Shown one piece after another: positions 1-44,897 of a DNA stretch of 44,897 nucleotides (within the stretch, counting starts at the first letter, position 1; every line of letters begins with the position of its first letter). A program made the position numbers and the translations under genes. This DNA comes from an uncultured Bacteroidales bacterium (GTDB taxonomy: Bacteria; Bacteroidota; Bacteroidia; Bacteroidales; Bacteroidaceae): contig CADAJV010000008.1 of NCBI GenBank assembly GCA_902788275.1, positions 1 through 44,897 of the forward strand. Reading direction: 5' to 3'. Below the pieces are notes generated by a model, which was not told the DNA's origin, ran no database searches, and saw only the letters and a list, made by a program, of their open reading frames with translations.

Positions 1-3000
1 CGGCTGCCTCCTTGGTCACGCCGGTGCCGTCGATGATGAAGTTGTAGATGGCAACTACGTCGGAGGTGTTGACATCGCCGTCGCCGTCAACGTCGGCAGA
101 GGGGGCGCTGGGCCATACAAGGCCGTCGATGACTAGGGTGTAGGCAGTCTCTACGCCCTCAACTTCGCCCTTATACATGGAGGCGTCAATGGCACCGGTG
201 TTGGCACCGATTCCAACCTCTTCGTCACGGCAAAGGAACTTGGCTCCGTCGGAGAAGGCTGTTCCGGCAGGGGTGTTCTCGCTGAAGAGCATGCCATGGA
301 TGCCGTTGACGGGAGTGGCCTTGTCGGTAAACTCAGTGGGGAACGGTATAACGATTTCCCTGTCTTCGCTCTCCTGATCAGGATCGCCAAGGATGATGAT
401 GGCAGACTCACCAGCGGCAAGTTCCTCTTTTTCGTATAGCTCTACGGTTGTGGTGCCGTCGTCGTTCTTGGTCATTTTCTTGATGCTATAGAGCTTGACA
501 TCCTCGTTGATTTCGGCTATGCTGGTGAGGTTGTAGGGCAGTGCGATAACGTCGATGAGGTTGTTGGCGAAGCGGTCGAGCACAATGAGCTCAGTCTCTT
601 CGGGGTCAATTTCAGTAAACTTCCATGAGCCGTCGCCAAAGACGGTGGCTTCGCCGACCTCTGCGTGCTGACCAGTGAGGCATGCCATGAGGGCGTAGTC
701 ATTATCAACACCGTTGGTAAGGTAGAATCCGAAGGATGCGTTGCCAAGCAGCTGTACGCTGTAGGGTACGGGCTGCTGGGCAGTGTATATGCTAGCGCCG
801 AGCTTGGCGGCATCGCCGAGGTAGAGGCCTGTGCCGAGGTTCTGGAAGGCGTACTGGCCTTCAGCACCCTCTATCTCAACGAGGCGCCACATGGCGTAGG
901 GATTGTACTCATAGTTGGAGGTGCCGTCTTCGGCCAGGAGTCCATAGCGGATATGGTCGCCGCTGTTGGGGCCATCGGCATAAAGTGCGGATTTGGCCAT
1001 AGGCAGCGGGTCTTCCTCGTCACCACCATTGAAGTGGGTCTCGGTGCTGGATGCGGAGGTGATGAAGTACCATTTGCCTGGTTCGGGCATTCTGACGGAA
1101 GCCAGGAAGGTCTCCTTGGCCTGCTGGAGTTTCTGCATAGCCTCGTCAACCTCGCTCTTGACTAGCGGAGTGGTGAAGCTGGAGCTGGTGGCCTCTGTCA
1201 CGGCAGCCTTCAGGGCATCGGCAGCCTCTTGTGTGGTCTCGCCAATGCCGTCGCCGATAACAGCAGTTGAGGCGTAGTCATTGAGAGTGGCGGCGAGTTT
1301 GGCTACCTCGGTGGTGTCGGCAAAGAGGGTCTTGACCTCCTCGATGGCAGCGCGGAGAGCAGCGATATCTTCGTCGGTGGCGGTGCTGCTGCTAACCTTG
1401 CCGAAGGCTTCCTGTGCAAGGGCATACATCTTGTCGGCCACGGGTGCAAGGCCCTCGGTGTAAATATACTGTGAGAGAGTTTTGTCCATCACTACGGGGA
1501 ACACCTGCAGTTCAGCCAGCGAGAAGAAGGGATACTGGGCTCCGGAGTTCTTGCGGCTGTTCTTGGTAGCGACTACGTCCATACGGATGTATTTGTAGGG
1601 CTTGCCAAGGTCGATGGTGGGGGTGGTGACCCAGTTCTGGTAGTTTTCGGTGTTGTTGCCCCAGAGGTCGGTGATGTCTATCTGGCGGATGAAGGTCCAG
1701 GCTTCATCTTCGGTGAGGCTGGCCCTGTCGTCAGCATTGGATGCATAGAAGCTGATGATGGTGGGACGGTCTTGTGTGCCCCATGAGTCGCAGCGCTGCA
1801 GCATCTTGACGTTGAAGCCAGAGAGATTGTTGTCAGAGAAGTCGAACTGGAGGTTGTGGGGCTTGGTCATGGGTTCAACCACATCGGGATGCCATGAGGA
1901 ATGGAAAATGGATGTGGTAGAGTCAATGAGGGCAGCGTAAGTGCCTTGATTGGGGTCCTTAGCATTGGACCATACCTGGCGCTGGGAGTCCTCCTTGTCA
2001 TCGTCGGCATCGGTGAGGATGCCTACGGAGTCAACAGTATAGACTACTATTTTGTCCCAAAGGCCGTTGGCCTCAGTGGCGAGGGAGTAGAGCTGGTTGT
2101 TGCGCTCGGCCTGGGCCTTGATTTCGGGCAGACGGGCCTGTACATCCTGGGGCACAAGGCGTATATACCATGTGGACATGCCGTTGATGGCGTTGTGGTT
2201 CCAGGAAACGATGTCGCCACTCTGACCGGAGCCGTTTCCGTGGCTTTCGGGGTGGTAGGCATAGGTGCTGAAGGTGTTGTAGATAATCCACTGCAGCGAG
2301 CCGATGGGCTTGATGATCTGCTCATAGCCTGGGGTGGCGCTGAGGAGCACCTTCTGGCTTGCGGCAGCACGCTCGGCACTATTGATATAGCGGTCGTTGT
2401 CGTAATTCTGGATAAGGAAGTTGCCACTGGAGGTGGTGGTGATGTGGAATACCTGCTTGGTGTCCTCGCCGTTGAAGGTGGTCCATCCAAGCTGTGTGGC
2501 GGAGTTGACGGTCATGGCTTTCTCCAGTCCGTTCTTGTTGACAAACTCAGGATAGGCGCTGACGATGTAGTAATATCCGTCGGTGATGGGGTTGACACTG
2601 GTCTCCACGGCCTCCTTGGCAGCCTTGAGCTTGTCGATGGCAGCCTGGTATTCCTCGTCGGTATGCTGCTCGAGTGAGATGAGCAGAGCTTCCTCAAGGG
2701 CCTGGTTGAAGGCGTCAACCTTGTCCTGAGGATAGAGTCCAGGATCGTCGCCTGACTCATACTCGATGCCTGCCTCGGAGATCTCGTCAATGAGAGCCTG
2801 GAGGTCGGCCTGCAGGTCGTGCTGGTAGAAAACGCGATAGGCGTTCCATGCGTTGGTGTCATGATACTCCCAGAAACGCACGGTGGAGATGCCCCAGTAG
2901 GCGCAGTTGCCCATAAACTGGTTTTTGGCGTTCTCGCGGGCAAAGGACCATACTACGGAGTTGTCGTCCCATGTGGGGCCATACTTCTCTTCCAAATCAG

Positions 3001-3418
3001 TGGAGTCGGCAGCGCTATGCTTGGCAAAGGGGATGGCATACTCAATGTCGGAGACCATGGTGCCCGGGCTGCTCCAACCGCTGTTGAGGGGGTCGGATTT
3101 CTCGTTGCCCAGGTATTTCTGTGTCTCAAGGTTTTGCAGATAATAGGTCTGCTCGCCCTTGTAGTTTTTAGGGCCCTCGGATACAATCCATGTAGAGCGT
3201 GCACTCCATGGGGTGACATTGTAGAGTTTGCCGGTCTCGTCAACACCCAGGAAGTAGATGTCCTGGTTGCCCTGGGTTCCGCACTGGAGGGCAATGGTGT
3301 CACCGGCTTTGATGTCGTTGGCTGCAACGCGATCGCTCAAGATATAACGAGCGCTGGCGTTCTGCCAAGCAGCCGCGCCTATGAGCGCAGCCATCATGCA
3401 AAGTAAAAATTTCTTCAT
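1..3418 (-). CDS. Large secreted dockerin-type multidomain protein, C-terminus cut by window edge
   Basis: About 1139 codons are present, open from ATG at 3418 to base 1. The protein starts with a Sec signal peptide (MKKFLLCMMAALIGAAAW..., probable cleavage after ASA near residue 23). Regions in order: a beta-rich part with YYLQN/KYLGN signatures suggesting a beta-trefoil-like fold (about 40-180); a helical stretch (about 195-270); a second GYYYI beta module (about 280-480); an F5/8 type C (discoidin)-like domain (about 500-640); a helical FIVAR-like stretch (about 640-760); another beta module (about 780-960); and from about 1107 a type I dockerin repeat, DVDGDGDVNTSDV, with Ca-ligand positions 1, 3, 5, 9 and 12. 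Function is inferred as a cell-surface or secreted carbohydrate- or protein-binding protein; no catalytic motif was recognised. It is a paralogue of the protein starting at 41463. Domain names are from pattern recognition, not a search. Confidence 0.85.
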   Translation of the reverse strand, partial: MKKFLLCMMAALIGAAAWQNASARYILSDRVAANDIKAGDTIALQCGTQGNQDIYFLGVDETGKLYNVTPWSARSTWIVSEGPKNYKGEQTYYLQNLETQKYLGNEKSDPLNSGWSSPGTMVSDIEYAIPFAKHSAADSTDLEEKYGPTWDDNSVVWSFARENAKNQFMGNCAYWGISTVRFWEYHDTNAWNAYRVFYQHDLQADLQALIDEISEAGIEYESGDDPGLYPQDKVDAFNQALEEALLISLEQHTDEEYQAAIDKLKAAKEAVETSVNPITDGYYYIVSAYPEFVNKNGLEKAMTVNSATQLGWTTFNGEDTKQVFHITTTSSGNFLIQNYDNDRYINSAERAAASQKVLLSATPGYEQIIKPIGSLQWIIYNTFSTYAYHPESHGNGSGQSGDIVSWNHNAINGMSTWYIRLVPQDVQARLPEIKAQAERNNQLYSLATEANGLWDKIVVYTVDSVGILTDADDDKEDSQRQVWSNAKDPNQGTYAALIDSTTSIFHSSWHPDVVEPMTKPHNLQFDFSDNNLSGFNVKMLQRCDSWGTQDRPTIISFYASNADDRASLTEDEAWTFIRQIDITDLWGNNTENYQNWVTTPTIDLGKPYKYIRMDVVATKNSRKNSGAQYPFFSLAELQVFPVVMDKTLSQYIYTEGLAPVADKMYALAQEAFGKVSSSTATDEDIAALRAAIEEVKTLFADTTEVAKLAATLNDYASTAVIGDGIGETTQEAADALKAAVTEATSSSFTTPLVKSEVDEAMQKLQQAKETFLASVRMPEPGKWYFITSASSTETHFNGGDEEDPLPMAKSALYADGPNSGDHIRYGLLAEDGTSNYEYNPYAMWRLVEIEGAEGQYAFQNLGTGLYLGDAAKLGASIYTAQQPVPYSVQLLGNASFGFYLTNGVDNDYALMACLTGQHAEVGEATVFGDGSWKFTEIDPEETELIVLDRFANNLIDVIALPYNLTSIAEINEDVKLYSIKKMTKNDDGTTTVELYEKEELAAGESAIIILGDPDQESEDREIVIPFPTEFTDKATPVNGIHGMLFSENTPAGTAFSDGAKFLCRDEEVGIGANTGAIDASMYKGEVEGVETAYTLVIDGLVWPSAPSADVDGDGDVNTSDVVAIYNFIIDGTGVTKEAA

Positions 3419-3523
3419 GTCGTACTTGTTTTTAGGTGATTATTTAGAGTTTGAAAGAAACGATGCCAGTATTATTTTTCTCCTTCGCGCGTGTATAATA
3501 TATATATGTATATATATGCTCTG

Positions 3524-3531
3524 CAAATATA
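3524..3531 (-). promoter_or_regulatory. Bacteroidetes -7 box for the dockerin protein
   Basis: On the minus strand this reads TATATTTG, a full match to TAnnTTTG, 106 bases upstream of the ATG at 3418. The leader that follows is AT-rich with a TA-repeat tract. No clear -33 TTTG was found. Confidence 0.6.
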
Positions 3532-3611
3532 GTTATTTCAGAGAATAGGGTGTGAGAATAGCTACTTTTTTTAGTGTTTTCTCACAAAAAAAGATAAATC
3601 TGGGTGCCAAA

Positions 3612-3697
3612 TGTTAGCGATGATGGCGGTGGTGATGGTGCCTGCGGTGGTGATTGTTAGCGATGATGGCGGTGGTGATGGTGCCTGCGGTGGTGAT
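3612..3697. repeat. 43-bp perfect tandem duplication over the PAP2 stop codon
   Basis: Two copies, 3612-3654 and 3655-3697, begin TGTTAGCGATGATGG and are identical. The inner copy encodes the His/Arg-rich C-terminus and the stop codon of the PAP2 gene; the outer copy lies just beyond the stop. The period is not a multiple of three, so gain or loss of a copy would change the tail. Confidence 0.9.
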
Positions 3698-4679
3698 GTC
3701 CGAATCGGTGCAGATTGTCGAATCCATCGGGTCGGTGAAACAGCTTAGATTTGTAGAGTTTGCGCGAGATGAATAGGAAAATAAGCGCTGATATCCATCC
3801 TGCGAACACATCAATGGCATAGTGTGCACCTATATAAACAGTGGAGAGGCACAGCAGCACATAGAAAGGCAGCATAATATATCCCCAATTCTTTTTAAGA
3901 CGGAATGTGAGCAGCAGAATGACTGTTGATGCGCCCACGTGGCTGCTGGGGAAGGCTGCTATGGGTGTCTCGCTGCCATGCAGCAGATAGACCAGATAGC
4001 TGAAGGGGCCAGAGTAGTTGGCAGAAAGCTCCGTGTGGGTGCGGAACCAGTCGTCAACAAAGGGGAATACGCCGTTGGCTGCGTCAACGCCGGGAGCGTG
4101 GAAGTAGAACTGCGGTCCGGCGGTGTTGAAGAAGAGAAATACTACGTAGTAGAGGAAGAAGGTGCACATAACTACAAACGTCACGCTGTCGAAGCGCCGG
4201 GGACGTTTCAGAATGACCAGCAGCACCACGGCGACAATAATGACGAAGTAGGAGAAGTAGCCTAGGCAGAAGAGCTCCCTCCAGAAAGCCCCGCTCAGCG
4301 CTTGACTGAAGACCAGTGCGGGCTGACATCCAAAGAGAGTCTGTTCCACGGTGGCCAGCAGGTGGTCCTGATTGGGCAGCATTGAGGCGAAGTGGTATAT
4401 GTCGGGGTACCAGTAGGCAAGCAGTGCCACCTGGAAGACCACTCGCAGCTGATAGGTGGCGTGGCATGGCCGACGCTGATATAGTATAAAGAGTATCAAC
4501 GTGATTAGGGCAATGACTGCGCGTCCCCCCACTATGGTGATGAGCGTGCTGCCGTCCATGTCGCCATAGTAAATGGCAGTGAGCGTCAGTGTGAGCGCCA
4601 TGTAGATGGCTGCCAGTTTCTCTACTCCGAGCAGTCCGGGCATGGGGTACTGCTCCTTAAAATAATTTTTTATATCCAT
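3657..4679 (-). CDS. PAP2-superfamily membrane phosphatase/transferase (AUR1-like)
   Basis: 340-aa polytopic membrane protein with about six hydrophobic segments. PAP2 catalytic signatures are visible: FPSSHVGAS at 243-251 (motif 2) and the histidine/aspartate pair of motif 3 in VYIGAHYAID (H286, D290). The KxxxxxxRP motif 1 is not obvious. The FNTAGPQFYF segment (184-193) and overall layout resemble the AUR1/PAP2_3 branch, which in Bacteroidetes includes inositol phosphorylceramide synthase, so a role in phospho- or sphingolipid head-group transfer is possible but inferred. It ends in a His/Arg-rich tail (residues 328-340) generated by a short tandem duplication. The start overlaps the stop of the upstream epimerase gene by 10 bases (ATGGATATAA), indicating translational coupling. 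Confidence 0.85.
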   Translation of the reverse strand: MDIKNYFKEQYPMPGLLGVEKLAAIYMALTLTLTAIYYGDMDGSTLITIVGGRAVIALITLILFILYQRRPCHATYQLRVVFQVALLAYWYPDIYHFASMLPNQDHLLATVEQTLFGCQPALVFSQALSGAFWRELFCLGYFSYFVIIVAVVLLVILKRPRRFDSVTFVVMCTFFLYYVVFLFFNTAGPQFYFHAPGVDAANGVFPFVDDWFRTHTELSANYSGPFSYLVYLLHGSETPIAAFPSSHVGASTVILLLTFRLKKNWGYIMLPFYVLLCLSTVYIGAHYAIDVFAGWISALIFLFISRKLYKSKLFHRPDGFDNLHRFGHHHRRHHHHRHHR

Positions 4680-5662
4680 TTGTTTAGTTTATACCATGCG
4701 ACGGTTTCGGCTACTCCGCGAGGCAGCTGATAAGCTGGGCGGAAGGCCAGCTCCTTGGCTGCCAAGGCGATAGAGCACTGCCAGTCGCGCTGTTTGAGAA
4801 TGTTGTACTTATCTTTGTTGAGGGGTGTGGACTTGTGGGTGAGGGCACTAATCCACTGGCCGGCATAGCATACGGCCTTGAGCAGCCAGAGGGGGGCGGT
4901 GATACGCAGCACGCGCCTGACACCCATCTCCTGTTGTAGCAGCAGGCTGAACTGGCGACTATTGTAGGTGAGGCCGTCGGAGAGCTGATATATATGTCCG
5001 GGTACTCCGGCGGTGAGGGCCTGCAGGGTGGCCTGACAGAGGTCGCTGACATAGATGAATGTAATCTGCTGGGGCTTGAAGCCTACAGCGAAATCAACAT
5101 GTCGCCTGATGCTTTTGGCCATGAGGAAATAGTCTCTCTCGCGAGGGCCATAGACACCGGTGGGGCGCAGGATGATGCTGGCAGGGAGGATGGCGAGCAG
5201 GCTCTGCTCTGCTTGGTATTTGGAGCGTCCGTAAGCGGTGGGGGCGACGGTGCCGCAGGGAAGGCCATCCTTCATGGGTACGGCGCTGAGCGAGCTCATG
5301 AGCACGAAGCGCTGAGGCTCGAGATGAAGGTCGGCAAGAGACTGAGCCAGATTGCGTGTACCCTCGCAGTTGGTCTGCATAAAAGCCTCTTCGTTGGCAG
5401 CCTTGGTGGCTCCGGCAGCATGGACAACGTAATTCCATCCCTGTCCATCGTGGGAGTCGGCAAAGTGCCTGATTTCCTTTTTCAGGCTGTCGGCATCGCC
5501 TAGCGACAAGGTTATGAAGTGGATGCGCCCGTCTTGCAGCCATTGGCGCGACGATGAGGGGCGTATCCCTGCCCATACGTCATAGCCTGCCGCCAATGCC
5601 GCCTCCACAAGGTGACTGCCTACAAAGCCGCTGGCTCCAGTGATGAGTAGGGACTGCTTCAT
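4670..5662 (-). CDS. NAD(P)-dependent epimerase/dehydratase (extended SDR)
   Basis: 330 aa. The Rossmann glycine motif TGASGFVGSH lies at residues 8-17 and the catalytic Y-x3-K at Y144/K148 (YGRSKYQAE), with the usual SSLSAV serine region before it (123-128). The architecture fits the extended SDR family (dihydroflavonol reductase / 3-beta-HSD-like branch) acting on a nucleotide sugar, sterol-like or keto-lipid substrate; the exact substrate cannot be read from the sequence. It overlaps the downstream PAP2 gene by 10 bases and follows the sirtuin gene by 9 bases, so the three genes form one transcription unit. A lipid-related role is suggested by the PAP2 partner but is inference. Confidence 0.85.
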   Translation of the reverse strand: MKQSLLITGASGFVGSHLVEAALAAGYDVWAGIRPSSSRQWLQDGRIHFITLSLGDADSLKKEIRHFADSHDGQGWNYVVHAAGATKAANEEAFMQTNCEGTRNLAQSLADLHLEPQRFVLMSSLSAVPMKDGLPCGTVAPTAYGRSKYQAEQSLLAILPASIILRPTGVYGPRERDYFLMAKSIRRHVDFAVGFKPQQITFIYVSDLCQATLQALTAGVPGHIYQLSDGLTYNSRQFSLLLQQEMGVRRVLRITAPLWLLKAVCYAGQWISALTHKSTPLNKDKYNILKQRDWQCSIALAAKELAFRPAYQLPRGVAETVAWYKLNKWI

Positions 5663-5671
5663 TGGACGATT

Positions 5672-6382
5672 TTACGATTTGTTTAGTATTTCCATCAGTT
5701 GCTTCATGCCCTCGGTGGCTCCGGCTTTGATGTGAGTGACGCTCAATCCGTAGGGCACGCTGACGTCCTTGGGGTCAATGAGGTAGATGGGCGTGCCGCT
5801 TTGGGTATAGTTGATAAGGCCAGCGGCGGGATATACGTTAAGTGAGGTGCCGATAATAACCAGGATATCGGCCTTGCCCACCTGTTCGGCCGCAGGGGCA
5901 ATCATAGGCACAGCTTCCTCAAAGAAGACAATGTAGGGCCTAAGCAGGGACCCGTCGGCAGCCTTGGTGCCGGGAGTCACCTCGCAGTTGTCGGGGCCGA
6001 GGGTCTGCCAATAGCGAGGATTCTCGACATCGCGGCTGGAGCATACCTTGCAGAGTTCGCCGTGCAGGTGAATGACGCGGGTGGAGCCGGCGCGTTCATG
6101 CAGGTCATCAACATTTTGCGTGATGACCACCACGTCGTAGTCCTGTTCCATGGCAGCCACCAGTTTATGGCCGCCGCAGGGCTGGGTGTTGAATAGCTGG
6201 CGGCGGCGTTCGTTATAGAAGCGTGTGACCAAATCGGGATCCTGCAGCCATCCTGTGTGGCTGGCCACTTGCATTACGGGATACTGCTCCCACAGGCCTC
6301 CTGCATCACGGAAGGTAGAGATGCCGCTCTCGGCGCTCATGCCTGCGCCCGTGAGGAAAACAACCTTTTTCTTTGCTGCCAT
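5672..6382 (-). CDS. cobB: Sir2-family NAD-dependent protein deacylase (class III, CobB-like)
   Basis: 236 aa, the usual length for bacterial CobB. NAD-binding GAGMSAESGISTFRD lies at 12-26, TQNVDDLHERAG at 88-99, the catalytic histidine at H107 (HLHGEL), then RPYIVFFEE and GTSLNVYPAAGL. Y56 and R59 form the Y-x-x-R pair that in SIRT5/CobB-type enzymes favours succinyl- and malonyl-lysine. The zinc site looks incomplete: only C111, C114 and C133 are visible instead of four cysteines. It is the first gene of the unit continuing with the epimerase and PAP2 genes, and is divergent from rnr. Confidence 0.92.
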   Translation of the reverse strand: MAAKKKVVFLTGAGMSAESGISTFRDAGGLWEQYPVMQVASHTGWLQDPDLVTRFYNERRRQLFNTQPCGGHKLVAAMEQDYDVVVITQNVDDLHERAGSTRVIHLHGELCKVCSSRDVENPRYWQTLGPDNCEVTPGTKAADGSLLRPYIVFFEEAVPMIAPAAEQVGKADILVIIGTSLNVYPAAGLINYTQSGTPIYLIDPKDVSVPYGLSVTHIKAGATEGMKQLMEILNKS

Positions 6383-6406
6383 AGTGGTGGGTGTTAAAAA
6401 TCAGTG

Positions 6407-6414
6407 CAAAGATA
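6407..6414 (-). promoter_or_regulatory. -7 box of the sirtuin-epimerase-PAP2 unit
   Basis: Minus strand reads TATCTTTG, a perfect TAnnTTTG, 25 bases upstream of the sirtuin ATG. Confidence 0.65.
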
Positions 6415-6459
6415 TAAAGATTTTGACAACGGCATAGCCTTTATTTGCGAGAAAATGCG

Positions 6460-6467
6460 TTACTTTG
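6460..6467 (+). promoter_or_regulatory. Probable -7 box of rnr
   Basis: TTACTTTG, one base shorter than the TAnnTTTG consensus, lies 20 bases before the rnr ATG in the divergent intergenic region. The short leader is common in this phylum. Confidence 0.45.
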
Positions 6468-6487
6468 CATCATAATCCGATATTATC

Positions 6488-8728
6488 ATGAAAAATCAGG
6501 CAAATATTCAAACTCGTAAGAGTCGGCGTGAACTGGCCCATGCGCTGATGGACTATTTTGTGGAGCATCCGGGCGAAGACTTTAGCAAGAATGACCTATA
6601 TAATGAGTTTAAACTAAAGAACCATCCGTCACGTAAGGTACTGGTTGACATTCTGGACGATCTGGTGATGTGCGAATACCTCAGTGTAGGGAGCGGCGGG
6701 CACTACAGGCTGCTGCAACAACAAACCCTGACCGAGGGCATCATGGTGCGCCATGGCGGGGTGGTGGGCTTTCAGCCCGACGGCGAGGAAGAGGTAATCT
6801 ATGTAGGCGATCGCCACGTAGGCAACGCCCTGGACGGCGACCGTGTTGGGGCCAGCGTGATTTTCAACCGCAAGCGTAACAGGCGCGAGGCAGAGATAGT
6901 CAACGTAATCAAGCGCGCCAAAGACACCTTTGTGGGAGTAATCAACGTAGAGAAGCACTTTGCCTTTCTCGACGTCAACGACCGCTACCTGCCGTGGGAC
7001 ATCTTTATACCCAAGACAGAGATAGGCAATGCCCGCAGCGGCGACAAGGCCGTGGTAAAGATAGTGGAGTGGCCCTCCAAGACTAACCGCTCACCAGTGG
7101 GCAAGATAGTTGATGTGCTGGGAGCCACGGGCGACAACAATGTTGAGATGCACGCCATACTGGCCGAGTTTGGCTTACCCTATACCTATCCCGAGAATCT
7201 GGAGAAGCTGGCCAATAAAATCAGCGGCCGCATAACCGACCGCGAGCTAAACCGACGCAAGGATTTCCGCGAGATAACCACCTTCACTATAGACCCTCGC
7301 GATGCCAAGGATTTTGACGACGCCCTGTCGCTGCGTCGTCTGGAGAATGGTCTGTGGGAGGTAGGCGTGCACATAGCCGATGTGACCCATTATATCAAGG
7401 AGGGGTCACCTATTGACGAGGAAGCATACAAGAGGGCCACCAGCGTCTATCTGGTGGACCGCACCATCCCGATGCTCCCCGAGAGGCTATGTAACTACGT
7501 CTGCTCGCTGCGTCCCGACGAGGAAAAGCTGACATACAGCGTAGTCTTTCAGATGAACGACTGCGCAGAGGTGAAAGACTATGAGATAGTGCGCACCGTG
7601 ATACGCAGCAACCGCCGCTTCACCTATGAGGAAGTGCAGACCATACTGGAGCAGAACGGTGAAGCCTCGGCAGAAGATCTGAGCAAGCCCGGATTCCATC
7701 CGCAGCGGGTAAAACCCAATGCCGACGGAAGTCCGGTAGGCGAATATGCGACAGAGCTCATAGCCCTCAACCGGCTGGCTAAACACCTCAAGGCCGACCG
7801 TATGAAAGGAGGGTCGATAGAGTTTCAGCGCGACGAGGTGCACTTTGAGATAGACGAGAACGGACACCCCATAGGCACATACATCAAGGCATCTACCGAC
7901 GCCCACAAATTGATAGAAGAGTTTATGCTGCTGGCCAATAAATACGTGGCACAGCGCATAGGAATGGTGCCTAAGGGCGTAAAGGCAAAAGTGTTTCCCT
8001 ACCGTATCCATGACGTGCCCGACCCCGAAAAGCTCAGCAGGCTGTCAGGATTTGTATCGCGGTTTGGATACTCGGTGAAGGTAGATGGCAGCAAGACAGA
8101 GATATCACGCAGCATCAACAGTATGCTGCACAAAGTGGTGGGACGCAAGGAGCAGAGCGTAATAGAAGAGCTGGCACTGCGCTCCATGACCAAGGCACGC
8201 TACTCCACACACAACGTAGGACACTATGGACTCATGTTTCGTTACTACACCCACTTCACCTCACCCATACGGCGTTATCCCGACCAGATGGTACACCGGC
8301 TGCTGACACGCTACCTGGACGGCGGGCGCAGCGTCAACCAGCTGCGCTGCGAAGACCAGTGCGACCACTCCAGCGAAATGGAGCAGATAGCCGCCAACGC
8401 CGAGAGAGCATCAATCAAGTATAAGCAGGTAGAGTACATGGCCGACAAGCTGGGCCAGGAGTTTACAGGCAAGGTGAGCGGAGCCAACGACTTCGGAGTC
8501 TATGTAGAGCTCGACGACAGCAAGTGCGAAGGCTCAGTGCCGCTGCGCACAATGCTTGACGACCACTACAGCTACGATGAGAAGACACTCAGCGTGGTAG
8601 GCCGACGCAGCCATCGCCGCTTGTCAATAGGCGACCCCGTGAAGATAAGAGTGGTGAGCGCCAACCTGGAGCGCCGCCAGTTGGAGTTTGCCATGGTCGA
8701 GGTAAACGGTCATGCCGTGGCCTACTGA
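6488..8728 (+). CDS. rnr: Ribonuclease R
   Basis: 746-aa 3'-5' exoribonuclease. An N-terminal winged-helix region (about 10-75) is followed by cold-shock/OB domains (about 80-230), the RNB catalytic domain with the metal-binding aspartates in TIDPRDAKDFDDALS (about 267-281), and a C-terminal S1 RNA-binding domain (EFTGKVSGANDFGVYVEL, about 658 onward). The length and domain order match RNase R/VacB. It degrades structured RNA and takes part in rRNA quality control. The gene sits 15 bases upstream of the DUF4886 gene, so read-through is likely. Confidence 0.96.
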   Translation: MKNQANIQTRKSRRELAHALMDYFVEHPGEDFSKNDLYNEFKLKNHPSRKVLVDILDDLVMCEYLSVGSGGHYRLLQQQTLTEGIMVRHGGVVGFQPDGEEEVIYVGDRHVGNALDGDRVGASVIFNRKRNRREAEIVNVIKRAKDTFVGVINVEKHFAFLDVNDRYLPWDIFIPKTEIGNARSGDKAVVKIVEWPSKTNRSPVGKIVDVLGATGDNNVEMHAILAEFGLPYTYPENLEKLANKISGRITDRELNRRKDFREITTFTIDPRDAKDFDDALSLRRLENGLWEVGVHIADVTHYIKEGSPIDEEAYKRATSVYLVDRTIPMLPERLCNYVCSLRPDEEKLTYSVVFQMNDCAEVKDYEIVRTVIRSNRRFTYEEVQTILEQNGEASAEDLSKPGFHPQRVKPNADGSPVGEYATELIALNRLAKHLKADRMKGGSIEFQRDEVHFEIDENGHPIGTYIKASTDAHKLIEEFMLLANKYVAQRIGMVPKGVKAKVFPYRIHDVPDPEKLSRLSGFVSRFGYSVKVDGSKTEISRSINSMLHKVVGRKEQSVIEELALRSMTKARYSTHNVGHYGLMFRYYTHFTSPIRRYPDQMVHRLLTRYLDGGRSVNQLRCEDQCDHSSEMEQIAANAERASIKYKQVEYMADKLGQEFTGKVSGANDFGVYVELDDSKCEGSVPLRTMLDDHYSYDEKTLSVVGRRSHRRLSIGDPVKIRVVSANLERRQLEFAMVEVNGHAVAY

Positions 8729-8743
8729 AAAAAAAGAAAGACC

Positions 8744-9556
8744 ATGAGAAGAGTAATAATTTCGTTGCTGTTGTTGTTGCCATGGATTACCGGCAGTGCC
8801 CAGAGCAGGCAAGAGCGCAACGACTCGCTGAAAATACTGTGGATAGGCAACAGCTACACCATCTTCAACGACCTGCCGTCCATGGTCACCAGACTGGGCG
8901 CCGAGCAGGGATTGAAACTGTCCGCCACCCGGTTTCTGAAAGGAGGAGAGCACCTGTCAGGTCATTATGCCAACCCCAGCCTGATAAAGGCACTCAAAAA
9001 AGGCGGATGGGACTACGTCGTCATTCAGGAATACAGCACCGGTGCAGCCCAGTCCACCCGGGAAGTGATAGACAACACCTATCACTACGCCCACCTGCTG
9101 GACAGCCTGGCTGTGGCAGGCTCTCCCGATTGTCATGTGATATTTTACATGACCTGGGGACACAAGAAAAGCAATGTACACAACAAAGGACAATCAGACC
9201 CTGCCTATCCGTTGGACGAAGACTACAGAAATTTTCAGGACCATTTGCGGTTGTCGTATTTGGAAATGACCTACGAGAACAAGGCATGGTGTGCTCCGGT
9301 AGGAATAGCCTGGCAGAGCATCCGCAACAGTAATCCTGACATAGAGCTATATGTAAAGGATGGCTATCACCCTTCGTTGGCAGGCAGCTACCTGGCTGCG
9401 CACTGCTTTGTGGCTACGCTGTTGCGCAAGCGATATACATCACAGATATATTATGACATGCTGGCACCGCGTGCCAAGGCCCTATGCAGGGCAGCTCAGG
9501 ACGCGGTCCTCAATAATCAACGATTGTTGTTCTATGAGAGGGAAAAAAGACAATAG
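8744..9556 (+). CDS. Secreted DUF4886 (SGNH-hydrolase-like) protein
   Basis: 270 aa with a signal peptide (MRRVIISLLLLLPWITGSAQ). After it comes ILWIGNSYTIFND (31-43), where GNS replaces the GDS of block I SGNH esterases, then VVIQEYS, and near the C-terminus DGYHPSLAGSY, supplying the Asp-x-x-His pair. This arrangement is that of DUF4886 proteins, common in Bacteroidales and thought to be periplasmic esterases; the substrate is unknown. It follows rnr closely. Its stop codon lies at the edge of a duplicated 55-63-bp segment. Confidence 0.85.
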   Translation: MRRVIISLLLLLPWITGSAQSRQERNDSLKILWIGNSYTIFNDLPSMVTRLGAEQGLKLSATRFLKGGEHLSGHYANPSLIKALKKGGWDYVVIQEYSTGAAQSTREVIDNTYHYAHLLDSLAVAGSPDCHVIFYMTWGHKKSNVHNKGQSDPAYPLDEDYRNFQDHLRLSYLEMTYENKAWCAPVGIAWQSIRNSNPDIELYVKDGYHPSLAGSYLAAHCFVATLLRKRYTSQIYYDMLAPRAKALCRAAQDAVLNNQRLLFYEREKRQ

Positions 9557-9672
9557 TCATGACTATCGTCCTCTATCTAGAAGTTAAGTAGTTAAGAAGT
9601 TAAGAAGTTAAGCCGTTAGTCAGGACTATCGTCCTCTATCTAGAAGTTAAGTAGTTAAGAAGTTAAGCCGTT
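9555..9672. repeat. Tandem duplication (63 and 55 bp) after the DUF4886 stop
   Basis: Units at 9555-9617 and 9618-9672 share ACTATCGTCCTCTATCTAG followed by several GTTAAG/AAGTTAAG steps. The longer copy has one extra 8-base AAGTTAAG step, so the block is a repeat inside a repeat. Confidence 0.85.
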
Positions 9673-9730
9673 AGTCTCCTAACTCATCACTCCTCACTCC
9701 TCACTCCAGACTAATCCCAAGGAAACGCAA

Positions 9731-9875
9731 ACTAAGAGCCTTGAAACGAAATCTAAGAGCCTCGAAATGAAATCTAGGAGCCTTGAAACTGACAGCTCAA
9801 GGCTCTTAGATTTTTTTTCCACGGAGTTAGATTTTTTTTTCACGGAGTTAAATTCTTTTTCAAGGCTCTCAGATA
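9731..9875. repeat. Multiplied terminator arms (AAGAGCCTTGA family)
   Basis: Three left arms (about 9731, 9750 and 9771; ACTAAGAGCCTTGAAAC and variants at about 20-22-bp spacing) precede two right arms of opposite sense (TCAAGGCTCTTAGATT at 9797 and TCAAGGCTCTCAGAT at about 9860). The right arms are separated by two CACGGAGTTA(G/A)A-T-run segments. Several mutually exclusive hairpins are possible. Confidence 0.75.
9771..9820 (+). terminator. Strong intrinsic terminator after DUF4886
   Basis: A 16-bp stem (9771-9786 with 9797-9812, one G.T pair) and a 10-base loop are followed directly by a run of T. This is the innermost of the repeated arms described for 9731-9875. Confidence 0.8.
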
Positions 9876-9890
9876 AAAATATAAGAATAA

Positions 9891-9967
9891 CGTTACATTT
9901 TTAGGTGTAACAATTGTAACAAATGTAACATTTTTTGTTACAAATGTTACATATGTTACAGGTAACA
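9891..9967. repeat. Iteron/hairpin module, copy 1 (double)
   Basis: CGTTACA (9891-9897), the 8-base spacer TTTTTAGG and TGTAACA (9906-9912) form a hairpin. TGTAACA then recurs at 9915 and 9924, giving a strict 9-base period. After a T-run, inverted copies TGTTACA follow at 9936, 9945 and 9954, again at a 9-base period, ending in GGTAACA. On the minus strand the hairpin loop reads CCTAAAAA. Confidence 0.85.
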
Positions 9968-10094
9968 TTATAAAAAGAAATATTTCCCCTAAATTAAAAT
10001 TTTTATCTCTTTGAAAATCAAAGAGATACCTTTGTTTCAAATTATATATTATAATATATAATTCTATAGGATAGCCTTCGGCTAGTTTAAGGAT

Positions 10095-10140
10095 ATGTTA
10101 CATTTTTAGGTGTAACAAATGTAACAATTGTAACATTTTT
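10095..10140 (-). repeat. Iteron/hairpin module, copy 2
   Basis: TGTTACA (10096-10102), spacer TTTTTAGG and TGTAACA (10111-10117) form the hairpin. TGTAACA recurs at 10120 and 10129 (period 9). Read on the minus strand this is three TGTTACA iterons, loop CCTAAAAA, opposite arm. It lies immediately past the stop of the gene remnant. Confidence 0.85.
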
Positions 10141-10267
10141 AGTCTGCATCGTCGGGTTGGTTGTCCTTGGGGTTGATGAGTGACTGGATGAAGTTAGTGG
10201 TGCTCTCTATCTCCAGCTGGGTGAAGAGTGAGGGGTTGCCCATATAGTAAAGGCCAAGCATCAAGGC
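10139..10267 (-). pseudogene. C-terminal remnant of an unidentified gene
   Basis: An open frame of about 43 codons ends at TAA (10141-10139). From the in-frame ATG at 10261 it reads 40 aa, beginning MLGLYYMGNPSLFTQLEIES and ending in acidic NQPDDAD. Composition and codon use look like real Bacteroidales coding sequence. Upstream, protein-like sequence stops exactly where a CATACGCCC-type palindromic repeat begins (10267), and a TAG lies a little further on in frame. I read it as the tail of a gene cut by that repeat. The parent family was not recognised. Confidence 0.5.
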
Positions 10268-10320
10268 ATACGCCCCCGGTCCTACGGGCCACTCCCTCGC
10301 TGTACGCGAGGAAATCCATT
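10267..10320. repeat. CATACGCCC-type palindromic repeat, single arm
   Basis: It begins CATACGCCCCCGGTCC, has a first imperfect GGTCC/GGGCC hairpin around a CTACG turn, then a second hairpin CCTCGC/GCGAGG (about 10300-10316). The order (CATACGCCC end, small hairpin, CCTC/GAGG hairpin) is the same as in the arms of the 24121-24253 element, but the stem sequences differ. Confidence 0.6.
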
Positions 10321-10379
10321 TCTAATTCCCCAGTGGGACCCCGCCTGCATGGTAGGCTAGACAGGAACAAAATTGGAAA

Positions 10380-10416
10380 GGAGGCTGCGCGTACGCTTGC
10401 GCGGCCTCCTTGTTTT
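10380..10416. terminator. Terminator-like GC-rich hairpin
   Basis: GGAGGCTGCGC (10380-10390) pairs with GCGCGGCCTCC (10399-10409) apart from one T.G step. The loop is 8 bases and TTGTTTT follows on the plus strand. No plus-strand gene precedes it, so it may belong to the repeat or remnant rather than end a current transcript. Confidence 0.6.
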
Positions 10417-10426
10417 ATAAAAAAAT

Positions 10427-10466
10427 GGTGACAATGGTGACAATGGTGACACCTAAAAATGTCACC
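10427..10466 (+). repeat. Iteron/hairpin module, copy 3 (GTGAC variant)
   Basis: GGTGACAAT at 10427 and 10436, then GGTGACA (10445-10451), loop CCTAAAAA and TGTCACC (10460-10466). The geometry is identical to copies 1 and 2 (three iterons, period 9, 8-base loop), but the 7-mer is GGTGACA in place of TGTTACA in all three iterons and in the complementary arm. It lies 20 bases beyond the stop of the SGNH hydrolase gene; on that transcript it ends in a run of T and could work as its terminator. Confidence 0.85.
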
Positions 10467-10486
10467 TTTAGTGTTGGAATTTTGTG

Positions 10487-11953
10487 TTATTCCTCGTCAT
10501 CGTGGCTGTTGGCGGGATTTATTATTGGGTGAAGAAGGACTTTCTTGAGTGCCGGCACCAACACGTCAGCCATCAGCTGGTAGCCAGCGTCATTGGGGTG
10601 GAGTGCCCGGTCGATGGAGAGGCTGGCGAGGTTCTTTTGTCCGCCACAGAGGCTAAAGAAGTCTGCTACGGGGAGGCTCTCATAGGCTGCTATCTGTCGG
10701 ATGATGTCTGCATACTGATGGAGGTAGATTCCCTCTTTCGGGTCGTCGCAGTTGGCGGGCAGATAGGTGCCGAAGCCGTAGCCTTTGCGCGGTGTGCAGA
10801 GCACTATCATGGCTTTGGGGTTGGCTTTATAGATGGCATCGATGAGGCGTCGGTAGTTGGCGGCGAAGGTGCCGTTCTGGGTGTTGTTTATATAGTCGTC
10901 GATGGTGCCTACGGGGGTGGAGTGTCCCCAGTCGTTGATACCGTGCTCTATGGTGTAGTAGTCAGCATGGCTTACCTGACCTATGGCGCTCTCCAGTACT
11001 CCTCCGTTGACGCCTTTGTTGGTGAATCGCTTGAAGGGCAGCACCTCGCGAACGCGGGTCTGGTAGCCTTTGGTGAAGGCGGAGCTGACGTTGTCGTTAT
11101 ACCAGGTGATGGAGGTGCCGAGGCTCATCCAGTGGGCATCGATATGGGCTACGCTGTCTTCAGGCACTACGATGACTTCGTCGATGCCGAGGGCCTTGAG
11201 TGTTTCGGCGGGTACGGGTGTGAGGCTCCAGTGGTTGTAGCCACGGAGGTCTGTGCCTACGGCATCGACTGTCTGGCTCCAATTGAAGATGCTGCCTGTC
11301 TCGTTGAGGCTGGAGGCCTGGTAGAGGCAGCGCGAGGTGAGGCGGTCAACATCGTCGGCCACGAAGAACTCTCCCTCTTCCTCCATCTGGGTGAAGAGCT
11401 GGGTGTGGTCGGCTTCCTCGGTGCAGGTTATCATCTCTGAATACCAGTTGTCGCCATTGCCTGTGCCGATATAGTAGCCTGTGGCGGCGTTTTGGCAGAA
11501 CCATCCCTCGCCGTAGGGGGTGAGCTTGTAGATAAACTCTTTTTTGCCCTCCTCAAACTTCTTGTATTTCATGAGCCCTGCCGAGGTGTCGGTGTACATG
11601 GCGGCGGGGGCAGAGTATTTGGCCTTGTAGCGGTCGAAGCAGTTGGTGAGGTAGTAGAATCCGGCCTTGATGGGGTTGTAGCCTTTAGCCTTGAGATCGT
11701 CATAGGCTTGCTGCAGTGCCTGGTGAAGGGAGTCGCGGTTGGCCTTCATGTTGATCATGTTTTTCTTGGCTACGGCAAAGGTGGCGTTGTACTGCACCAC
11801 CAGGGTGGAGTCGTAGTAGCCTGGGGCGCTGGTGGCCTGGGGCTTGAAGTTGTTGAGCTGGCGCACCAGGTCGAGCAGTGCATCGGCCTTGGCTGTGGCG
11901 GCACTGAGGCAGAGCATGGCGGTGCAGGCAATGATTCTGATTGTCTTAATCAT
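10487..11953 (-). CDS. Secreted SGNH/GDSL-type hydrolase with N-terminal accessory module
   Basis: 488 aa with a signal peptide (MIKTIRIIACTAMLCLSAATAKA). Residues 24-110 are helical. Residues about 115-260 form a beta-rich module (AGFYYLTNCFDRY..., NAATGYYIGTG...) like those in the two large dockerin proteins at the window ends. The catalytic SGNH domain follows: block I LGTSITWYND (about 273), GxND-like HGINDWG (about 334) and the C-terminal DRALHPNDAGY supplying Asp and His (about 447). It likely removes acyl groups, perhaps acetyl from glycans, in the periplasm or outside the cell. It lies 113 bases downstream of the C1 peptidase gene, same strand. No dockerin is seen at its C-terminus. 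Confidence 0.88.
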   Translation of the reverse strand: MIKTIRIIACTAMLCLSAATAKADALLDLVRQLNNFKPQATSAPGYYDSTLVVQYNATFAVAKKNMINMKANRDSLHQALQQAYDDLKAKGYNPIKAGFYYLTNCFDRYKAKYSAPAAMYTDTSAGLMKYKKFEEGKKEFIYKLTPYGEGWFCQNAATGYYIGTGNGDNWYSEMITCTEEADHTQLFTQMEEEGEFFVADDVDRLTSRCLYQASSLNETGSIFNWSQTVDAVGTDLRGYNHWSLTPVPAETLKALGIDEVIVVPEDSVAHIDAHWMSLGTSITWYNDNVSSAFTKGYQTRVREVLPFKRFTNKGVNGGVLESAIGQVSHADYYTIEHGINDWGHSTPVGTIDDYINNTQNGTFAANYRRLIDAIYKANPKAMIVLCTPRKGYGFGTYLPANCDDPKEGIYLHQYADIIRQIAAYESLPVADFFSLCGGQKNLASLSIDRALHPNDAGYQLMADVLVPALKKVLLHPIINPANSHDDEE

Positions 11954-12066
11954 AGTATGGGTGTTATTACGATGTTGCTTGGTTTACTGTGATGGAGGGA
12001 GACTATTCTATTGGACGATTGGGATGACCGGACTTTTCGGAGTACAGTCGCTACGCTGTTATTGGC

Positions 12067-13452
12067 TTATTGCTCAAGGGAGAAGAGTGGATCCCATGCG
12101 GGCAGCAGAATGGGTTTCTGCTTGGAGAGCTCGGTGAGTTTCTCGGGCACATATTGCCTCTCTACTACCAGACGGAAGAGGTACTCGTCGAGCCACTTGT
12201 CGCTCATGATGATATAGCCGTTGTGGCCTGAGGTGGCTCCCCATGAGTTCTCGACCATCCATTTCTTGCTGTTGCCCTGCTCGTCAAGGTCCACGGCCAT
12301 GAGGGTCATGGCGTGGGTGGAGGAGGAGGCGAAGGTTGAGATGCGCTCGGCCTTGTTCATGGGGAAGTCGATGCCGAAGATGTCACCGTAGTTGTAGATG
12401 TCGGGGTCGGAGTAGCCGCGCTTTGAGTCGTTGCACTTGCCTACATCGCACGACATATATAGCATGGTGCTGTCCTTTATGCTCTGTATGGCCATTTGCT
12501 TGATGTCCTCCATGGGAACGTTGAGGAACACCCAGTTGGTGCCGTCATAGGAGTGGCGGTCAAGGTCTATCTCATAGGTCTTGTACATTTCGCGGGAGGG
12601 GTCGTTCATAAACATGAGGTAGCTGCCCTTGAGGTCTTTGCCCACATACTCGGCGTAGAAGGACTGGGGTGTATATTCCTTGGTGGAGATGGTGTTGCCG
12701 TCCTTATCGCGGAGGGTGTAGGTAAACTGCTGTGGGGGTTGACCGAAGCTGCGTGCCAGCATCTTATAGATGACGGTGAGCATCTCTTTTTTCTTGGCGA
12801 GTACCTGCTTGTCGGATTTGCCGTCGGCTATCATCTTGCGCAGTGTGAGGGCATACTCGCGCAGTTTGAGCTTGAGTAGCATGGAGTAGGTGCTGGTGTA
12901 GTTGGCCGAATATGTTTCGGGCATTACCTCAGCGGGCACAAGACCGTACTTGGTGATGACATCAATGGCTCCGCAGAAGGTGCCTCCGTCGCTCATGGGA
13001 TTATGGAGCAACCACTCTACGGTGCGGTCGTCGATGGGCTTGCGGCCATTGTCTATGATGGCCTGGAGGAAGAGGTTTGATTTCTCCAGCTGATCGTAGA
13101 AGAAACAATAGCTCTGGGAGAAGGTAAAGGCTCCGAGATTGTGCTTGGCAATCATGGGAGCGCGCAGCACGTTGAGGGCTGAAAAGAGCCAACAGCGTCC
13201 GCTGCCCTTTTGGTTGGTGATGCCCTTGGAGTTGACCTTGTTGGAGAAATGTGTGTCAAACTCGGTGTTGCTCTCGGTGTTGAGGGCCAGCACCTTGAGA
13301 TCATTGGCTGCAACAGCATTGTCAAGGGCCTTGTCGGCACCTACTGATTTGTAGCTGGCGCGTAGGTCGCGTAGCATGTCAGTGGTGATTTCCTTCTGAG
13401 CCATGGCGTTGATGGCGGTGGCAGCTAACAGCACGAAGAGTGTTCTTTTCAT
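12067..13452 (-). CDS. C1-family cysteine aminopeptidase (bleomycin hydrolase / PepC type), exported
   Basis: 461 aa. The catalytic cysteine is C87 in QKGSGRCWLFSALN, the histidine lies in STHAMTLMAVD (about 380) and the asparagine in VENSWG (about 402), the papain-like triad in the order of bleomycin hydrolase/PepC. Unlike cytosolic PepC it begins with a clear signal peptide (MKRTLFVLLAATAINAMAQ), so it probably works in the periplasm on imported peptides. The C-terminus (PAWDPLFSLEQ) carries a short extension after the core, as in family members that trim their own end. It lies between the CoA-transferase and SGNH hydrolase genes, all on the minus strand. Confidence 0.93.
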   Translation of the reverse strand: MKRTLFVLLAATAINAMAQKEITTDMLRDLRASYKSVGADKALDNAVAANDLKVLALNTESNTEFDTHFSNKVNSKGITNQKGSGRCWLFSALNVLRAPMIAKHNLGAFTFSQSYCFFYDQLEKSNLFLQAIIDNGRKPIDDRTVEWLLHNPMSDGGTFCGAIDVITKYGLVPAEVMPETYSANYTSTYSMLLKLKLREYALTLRKMIADGKSDKQVLAKKKEMLTVIYKMLARSFGQPPQQFTYTLRDKDGNTISTKEYTPQSFYAEYVGKDLKGSYLMFMNDPSREMYKTYEIDLDRHSYDGTNWVFLNVPMEDIKQMAIQSIKDSTMLYMSCDVGKCNDSKRGYSDPDIYNYGDIFGIDFPMNKAERISTFASSSTHAMTLMAVDLDEQGNSKKWMVENSWGATSGHNGYIIMSDKWLDEYLFRLVVERQYVPEKLTELSKQKPILLPAWDPLFSLEQ

Positions 13453-13507
13453 TTTGCCAATAGTGTGTTTTGCTGGTTTCTGTTGATTGTTTTCTCTCCT
13501 GTGAGTA

Positions 13508-15019
13508 TTACTTGATATACTCTGCCCAGTCGGTCAGGCGCATATCGCCCTTGCGCAGGAATGTGTCATGCATGGCGAAGGCTGCGCTGAGGCAGTGGTG
13601 TGTGTGACCGCCGAAGGGCTCTGCATGCTTGAGGTAGTCGCGCAGTAAGGGACGATAGTCGGGATGGGCTACCTTGATGAGTTCTTCCGCCTTTTCCATT
13701 GAGCACTTGCCACGCAGGTCGGCTACGCCATACTCTGTGATTACGGCGTCAATGAAATGGCTGGTATGGTCAATATGGCTGGCGAAGGGCACGATGCTGC
13801 TTATGGCGCCGCCCTTAGTGGTGCTGCCGCAGGTGAAGATGGACAGGTAGGCATTGTTGGTGAAATCAGCAGAACCGCCAATGCCGTTCATCATCTTGGT
13901 GCCGCATATCTTGGTGGAGTTGACATGACCATAGATATCGGCCTCAATGGCGGTGTTGAGTGAGCATACGCCGATACGGGCGATAACTTCGGGGTTGTTG
14001 GATATCTCGCTGGGGCGGAGCACAAGTTTGTCGCGGAAGAAGTCCATATTACTATAGATGTCCTTCAGGCAATCATTGGTCACGGTAAGCGAGCAGGCCG
14101 ATGCGCTGAGTACGCGGCCTTCCTTCATCAGTGCTACGGGGGCATCCTGCAACACCTCGGTATAGATATTGAAGTTGGGAACCTCCTTGCAGTGACCCAG
14201 TGCACCCAGCACGGCATTGGCGCCTGAGCCTACGCCGCTCTGCAGGTTGAGGAACGACTTGGGGATGAGGCCTTGCTTAAGGTTGTAGAGCAGGAAGTCG
14301 GCCACGTTCTGACCTATCTGGGTGGTGATGGGGTCAGGGTCTTTGAAGGAGCGGGCCTCGTCGGGGATATTACACTCTACGATGCCCACTATGCGATTGG
14401 AGTCAACTTCCACATAGGGTTTGCCGATGCGGTCGTTGGCCTTGGTTATCATGATGGGGGTGCGAAATGGGTGGTCCTCTATCTCATAGACATCATGGAT
14501 ACCTATGCACGACTTGCTGTGGAAAGTGTTGAGTTCAATGATTATGCCCTGCTTGGCCAAACGGGCTACCGTGGGGCTGATACCGCCTGCGGCTGTAAGG
14601 TATATGCGTGCCTTGTCGCCGATGACCTCTACCTCGCAGGCCTCTAGTATGGCCCAGTCCACCTGGCCCAGATAGCCCTGGCGTATCTGGGTGGCCATGT
14701 TGGAGAGGTTGAGGTCGGAGTAGGAGATTTCGTTGGCGTTTACATGGCGGCGAAAATCAGGATTGGTGGTGTAAGGTGCGCGGAAGCAGATGGCGTGTTG
14801 GTTGCTCATCTCGCCGTCACAACTTTGGCCGGTGCTGGCACCAGTCAGTATGTTTACCTTAAAGGGATGGGTTTCTTCGTGTTCGTGTTCTGCCCTCTTA
14901 GCTAACTCTGCGGGCACACTCTTGGGTACACCTGCGGGGGTAAATCCGCTCAAACCTATAGTCTGGCCGTTTTGGATGAGTGCGGCAGCCTCGGCGGCGG
15001 TGATGCGTGTAAATGCCAT
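13508..15019 (-). CDS. Acetyl-CoA hydrolase/transferase family (succinate-type CoA-transferase)
   Basis: 503 aa, the usual length of the Cat1/succinyl-CoA:acetate (or propionate) CoA-transferase family. Visible signatures are the glycine-rich GVGSGANAVLGALGH (about 264) and the C-terminal VITEYGVADLRGK (about 423), whose glutamate forms the glutamyl-CoA thioester intermediate. In succinate/propionate-forming Bacteroidales such enzymes move CoA between succinate and acetate or propionate, conserving the thioester. It has its own promoter and stands 55 bases before the C1 peptidase start. Confidence 0.92.
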   Translation of the reverse strand: MAFTRITAAEAAALIQNGQTIGLSGFTPAGVPKSVPAELAKRAEHEHEETHPFKVNILTGASTGQSCDGEMSNQHAICFRAPYTTNPDFRRHVNANEISYSDLNLSNMATQIRQGYLGQVDWAILEACEVEVIGDKARIYLTAAGGISPTVARLAKQGIIIELNTFHSKSCIGIHDVYEIEDHPFRTPIMITKANDRIGKPYVEVDSNRIVGIVECNIPDEARSFKDPDPITTQIGQNVADFLLYNLKQGLIPKSFLNLQSGVGSGANAVLGALGHCKEVPNFNIYTEVLQDAPVALMKEGRVLSASACSLTVTNDCLKDIYSNMDFFRDKLVLRPSEISNNPEVIARIGVCSLNTAIEADIYGHVNSTKICGTKMMNGIGGSADFTNNAYLSIFTCGSTTKGGAISSIVPFASHIDHTSHFIDAVITEYGVADLRGKCSMEKAEELIKVAHPDYRPLLRDYLKHAEPFGGHTHHCLSAAFAMHDTFLRKGDMRLTDWAEYIK

Positions 15020-15058
15020 TTTGTTGTGTTTTTAGTTTCGTTTATAATAAGTTGTGTG

Positions 15059-15066
15059 CAAAGATA
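15059..15066 (-). promoter_or_regulatory. -7 box of the CoA-transferase gene
   Basis: Minus strand TATCTTTG (perfect TAnnTTTG), 40 bases upstream of the ATG. Confidence 0.65.
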
Positions 15067-15115
15067 ACGAATTATAATGGATTACTATCTTTTTATTGCA
15101 AAAAAATGCACAAAT

Positions 15116-15928
15116 CTACTTGATTTGTGCGCCAATGGGGTTCTTTAGTCCGCTGTAATTAGTGAGATAGACCTTGGCAGAGCCAAATTTCAGGTACATA
15201 TCCAGCCTTACAGGCAGGTGGTTGCTATCGTCGGTTACGAAGAAGGTTATTACTTCATTTTGCTCGTCGTCTTCTTCCTCTATAAATGATAACTCCAGAC
15301 AGCGGTAGGTGGTTTTACTGTCGCGCATCTTTACGTTGGTTTTACCGCGGTAGATAAGTGTCTGTTTCTTTACTCCGTTTCCATCGGTCATCAAGAAATC
15401 TATGTGTTTGCCTTTCTTCCAGTGGGCTGTATTAAAGTTGCGGGCTTTGAGCATGATGCTGAGCATATCATAGATCTGGGTGGAACGCGTCTCGTCGCGC
15501 TGAGTGATTTTGCCATTGGCATGTATGTACTTCTGTCGGGCTCGACAGTTGTTATTCTGGTAGGACTGGTAGGAGTAATATACCTCGCGTAGTTTGTGCT
15601 TCTTGCCCTCAATATCGCGCTTGGTGTAGTATAGGGGGCGCAGTCGGTCAACGGTGACGTAACTGGTCAAAGTGTCGCGTAACACGAAGTAACCGTCGGC
15701 CTTTTTGCTACCGCGCATAAGGAGACGCGTGCAGTAGGCGGCCTGGTTGGCGTAACTGCTCTTCTGTATGGTTAGGGTGGCGCTACCTGCCTTGACCCAA
15801 ACAAAGCCCCAGTTATAGTAGAGGCTGTAGTCTAACTGCTCGCCGCTCTGGAAGGCACTTTGGCTCCAAGCTGTGCGAGGTAGTGTAAGCAGTAATGCCA
15901 ATATTATAATAAGGTGGTGCTTTTTCAT
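15116..15928 (-). CDS. DUF3108 periplasmic protein
   Basis: 270 aa from ATG 15928 (MKKHHLIIILALLLTLPRTAWS, a signal peptide). A longer in-frame reading from 15988 would overlap the upstream gene and bury the signal peptide, so the internal ATG is preferred. The mature part begins QSGEQLDYSLYYNWGFVWVKAG, typical of DUF3108 beta-rich proteins, and ends with the conserved pattern of a domain holding a modifiable lipid- or polymer-linked ligand. The role is unknown. It starts 4 bases after the stop of the Ig-like lipoprotein gene, so the two are co-translated. Confidence 0.85.
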   Translation of the reverse strand: MKKHHLIIILALLLTLPRTAWSQSAFQSGEQLDYSLYYNWGFVWVKAGSATLTIQKSSYANQAAYCTRLLMRGSKKADGYFVLRDTLTSYVTVDRLRPLYYTKRDIEGKKHKLREVYYSYQSYQNNNCRARQKYIHANGKITQRDETRSTQIYDMLSIMLKARNFNTAHWKKGKHIDFLMTDGNGVKKQTLIYRGKTNVKMRDSKTTYRCLELSFIEEEDDEQNEVITFFVTDDSNHLPVRLDMYLKFGSAKVYLTNYSGLKNPIGAQIK

Positions 15929-15932
15929 ATCC

Positions 15933-17870
15933 TTATTTTTTTTGCTCCTTGCTTCCTTTCTGTCCCCACTGTTTGGCTCGCTCGGCATTACGGTTTTGTA
16001 TTTTCTTTTCCTTGTCGGGTTTCTGCTTGGTTATCTCTGAGGGTTTCTGCATGATCAGGGGCGTGCGCATAAGATCCCACTCCTGCTCTTGGTCCCACTT
16101 GGCGCGTAGGGTGATAGGTGAGGGGAAGTAATAGACTTCTTCAGGCAGACGGTCGTCACTATAGTTGCCTTCATCCCATTGGCCGTTGCCGTTGCGGTCG
16201 ATAAAAGCGCGCATATAGTAGGTGCCTGGCTTGACGAAGAAGAAGTTGGCCCTGCCACCCTCGGTGCGCTGTATGCGCACGGCGTTGTCATTCTTATTGA
16301 GCAACTCTACGATGGTCATGGTGTCGCTACGTCCCAGGATGGTGGCGGTGAAGGTGCAGTATTTGTCGAGCGATGGTATGGTGAAGCGCTGTTCTATCCT
16401 CTGCGACACCTTGCCATAGATGCTTACCAGCGCGGCTGAATCGACTCGCAACAGATATTGCTGCTCGGGGCGCCATTCGCCGTAGAGTACATACTCCATG
16501 GGACTGTCCCCAAAGGGCTCCAGTTCGCATGGGGCGGGCAGATAGAGAGTGTCCTCCTTTATATATAGGTGGAACTTGGCCGTGTCAACGGTGAGTAGGG
16601 GCTCGGGGCTACGGAAGTGGATGTTGTCGTAGAGGTCTAGCGAGCTGCTGCCATTGACGGTGAGGTTCAGGGGCTCAGGAGGCATCTCTGTTTGATATGC
16701 CTTGCCTTTCTTCTTGAGTTTTTCCTGCTTTTGTTCCCACTCCTTATAGACCTCTTGCTCCATCTTGAGCTGGCGACTGCGCGGCAGACGCGAAACGAAT
16801 TCCAGTGTGTCGGTGCGCTCCACCAGAATGCCCGCAGAGTCGTTCTCCATATATGTCAGGGTGGCCAGCAGGGTGTCAGTGTGGACTAGGGTAGTGTCGC
16901 TTATCCAGTAGGTGATGGTGTCGTTCTTGGCAGAGTATTGGGCCACCAGCTTGCTGTCATCGAAGTTGATACCTTTTACTATGGGCTTTTCTGCACAGGG
17001 TGCCGTGAAATAGATGTCAAAATGTTCGGGCACTTTGCGCTCGGCCTTGAGCAGGTGGCGGTCGAGGGTGCTCTCGCTGAATGCCAGCAACACTATGTCA
17101 TCAGGGACGAAATGGGTGTACTTTATCATTCTGACGGAGTCGATATGGGTGGAATCTCGCCAGATGGTATCGGCTCTCTGGTCGGGGAAGGAGCACGGAG
17201 TTATGAGGCGGTGACTGAAGGCGAGCATCTCACTTTTCTGGCCGAAGGTATAGTCTCCGTCATTATCCTGCAGGGCGTATATGCGGAAATTGCCTGGTGC
17301 TATGCCTCTGATGGTAAACTCGCCACTGCCGTTGGTGCGGGCCATGCGGTCGAAGGGCTTATGGGTGAAGGCCTGCGCGGTGGTGTCGCTGTGCAAGCCT
17401 ACCAAGATGCCTTTGACTGGTTCCAGGTTGCGGGCGTTGAGCACCTTGCCGCTTACCTCCATCTGGTTTATGCTGTCGCCGGTGGAGAAGGTATAGGTGT
17501 ATTTGCCCATGGGGTTACCCTCGTTGTTATCGACTATGGCATCACCAAAGTCTATGGTGTAGGTGGTGTTGGCCTTGAGGGTGTCGATGAGCTTGATTTT
17601 TATGCGGTGTCCGTTGGCGGAAATCTCGGGCTGGTTGAGTTGCGGGGGTGAAACGACTATCTTGTCGGAGGCGTTTTCCAGCTTTATGTATTCGTTGAAA
17701 ATTATCTCTATTGTCTTGGGGGTTGCCCCTGTTGCTCCCTCTGCAGGACTGGCACCCACCACTTGAGGCGGTGTCTCGTCGTAGGGACCTCCGTCGGGCG
17801 TGCCGGGGCGGGCGCAGCCTATGAGCAGTGTTGCGCTAAGTATAAGTAGTATTTTTTGTGCAGCCCTCAT
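15933..17870 (-). CDS. Ig-like (Big_5) domain lipoprotein
   Basis: 645 aa. The lipobox LLIGC places the lipidated cysteine at C19. The segment after it (ETPPQVVGASPAEGATGATP, then IEIIFNEYIKL, about 31-125) is an SbsA/Big_5 Ig-like domain. Next comes a prealbumin-like segment (VSGKVLNARNLEPVKGILVGL, about 137-157), then long beta-rich sequence. The C-terminus is basic and Lys/Gln rich. It is probably an outer-membrane lipoprotein of unknown role. It follows the GH3 gene by 15 bases and precedes DUF3108 by 4 bases; this GH3 / Ig-lipoprotein / DUF3108 order is a recurring Bacteroidales set as far as I recall. Confidence 0.85.
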   Translation of the reverse strand: MRAAQKILLILSATLLIGCARPGTPDGGPYDETPPQVVGASPAEGATGATPKTIEIIFNEYIKLENASDKIVVSPPQLNQPEISANGHRIKIKLIDTLKANTTYTIDFGDAIVDNNEGNPMGKYTYTFSTGDSINQMEVSGKVLNARNLEPVKGILVGLHSDTTAQAFTHKPFDRMARTNGSGEFTIRGIAPGNFRIYALQDNDGDYTFGQKSEMLAFSHRLITPCSFPDQRADTIWRDSTHIDSVRMIKYTHFVPDDIVLLAFSESTLDRHLLKAERKVPEHFDIYFTAPCAEKPIVKGINFDDSKLVAQYSAKNDTITYWISDTTLVHTDTLLATLTYMENDSAGILVERTDTLEFVSRLPRSRQLKMEQEVYKEWEQKQEKLKKKGKAYQTEMPPEPLNLTVNGSSSLDLYDNIHFRSPEPLLTVDTAKFHLYIKEDTLYLPAPCELEPFGDSPMEYVLYGEWRPEQQYLLRVDSAALVSIYGKVSQRIEQRFTIPSLDKYCTFTATILGRSDTMTIVELLNKNDNAVRIQRTEGGRANFFFVKPGTYYMRAFIDRNGNGQWDEGNYSDDRLPEEVYYFPSPITLRAKWDQEQEWDLMRTPLIMQKPSEITKQKPDKEKKIQNRNAERAKQWGQKGSKEQKK

Positions 17871-17885
17871 CTTCTGCCAGAGTAT

Positions 17886-19397
17886 TTATTTGTCAATCAA
17901 GGCTAGCACTTCTTCAGCTATCTTGCGGTCGTTGCAAAGGCGTGGCACCTTGTGCTGGCCTCCCAGCTTGCCCTTGCTCTTGAGCCAGCGGTCGAAGAGT
18001 CCGCTGGGGGCCACAATTATCTCCAGTGGCTGAAGGGTGATATCTTTATAGCGTTTGGCTTCATAGTCGGAGTTGATGTGTTGCAGGGCTTGGTCCAGCA
18101 CTTCGGCAAAATGGTCAATCTCATCGGGCTGTTTGCGGAAATCTATAATCCATTGGTGGCGACATTTGCCGTTTGCGTCCATAAACACGGGCGCAGCGGT
18201 GTACTCTGCCACTTCTGCCCCGGTTTTAGCGCAGGCCTCCATCAGCCCCTTTTCGGCATTGTCAACTATCAATTCCTCGCCGAAGGCATTGATAAAGCTC
18301 TTGGTTCTGCCGCTTATGAAGAATTTGTAGGGCTTCAGTTGGGTGAACTTTACGGTGTCACCTATCTGGTAGCGCCACAGGCCGCTGGTGGTGGTGATGA
18401 CCATGGCGTAGTTGCGCCCGGTTTCCACTTCCCACAGGGGCACTGCCTTGGGGTTGTCGATGCCTACTTCCTCCAGGGGAATAAACTCATAGAAAACGCC
18501 CAGGTTGGTTAGCAATAGCATGGCTAAATCCTGCGGATCGTTTTGTACTCCAAAAAATCCCTCGCTGGCGTTGTAGGTCTCCATGTAGTGCATCTTAGGC
18601 GAGGAAATGATTTCCTTGTATCGTTCGCGGTAGGGTGTGAAGGCTACGCCGCCGTGAAAAAACACCTCTAGGTTTGGCCATATAGCAGAGATGTCCTGCT
18701 TGCCCGTAATCTCCTGCAACCTGGTGAGCACTGATAGCATCCATGATGGCACGCCGCTGATATTGGTGATATTTTTACCCATAGCCTCGCGGGCTATGCG
18801 GTCACGTTTCACCTCAAAATCGCTGAGAAGGGCTGTCTCTTTCTTAGGAATACGCACAAGGTTGGCCAGGGGACTGATATTCTCTATTAAGATGGCGCTA
18901 AGGTCGCCCACCAGGCTCTCCCTGACGTCGTAGTTCTGCTCATGGCTGCCGCCCAAGATGAGGGCGCGCCCGTCAAAAAGGCGGCTCTCTGGATTGTTGT
19001 GCAGATAGTAGGTCACTACGCACTCGCTTCCCTTGTAGTGTGTGTCTTTCAGGCCTTGCCTGCTTACAGGGATAAACTTACTCTTGTCGTTGGTGGTGCC
19101 GGAGGATTTGGCGTACCATTTTACCTTGCCGGGCCATAGCACATCTTTCTCGCCGTGGCGCATACGGTCTATGTAGCCCTTCAGTTCTTCATAGGTGCTC
19201 ACTGGCACATGGCGGCGAAAGTCGTCATAGTTCTTGATGGCATCGAAGTGATGGCTGCGGCCCCACTCGGTGTTGACGGCCTGGTGCACCATGCTCATCA
19301 GCAGGTCTTGCTGCTCCTGGTCAGCGTTAAGCTCGCTGTGGCGCAACTGCTCGTATTTCTTCTTGAAGATTGGTCTTGCAAGGGAGGTAATGCCCAT
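17886..19397 (-). CDS. GH3 auxin-responsive-family protein (ANL-type adenylating enzyme)
   Basis: 503 aa. The nucleotide-binding signature YAKSSGTTNDKSKFIP (about 92-107) and YNASEGFFGVQ (about 280) are those of GH3 acyl-acid amido synthetases, with GLWRYQIGDTVKF further on. In plants these conjugate amino acids to hormones; in Bacteroidetes the acid and acceptor are unknown. It is the first gene of a three-gene unit with the Ig-like lipoprotein and DUF3108. Confidence 0.92.
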   Translation of the reverse strand: MGITSLARPIFKKKYEQLRHSELNADQEQQDLLMSMVHQAVNTEWGRSHHFDAIKNYDDFRRHVPVSTYEELKGYIDRMRHGEKDVLWPGKVKWYAKSSGTTNDKSKFIPVSRQGLKDTHYKGSECVVTYYLHNNPESRLFDGRALILGGSHEQNYDVRESLVGDLSAILIENISPLANLVRIPKKETALLSDFEVKRDRIAREAMGKNITNISGVPSWMLSVLTRLQEITGKQDISAIWPNLEVFFHGGVAFTPYRERYKEIISSPKMHYMETYNASEGFFGVQNDPQDLAMLLLTNLGVFYEFIPLEEVGIDNPKAVPLWEVETGRNYAMVITTTSGLWRYQIGDTVKFTQLKPYKFFISGRTKSFINAFGEELIVDNAEKGLMEACAKTGAEVAEYTAAPVFMDANGKCRHQWIIDFRKQPDEIDHFAEVLDQALQHINSDYEAKRYKDITLQPLEIIVAPSGLFDRWLKSKGKLGGQHKVPRLCNDRKIAEEVLALIDK

Positions 19398-19426
19398 AAT
19401 AATACATGGATTTAATTTGTTGACGG

Positions 19427-19434
19427 CAAATTTA
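19427..19434 (-). promoter_or_regulatory. -7 box of the GH3 unit
   Basis: Minus strand TAAATTTG (perfect TAnnTTTG), 30 bases before the GH3 ATG. Confidence 0.65.
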
Positions 19435-19534
19435 CAAACAATAATTCAAACCGCCTATCCTATGCGGAATGAAACAGCAGCTAAACAACCTTTTTTCACA
19501 AATAGGACCACCTTTTATTATTATAGCGGCAACT

Positions 19535-19774
19535 TTAGGGTACGGGGTCATAGCCGCTGCCTCCCCAGGGATGACAGCGAAGCAGTCGTCGCAAGGCAAG
19601 CCATAGTCCCTTCAGTGGGCCATGTTTGCGCAGTGCCTCAACAGCATACTGCGAACAAGTGGGGGTGAAGCGGCATGATGACGGAGTGAGCGGCGAGATA
19701 CATTTCTGGTAGAAGCGTATGGGCTGTATTAGCAACCACGCCAATGCGGAGGATATTGTATGCAGAAATTTCAC
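19535..19774 (-). CDS. yidD: Membrane protein insertion efficiency factor YidD
   Basis: 79 aa. The family hallmark, [15 protein letters not shown] then [15 protein letters not shown] with its conserved cysteines, is followed by [12 protein letters not shown]. YidD is a small amphipathic inner-membrane protein that assists YidC-dependent insertion. It lies 7 bases after rnpA, the usual bacterial arrangement, and is the last gene of the metK cluster. Confidence 0.96.
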
Positions 19775-19781
19775 AAGTTTA

Positions 19782-20207
19782 CTATTCGATGACTCTCTTT
19801 TCTGTCTTTGGCGGAGCGTATTTTTCTTCTATAGAATCAAGTATTTCCTTCATAGCCTCAAAAACGTCGTTGGTAGCGGCAGGGGTATCGCTGAGCCACA
19901 CAAAGGCAATGTGCATCCTTTTGCCGAGGCTGAGCAGGGCATCACTCAGCGGCTGGTGCTGCAGGCGGAAAGCTTCCCTCACCTGGCGCTTGACGCGGTT
20001 GCGGTCAACGGCGTGACGCAGTCGTTTTTTGGCTACCGACACCAACACTTTTATTGCAGGCTCGCTCTTGCCCTCTGCCTCTGCAGGGCGCAACTGATAA
20101 ATTGCGCGCAGCGGCATTATTTGAATACTACTGCTACGTCCGCGCTCAAAGAGATGTTCTATTTCTTTGAGCGAGGTAATTCGTTCTGTCTTGTGGAACT
20201 GGGGCAT
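19782..20207 (-). CDS. rnpA: Ribonuclease P protein component
   Basis: 141 aa, basic, with the RNR signature [13 protein letters not shown] at about 78-90 and the upstream [17 protein letters not shown] strand/helix. It binds the RNase P RNA and the tRNA leader. Here it is not next to rpmH, its common partner elsewhere, but between hemD and yidD, 12 bases from hemD. Confidence 0.95.
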
Positions 20208-20219
20208 AGCGTTATGCCA

Positions 20220-20966
20220 CTATTTCTTTTTCTGGCTTTCCAGGTAGCGGTCTATTTCCCCTGCCATGGACAGACCTTGGCCCTGCACTGCCTTGATGTC
20301 CACGCGGAAGCCAAGCTCTTCCAGTTTGCTGGCAGTTTTCTCGCCAAAGCAGGCAAACACGGTGTCACCCTGTTTATAGTCGGGGTAATTGTCGAGGAGT
20401 GACTTGGCTCCACTGGGGGTAAAGAATACCACCATGTCATAGTCAAAGGGCTGGCTCTTGTCAAGCTCTACGCTAACAGTGCGATACATCACGCAGTCGG
20501 TGTGCTGAATGCCCTTGCTGTCAAGCAGCTGCGAAATCTCCTTGTTGTGGACATCGCTTTGCGGGATAAGAAATTTCTCTTTCTTATGCTTCTGCATTAC
20601 CTCTACCAGGTCGGGTGTCAGGCCGCTCTTGCCAAAAAATATCTTGCGCTTGCGATACTGCACGTATTGCTGCACATAGAGCGATACATGCTGCGAGATA
20701 AAGAAGTACTTCATGTCTTCCGGTAGCTTGATGCGCATATCCTTACACAGCGAGAAGAAGTGGTCGATGGCCTGCTTGGAGTTAAACACTATTGCAGTGT
20801 GGCTGAGGATATCAACCTTCTGGGCGCGAATCTCGCGAGGGGTGAGGCGCTGTACGCTAATCAGCGATTGGAAATCGATGCTTACGCCGTATTTCTTGGG
20901 AAGTTCCAGATAGGGGGACTTGGCAGAAGATGGCTTAGGTTGGGAAACAAGAATCTTCTTTATCAT
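20220..20966 (-). CDS. hemD: Uroporphyrinogen-III synthase
   Basis: 248 aa with the two-lobed HemD pattern: IKKILVSQP at the start, TAIVFNSKQAIDHFF (first lobe), MVVFFTPSGAKSLLDNY and VFACFGEKTASKLEELGF (second lobe). HemD sequences are very divergent, so the call rests on these signatures plus the neighbours DUF4271 and rnpA. It cyclises hydroxymethylbilane in tetrapyrrole synthesis. No other hem gene is adjacent. Confidence 0.85.
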   Translation of the reverse strand: MIKKILVSQPKPSSAKSPYLELPKKYGVSIDFQSLISVQRLTPREIRAQKVDILSHTAIVFNSKQAIDHFFSLCKDMRIKLPEDMKYFFISQHVSLYVQQYVQYRKRKIFFGKSGLTPDLVEVMQKHKKEKFLIPQSDVHNKEISQLLDSKGIQHTDCVMYRTVSVELDKSQPFDYDMVVFFTPSGAKSLLDNYPDYKQGDTVFACFGEKTASKLEELGFRVDIKAVQGQGLSMAGEIDRYLESQKKK

Positions 20967-21028
20967 TTTTCAAACTGTCGTTCTTTTGCACAATCGAAAT
21001 TGCGTATGTTAGAACTTTACATTTTTTA

Positions 21029-21886
21029 TTATATAACCAGAAACTCGTTTGTTGCGACAAGCAATTCCCAAAGAAAAAACAAAGGGAGCAGTTCCAGTGC
21101 GCAAAAGTACAAAATTGTAGGGAATAGGCCAAGCACGGAAGTAAAAAAGATTTGTTTGGTTTTATACAGGACTAGCATTTCGGCAAGGGCGATAATGGAA
21201 AGCGTTGCGCAAATGCAAACCGAGGGTGGCAAATCGAAGTACAAAATCACCATCAGCAATGGCAGCAAAATTATGGCTTTTCCGAATGCTATCAAGTTGT
21301 AGCTGCGCATCCATGTCTGCCGTTTGTCTGTATCAAAAAAGGTCCAGTTAAAAAGGTTAAACACTCCGTACTTGTAGGCAAAGTAGATGAGCAGCACACC
21401 CATGTTGGCCAGTAGGAGGATATAGGGTGACAGGATGGTAATGCGGTCTGCCATCTGGTGGCTAAAAAAGGTGAAGCACAGCAGGCTAAGTACTATGCTT
21501 TCCAATAGCACTACAAACAGCTGATCCTTTATCTCGCCTTCTGATTTGAGTGAGAAGTCCTCGCTCCTGTCGCGCAGACGGAAGAAGTTTTTCACTTGCA
21601 TAGCCAGGGCGTGCATTGACCTGCATACCACGAAGGCGCCCATAAAGAGGCAAAGCATCAGTGTAGCAGTAACCACCACGTCATTGCTCAGCCGATAGGG
21701 CACGGGCTCGCCGCTCACGCCAACCATGCGGATGGCGCTGTCACCATTTGCCCATTGGCTACCGCTGAAGAACCCCATGCGGTCGGCTATCGGGTAGTGA
21801 GCCGTCACGCTGTCAACCTGTGGCATAGTGTCGGGAAGAGCAGCGTTGTCAGTCTGCACCGTGCTATCTGTGGCAAGTGTCTTCAC
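21029..21886 (-). CDS. DUF4271 membrane protein
   Basis: 285 aa. A soluble N-terminus (about 1-70) is followed by about six to seven transmembrane segments, including VVVTATLMLCLFMGAFVV, SIVLSLLCFTFF and ILLLANMGVLLIYFAYKYG. DUF4271 proteins are specific to Bacteroidetes and commonly sit directly upstream of hemD, as here. Function unknown. Confidence 0.85.
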   Translation of the reverse strand: MKTLATDSTVQTDNAALPDTMPQVDSVTAHYPIADRMGFFSGSQWANGDSAIRMVGVSGEPVPYRLSNDVVVTATLMLCLFMGAFVVCRSMHALAMQVKNFFRLRDRSEDFSLKSEGEIKDQLFVVLLESIVLSLLCFTFFSHQMADRITILSPYILLLANMGVLLIYFAYKYGVFNLFNWTFFDTDKRQTWMRSYNLIAFGKAIILLPLLMVILYFDLPPSVCICATLSIIALAEMLVLYKTKQIFFTSVLGLFPTILYFCALELLPLFFLWELLVATNEFLVI

Positions 21887-21920
21887 AATTTTTTTTAACT
21901 CTGAAATCCTTGTGTTTCTC

Positions 21921-22463
21921 TTATTCTCTTAAAAGCGTCAGCAGCTCGTCAACGCTGCGGATCACGGTCCATAGGACCTCGTCGCCCTTGTAGCGAAGAA
22001 AGCGCTCTTCATGGCAATGGCGAAGCCATGCTTCCAGATGGTCGTAATAGCCATCTTGATTGAGAATAATGATGGGCTTGGCAAACTGACCTAGCTGCTT
22101 CTGGGTCACGGTTTCAAAAAGTTCCTCCATGGTGCCCAGCCCACCAGGCAGCACCAGCACGGCATCGCAACAGTCTCTAAACTTCTGCTTACGCTCGGCC
22201 ATGTCTTTGGTTATTACCACCTCATCAAGTCCCGGGCGCAGCCATCCTTTATCAACCATAAACTGCGGGATGATGCCCACCACTTTGCCGCCGGCATCCT
22301 TGCAGCCGTCGCTGCTGGCACCCATCAGGCCCTCACTGCCGGCACCGTTCACGAGCGTCCATCCGTGCTCTGCACACAGCTGGCCTACCTTATAGGCAAC
22401 CTGCTTATATTTCTTGTCTATCAGTGCGCTCGACGCGCAGTAAACGCATAGACTCTTGCTCAT
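21921..22463 (-). CDS. LOG-family (TIGR00730) Rossmann protein, probable nucleotide 5'-monophosphate phosphoribohydrolase
   Basis: 180 aa. The signature LPGGLGTMEELFE (about 105-117) and the GSEGLMGA nucleotide-binding turn (about 42-49) define the LOG family. These enzymes cleave the N-glycosidic bond of nucleoside (including cytokinin) monophosphates; bacterial members are often annotated as lysine decarboxylase-like by error. It starts 27 bases after metK. Confidence 0.93.
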   Translation of the reverse strand: MSKSLCVYCASSALIDKKYKQVAYKVGQLCAEHGWTLVNGAGSEGLMGASSDGCKDAGGKVVGIIPQFMVDKGWLRPGLDEVVITKDMAERKQKFRDCCDAVLVLPGGLGTMEELFETVTQKQLGQFAKPIIILNQDGYYDHLEAWLRHCHEERFLRYKGDEVLWTVIRSVDELLTLLRE

Positions 22464-22490
22464 AGTCTTTTTTATTGAAAATTGATTTTT

Positions 22491-23804
22491 TCAAAGATTA
22501 AACGCTTTCTTGATGTCGTCCACGCGGTCCAGTTTCTCCCAGGTAAATAGCTCTACCTCAATGTCCAGTTCCTTGGGGCCGTTGGCTGCCTTGCCGTTGT
22601 TGTAGCGGCTGGTGAAGTGTTTTATTATTTTTTGCGGCTCGCGTCCCATATGGCCGTAGGCGGCAGTCTCCTCATAGATAGGCTTGCGCAGCTGCAGGTC
22701 ACGGATGATTCCGTTAGGTGTCAGACTGAACAGTTGCTTTACCTTCTCGGCTATCTCACCGTCGCTCATGCTCACATGGCTCTTGCCGTAGGTGTCAACA
22801 AACACGCTTACGGGCTTTGCCTCGCCAATAGCGTAGCTCAACTGCACCAGCATCTCGTCGCTCACGCCGGCGGCCACCATGTTTTTGGCAATATGGCGTG
22901 CAGCGTAGGCTGCCGAGCGGTCCACCTTGCTGGGGTCTTTACCTGAGAAGGCGCCGCCGCCGTGTGTACCCCTGCCACCATAAGTGTCCACTATTATTTT
23001 GCGGCCCGTGAGGCCTGTGTCGCCGTGAGGCCCGCCAATCACGAATTTACCCGTGGGGTTTACCAAATAGCGCGGTTCCTCGGTAAACAGGCGGCTTACC
23101 TCGGGGTCGTTCAGCTCCCTCATAACTCTCGGCATGAGTATGGTTTTCACATCCTGCTCAATCCTTTCCTGCATCTGCTTGTCGGCCTTGGCCTGGTCGC
23201 CGCCGCACTGGTCGGCAGTGATAAACTCATCGTGTTGGGTACTTACCACGATGGTGTTCACGCGCTCGGGGCGGCCATCGTTGCTATATTGTACAGTCAC
23301 CTGACTCTTCGAGTCGGGGCGCAGGTACTTCATTTCGCGCCCCTCCTTACGTATGGCGGCCAGCGTCTGCATGATGCTGTGGGCCAGGCTTAGGGGCAGG
23401 GGCATGTAGTTCTTAGTCTCGTTGGTGGCATAGCCGAACATCATGCCCTGGTCGCCGGCGCCCTGAGCTTCCTCAGTCTCGCGACTCACTCCGCGATTGA
23501 TGTCTTGACTCTGCTCGTGCACGGCATTGAGTACACCGCAGCTGTCGGCGTCAAAGCAGTATTCCGACTTAGTGTAACCAATGCGTCTGATAGTTTCGCG
23601 CGCCACCAGCGGAATGTCGATATAGGCGTCAGAACTAACCTCGCCGGCCACAATTACCTGACCGGTGGTCACCAATGTCTCGCATGCCACGTGAGACTGA
23701 GGGTCATAGGCCAGCAGCTTGTCAAGCACGGCATCGCTTATCTGGTCGGCCACCTTGTCGGGATGGCCTTCGCTTACGGATTCAGAAGTAAATAAGTAAC
23801 TCAT
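22491..23804 (-). CDS. metK: S-adenosylmethionine synthase
   Basis: 437 aa, slightly longer than E. coli MetK, as in other Bacteroidetes. N-terminal [37 protein letters not shown] (about 116-131) and the P-loop-like [19 protein letters not shown] (about 281) are all present. It makes SAM from methionine and ATP. It is the first gene of a tight cluster with LOG, DUF4271, hemD, rnpA and yidD (gaps of 7 to 62 bases). The leader carries a SAM-II-like element, so the product probably represses its own expression. Confidence 0.97.
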
Positions 23805-23856
23805 CTTTTATACCTTTTAATAATTATACATAGCGCAGTATAGAAGATAGAGAGAG

Positions 23857-23909
23857 CCGTGTTTTAGCATTTTTTCCAGTGGTTGCAATCAGCACAAATC
23901 TGTCCACTT
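23857..23909 (-). promoter_or_regulatory. SAM-II-type riboswitch candidate in the metK leader
   Basis: The 53-nt minus-strand RNA starts AAGUGGACAGAUUUG. P1 is AGUGG (23904-23908) with CCACU (23878-23882). Loop 1 holds GAUUU and ends in AUUGCAA (23883-23889). After P1 comes an A-rich linker, then GCUAAAA (23862-23868) and CACGG. GUG of loop 1 (23893-23895) can pair with the tail CAC (23859-23861), giving the H-type pseudoknot. As I recall the crystallised marine SAM-II RNA (52 nt), GAUUU, AUUGCAA and GCUAAAA are the same in order and spacing while the stems differ, i.e. covary. The element begins about 10 nt after the predicted transcription start. The gene downstream, metK, is the expected target class. 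Confidence 0.85.
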
Positions 23910-23924
23910 CTAAACTTTGCCGTG

Positions 23925-23956
23925 CAAAGGTAGTGCAAACCGAGAGAAAAACCAAA
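23925..23956 (-). promoter_or_regulatory. Promoter of the metK cluster
   Basis: Minus strand TTTG (23953-23956), a 20-base spacer and TACCTTTG (23925-23932). Both boxes match the Bacteroidetes primary sigma consensus. The predicted start is near 23918, giving a leader of about 115 nt. Confidence 0.8.
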
Positions 23957-24433
23957 TTTTATTTGTGTTTTTCCGAGACGTTTCCTATCTGGACTCGCAA
24001 ATAGTAAGGCAAAGAATGCAATTTGAGAGAAATCTTTTTGTTAGGCAATAATATAGATGTTGGCACAGATAACACTACCTGCGAAATGGTCATACGCACC
24101 TGTTACTGTTAAGTTTATATCATACGCCCCTGTCGCTTCGCGACACCCCCTCTATCTTAGAGGGGGAGCCGTCTCCTTGCCATCAAAAGCAGAACGGCTT
24201 GCAAGCTCTCCCTCTAAGATAGAGGGAGTACCCCGAAGGGGGGAGGGCGTATGAAAGTAACTATGAAAGCAGAACGGCTTGCGGTAGAGCAGTTCGCGAT
24301 GCCTGCGGCATTCTTAGAGGGGGGGGCGGCTCCCTGTTTTTCTTGCACTTACATACAGCAGAATGGTGTACAGATCCATCCTCTTTCTGAAATAGAGGAG
24401 TGTAAGAGTTACGCCTTCTTTTCTTCGCGTATG
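23957..24433. other. Intergenic region with palindromic repeats, no gene seen
   Basis: Between the metK promoter and the end of the ThiF-like gene there is no coding sequence. The stretch holds a degenerate CATACGCACC end (about 24091), the 24121-24253 inverted-repeat element, and after it a second copy of GAAAGCAGAACGGCTTGC (also present inside the element). A weak CCTCT/AGAGG hairpin near 24380-24400 may end the ThiF-like transcript. Confidence 0.7.
24121..24253. repeat. 133-bp inverted-repeat element with CATACGCCC ends
   Basis: The ends read CATACGCCC and GGGCGTATG. Each arm holds two further small hairpins: TGTCGC/GCGACA and CCTCTATCTTAGAGG on the left, CCCCTTCGGGG and CCCTCTATCTTAGAGGG on the right. 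The middle carries AAAGCAGAACGGCTTGC. It encodes nothing and resembles a REP/BIME or MITE-like unit. A related single arm lies at 10267. Confidence 0.8.
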
Positions 24434-25147
24434 TCAGTGCACAATGTCTATCTGGCTGAAGGTCATGCTTAAGGCATCGAGGGTGAGTAGCCGGTCGGTG
24501 AGGAGCTGACCTATGCCGGTAATGTGTTTGATGGCCTCGGCAGCTTGGATGGTGCCTATGATGCCGGCAGCTGCGCCAAGCACTCCGGCGCGTGAGCAGG
24601 TGAGTATCTCGTCGGCTGCGGGTTGTGGGCCAAAGATGTCGCGCAGTGTGGCGTGGCCGGGCAGATAGGTGAAGGTATAGCCCTCATAGCGCAGCAGTGC
24701 GCCGTGACTGAAGGGTTTAGCGGCCTCTACGCAGGTGTCGTTGATAAGGTATTTGGCCTCAATGCTGTCGGTGGCGTCAATAATAAAATCGTAGTCGGCA
24801 ATGACTTGCGGCGCATTGCCGGCCTCAAGGAAACGGTTGATGCCAACTATGTTGACATCGGGATTGAGACTGTGCAGTTTCTCCGTGGCGGAGAGGGTTT
24901 TGGGTTTGTCGAGGTCGGGAGTGAAATGGAGTATCTGGCGCTGCAAGTTGCTGAGGCTGACCTTGTCGCCGTCCATCAAGGCGATGGTGCCCACGCCTGC
25001 GGCAGCCAGATAGAGTGCTGCAGGCGAACCAAGGCCGCCCACGCCGATGATGAGGACGCGGGCGGCCTGGAGCTTGCGCTGCCCTTCGGGTCCGAAATGA
25101 GGCAGCTTCATGTGGCGACTATAGCGCAGTGCCTGTTCGCCGGTCAT
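24434..25147 (-). CDS. ThiF/MoeB/HesA-family adenylyltransferase (E1-like)
   Basis: 237 aa. N-terminal RYSRHMKLPHFG, the ATP-binding GVGGLGSPAALYLAAAGVG (about 36-54), LSNLQRQILH with its arginine, and IDATDS are all typical. GVLGAAAGIIGTIQAAEAIK follows the cysteine in LTCSRAG. The paired CxxC zinc ligands of full MoeB are not visible, as in several ThiF-like members. It would adenylate the C-terminus of a ThiS/MoaD-like sulfur carrier, but no such carrier or thi/moa gene is nearby. It starts 15 bases after the small lipoprotein gene. Confidence 0.88.
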   Translation of the reverse strand: MTGEQALRYSRHMKLPHFGPEGQRKLQAARVLIIGVGGLGSPAALYLAAAGVGTIALMDGDKVSLSNLQRQILHFTPDLDKPKTLSATEKLHSLNPDVNIVGINRFLEAGNAPQVIADYDFIIDATDSIEAKYLINDTCVEAAKPFSHGALLRYEGYTFTYLPGHATLRDIFGPQPAADEILTCSRAGVLGAAAGIIGTIQAAEAIKHITGIGQLLTDRLLTLDALSMTFSQIDIVH

Positions 25148-25162
25148 GATTCAAGGGGTTTC

Positions 25163-25540
25163 TTAGTGACCGAGAACAGCCTTGCGGTGCTCCTGATACT
25201 TAGCGTAAGCCTCCTTGGTGGCATCGTCCATCTGGTCCTCCATGCCGTAGAGGGCATTGTCCAGCTGGTTCATCTGCTTGAAGAGCTCGGTGTCGCCGCC
25301 GAAGAGGCCGTCAGTAACGAGGCCGCTTGCTTTCTCCTTGAGCTCCTCAGCGGGGAAGGTCTGCTCGAAATAGGTCAGGATGCCGTCGGCCTGCTTTACT
25401 ACCTCGGGATAGTCCTCGGAGGTGAGGCTGAAGATTTTGTCGGTGAGCTCGCTAACCTTGGATGAGTCGTAAGGCTTGCTGCCGCAAGACATAATCAGGG
25501 CTGCAACGGCAGCCATTGCAAAAAACTTAATGCTTTTCAT
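25163..25540 (-). CDS. Small lipoprotein of unknown function
   Basis: 125 aa. The signal sequence ends in LIMSC, a lipobox with cysteine at 19. The mature part is short, acidic and predicted helical (VSELTDKIFSLTSEDYPEVV...). It lies between the GH2 gene (36 bases) and the ThiF-like gene (15 bases), same strand. No family recognised. Confidence 0.75.
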   Translation of the reverse strand: MKSIKFFAMAAVAALIMSCGSKPYDSSKVSELTDKIFSLTSEDYPEVVKQADGILTYFEQTFPAEELKEKASGLVTDGLFGGDTELFKQMNQLDNALYGMEDQMDDATKEAYAKYQEHRKAVLGH

Positions 25541-25576
25541 TGTTGTGAAAATATTTAGGATTGTTAAACAAAAGGA

Positions 25577-27412
25577 TTATTTCTTTTTCTCGTTTTTCTC
25601 GTATTGCTTCAGCAGCTGTTTATACCACTCGGGTTCTTTGCCGAAGATGCTGCGTAGCTTGGCGGTATCAAACTTAAGTTGGCGGTCATAGGTGTAAATG
25701 CCGTTTTGCTCCTGCTCTATATCGGTGAGCTGGGTGTAGGTGTAGCCGTTGATATAGTCGAAGGTGAGCACAGTGTCAACGGTGCTCTCCAGCCGGGTGT
25801 AGAGGGCCTCAAGGTCTTTGGGGCCTTCGCCATAGCCCCAGGTGTTCTCGGCATATTTCTCGATTACCCAACCAATTCCGCCGATTTCATCGAGGAAATA
25901 GGGCTGCCCTTTGTACTTGGCTTCCTTCTGCTGATTGAGGGTGGGCACTGTGCCGTCGCCCTTGAGGGTGAGCTGTTTTTTGAGCTCGGCAGCGTTGCCC
26001 TCATAGTTGTGGTAAGACCAGATGTCGGTCTTGGCCTGATGATAGCCGCCGCTCACATCGTGGACGGGGCGGTAGTCTATGCGGTGGGTGAGGTCATAGA
26101 CGTCGCCCAGCAGACGGTCGTGGTTGACACCGTCGCTGCTGCGTCCCCATGTCTCGTTGAAGGGGGTCCAGGTGATGATGCTGGGGTGGTTGCGGTCGCG
26201 CTCAACCACCTCCTGCCACTCGGTCAGGAAATTGCGGGCGGCAGCTACGCCGTTGATGTCCATTCCCCATGAGGCAGCCTCGCCCCAGGTGAGGTATCCC
26301 AGCTTGTCGGCCCAGTAGTGGAAGCGCTCCTCAAACACCTTCTGGTGGAGTCGGGCTGAGTTGAAGCCCACGGCCATGGAGCGCTCGATGTCAGCCTTGA
26401 GGTCAGCGTCGGTGGGAGCGGTCCAGATGCCCTTGGGATAGAAGCCTTGGTCGAGCACCATGCGGAGATAGAGGGGCTTATTGTTGAGGAAATAGCGGTT
26501 ACCTTCAATGTGAATCTTGCGCATGCCGGCATAGCTCTGCACGCGGTCGATGACCTGGCCCTGCTTGTTGAGCACCTCATATTCCAAGTCATAGAGGAAG
26601 GGACTTTCAGGCGACCAGGTCTTGACATTCTTGACAGGCAGAACGATAATCATGGGGTTGGTGGCTTTCTGTGTGGTGGTGCAGACAGCCTTGCCGTTGT
26701 CAAGGAGCTTGACCCTCAGCTGCAGGCCGTCCTGCAGGGCATAGAAGGCGGGCTCAAGGATGAAGCGGCTGTTGTCGAGGTCGGGCTTGACATATACACC
26801 TTTGAGGGCCTGCGGTGCTACGGCCTCCATCCATACAGTCTGCCAGATGCCGGTAACGCGGGTGTAGTAGCACCCGGAGGAGTAGAAGGCGTGGCTCTGC
26901 TTGCCACCCGTCTGGGTGCCTGAGCGCACGTCGTCTTTCACCCACAGGATGAGGTTGGCCTCTTGTCCGGGGGTGACATAGTCGGTTATGTCAATCTCAA
27001 AGGACGAACTGCCGCCCCAGTGGCGTCCGGCCACAGCACCGTTGACATAGAGGGTGGCGTAGTAATCGACGGCCCCGAAGTGGATGAGAATCTTCTTGCC
27101 CTCCCAGTTGGCGGGGATGCTGACCTTGCGCTGATACCAGATGGCAGGGATAAAATCCTTGTAGCCAACGCCGGAGAGTTCGCTCTCGGGGCAGTAGGGC
27201 ACGGTGATTTTGTTGGGAAATCCCTCGCTCTTGTCAAACTTGCGGCCTACGCCGGTGTTGCTGAGGTCAAACTCGTAGGTCCAGGTGCCGTTGAGGTTTA
27301 TCCAGTCGGCGCGCTCAAACTGCGGGCGCGGGTATTCGGGACGCGGAATATCGGTCTGTGCCATGCCGGTGAGGCAGAGGGCAACGGCAAGAAGGGTGCT
27401 AAGTATTTTCAT
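25577..27412 (-). CDS. Secreted glycoside hydrolase family 2 enzyme
   Basis: 611 aa with a signal peptide (MKILSTLLAVALCLTGMAQ). The GH2 layout is clear: a sugar-binding jelly-roll domain (about 30-200, with IPANWEGKKILIHFGAVDY), an Ig-like domain (about 205-300) and a TIM barrel. The acid/base glutamate is in WTPFNETWG (about 420) and the nucleophile in YFLDEIGG (about 507). Members act as beta-galactosidase, beta-glucuronidase or beta-mannosidase; this shorter form lacks the extra C-terminal domains of LacZ, so substrate is open. No SusC/SusD pair is adjacent. Confidence 0.93.
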   Translation of the reverse strand: MKILSTLLAVALCLTGMAQTDIPRPEYPRPQFERADWINLNGTWTYEFDLSNTGVGRKFDKSEGFPNKITVPYCPESELSGVGYKDFIPAIWYQRKVSIPANWEGKKILIHFGAVDYYATLYVNGAVAGRHWGGSSSFEIDITDYVTPGQEANLILWVKDDVRSGTQTGGKQSHAFYSSGCYYTRVTGIWQTVWMEAVAPQALKGVYVKPDLDNSRFILEPAFYALQDGLQLRVKLLDNGKAVCTTTQKATNPMIIVLPVKNVKTWSPESPFLYDLEYEVLNKQGQVIDRVQSYAGMRKIHIEGNRYFLNNKPLYLRMVLDQGFYPKGIWTAPTDADLKADIERSMAVGFNSARLHQKVFEERFHYWADKLGYLTWGEAASWGMDINGVAAARNFLTEWQEVVERDRNHPSIITWTPFNETWGRSSDGVNHDRLLGDVYDLTHRIDYRPVHDVSGGYHQAKTDIWSYHNYEGNAAELKKQLTLKGDGTVPTLNQQKEAKYKGQPYFLDEIGGIGWVIEKYAENTWGYGEGPKDLEALYTRLESTVDTVLTFDYINGYTYTQLTDIEQEQNGIYTYDRQLKFDTAKLRSIFGKEPEWYKQLLKQYEKNEKKK

Positions 27413-27466
27413 GTCTAAACCTTTTTATATTATTAACAGGGAGTTAACGGGTAATCAACAGAATAA

Positions 27467-27483
27467 CATTAAAAGTTTTAATG
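27467..27483. repeat. Perfect 17-base palindrome
   Basis: CATTAAAA-G-TTTTAATG lies between the small His-rich lipoprotein stop and the GH2 start. It could be a weak terminator or an operator. Confidence 0.4.
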
Positions 27484-27491
27484 CCCGGCAT

Positions 27492-27680
27492 TTATCTGCG
27501 CGGTGCGCGGTGGTGGCGCGGTGGTGCGGGAGCACGGTGGCGCGGTGATCTCTCGTAGTGGTGGTGGGTAACCACATATCCGCGAGGCGGAGCGTAATAG
27601 TAGTCATCGTAGGGCCATAGACAGCTGCCCATCAGCATTGACGCAATGGCAACCAATGCAATAATCGCGAGATTTCTCAT
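27492..27680 (-). CDS. Small His/Arg/Pro-rich lipoprotein
   Basis: 62 aa. Signal sequence MRNLAIIALVAIASMLMGSC gives a lipobox with cysteine at 20. The tail is PYDDYYYAPPRGY followed by a stretch rich in His, Arg and Pro. It begins 18 bases after the PurF-like gene stop, so it is likely co-transcribed. Function unknown; the basic tail could bind metal or polyanions. Confidence 0.65.
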   Translation of the reverse strand: MRNLAIIALVAIASMLMGSCLWPYDDYYYAPPRGYVVTHHHYERSPRHRAPAPPRHHRAPRR

Positions 27681-27698
27681 GGCGGTATAGGTAAGTAG

Positions 27699-29132
27699 TT
27701 ATTCGTTAGTCTCCTCCAGGGTGAAGGCCGACGAGCCGTCGAAGCAGTGGGTGCAAATATGGCACTTGGGCAGGCCGATAGCCTTGACAAGGTCCTCCAG
27801 CTTGGTAAATTTGAGGCTGCTGAGGTTTAGCCGGCGGGCAATCTCGCTGACCATGCGCTTATATTCGGGTGAGTCGGTCTCGGTGTATTTCTGCAGGGTC
27901 TCCTCGGAGGGGTTGGGGCCCTCAAATTCCTCGATGATGCGGCGGGTGATGAGCTCGCGGTCGCTCTTGGAGGAGGTGAAGTTGATAAATCGGCAGCCAT
28001 AGACCAGCGGCGGGCAGGCAATGCGCATGTGTACCTCCTTGGCTCCGTCGTCGAAGAGAATCTTGGTGTTGTCTCTCAGCTGGGTGCCGCGCACTATGGA
28101 GTCGTCGCAGCAGAGCAGGCGCTTGCCCTTGAGGAGGTCTTTGTTGGCAATAAGTTTCATCTTGGCCACCAGGTTGCGCATTTCCTGATTGGCGGGCATG
28201 AAGGAGCGCGGCCAGGTGGGGGTGTATTTGGCGATGCAGCGCAGGTAGGGAACCTTGGCACCGACGGCATAGCCCGTGGCCATGCCCACGCCTGAGTCGG
28301 GGATGCCGCAGGCGCAGTCCACCTCGGTGTCATCGGCCTCGCCCATGGCCTTGCCGCACTCAAAGCGCACCTGCTCAACATTCTTGCCCTCGTAGCAGGA
28401 GGTGGGAAATCCGTAATATACCCACATGAAGGCGCAGATCTGCATCTTCTTGTTAGGCTTGCGCAGCTGCTCCATGCCGTTGGCTCTGATCTTGATAATC
28501 TCGCCCGGGCCGACAAAATGCTCCACGCTGTAGTCAAGGTTGGGAAAGGCGGTGCTCTCTGTGCTGACGGCCATGGCGCCGTCCTTGCGGCCCACCACGA
28601 TGGGCGTGCGGCCCCACGCGTCGCGTGCGGCTATCACGCCGTCCTCGGTCAGGAGCAGCATGGAGCAGGAGCCCTTTACCTTATTATATACATTCTCGAT
28701 GCCCTCTACGAAGGTGCGGCCCTTGACAATGAGCAGCGAGATGAGCTCGGTGGGATTGATGCGTCCGGAGGTAAACTCGCTGAGGTGCTCGCCCTCGCTG
28801 ATAAGTTCCTGAGCCAGCTCTTCAAGGTTGTTGATCCTGGCCACGGTGACCAGGGCAAAGCGGCCCAGGTGGCTGTTGGTGAGCATGGGCTGGGCATCAG
28901 TGTCACTGATTACGCCAATGCCGGCGTTCCCGTCAAACTTGTCAAGCTCGTCCTCAAAGCGCGGACGGAAGTAGGAATTCTCCAGATTGTGTATCTCACG
29001 TTCAAAATGGCCCGACCCGTTGATGGTGGCAATGCCGCCGCGGCGGGTGCCAAGGTGAAACTGATAGTCCGTGCCGTAGAATACGTCGGTAATGCACTTC
29101 TGCTTGCTTACCACTCCAAAGAAACCGCCCAC
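27699..29132 (-). CDS. PurF-like amidophosphoribosyltransferase paralogue
   Basis: 477 aa from GTG at 29132. This start gives MGGFFGVVSK, the N-terminus I recall for this Bacteroidetes PurF-like group. Upstream in-frame ATGs (29234, 29219) lie before the -7 box and would add an unlikely hydrophobic leader. The class II glutaminase fold is evident (HLGTRRGGIA, GRFALVTVARI), but the catalytic cysteine expected at position 1-2 is absent. The PRTase domain keeps the PRPP loop LLCCDDSIVRGTQ. The C-terminus has a C-x2-C-x2-C (CHICTHC) like the Fe-S ligands of PurF. It may use ammonia, or may have a different role from true PurF. Confidence 0.8.
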   Translation of the reverse strand: MGGFFGVVSKQKCITDVFYGTDYQFHLGTRRGGIATINGSGHFEREIHNLENSYFRPRFEDELDKFDGNAGIGVISDTDAQPMLTNSHLGRFALVTVARINNLEELAQELISEGEHLSEFTSGRINPTELISLLIVKGRTFVEGIENVYNKVKGSCSMLLLTEDGVIAARDAWGRTPIVVGRKDGAMAVSTESTAFPNLDYSVEHFVGPGEIIKIRANGMEQLRKPNKKMQICAFMWVYYGFPTSCYEGKNVEQVRFECGKAMGEADDTEVDCACGIPDSGVGMATGYAVGAKVPYLRCIAKYTPTWPRSFMPANQEMRNLVAKMKLIANKDLLKGKRLLCCDDSIVRGTQLRDNTKILFDDGAKEVHMRIACPPLVYGCRFINFTSSKSDRELITRRIIEEFEGPNPSEETLQKYTETDSPEYKRMVSEIARRLNLSSLKFTKLEDLVKAIGLPKCHICTHCFDGSSAFTLEETNE

Positions 29133-29183
29133 TGTAGTCTGTTTTAATGTTGTTAATAAGAAAAGGATGACAAAAACGAGTTG

Positions 29184-29191
29184 CAAATTTA
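29184..29191 (-). promoter_or_regulatory. -7 box of the PurF-like gene
   Basis: Minus strand TAAATTTG, perfect TAnnTTTG, 51 bases upstream of the GTG start. Its position rules out the longer reading that starts at 29234 or 29219. Confidence 0.65.
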
Positions 29192-29234
29192 ATAATAAAA
29201 AGCGAAAAACATGGCTCATTTTCCAAATAATCAC

Positions 29235-29242
29235 TAATTTTG
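29235..29242 (+). promoter_or_regulatory. -7 box upstream of tRNA-Arg
   Basis: TAATTTTG on the plus strand, about 138 bases before the tRNA. It is divergent from the PurF-like promoter, and there is no coding sequence between it and the tRNA. Confidence 0.5.
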
Positions 29243-29379
29243 CACTTCGGAAAGCCGCAAAAGCGAAGCCTTCGCGAAGATTTCGTCGGTGGTTGCGCCG
29301 TCTTGAAAGAGGCTGGGCCTCTTTAGGCGCGGGCTGACATTAAGAAATCTGAGAGCCTTGGCGGCATGGGCTTCCTGCT

Positions 29380-29454
29380 GTCCCTGTAGTTCAATGGATA
29401 GAACAGCAGTTTCCTAAACTGCTGATTTGGGTTCGATTCCCAGCGGGGATACCA
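29380..29454 (+). tRNA. tRNA-Arg (anticodon CCT)
   Basis: Full cloverleaf. Acceptor GTCCCTG pairs with CGGGGAT (two G.T pairs), D-arm GTTC/GAAC, anticodon arm GCAGT/ACTGC with loop TTCCTAA (anticodon CCT, reads AGG), T-arm with loop TTCGATT, then A and encoded CCA. Its 3' end is the attachment site of the element that follows. Confidence 0.95.
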
Positions 29455-29455
29455 C
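29437..29455 (+). other. attL: 3' end of tRNA-Arg
   Basis: TTCCCAGCGGGGATACCAC, identical to 34104-34122. It covers the T-loop to CCA part of the tRNA gene. Confidence 0.9.
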
Positions 29456-29600
29456 ACAGAGGAAAGAAAGGGAAGAAAAAACAACTAAAACACTGAAAAA
29501 CAGGCCTATTTCAAAATGGGCTTGTTTCTCTTTTTGTCCTATTTTGTCCCTTTTTGTGATATTGTTTATACTTTTTTTATACTTTTCAAAAAGAAAGTAT

Positions 29601-29608
29601 TATCTTTG
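29601..29608 (+). promoter_or_regulatory. -7 box of the integrase gene
   Basis: TATCTTTG (perfect TAnnTTTG), 24 bases before the ATG at 29633. It excludes the longer reading from 29516. Confidence 0.65.
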
Positions 29609-29632
29609 CACAAACTTTTAAAATACAGAGAG

Positions 29633-30874
29633 ATGGCACAGAAAAATAACAGGCCTAAAATTGCCGCTGATGGCACATATTTAGTAGAAAATAGTTTAGT
29701 GAATAATGGCCGAGGCCAAAATCCAAAATTATATGCAAGGATATTGCCGAATGGAATGAGCAGCCTTTATTTGCGCTTTTATCTTGGTTATCAAAGAATT
29801 AGCGGCAAGACAACATACAAAAAAGAATTGCTCAGCGGTCTTTTTATAACTACCACACCCAGGACACCAATAGAGAGGCAAAATAATGAGGAAATTTTAA
29901 GAACTGCGGAGAAAATAAGGCAAAAAAGGGCGAATGAATTGATAGAAGATAAAGATGGCTATGAGGTACAAAAAAAAGGACAAAACAGCTTTCTTGATTA
30001 TTTTGAGGCATATATTTCTAAATACACCAAAAAGGACATAAGGCTATTGAAAGGAAGTTGTAGGCATTTCAAAGAGTTTTTGAGAGATACACCGGAATAT
30101 AACATGATAGCAGATAATCTCAGTTTTAGGCAGCTTAGCAAGGATATGGTAGAAGATTTTGCAGACTATCTCAATAACAAAGGCCGAGGGGAGGGGCCGC
30201 ATGCTTACTTTGCGAGATTTAAGAAAGTAGTAAAGGAGGCAGTAGAGCATGGGTATATAAGAAAAAATCCATGTAGCGGAGTTGTTTTGCGGGTAGATGA
30301 CAGCACCCTAAAAAAAGACATTCTTTCTGTTGAGGAAATACATGCTCTTATAAGCACAACATACAGGACACAGAACAAAGAAGTAAGGCGCGCTTTCCTT
30401 TTTAGCTTAAACTGCGGCTTGCGCTTTTGTGATGTAAGAGAACTGACATTTGCAAACATAGATTATTCCAACAAAATGCTCAGATATGACCAACAAAAGA
30501 CAAAGGGGCATTCAGAGAGTAGCGGTGTTATAATAAGCCTTGATGATACCCTTTTAGAATTGTTAGGGCGGCCAGCCGAGGGACAAACAAGGCAAAGTAA
30601 GGTTTTTGATTTGCCGAGCGCAAATGCTTGCAATAAGGCTTTGAGTAATTGGGCGGCAAAGGCGGGCATAGAAAAACATATAACTTGGCACTGCGCAAGA
30701 CATTCATGCGCGGTAAACTTGCTTGATAGGGGCGCAAGCACTACCACAGTCCAGAGCCTCTTGGGACATTCTAGCCTTTCTATGACAGAAAGGTATTTGA
30801 GGGCAATAGACAAGCGCAAGGCAGAGGCAATAAGTGGCCTTTCTGCGGCAATTTTTAAACAAGGAAACAAATAA
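29633..30874 (+). CDS. Tyrosine site-specific integrase
   Basis: 413 aa from ATG 29633. The N-terminal arm-binding region (about 1-110) is followed by a SAM-like core-binding domain (about 115-220) and the catalytic domain. The catalytic arginine is in NCGLRFCDVRELTF (about 261), the H-x-x-R box in ITWHCARHSCAVNLLD (about 348-363), then LLGHSSLSMTERYLRA with the histidine and the nucleophilic tyrosine (about 387). This is the Bacteroidetes phage/CTn-type integrase. It lies directly next to attL and would integrate the circle at tRNA-Arg. Confidence 0.96.
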   Translation: MAQKNNRPKIAADGTYLVENSLVNNGRGQNPKLYARILPNGMSSLYLRFYLGYQRISGKTTYKKELLSGLFITTTPRTPIERQNNEEILRTAEKIRQKRANELIEDKDGYEVQKKGQNSFLDYFEAYISKYTKKDIRLLKGSCRHFKEFLRDTPEYNMIADNLSFRQLSKDMVEDFADYLNNKGRGEGPHAYFARFKKVVKEAVEHGYIRKNPCSGVVLRVDDSTLKKDILSVEEIHALISTTYRTQNKEVRRAFLFSLNCGLRFCDVRELTFANIDYSNKMLRYDQQKTKGHSESSGVIISLDDTLLELLGRPAEGQTRQSKVFDLPSANACNKALSNWAAKAGIEKHITWHCARHSCAVNLLDRGASTTTVQSLLGHSSLSMTERYLRAIDKRKAEAISGLSAAIFKQGNK

Positions 30875-30886
30875 AAGCAAAGAACA

Positions 30887-31057
30887 ATGGATATACACAT
30901 AGAAATAACAGGCAACAATAATTCTGTTTATATTGTTGATAGCGGCAAAACTAACAGCAACAAAGATATAATGGAGGCCTTGTTTTCTTATATCGACAAG
31001 CAAACAAAGATACAAGGCCATTTTATAGATTTTATTGAGAAGATGCTGCAAGAATAA
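30887..31057 (+). CDS. 56-aa hypothetical protein
   Basis: ATG 30887 to TAA 31057, starting MDIHIEITGNNNSVYIVDSG and ending with the helical FIDFIEKMLQE. It starts 12 bases after the integrase stop and ends 22 bases before the next start, filling the gap as a compact operon gene. A short beta-hairpin plus helix is plausible. No family recognised; an excisionase or regulator role would be a guess. Confidence 0.6.
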   Translation: MDIHIEITGNNNSVYIVDSGKTNSNKDIMEALFSYIDKQTKIQGHFIDFIEKMLQE

Positions 31058-31079
31058 ACACACAAACTCAAATGATAAC

Positions 31080-31931
31080 ATGGAAGACAATTTAATGACC
31101 GACAGGCAGCTTGTTTTAGATTTTGTAGGTAAATTGCAATACTACCTTGATGAGAGAAAGGCCGAGGGATACCCCCCCCGCCTTGACTATGCAGCAGAGT
31201 TTACACCCGCTTTTGTAAACAGCCTAAAAACAGCGGTTGCAAATATACAAAAGTATGTTGAGGCCGAGAATGACTATGGCTTTGCGATTGAGATTTGCCA
31301 ACATGCAAACATCTTGGTACTTTTAGAGGCCAGGGGCTGTTATGTTGGCTACCATGATACACAATTTTTGGCAGAGGGGATAAAAGAGGTTATAAACATC
31401 ATTTGCCATATTGAGAAAATAATATGTGGGGCTGTTTTGGGTAGTATGATACAGGCCGATTTTTGGCACATTTATGGCAAGGAAATTGTAAGGGGCAAAA
31501 ACACCCCAAATTTGGAGGAAAAAAGGCCGATACCTACAAACATACTGCAAAGCAAATTAAGCGCGGCAGAGGGAAAATATGCAAGCAGCAGAGAGCCTCA
31601 GCGGGCAAAAAAGGGTAGGCCAAAGGGGAAAAAACTTGCTTTTGCGGATAAAATCATTTGCGAGGATAAAGATGGGCTATTGAATAAGTTACATGAAGTA
31701 TGTGATGCGCAAGAATTTGGCACAGCATTTAAGACAATTGCTGTTTATATTGGGGTGGCAGAAAGATATAAACTGATAGATGGAGTAAAAAAGCGAGATG
31801 TAGAGAAAGAGTTTGGGGTAAGTGGAGGCAGCCAATATTATCGATACATAAAGAAAAACACATCAGAAGTTAAAGTTTATTTCAGAAAAAAAGCTGAAAA
31901 AGACTTGAAACCCTTTGCAGATGGGCAATAG
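31080..31931 (+). CDS. Hypothetical protein with AT-hook-like segment
   Basis: 283 aa from ATG 31080 (MEDNLMTDRQLVLDFVGKLQ). An in-frame upstream reading from 31035 would overlap the 56-aa gene. The N-terminal half is helical (ANIQKYVEAENDYGFAIEIC...). A basic AKKGRPKGKKL stretch near residue 180 looks like an AT-hook. The C-terminal part (VAERYKLIDGVKKRDVEKEFGVSGGSQYYRYI) resembles a winged or helix-turn-helix fold. DNA binding is inferred; no family recognised. It is last of the integrase-led unit and is followed by a strong terminator. Confidence 0.8.
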   Translation: MEDNLMTDRQLVLDFVGKLQYYLDERKAEGYPPRLDYAAEFTPAFVNSLKTAVANIQKYVEAENDYGFAIEICQHANILVLLEARGCYVGYHDTQFLAEGIKEVINIICHIEKIICGAVLGSMIQADFWHIYGKEIVRGKNTPNLEEKRPIPTNILQSKLSAAEGKYASSREPQRAKKGRPKGKKLAFADKIICEDKDGLLNKLHEVCDAQEFGTAFKTIAVYIGVAERYKLIDGVKKRDVEKEFGVSGGSQYYRYIKKNTSEVKVYFRKKAEKDLKPFADGQ

Positions 31932-31969
31932 CCGAGCAAAAATTTAGGTGTAAAAAAAATGACCATTTT

Positions 31970-32000
31970 AATGACCAAATTTTTTTGGTCATTTTTTTTT
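31970..32000 (+). terminator. Intrinsic terminator ending the integrase unit
   Basis: AATGACCAAA (31970-31979) pairs perfectly with TTTGGTCATT (31984-31993) around TTTT, followed by a T-run. Confidence 0.88.
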
Positions 32001-32014
32001 GTTTTCCTTGATAG

Positions 32015-32022
32015 TACTTTTG
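32015..32022 (+). promoter_or_regulatory. -7 box of the HTH-rep unit
   Basis: TACTTTTG (TAnnTTTG) directly after the terminator. The start codon of the HTH gene is 120 bases further on, so the transcript has a long leader. Confidence 0.6.
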
Positions 32023-32028
32023 CGGCAG

Positions 32029-32142
32029 ATTTCTTGATTTGAGGGAAGTGGCTACCCTTGGAGAGAGAAACAGGCGAAGCCCACACCTAGCCAATGGAGG
32101 GCGGCCAGAAATAGTTGTATAATCTCCTAAAAACAAACAAAA
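32029..32142 (+). ncRNA. Possible structured leader RNA before the HTH gene
   Basis: The leader contains TGGCTA (32049-32054) complementary to TAGCCA (32088-32093), with a small GGC-GAA-GCC hairpin inside. A competing pairing joins CCCTTGG (32055-32061) with CCA and AGGG around 32091-32102. Non-coding and more GC-rich than the genes around it. No known RNA family recognised; the structure is unverified. Confidence 0.35.
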
Positions 32143-32382
32143 ATGGAGAACAAAAGTTTTATGACCTCAGCCGAGGCCGCAAGTTATTTAAGTATGGGAC
32201 TTTCAACCTTGCATAAAAAGACCATGCGCAAGGAAATCCCTTGTTACAAGCCAACAGGCAAAAATCTATACTTCAAAGCAGAAGAACTTGATGCATGGAT
32301 AGCCCGGGGCAGAGTTAAGACAGATGCAGAGATTGAGAGAGAGGCGCAAGCCTATTGCATGCAGAAAGGAGGCCGCAAATGA
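32143..32382 (+). CDS. Excisionase-like helix-turn-helix protein
   Basis: 79 aa. MTSAEAASYLSMGLSTLHKK followed by IPCYKPTGKNLYFKAEELDAWI is the MerR-like HTH_17 pattern with the basic recognition helix and the wing. Such proteins in Bacteroidetes elements act as excisionase or as a regulator. Its TGA overlaps the next ATG (ATGA), so the two are translationally coupled. Confidence 0.88.
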   Translation: MENKSFMTSAEAASYLSMGLSTLHKKTMRKEIPCYKPTGKNLYFKAEELDAWIARGRVKTDAEIEREAQAYCMQKGGRK

Positions 32383-32894
32383 TACTTTCAGCAGCATATA
32401 TCTTTAAGAAGAATGCGGACAAATCAAAAACCCGCCTTGATTGCATAGCCTCAACAGGGAACTATGAAGAATTTGAAATGTTGAGAGCTGTTAAGGATAT
32501 AAAGGAAACAGCTTTTCGCAATGCTACCCGCAAGGGCTCTTTGGCGGTGTATTATACAGCAGCACCCAATGAGAATTATGGCGGCATAGATGGCCGCAAG
32601 GCTAGCCGCTATTTGGTAAAGAAACGCAACATTTCTGGCATTTACAAGCCAGATGCAGAACTTGGCTTTGCCTATGGCGATATGTATGGAACAGGCGATG
32701 CGCTGTTGTTTGTGGAGAGAAGTTTTTCTGAAACAAGCGATGGTGTAACAGCGGGCAGCGAGTTTGTTGTGTTGGTGGCCAAAGGCAAAAGACATGACCA
32801 ATTGGCCTTGTATTATGAGTTGGTAAATGGTGGCCTTGATGAAGAAATAGAGAAACTTTTGAGCCAGGCTAAAAGCGAGGTGCAAAAGGACTAA
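32379..32894 (+). CDS. Hypothetical protein of the int-rep element
   Basis: 171 aa from ATG 32379, overlapping the HTH gene by 4 bases. A reading from 32355 would overlap more and is less likely. It starts MILSAAYIFKKNADKSKTRL, ends with an acidic helix (GGLDEEIEKLLSQAKSEVQ), and is mixed alpha/beta in between. Lies 51 bases before the rep gene. Small proteins preceding a replication initiator sometimes bind ssDNA; that is only a possibility here. Confidence 0.75.
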   Translation: MILSAAYIFKKNADKSKTRLDCIASTGNYEEFEMLRAVKDIKETAFRNATRKGSLAVYYTAAPNENYGGIDGRKASRYLVKKRNISGIYKPDAELGFAYGDMYGTGDALLFVERSFSETSDGVTAGSEFVVLVAKGKRHDQLALYYELVNGGLDEEIEKLLSQAKSEVQKD

Positions 32895-32945
32895 AAATGC
32901 TGTTTTCTATATTAAGGTGTAATTTGTTACCATTTTTGTAACACT

Positions 32946-33881
32946 ATGATAGACACAATAAACTTTATTCTTACCGCAAACAAGGTTGGCGGGGTGGACT
33001 TTCTTGCAGACACTACCCCCTACCTTGATGAGGCGGGTGTGTATAAAAATAGCAATGGCTACATTTCTGTTCATGGCCGCCTTGGGAATTTCAATGTGAC
33101 TGTTACAGAGGCGGCAGTGAAAGTCAGAGATGGAAGTTTGTGTAAACACTACCTTGGAGATAATTTTAAGACTATGGGTAGGCGGCAGATAGGGGAGGCG
33201 GTGGAAAGCCTTAGTGATGAATTGCATTTGCCTATGGGAGAGGCAAAGGTTACCCGCCTAGATGTTGCGGCAAATATAATGATGAAATACCCCCCGGAGG
33301 TGTATTTTCCTTACCTTGGAGATAAGACATTTGCAAAGAGGTTGGCAGAGCCACATGGCATATACTATGTTTTAAGCGGAGGCCGCCTTTGTTTCTATGA
33401 CAAGGTAGCGGAGCAGAAAGCACACAAAGAGCCTATCCCGGAATTGTATGCGGGTAAAAATGTGTTGAGATATGAGCAGCGATACATAAGGAGGATAAAC
33501 AAGCAGCTTTTGTATGATGTTACAGGCGGTGTGTTGTCTAATGAGTATTTTTATAAAAGGCTTTTGGATAATTGGCTTTTATCATACAAAAGCATTAAGA
33601 AACTTGCAGACATAAATGTAAACTTTGAGATAATGAGTAACAAAAAAGACTTTGAAAGAGGCATAATGCTTTTGGGTGTAAACTCAATTGGAGGGCAAGA
33701 AGTTTTGTTGCAGCAGATTGCCGAGGCTCAGAAGAAAGGAATTTTGAAAAGGAAACAGGCATATGACTTGCGGCAAAAGTTGAATGATGTTTGTAGCCTT
33801 AAATCTGCGCTTGTGGAAAAGAGCGGCCTTGTTTCTGAACTAGACAAGAAGATGCAACAGGCTATTGCTTTCTATCGCTAG
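32946..33881 (+). CDS. Replication initiation protein, gene II/X-like
   Basis: 311 aa. MIDTINFILT at the start, the ARLxV-type strand VTRLDVAANIMMKYP (about 100-114), PYLGD, LCFYDKVAEQK (about 150-160) and NVLRYEQRYIRRINKQL (about 176-192) fit the phage/plasmid replication protein of the filamentous-phage gene II/X type, a nicking initiator of rolling-circle replication. The family call is from recalled pattern, not a search. It is the last gene before a terminator and the attR end. It suggests that the excised circle replicates, perhaps through ssDNA. Confidence 0.7.
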   Translation: MIDTINFILTANKVGGVDFLADTTPYLDEAGVYKNSNGYISVHGRLGNFNVTVTEAAVKVRDGSLCKHYLGDNFKTMGRRQIGEAVESLSDELHLPMGEAKVTRLDVAANIMMKYPPEVYFPYLGDKTFAKRLAEPHGIYYVLSGGRLCFYDKVAEQKAHKEPIPELYAGKNVLRYEQRYIRRINKQLLYDVTGGVLSNEYFYKRLLDNWLLSYKSIKKLADINVNFEIMSNKKDFERGIMLLGVNSIGGQEVLLQQIAEAQKKGILKRKQAYDLRQKLNDVCSLKSALVEKSGLVSELDKKMQQAIAFYR

Positions 33882-33924
33882 TAAGGCGCGCGCGCTTGCG
33901 CATTTCCCCCGCTGAATGTATGGC

Positions 33925-33962
33925 AAAAACACCTCAGTTGTAAAAATTGGGGTGTTTTTCTC
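33925..33962 (+). terminator. Intrinsic terminator after rep
   Basis: AAAAACACCTCAG (33925-33937) pairs with TTGGGGTGTTTTT (33947-33959), 13 bp with two G.T pairs and a 9-base A-rich loop. The T-run sits in the right arm. Confidence 0.82.
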
Positions 33963-33964
33963 TT

Positions 33965-33976
33965 TGTTTGCTGAAA
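33965..33976 (+). repeat. Possible integrase arm site, copy 1
   Basis: TGTTTGCTGAAA; repeated at 34083-34094, 10 bases from attR. Direct repeats at the end of an integrated element are typical arm-type binding sites. Confidence 0.4.
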
Positions 33977-34037
33977 CTTTTTATTTCTTTGACACAGCCT
34001 CAGCGGGTATATTGTGTTGAAATTTGTACTTTATTTA

Positions 34038-34045
34038 TACTTTTG
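34038..34045 (+). promoter_or_regulatory. Outward-facing -7 box at the right end of the element
   Basis: TACTTTTG (TAnnTTTG) with a TTG 18 bases upstream (34017-34019). It points out of the element across attR. In the excised circle it would point across attP towards the integrase. Confidence 0.5.
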
Positions 34046-34082
34046 CCAAAGTCAAACATGCAGCAAATGCAATTGTAGCCGA

Positions 34083-34094
34083 TGTTTGCTGAAA
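34083..34094 (+). repeat. Possible integrase arm site, copy 2
   Basis: TGTTTGCTGAAA, identical to 33965-33976, just inside attR. Confidence 0.4.
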
Positions 34095-34103
34095 TGTATT
34101 GTG

Positions 34104-34122
34104 TTCCCAGCGGGGATACCAC
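34104..34122 (+). other. attR: duplicated tRNA 3' end
   Basis: TTCCCAGCGGGGATACCAC, identical to 29437-29455. The rest of the tRNA is absent here, so it is the displaced original 3' end. Confidence 0.9.
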
Positions 34123-34135
34123 CGATTATGATAAG

Positions 34136-34164
34136 GACGACTCACTGGAGCCGCCCTTTTTTTG
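34136..34164 (+). terminator. Displaced, imperfect tRNA-Arg terminator
   Basis: GACGACTC and GAGCCGCC flank ACTG and are followed by a run of eight T. Six of eight pairs form; the two mismatches are A.C. It lies 14 bases after attR, where the terminator of the uninterrupted tRNA gene would be. Confidence 0.45.
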
Positions 34165-34290
34165 TGCCCTGCGGGAGCCGAGGCAGCAGAAAAGACAGAC
34201 AAACAGCGAGCAGGCGCAGCCAAAAAGCGTGGAAACGCAACGAAACCCCGTGGAGACGGCATAAAAACGCGTCAAGACTCCATAGTTTTC

Positions 34291-34429
34291 CCGGGAATAA
34301 TTTAACACCTCCGCGAGAATAATTTAAAACCTCCGCGAGAGTAATTTAAGTTTCCCGCGAGAGTTTTAGATTATTCCCGCGAGAGTTTTAGATTATTCCC
34401 GCGGGAGTTTTAAATTATTCCCGCGGGAG
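34291..34429. repeat. Array of 22-bp units in inverted halves
   Basis: Left half: two units (34296-34317, 34318-34339) plus a partial, each AATAATTTAA followed by a C-rich CTCCGCGAG. Right half: units at 34354, 34376 and 34398 plus a 10-base partial, each CCCGCGRGAG followed by TTTTARATTATT. Left units are the reverse complement of right units with a few changes, so the array can fold back on itself about 34345. Confidence 0.85.
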
Positions 34430-34471
34430 CGTTGATGTTTTCACGCGTTTTTATCGCCGTTTGTCAGAGAT

Positions 34472-34639
34472 AAATTTTTTGCCGACGGGAACGAATTTTT
34501 TGCCGACGGGAACGAATTTTTTGCCGACGGGAACGAATTTTTTGCCGACGGGAATGAATTTTTTGCCGACGGGAACGAATCGGTTGGTGACGGGAACGAA
34601 TCGGTTGGTGATGGAGATAAATCGGTTTCCGACGGATAA
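34472..34639. repeat. 21-bp direct tandem array, eight units
   Basis: Units start at 34472, 34493, 34514, 34535, 34556, 34577, 34598 and 34619. The first five are nearly identical (GAATTTTTTGCC then GACGGGAAC). Units 6 and 7 change the middle to CGGTTGGT, and unit 8 is degenerate. The 21-base period keeps frames open on both strands. Confidence 0.9.
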
Positions 34640-34771
34640 AAATGATTTCTGTCCGCAGAAAGGGGCGGGCCGGATGCGCTGAAATGACTTTAGAGTGTTC
34701 CAAAATATGGCTGAAGGGGGCTTTTGACGCAATAAATTGGCGTTTTGGGTTCGGAAGTGAGGATTTTTGTG

Positions 34772-34779
34772 TACTTTTG
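34772..34779 (+). promoter_or_regulatory. -7 box of the mscS-type gene
   Basis: TACTTTTG (TAnnTTTG), 29 bases before ATG 34809. It excludes the ATG at 34767. Confidence 0.6.
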
Positions 34780-34808
34780 CAGGGCTTTATATATATATGA
34801 ATAGTTGT

Positions 34809-37367
34809 ATGAATGCTGTGAGAAAGATTTTTGTGCTGGTGGTGCTTGGTGCGCTGCTGTTTGGCGCGGTGCCGGCACGCGCGGTGCTGAAGGAGCGTGA
34901 CCTCAACCAGACTATCTCGGTGCTGAGGGCTGAGCTGGAGAATGCCTTCCGCGAGCAGAAGGAGCGGATGGAACGCTACCACAAGCAGGCGGAGCTGCAG
35001 CACCAGGCCATGGTGGAGACCATGCAGCACAGCGACCAGATAGCGCTGATGCTCTATTCGCAGAAGGAGGAATATACCTTTGACCTCACCTATGCCTGCC
35101 ATGAGGCTACGGAGCAGTACCGCGAGTTCAGGCGCAGCCGTGTGCCTTACCAGAAGATTATGGCCCGCATGGAGCAGGAGGTGCAGAGATACAAGTCGCT
35201 GCTTGATGCGCTGAAGGGCCTCTCGCCGCTCAGTCTCAATGAGACGAGCCAGAAGTATCGCGACGTCTGCATCAAGCTGGCCACCAAGATGCTCAACAAT
35301 GTGCGCGAGACCAAGAACAGCCTGGCCGTTGATCAGGCGCACTATGCGGAGATGGGCAAGAAGCTCAAGAAGGTGCACGACTACGCGCAGAAGCGCTATG
35401 AGGAGATACAGAACAATATCTTTGTCAATGGCGGCCAGAGCTACTTTACCGTGCTGAAGCGGCTGGGGTGGTCGATTGATGAGGCCAGGAACGACACGCA
35501 GGAGAAATATCGCGTGGAGTCTATCAACACCAAGGACGGCGTGCGCATCAAGGTCAACTCGCAGTGGAGGGGACCGGGCGTGATTTTCTTTGCAGTGTTC
35601 ATATTGTTCTACCTTATCCTGGCGGCAGCGCTGAGCAGCGCTATCATGAAGTGGCTGGTGCCCAAGCGGCTGCGCACTCCCGAGTTTCTGAAGAAGCGGG
35701 TGTGCATTGGTCTGGTGGCGGCCATCATTATCTTTGCCGTGGTGATATCGGTTGTGCGCGTCTCGATGGGGCACAACAATTTCATGCTGATGGCCAGCGG
35801 TCTGCTGATAGAGTATGCCTGGCTGGTGGGCGTGATATTGCTGTCGCTGCTGGTGCGCCTGAACGGCGACCAGATTAAGAGCGGCTTCCGCATCTATACG
35901 CCGGTGATGCTGATGGGCTTTGTCATCATTGCGTTCCGCGTGATATTCATTCCCAACAATCTGGTCAACCTTATCTTCCCGCCGCTGCTGGCCGTGTTTA
36001 CGCTGTGGCAGTGGATTGTGGTGAGGCGCAACAACCGCAACATCCCCAAGAGCGACATGTTCTACACATGGATTTCGCTGGTGATTATGATGGTGTCAAC
36101 AGTGGCTGCCTGGGTGGGCTATACCCTGCTGGCGGTGCAGATACTGATTTGGTGGATGTTCCAGCTCACGTGTATCCAGACTATCACCTGCTTCTATCAT
36201 ATGCTGGAGCGCTATGAGGCCCGCAAACTGGCCGCCAAGGTGGCACGACAGCAGAGGTTCAAGGCCAGGAAGGCTCAAAACTCCAACTTCGACTCGGCTG
36301 CCGCCCTGCAGAAGATTAAGGAAAATCCCGGAGCATACATTGTCAACACGTGGTTCTTTGACCTTGTCTATAAGGCCGTGGTGCCTGTGCTGGGCGTGAT
36401 GAGCGTGATGTGGAGCATCTGGTGGGCTGCCGATGTGTTCAATCTCTCACACTCGGTGATAGACTTCTTCCTGACAGACTTTATCAAGATTCCCAATGTG
36501 CTCTACCTGAGCCTGCAGAAGATAGTGCTGGCCTGCAGCCTGTGGTTTATCTTCCGCTATGTGAGCTATCTGCTTAAGTCGCTCTACAAGCTCAGAACCC
36601 ATACTCCCAAGCTGCGCAACTCGCAACGCCAGAGGGTAGAGCGCGTGGTCAGCTCACGGCCCAATATCACCCTGGCTAACAATGTGATTGCCATCCTTGT
36701 GTGGGGCTCCTATTTCATCATCTGCATGTTGATGCTCCACATTCCCGGCGGCGCCATCAGCATCATCTCCGCCGGCTTGGCTACCGGTGTGGGCTTCGCC
36801 ATGAAGGATCTGCTGGAGAATTTCTTCTATGGCATCTCGCTTATGACCGGCCGCATCCGCGTGGGTGACTTCATTGAGTGCGACGGCGTTCGCGGCAAGG
36901 TGGAGAGCATCACTTATCAGAGCACACAGATTGCCACCCTCGACGGCTCCATAATAGCCTTCCTCAACAGTGCGCTGTTTAACAAAAACTTCAAGAACCT
37001 AACCAAGAGCCACAGCTATGAGCTACTCAAGGTGCCCTTCGGCGTGGCCTACGGCACCGATATCAATCAGGTGCGCAGTGTGCTGACCAAGGCCATCAAC
37101 AACATGCAGGCCAAGACACGCGACGGCCGTGACGTCATCAGTACCAAGCTCGGCACCGATGTGCTCTTTGAGGAGTTTGCCGACAGCAGCGTCAACCTCT
37201 TCTTTATCTGCTGGATAATAGTGGAGGAGAAACTCATGATTACCAGCCGCATTAAGGAGACTATATATAACACCCTCAACGAAAACAATATCTCCATTCC
37301 CTTCCCGCAGAGGGATGTGCATATTATTGGAGAAATAGGGAGTAAGGAAAAAAAGAGCAAGGGGTAG
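34809..37367 (+). CDS. Large MscS-family mechanosensitive channel with periplasmic domain
   Basis: 852 aa from ATG 34809 (MNAVRKIFVLVVLGALLFGAV, a signal peptide ending PARA); ATG 34797 is an alternative. Residues about 25-240 are a soluble coiled-coil-rich region (LKERDLNQTISVLRAEL...). Next come several transmembrane helices (about 260-560). The MscS core follows: the pore helix with GLATGVGFAMKDLLENFFYG (about 657-676), the beta domain RIRVGDFIECDGVRGKVESI and the C-terminal alpha/beta domain. Resembles the long MscK/YbiO/MscM type. It releases solutes on hypo-osmotic shock. No gene partner; cysS follows after 109 bases. Confidence 0.93.
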   Translation: MNAVRKIFVLVVLGALLFGAVPARAVLKERDLNQTISVLRAELENAFREQKERMERYHKQAELQHQAMVETMQHSDQIALMLYSQKEEYTFDLTYACHEATEQYREFRRSRVPYQKIMARMEQEVQRYKSLLDALKGLSPLSLNETSQKYRDVCIKLATKMLNNVRETKNSLAVDQAHYAEMGKKLKKVHDYAQKRYEEIQNNIFVNGGQSYFTVLKRLGWSIDEARNDTQEKYRVESINTKDGVRIKVNSQWRGPGVIFFAVFILFYLILAAALSSAIMKWLVPKRLRTPEFLKKRVCIGLVAAIIIFAVVISVVRVSMGHNNFMLMASGLLIEYAWLVGVILLSLLVRLNGDQIKSGFRIYTPVMLMGFVIIAFRVIFIPNNLVNLIFPPLLAVFTLWQWIVVRRNNRNIPKSDMFYTWISLVIMMVSTVAAWVGYTLLAVQILIWWMFQLTCIQTITCFYHMLERYEARKLAAKVARQQRFKARKAQNSNFDSAAALQKIKENPGAYIVNTWFFDLVYKAVVPVLGVMSVMWSIWWAADVFNLSHSVIDFFLTDFIKIPNVLYLSLQKIVLACSLWFIFRYVSYLLKSLYKLRTHTPKLRNSQRQRVERVVSSRPNITLANNVIAILVWGSYFIICMLMLHIPGGAISIISAGLATGVGFAMKDLLENFFYGISLMTGRIRVGDFIECDGVRGKVESITYQSTQIATLDGSIIAFLNSALFNKNFKNLTKSHSYELLKVPFGVAYGTDINQVRSVLTKAINNMQAKTRDGRDVISTKLGTDVLFEEFADSSVNLFFICWIIVEEKLMITSRIKETIYNTLNENNISIPFPQRDVHIIGEIGSKEKKSKG

Positions 37368-37476
37368 AAGCAGAGGCTGTTATCCTCTTATCCCCTCTCA
37401 TGAGCGAGGCTCCTGACGCAGGGCACTCCCTGCAAACACACAACACATCACATATAACATATCATATATCAAAGAG

Positions 37477-38958
37477 ATGCAACCGTTAATAATCTACAAC
37501 ACCTTGTCGCGCAACAAGGAATTGTTCAAGCCCATCAATGAGGGCCATGTGGGCATGTACGTATGCGGACCTACCGTCTATGGCGATGCCCATCTGGGCC
37601 ACGCCCGCCCGGCCATAACCTTCGACCTTCTCTATCGCTACCTGCTACACCTCGGCTACAAGGTGCGCTACGTGCGCAACATCACCGACGTGGGCCATCT
37701 GGAGCACGATGCCGATGAGGGTGAGGACAAGATAGCCAAGAAGGCCCGGCTGGAGCAGCTGGAGCCGATGGAGGTGGCGCAGTACTACACCAATCGCTTC
37801 CATCAGGCCATGGACGCCCTCAACGTGCTGCCGCCAAGCATAGAGCCCCACGCCTCCGGCCATATCATAGAGCAGGAGCAGCTGGTGAAGGAAATCCTTG
37901 ACAACGGGTTCGCCTATGTCAGTGAGGGCAGTGTCTATTTTGACGTTGAGAAATACAATCAGAAGTACCGCTACGGCAAGCTCTCCAATCGCAACCTTAC
38001 CGACGTAATCAACCACAGCCGCACCCTTGACGGTCAGGACGAAAAACACAATCAGGTGGACTTTGCCCTCTGGAAGAAGGCACAGCCGCAGCATATCATG
38101 CGCTGGCCCAGCCCTTGGAGCGACGGTTTCCCCGGTTGGCACTGCGAGTGTACCGCCATGGGCCGCAAGTATCTGGGCAGCCATTTTGATATCCACGGCG
38201 GCGGCATGGACCTCGTCTTTCCCCACCATGAGTGTGAGATAGCGCAGGCCGTAGCCTCGCAGGGCGACGACATGGTCAAGTACTGGATGCACAACAACAT
38301 GATAACCATCGAGGGCAAAAAGATGGGCAAGAGCTATAACAACTTCATCACCCTCCAGCAGTTCTTTGATGGCAGCCACGAGAAGCTGCAAGAGGCTTAC
38401 AGCCCCATGACCATACGCTTCTTTATCCTACAGGCCCACTACCGCTCCACCGTCGATTTCTCCAACGAGGCTCTACAGGCCAGCCGCAAGGGCATGGAGA
38501 GACTTTTCGATGGAATTGCACAACTTGAGCGTCTGCAGCCCACCGAGGGCGGCACCATTGACAAAGCCTATGCCGAGGAGTTGCGCCAGAAGTGCTACGA
38601 TGCCATGAACGATGACCTCAACTCGCCAATCGTAATCAGTCACCTGTTTGAAGCCTGCCGCGTTGTCAATCAGGTGGCCGACCACCAGCAGACTATCACC
38701 GCCGACGGCCTTGAGGCTCTGCGGGAGGTGTTCCATACCTTCACTTTTGACATCCTTGGCCTCAAGGCTGAGGCCGACGGCAGCAGTGAGCGTGAGGAGG
38801 CCTTCTCCGCCGCCATCGACCTCCTGCTGGAGACCCGCGCCAAGGCCAAGGCCGCCAAGGACTGGGCTACCAGCGACCTCATCCGTGACCGCCTGGCCCA
38901 ACTGGGCTTTGAGGTTAAGGACACCAAGGACGGCGCTACGTGGAAATTAAACAAATAG
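37477..38958 (+). CDS. cysS: Cysteinyl-tRNA synthetase
   Basis: 493 aa class I synthetase. [20 protein letters not shown] (about 27-46) contains the HIGH box as HLGH and a zinc cysteine. [10 protein letters not shown] and HHECEIAQ carry further zinc ligands. The KMSKS box is KKMGKSYNN (about 281), and the C-terminal DALR-type helical domain includes the anticodon-binding part. Cytosolic; charges tRNA-Cys. Followed by a terminator. Confidence 0.97.
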
Positions 38959-38995
38959 GCGGGCGACGATTCCCCTGTTTTATGAAGAAACCCTG

Positions 38996-39024
38996 CGGGC
39001 GGTCTTAACGGCTGCCCGTTTTTT
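38996..39024 (+). terminator. Intrinsic terminator of cysS
   Basis: CGGGCGG (38996-39002) pairs with CTGCCCG (39012-39018) with one G.T, followed by six T. Confidence 0.82.
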
Positions 39025-39185
39025 CTGTCATATACTTGCCGCCAATAAAATGACAAGACAAAAGCGATGCGAAGAAAAAGACTCTTTTCTTGCTGACAAA
39101 AGAAGATTTTAGGAAGATATAATGAAATGTGCCGTAAAAAGTCGATTTTTTTAGTCTATTTAATATTACTTTAAAAAGTTTTCTC

Positions 39186-39193
39186 TATTTTTG
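39186..39193 (+). promoter_or_regulatory. -7 box of the fasciclin gene
   Basis: TATTTTTG (TAnnTTTG), 70 bases before the ATG. Confidence 0.55.
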
Positions 39194-39263
39194 TAGGCAG
39201 AATGTGTGCGTGTGCACATGTACTTAGGAAAGATAAAGTAAAAAACAAAAAAATAACAACAAA

Positions 39264-41324
39264 ATGAAACTGAATCTCAAGAAAAGCCTGTTTGTGCTGG
39301 CTCTGTTGACAGTCGGCACAAGTTTCTACAGCTGTAAGGACGATGTGGATGAATCTGATCTCTACACGTTCAAGGGTAGCACCATCATCTCCTTCCTGGA
39401 GGAGTCGGAGAACTACACGGACTTTGCCTATGTTTGTTCCAAGGTGAAGCTAAGCAAGAAGAGTGAGTCTAACATCGCGCAGCTGCTGTCCACCCGTGGC
39501 AACTACACTGTGTTTGCGCCTACCAACGAGGCTCTGCATGCTTATCTGGACTCTATCTATGTAACTCCTAACTACGACATCACACAGATACCCGACTCCA
39601 CTGCCGAGTATATCGTCCGCAATGCCATTATAGACAACGGCAATAGTGACGCCTACCTTACCACCGACTTCCTTGTGGGTGCACTGGGAAAGACCAACAT
39701 GAACGACCGCTATATCACCATCAGCTATGACAATGACTCAGTTACCAACAAGGCCATAACGATGGTTAACGAGCATTCCAAGATTGTTAATCCCGACGTG
39801 GAGGTTACCAATGGCGTGGTTCATGGCGTGGACAATGTTGTCCAGATGTCTAACGCCTATCTGCCCGACCTTATTGAGCAGACTCCTAACCTCAAGATTT
39901 TCTCCATGCTGCTCCGTCAGACTGGATGGGATAAGAAGATGGAGGTCTATCGTGATGAGGACTACGAGATGAACCACCCCGAGACGATGACCATAGAGAG
40001 CGGTACCTACCGCTGTCCTGAGCATCGCTACATTGGCTTTACCGCCTTTGTGGAGCCCGATAGCCTCTTTGTTGCCCAGTGGGGAGTGCCCGAGCCCGAC
40101 ATCAAGAATGGCATCCTGCAGAACGGCGAGGAAATCCTGGCCGTTATCAAGGACAGATGCGCAGAGGCCTATCCCGATGCAGCAGGCACCGACCTCAAGC
40201 AGGAGGATAACGCCGTCAACCAGTTTGTCAGCTATCACCTGCTGCCCCAGCGCCTCACTCTTGACAAAATTGTTGTTCACCACGCCGAGATGGGTTTTGC
40301 CTACAGCAACCCCACCCAGCTCTCCATCGACTGCTTCGAGTACTACGAGTCTCTCTGCACCAGCCATCGCCGCATGATGAAGATCACCGAGGGCAAGCAG
40401 ACCGAGGGCAAGCGCATCAACCGTCACTGCAAGCATAAGACCGACGTGGCCGCCGGCGACTTCTATGAGGAGTACGATATAGACCGTCCCGGTATCCTTA
40501 TACATGAGAGCAATAAAAACTATCTCAACAACGCCCTCAACGGATTCTATTACACCATCGACAGCCTGCTTATCTACGACTACGACGTGCCTAACCTCGT
40601 ACTCAACGAGCGTCTGCGTTGGGACGTTACCTCCCTGCTGCCTGAGATGATGACCAATGGTTTCCGCCTGATGACCGACAATGAGTGGCATGTCTTCCCT
40701 CCCGGCTACTTTGAGAATCTTAAGACGGGCAAGGAGTCACGCGTACGCTACCTGCCCTACTGGTCAAGCACAGTGGATAACTATCAGGGCGATGAAATCA
40801 ATGTCAATGGTCAGTATGACATGATTCTGCGTCTGCCGCCCGTTCCGTACTACGGCACGTGGGAGCTCCGTATAGCCAAGCCTACATACCCCACCTTTGG
40901 TATGGCACAGATTTATCTTGGCACCAATCCTGAGAACCTGCAGCCCATCGGCCTGCCCGTTGACCTGCGTCTTAATTACACCCTGCCCGTTATCGGCTAC
41001 GAGACCGACACCGAAGACTGGGATGCCAACTACGAGAACGACCGCGTAATGCGTCTCCACGGCTACATGAAGGCTCCCTATCACGATGGTATCAAGCGTG
41101 GCGGCGGTACAGCCATCACCGAGTCCATGCGCTGCACCAAGACCTATGCCGGCTACGAGCGTATCCGCCGTATCGTAACTCAGGGCACCTTTGGTCCTGA
41201 CGAGGTTTGGTACATCCGCATCAAGTCTGTGCTTGAGAGTACTGCCACCATGTTCCTCTGGGACTACATGGAGTGGGTTCCCAAGTGGGTTTATGCAGGC
41301 ACTGAGATGGAGGATATCTGGTAA
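39264..41324 (+). CDS. Fasciclin (FAS1) domain lipoprotein
   Basis: 686 aa. Signal sequence ending GTSFYSC gives a lipobox with cysteine at about 24. The N-terminal FAS1 domain is marked by IAQLLSTRGNYTVFAPTNEAL (H1 box, about 71-91) and by VVHGVDNVV (H2-like, about 185). A second, degenerate FAS1-like part follows (about 210-370), then beta-rich sequence to the end. In Bacteroidales such lipoproteins are surface adhesion or glycan-binding proteins, often near SusC/SusD, but none is visible here. It is followed by the dockerin protein gene, so the two may be co-expressed. Confidence 0.88.
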   Translation: MKLNLKKSLFVLALLTVGTSFYSCKDDVDESDLYTFKGSTIISFLEESENYTDFAYVCSKVKLSKKSESNIAQLLSTRGNYTVFAPTNEALHAYLDSIYVTPNYDITQIPDSTAEYIVRNAIIDNGNSDAYLTTDFLVGALGKTNMNDRYITISYDNDSVTNKAITMVNEHSKIVNPDVEVTNGVVHGVDNVVQMSNAYLPDLIEQTPNLKIFSMLLRQTGWDKKMEVYRDEDYEMNHPETMTIESGTYRCPEHRYIGFTAFVEPDSLFVAQWGVPEPDIKNGILQNGEEILAVIKDRCAEAYPDAAGTDLKQEDNAVNQFVSYHLLPQRLTLDKIVVHHAEMGFAYSNPTQLSIDCFEYYESLCTSHRRMMKITEGKQTEGKRINRHCKHKTDVAAGDFYEEYDIDRPGILIHESNKNYLNNALNGFYYTIDSLLIYDYDVPNLVLNERLRWDVTSLLPEMMTNGFRLMTDNEWHVFPPGYFENLKTGKESRVRYLPYWSSTVDNYQGDEINVNGQYDMILRLPPVPYYGTWELRIAKPTYPTFGMAQIYLGTNPENLQPIGLPVDLRLNYTLPVIGYETDTEDWDANYENDRVMRLHGYMKAPYHDGIKRGGGTAITESMRCTKTYAGYERIRRIVTQGTFGPDEVWYIRIKSVLESTATMFLWDYMEWVPKWVYAGTEMEDIW

Positions 41325-41369
41325 AAAAGCATAGACTTCCTCGCGCGTACCTTATATTATATAATATAA

Positions 41370-41400
41370 TGGGAGACAGCGGTACAACCGCTGTCTCCCA
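41370..41400 (+). terminator. Perfect 13-bp hairpin between fasciclin and dockerin genes
   Basis: TGGGAGACAGCGG (41370-41382) pairs perfectly with CCGCTGTCTCCCA (41388-41400) around TACAA. Only A-rich sequence follows, without a T-run, so it may be a partial terminator, an mRNA 3'-end stabiliser or a leader element of the next gene. A TTATATTATATAATATAA palindrome precedes it. Confidence 0.55.
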
Positions 41401-41462
41401 ATAAAAATATAAGTAAGAACTTTATTGTTAACCTATTTATTAACTTAAACTTTATTTTGCGT

Positions 41463-44400
41463 ATGAAAAAGTTATACCTTTTCATTGCAGCGGTGTTTGC
41501 AATGCTTTGCACCGTGAGCGTTAGTGCGCAGAAGTACAGCCTTGAGACCGAGGCCACCGAAGGCCCTCAGCCAGGCGTTACTTATGCCATTATGAACGCA
41601 GAAACCAGTATGTTCATTTCCTGCAAGTACGGCACCAGCGGTGGTCTGCTTGAGATTATGGACGACGAGGATGTCCTCTGGCAGATTGAAGCCACAGGAG
41701 AGAAGACCGAGGCCGGCTACGACCTTTGGTATCTTAAGTCAGTAGGTCAGAACCTCTACGTACAGGAGGTTGACCTTGAAGGTCATCCTGGCCTTGACGG
41801 CTATGATGTTTACAACTACAATGGCTTCAACTGGGAGCTTACCGACGACAAGAGCAAGGCTGCCAAGATCGTCATCGCTAAGGGAACCCCCGGCGAGGAC
41901 GTGATTGAAGGCGAGGCTTGGCGTACCAATGGTCCTTCCACTGGTTTCGTTATCAGCCGTCAGAATCTTCCCATCTGGACTTCCGGCGACGGTATTGAGA
42001 GCCCCAAGATGATGAAAATCTCTTATCAGGGTGCCAACGTAGCTTGGGAGCCCTACAACGACGGCTGTGTATCATGGCAGTTCTGGACAGTTAAGAAGCT
42101 CTCTGCTCAGGAAGAGCTCGAGCAGCTTATCGACAACTATAGCAAGACTGAGTTCGTTGCCGGCAATGACCCCGGTTTCTACCGTTCTTCTGTTGTTGAG
42201 GCCTACAACTCCTCGCTCGAGTCTGCAATGATGCTTGTTCTGCAGGCTGCCTCCGAGCAGGAGTATCAGGCTGCAGTTGACGACCTCCGTGCAAAGCGTG
42301 AGGCTGTTGAGGGTGCTTTGATTCCTCTTACCGAGGGCTACTACTTCATCATCAGCGGTTTCGATGATTTCCTTAACAATTTCGGTGTGGAGAAGGCTGT
42401 CTATGACAACACTTCCGCTAACCTGATTGCTTACAAGAACCTCGACGATAACGATGTAAACTTTGTATGGTACATCGCTCCCAACGCCAACAGCGATGCT
42501 GAGGAGAACGAGTTCTGGGTACAGAACTACGCTACCGGCAACTATGTTTATCACGGCACTCAGTGGTACTCATCCTCCACTCCGCTTACTCCGGATCCCT
42601 CTGAGCCTCAGAATATCCGTCAGTACACCAGCGGTAAGTGGTATTGGGGTAGCCGCACCTATCACAACACTTCCTACACCCCGTATGCAAGCTCTGCTCC
42701 TGTAGCAAGCGACAGCGAGGGTAACCTTACCTCTTGGGGCCAGTGGAGTGACGACTCTACCAAGAACACTCACTTCAACCTCTGGTATCTCCGCTCTGTT
42801 GACGATGAGAAGATGGCAGAGTTTGCTGACAAGAAGGCTCAGGTTGACCGCACACAGCAGGTTAACGACCTCGTTACCGAGGCTAAGGACCTCTATGCTA
42901 AGCTCTTTACCTACACTCCGGGCGAGGAAGACCTTATCACTGTAGCAGGCGGTAACGGTTCCATCGACGCTGCTACTCTTGAGACCAACGTTGAGGGCAA
43001 CCAGATTGCTTTCTATCACTTCCGCGGCCAGGGCGTTGCCACTTCCGATGACTACAAGTTCCTCATCGATGGCGACGACGAGACCTATATGCAGGGTTCC
43101 GGCTATATCGAGATTGATATCAGCAAGACTCCTCAGCGCTATGTAACCTTCGAGTACTCTACCCGTTGCGCAAGCATGGAGAAGGGTAATGCCAACCAGC
43201 ACAAGTGGGGTGTACAGGAGCGTCCTAACTTCATTCAGATCTATGTTGCTAAGGACACCGTTGACGGTGGTGACTGGACATTGGTAGGCAGCACCAGCCT
43301 TGGTGCCCTCAAGCAGTCTGAGCTCACTGAGCCCTTCGATCCCGTAAGCTACACCCTCGACCTTGGCGATACCTACGGATTCATCCGCTATGAGGTTATC
43401 TCCAACGCCAATGGCGGCAGCTACTTCACTCTCTCCGAGTTCCAGGTTCATCCTGCCTCTGTTGACGAGACTACCTCTCAGTACTACACCACTGAGGGCA
43501 TGTCTGAGAAGGCTGATGTTCTCCTAGCCACAGCCAATGCTAAGATGGCTACTGCCGCTGAGGCTACCGAGGCTGACATTGCCGAACTGAAGGCTGCTAT
43601 TGCCGACGTTCAGGAGCTCTATGCTGACACTGCAGCCCTTGCCGCTCTGGCAGCCGAGTGCGAGGTACTTGGTACTACCGCTATTGTAGGCGAAGAGATT
43701 GGCCAGGTTTCTAATCAGGATGTTGCCGACGCTCTCGCAACAGCAGCAGAAACTGCTAAGGCTATGATTTCTCCCTCCATCACTGTTGACGAGGTTAAGG
43801 CCCAGATGGCTGCCCTGCGCACCGCTAAGGAGAACTTCCTTGCTGCCCTCACCACCTTCGAGCCCAACACCTTCTACTATCTGCAGTCTCCCCAGTTGGG
43901 ACAGAACCTCTATGCTTCTGCTCCTGACCGCAAGACAACCCTCCAGGTTGGTACCAATGACGGCAAGTACGATGAGTACTCCGCTGAGACCATGTGGATG
44001 TTTGTTCCCGCAGAGGGCGAAGGCACCTACTATGTTCAGAACGTAGCTACCGGTTTCTATCTCACCGAGGCTTCCACCGACGGCACAGAGGCAACCCTCT
44101 CCTACAAGCCTGTTGTTTATGAAATCAACTATACTGGCGACGGTGCTTACACCTTCGTTCCCACCAACGCTATGAACAAGGAGGGTCTGGCCATCGGTAC
44201 TGATCCCACTGCCTCTGAGGCTGACTCCAAGGCAATCTTTACCGAGCCTAATTCTGCTGTTACTTCTTGGGTTATCCTGCCGCTCAGCGAGGATGTTGAG
44301 GCTATCTCCGCTACCGTCACTCCGGGCATCGGCGTACTGGCTCTGCCTTACAACCTCAGCGAGGAGTTCGTTGAACTCAACGAAGGTCTCACCCTCTACG

Positions 44401-44897
44401 GCATTAAGAATATGACCCAGGAGGAGAAGGAAGGCGAACTCGAGACCACTATCGAGCTTTACAAGAAGACTGAGGTAGCTGCCAACGAGGCCGTTATTTA
44501 TCAGCTCACCGCTCCAACCGAAGAGGCTCAGCAGCTTACCATTCCTCTCCCCAGCACCCTCTCTTCAGCCAAGGAGGCAAGCAATGGTATCGTAGGTATG
44601 CTTTATGCACAGGCTGTCAAGGCCGGAGTTGCCCGCAGCAATGGCCAGGCATTTGAGGCTGTTACCGGTACTCCCACCATCGCAGCTCAGACTGGTGTCA
44701 TCGACCCCGCTGCCTTCAAGGCCGAGGTTGCTGACGTTGAGACCGACATGACTCTTGTTATCACAGGCCTCAAGGCTATGAAGACCGCAGTCGCAGCTGA
44801 TGTTGACGGCGACGGCAATGTCAACACCTCCGACGTAGTTGCCATCTACAACTTCATCATCGACGGCACCGGCGTGACCAAGGAGGCAGCCGACGTC
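41463..44897 (+). CDS. Large secreted dockerin-type multidomain protein, cut by window end
   Basis: 1145 codons from ATG 41463 to the window end with no stop. Signal peptide MKKLYLFIAAVFAMLCTVSVSA, then a beta module (GVTYAIMNAETSMFIS..., about 37-210), a helical stretch (about 215-285), a GYYFIISG beta module (about 292-450), a helical segment, an F5/8C-like domain (about 519-663), FIVAR-like helices (about 665-800), a third beta module (NTFYYLQSPQLGQNLYAS, about 802), a domain with GVLALPYNLS (about 958) and a dockerin repeat DVDGDGNVNTSDV (from about 1113), with the second repeat starting at the very end (ADV). Same architecture as the protein at 1-3418. Presumed surface attachment or substrate binding; no catalytic motif seen. 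Confidence 0.88.
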   Translation, partial: MKKLYLFIAAVFAMLCTVSVSAQKYSLETEATEGPQPGVTYAIMNAETSMFISCKYGTSGGLLEIMDDEDVLWQIEATGEKTEAGYDLWYLKSVGQNLYVQEVDLEGHPGLDGYDVYNYNGFNWELTDDKSKAAKIVIAKGTPGEDVIEGEAWRTNGPSTGFVISRQNLPIWTSGDGIESPKMMKISYQGANVAWEPYNDGCVSWQFWTVKKLSAQEELEQLIDNYSKTEFVAGNDPGFYRSSVVEAYNSSLESAMMLVLQAASEQEYQAAVDDLRAKREAVEGALIPLTEGYYFIISGFDDFLNNFGVEKAVYDNTSANLIAYKNLDDNDVNFVWYIAPNANSDAEENEFWVQNYATGNYVYHGTQWYSSSTPLTPDPSEPQNIRQYTSGKWYWGSRTYHNTSYTPYASSAPVASDSEGNLTSWGQWSDDSTKNTHFNLWYLRSVDDEKMAEFADKKAQVDRTQQVNDLVTEAKDLYAKLFTYTPGEEDLITVAGGNGSIDAATLETNVEGNQIAFYHFRGQGVATSDDYKFLIDGDDETYMQGSGYIEIDISKTPQRYVTFEYSTRCASMEKGNANQHKWGVQERPNFIQIYVAKDTVDGGDWTLVGSTSLGALKQSELTEPFDPVSYTLDLGDTYGFIRYEVISNANGGSYFTLSEFQVHPASVDETTSQYYTTEGMSEKADVLLATANAKMATAAEATEADIAELKAAIADVQELYADTAALAALAAECEVLGTTAIVGEEIGQVSNQDVADALATAAETAKAMISPSITVDEVKAQMAALRTAKENFLAALTTFEPNTFYYLQSPQLGQNLYASAPDRKTTLQVGTNDGKYDEYSAETMWMFVPAEGEGTYYVQNVATGFYLTEASTDGTEATLSYKPVVYEINYTGDGAYTFVPTNAMNKEGLAIGTDPTASEADSKAIFTEPNSAVTSWVILPLSEDVEAISATVTPGIGVLALPYNLSEEFVELNEGLTLYGIKNMTQEEKEGELETTIELYKKTEVAANEAVIYQLTAPTEEAQQLTIPLPSTLSSAKEASNGIVGMLYAQAVKAGVARSNGQAFEAVTGTPTIAAQTGVIDPAAFKAEVADVETDMTLVITGLKAMKTAVAADVDGDGNVNTSDVVAIYNFIIDGTGVTKEAADV
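44818..44892. repeat. 75-base dockerin segment identical to the left end (inverted)
   Basis: 44818-44892 equals the reverse complement of 1-75 without mismatch. Both sit inside the first dockerin repeat and the linker to the second. The window stops within or just after it at both ends. Confidence 0.95.

Follow-up and report, generated by a model that had tools for sequence, protein, structure and literature searches.

On the minus strand of the window (the whole stretch of 44,897 bases analyzed here), an open reading frame of 437 aa is preceded by a structured leader and a Bacteroidota-type promoter element (Table 1). We take the reading frame to be metK, encoding S-adenosylmethionine (SAM) synthetase, from its N-terminal motif SEGHPDK. 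The entire window was compared with 4227 RNA families at the gathering threshold (cmscan). Only two matches were obtained at this threshold, one tRNA and the family RF01726 ('SAM-II long loops'), which aligned over its full model (1-60) to minus strand 23913-23854 with 58.0 bits against a gathering cut-off of 44 (E 1.1e-8). This E value, together with a score above the cut-off, indicates that the match is not due to chance, and membership of the locus in RF01726 is well supported. As a predicted riboswitch, the window copy would bind SAM. A family search found one copy of RF01726 in the genome.

A first-pass annotation had proposed a SAM-II-type riboswitch in the metK leader, to be checked with covariance models. 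The locus indeed matches such a model above threshold, the matching family being neither RF00521 nor SAM-V: among the 4227 families, no gathering-level match to RF00521 or SAM-V was obtained in the window. A search of the genome with RF00521 also gave 0 matches; the same search was positive in 0 of 14 control genomes and is therefore silent on absence. All sequence blocks named in the annotation were found in place on the minus strand, by sequence and by the RF01726 match. The gap between the aptamer tail and the metK start, given as ~50 nt, measures 52 nt from 23857, and the promoter placed just ahead of the aptamer has its -7 element at 23932-23925, 15 nt before 23909. We take a TTTG at 23956-23953 to be a possible -33 element. 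Both inner P2 blocks, UUGC and GCUAAA, are present at the locus.

Table 1. Features of the metK leader, in window coordinates
Feature	Position	Strand	Basis
Bacteroidota-type -7 promoter element TACCTTTG	23925..23932	-	sequence; TAnnTTTG survey
SAM-II long-loop aptamer	23854..23913	-	Rfam RF01726, cmscan 58.0 bits
P1 5' strand AGUGG	23904..23908	-	Rfam alignment; P1 pairs over 242 leaders
GAUUU block	23900-23896	-	sequence
GUG of loop, opposite CAC	23895-23893	-	sequence
AUUGCAA block	23889-23883	-	sequence
P1 3' strand CCACU	23878..23882	-	Rfam alignment; P1 pairs over 242 leaders
A-rich linker	23875-23870	-	sequence
GCUAAAA block	23868-23862	-	sequence
Conserved GCUAAA, aptamer 3' strand	23863..23868	-	Rfam alignment and leader set
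CAC	23861-23859	-	sequence
Tail element T, complementary to aptamer 5' half and 5' flank (23921-23893)	23832..23861	-	window folding; class-wide tests
Part of T able to pair with metK start region	23837..23852	-	helices CUC/GAG, AUCUU/AAGAU, UAUACU/GGUAUA
metK start region maskable by T, including start codon 23804-23802	23800..23814	-	window folding
metK, S-adenosylmethionine synthetase, 437 aa	22491..23804	-	ORF list; start codon 23804-23802

An interspersed palindromic repeat lies at 24095-24265, in the stretch from the metK promoter region to the next gene. It gave 96 match rows in the genome, the palindromic sequence causing some places to be counted on both strands, and several of the matches are no more than about 80 bases from the start of a contig.

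Spread of the family and conservation of the leader

By family search (E up to 0.001), RF01726 was present in all 19 searched genomes of the genus, each time above the cut-off, in 124 of the 151 searched genomes of the family (123 above the cut-off) and in 63 of 395 in the phylum (57 above the cut-off). All results described here are computed and concern predicted RNA structures. A first set of 176 loci was obtained by fetching 176 of the 193 matched genomes. Parsing placed 174 of these loci upstream of metK, 165 by a parser accepting aptamers within 450 bases of metK and 9 by hand, and yielded 173 distinct leaders; L044 and L175 were omitted, L044 being a metK leader by eye. Tests on the first set used 170 leaders in 58 clusters, or 57 clusters whose tails measured 50-210 nt. 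Note that clusters were defined by 62% tail identity, not by a tree, and that one misparsed leader (L163) was kept in the tests. A second set from named genomes gave 74 leaders parsed as metK out of at least 80 pattern loci; this set was barred from the count of ATG conservation, as its search pattern includes the aptamer ATG. The loci that did not parse (L178, L183, L184, L198, L246 and L251) all look like metK by eye except L183. The held-out set comprised 29 leaders of this second set unlike those of the first (27 clusters; parser window 350 bases), with 21 clusters used in the pairing tests and 20 in the accessibility test.

Three loci are of separate interest. At ~2110-2135 of L183, a SAM-II long-loop aptamer precedes a reading frame that does not look like metK and by eye resembles a membrane transporter; if so, the target differs in this locus. 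L175, from a genome outside the class, carries a sub-threshold RF01726 match (31.9 bits; ~575-630, minus strand) ahead of a reading frame that by eye resembles O-acetylhomoserine sulfhydrylase (metY); this is perhaps a classical SAM-II element. In L184 (~5010-5037), the metK frame by eye seems to span the whole aptamer, with an ATG at the P1 5' strand, which would mean either an aptamer within the coding region or an error of frame in the assembly.

The promoter motif TAnnTTTG was found upstream in 227 of 246 leaders, compared to 16.0 expected from shuffles, at a median distance of 16 nt from P1. The aptamer thus lies close to the mRNA 5' end. Stem conservation in relatives was a check proposed in the annotation, and P1 is conserved: among 242 leaders, the third pair is T-A in 180 and A-T in 58, indicating covariation, and the fourth is G-C in 238. 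The constancy of pairs 1-2 says little, their G side having been demanded by the script. The annotated pairing of the loop GUG with the CAC (outer P2) fared less well. It exists in the window but showed neither conservation nor covariation over 159 distinct loop/tail combinations, with an own pair run of 3.04 compared to 3.09 after swapping (permutation p 0.83), and is not supported as a conserved feature.

Where AU meets GCUAAA, after an A run, an AUG is formed inside the aptamer (AAAAAAUGCUAAA); the ATG is present in 165 of the 173 leaders of the first set. Conceivably, this AUG opens a leader ORF coupled to metK, an explanation that we consider highly improbable. ORFs from the aptamer AUG have a median of 24 codons as against 16 with shuffled tails, but their stops are widely scattered, some lying far upstream of metK and others within it, and the number of codons to the first stop is alike in the three frames (medians 21, 20 and 18; 75 leaders). 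Given this equality, ORF length is attributable to the uneven composition of the tail, and the leader ORF was rejected. The AUG is more simply understood as a conserved part of the aptamer.

The distance from GCUAAA to the metK AUG falls into two classes: it is 0-6 nt in 10 of 247 leaders, 7-49 nt in none and at least 50 nt in 237. The short-spaced leaders are L089, L103 and L153 of the first set and seven named contigs, of which L193 and L212 are labelled Prevotellaceae and the remaining five Bacteroidia or Bacteroidales. In these ten leaders, the folded aptamer would itself cover the initiation site, and direct blocking of the 30S subunit by the SAM-bound aptamer, with tail pairings being secondary, is the natural reading. 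We nevertheless regard direct blocking as an improbable explanation of control, since the start codon in the window and in the 237 long-spaced leaders is at least 50 nt from GCUAAA, beyond a 30S footprint. With an AUG at such a distance, the signal must be carried from the aptamer to the start codon by other means. As a separate observation, the metK ATG of L208 and L211 directly follows GCUAAA, so that the start codon itself would be the outer P2 strand.

Complementarity of the tail to the aptamer and to the start region

We analyzed the tail, the segment between aptamer and start codon, for pairing with the aptamer 5' half (5' flank, P1 5' strand, GAUUU, loop and UUGC). Each tail was compared with 100 dinucleotide shuffles of itself. 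The 5' half paired with its own tail better than with shuffles, at a mean z of -1.53 over 170 leaders (p <=0.05 in 39% and <=0.01 in 19%) and -1.64 over 58 clusters. When tails were swapped between clusters, the own tail was 3.13 kcal/mol better than expected from the swaps (permutation p <2e-4) and outperformed the median swap for 52 of the 57 clusters. The aptamer loop alone contributed -1.34 kcal/mol in this test, and the linker/3' strand 0.00 kcal/mol (57 clusters). The 5' flank alone gave no signal against the tail (p 0.29); note that it is placed partly before the transcription start. Swap controls with coding sequence (+60 to +95) and with sequence upstream of the promoter gave -0.55 (p 0.076) and -0.58 (p 0.070), respectively.

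The aptamer:tail complementarity had been found by exploration and was then tested on the held-out leaders. There the shuffle test gave a mean z of -1.38 (p 8e-5) and the swap test -2.80 kcal/mol (19 of 21 clusters, permutation p <2e-4), with controls at p 0.15 and 0.16 and the loop alone at p 0.064. Within the genus alone, the swap test was not significant (p 0.11, 10 clusters). RNAalifold, applied to the 12 clusters with at least 5 leaders, recovered P1 in 11 (absent in L042) and the aptamer:tail hairpin in none, so that this hairpin rests on the shuffle and swap tests. Aptamer:tail complementarity across the class is strongly supported. As the pairing consumes P1 and conserved blocks, it should exclude the folded aptamer.

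The 3' strand of the aptamer may have a partner as well. The tails of 36 of 237 leaders, compared to 19.3 in shuffles, contain a complement (at most 1 mismatch) to GCTAAA extended by its following base, and a GCUAAAG:CUUUAG hairpin appears in cluster L052 (RNAalifold); it is possibly a second anti-aptamer hairpin. The tail of L166 contains TTTAGCACTTT, a complement of the aptamer strand AAAGTGCTAA.

The tail is also complementary to the start region, defined in the class-wide tests as -17 to +18. Here the mean z was -0.46 over 170 leaders and -0.58 over 58 clusters (p 4e-4) in the shuffle test, and swapping showed an advantage of the own tail of -1.24 kcal/mol (p <2e-4), with the own tail better in 37 of 57 clusters. 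The segment from -17 to +3 alone gave -0.83 kcal/mol (p 2e-4), and coding bases 0 to 30 alone gave 0.02 kcal/mol (p 0.54), placing the signal upstream of the codon. In the held-out leaders, the swap test was again positive (p 0.0024, 13 of 21 clusters), but the shuffle test was not replicated (mean z -0.15, p 0.59). The genus alone was positive in the swap test (p 0.016, 10 clusters; control p 0.33) and contains three sequence types, each complementary to its own start: AUCUUCUAUACU/GGUAUAAAAGAU, CAUCUUUC/GAAAGAUG and CUUUUCCAUUUAUUA/UAAUAAAAGGAAAAUGG.

Accessibility of the start region was evaluated with the aptamer removed from the fold. The unpaired fraction was 0.435 compared to 0.492 for shuffles (p 0.0095, 57 clusters), and including the aptamer raised openness more than it did in shuffles (p 0.0013, 57 clusters). 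The held-out leaders (20 clusters, two transcript ends) behaved in the same direction, with p 0.033 and 0.090 for start pairing and p 0.070 and 0.097 for the openness gain. Among the 12 RNAalifold clusters, tail:start pairs were seen in two, L001 and L010; those of L003 were discounted as a local hairpin at the start. In the cluster of the window (8 leaders), RNAalifold found 14 consensus pairs between T and the start region, with 2 two-sided changes and 91% paired. Tail:start complementarity across the class is moderately supported and weaker than aptamer:tail complementarity. In many leaders the two pairings share tail positions, though not beyond shuffles (0.36 versus 0.31, p 0.33).

We also folded the window leader itself, with 23921 as the assumed 5' end. 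In transcripts ending between -15 and +20, the tail pairs with the aptamer 5' half at a mean pairing probability of 0.71-0.80 (shared tail positions). When the aptamer is left out of the fold, a hairpin of 23852-23837 with 23814-23800 (-11.5 kcal/mol) covers the start codon at 23804-23802. However, once at least 34 nt of coding sequence are included, the start hairpin becomes the favoured equilibrium structure already in the absence of SAM, the aptamer 5' half then pairing with coding sequence. A switch is thus plausible for the window leader only with folding during transcription. Neither pairing of this leader alone beats its own shuffles (aptamer p 0.31; start p 0.10), and it is from the class-wide evidence that the window leader would be expected to use T for switching.

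Start-codon masking and its alternatives

These pairings suggest a mechanism for the leader, in which the aptamer would be transcribed near the mRNA 5' end. Without SAM, T would pair with the aptamer 5' half, leaving the A-rich start region open. With SAM, the aptamer would retain its own 5' half, and the freed T would form a hairpin covering the metK start codon, switching translation off. We put at slightly better than even the chance that the locus is a SAM-II long-loop riboswitch that shuts off metK translation by start-codon masking at high SAM. What we infer is SAM binding by this copy, how the events follow one another, which way control runs and what it does to translation; SAM as the off signal is adopted mainly because feedback on SAM synthesis is expected. 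In this phylum, start-region structure reportedly tunes initiation (PMC6847099). The first-pass annotation had doubted that the usual masking of a Shine-Dalgarno site applies here. This doubt was apt, as the comparative evidence favours masking of the start codon itself.

Premature transcription termination under aptamer control, with the tail:aptamer pairing as antiterminator, would be a different use of the same tail. Terminators are frequent in classical SAM-II leaders, according to PMC2258182, and a scan of the stretch from the aptamer to metK detected terminator-like hairpins for 18 of 237 leaders, compared to 7.2 in shuffles. Of the 18, 16 have at least 3 positions of at least one terminator arm occupied by the tail:aptamer pairing (counted without shuffle control), so that the two structures would exclude each other. 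However, the scan, which covered loops of 3-8 nt and missed longer ones such as that of L154, detected no terminator-like hairpin in 219 of 237 leaders, and 0 terminator-like sites were found at 23600-24300 of the window, where 0.6 were expected. We therefore judge this explanation unlikely. Termination control probably operates in some lineages, not in that of the window. In the terminator lineages, tail:aptamer pairing could act as an antiterminator, which agrees with SAM as the off signal but is no proof of it.

Seven leaders (L176, L177, L192, L223, L224, L250 and L255), in which 6-8 of the 9-10 nt forming the terminator 5' arm engage in tail:aptamer pairing, were considered as antiterminators that would prove this direction, and were dropped. 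They had been hand-picked from 10 leaders with stems of at least 9; the other three (L106, L108 and L219) give 0, 0 and 1. The terminators of L223, L224 and L255 are nearly identical, and at least half of the 3' arm is covered as well in L176, L223, L224 and L255 (5 of 9 in L192). Because the 3' arms are covered too and the leaders were picked by eye, arm coverage shows mutual exclusion, not direction.

Alternatively, SAM might free a C-rich, G-poor tail for loading of Rho and thereby cause Rho-dependent termination. The composition of the tails would suit this (C 0.256, G 0.163; C exceeding G in 69 of 77 clusters). Yet ten leaders are practically tail-less, and Rho does not predict the specific complementarity of a tail to its own aptamer, leaving this explanation with a low probability in our estimate.

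Masking of the start codon may be part of a more general arrangement. Somewhat short of an even chance, in our view, is that the SAM-II long loops of Bacteroidota share an expression platform suited to ribosomes working without Shine-Dalgarno sites. It would consist of a tail complementary to the aptamer 5' half and to its own start region; in a few lineages, the tail would instead be part of a terminator, and in others it would be gone, with the AUG abutting the aptamer.

Comparison with known SAM-II systems

Translational riboswitch models mostly rely on a hidden Shine-Dalgarno site. The mRNAs of Bacteroidota are described as being without such sites, which their ribosomes fail to recognise (PMC6847099, PMC9976891). 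If true, start-codon masking in metK leaders, or a start codon placed directly at the aptamer, would show riboswitch control of initiation without a Shine-Dalgarno site. It would provide concrete helices for mutation, and it bears on how Bacteroidales regulate SAM, a central metabolite.

The aptamer family itself is not new, having been in print since 2010: Table 1 of Weinberg et al. 2010 lists 'SAM-II long loops', RF01726, for Bacteroidetes and marine sequences (PMC2864571). SAM-II aptamers may be best known from Alphaproteobacteria, as the annotation had remarked, but in view of this listing their occurrence here is no surprise. Corbino et al. 2005 likewise place the Bacteroides group, including B. 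thetaiotaomicron, among the carriers of SAM-II (PMC1273637). The window locus agrees with the 2010 family in its covariance match above the cut-off and in its Bacteroidetes affiliation. We found no expression platform named in the main text of that paper, which points to an additional file (PMC2864571), whereas a platform is proposed here. A limited literature search, covering few subscription journals and the 2010 paper without its additional file, found no expression platform for the RF01726 class in print. On that basis, the mode of switching is the apparently new part, the aptamer being known.

Like SAM-II/metA (RF00521) as described by Corbino et al., the window leader combines P1 and a pseudoknot aptamer with a met gene and a promoter just before P1; unlike it, many RF00521 leaders carry putative terminators (PMC1273637). 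The SAM-II riboswitch of Sinorhizobium meliloti metA resembles the proposed system in its control of translation by SAM and in a used start codon 74 nt from the riboswitch Shine-Dalgarno sequence (PMC9373788). However, the element masked in S. meliloti is a Shine-Dalgarno sequence lying within the aptamer, whereas in the metK leaders a separate tail would mask the start codon.
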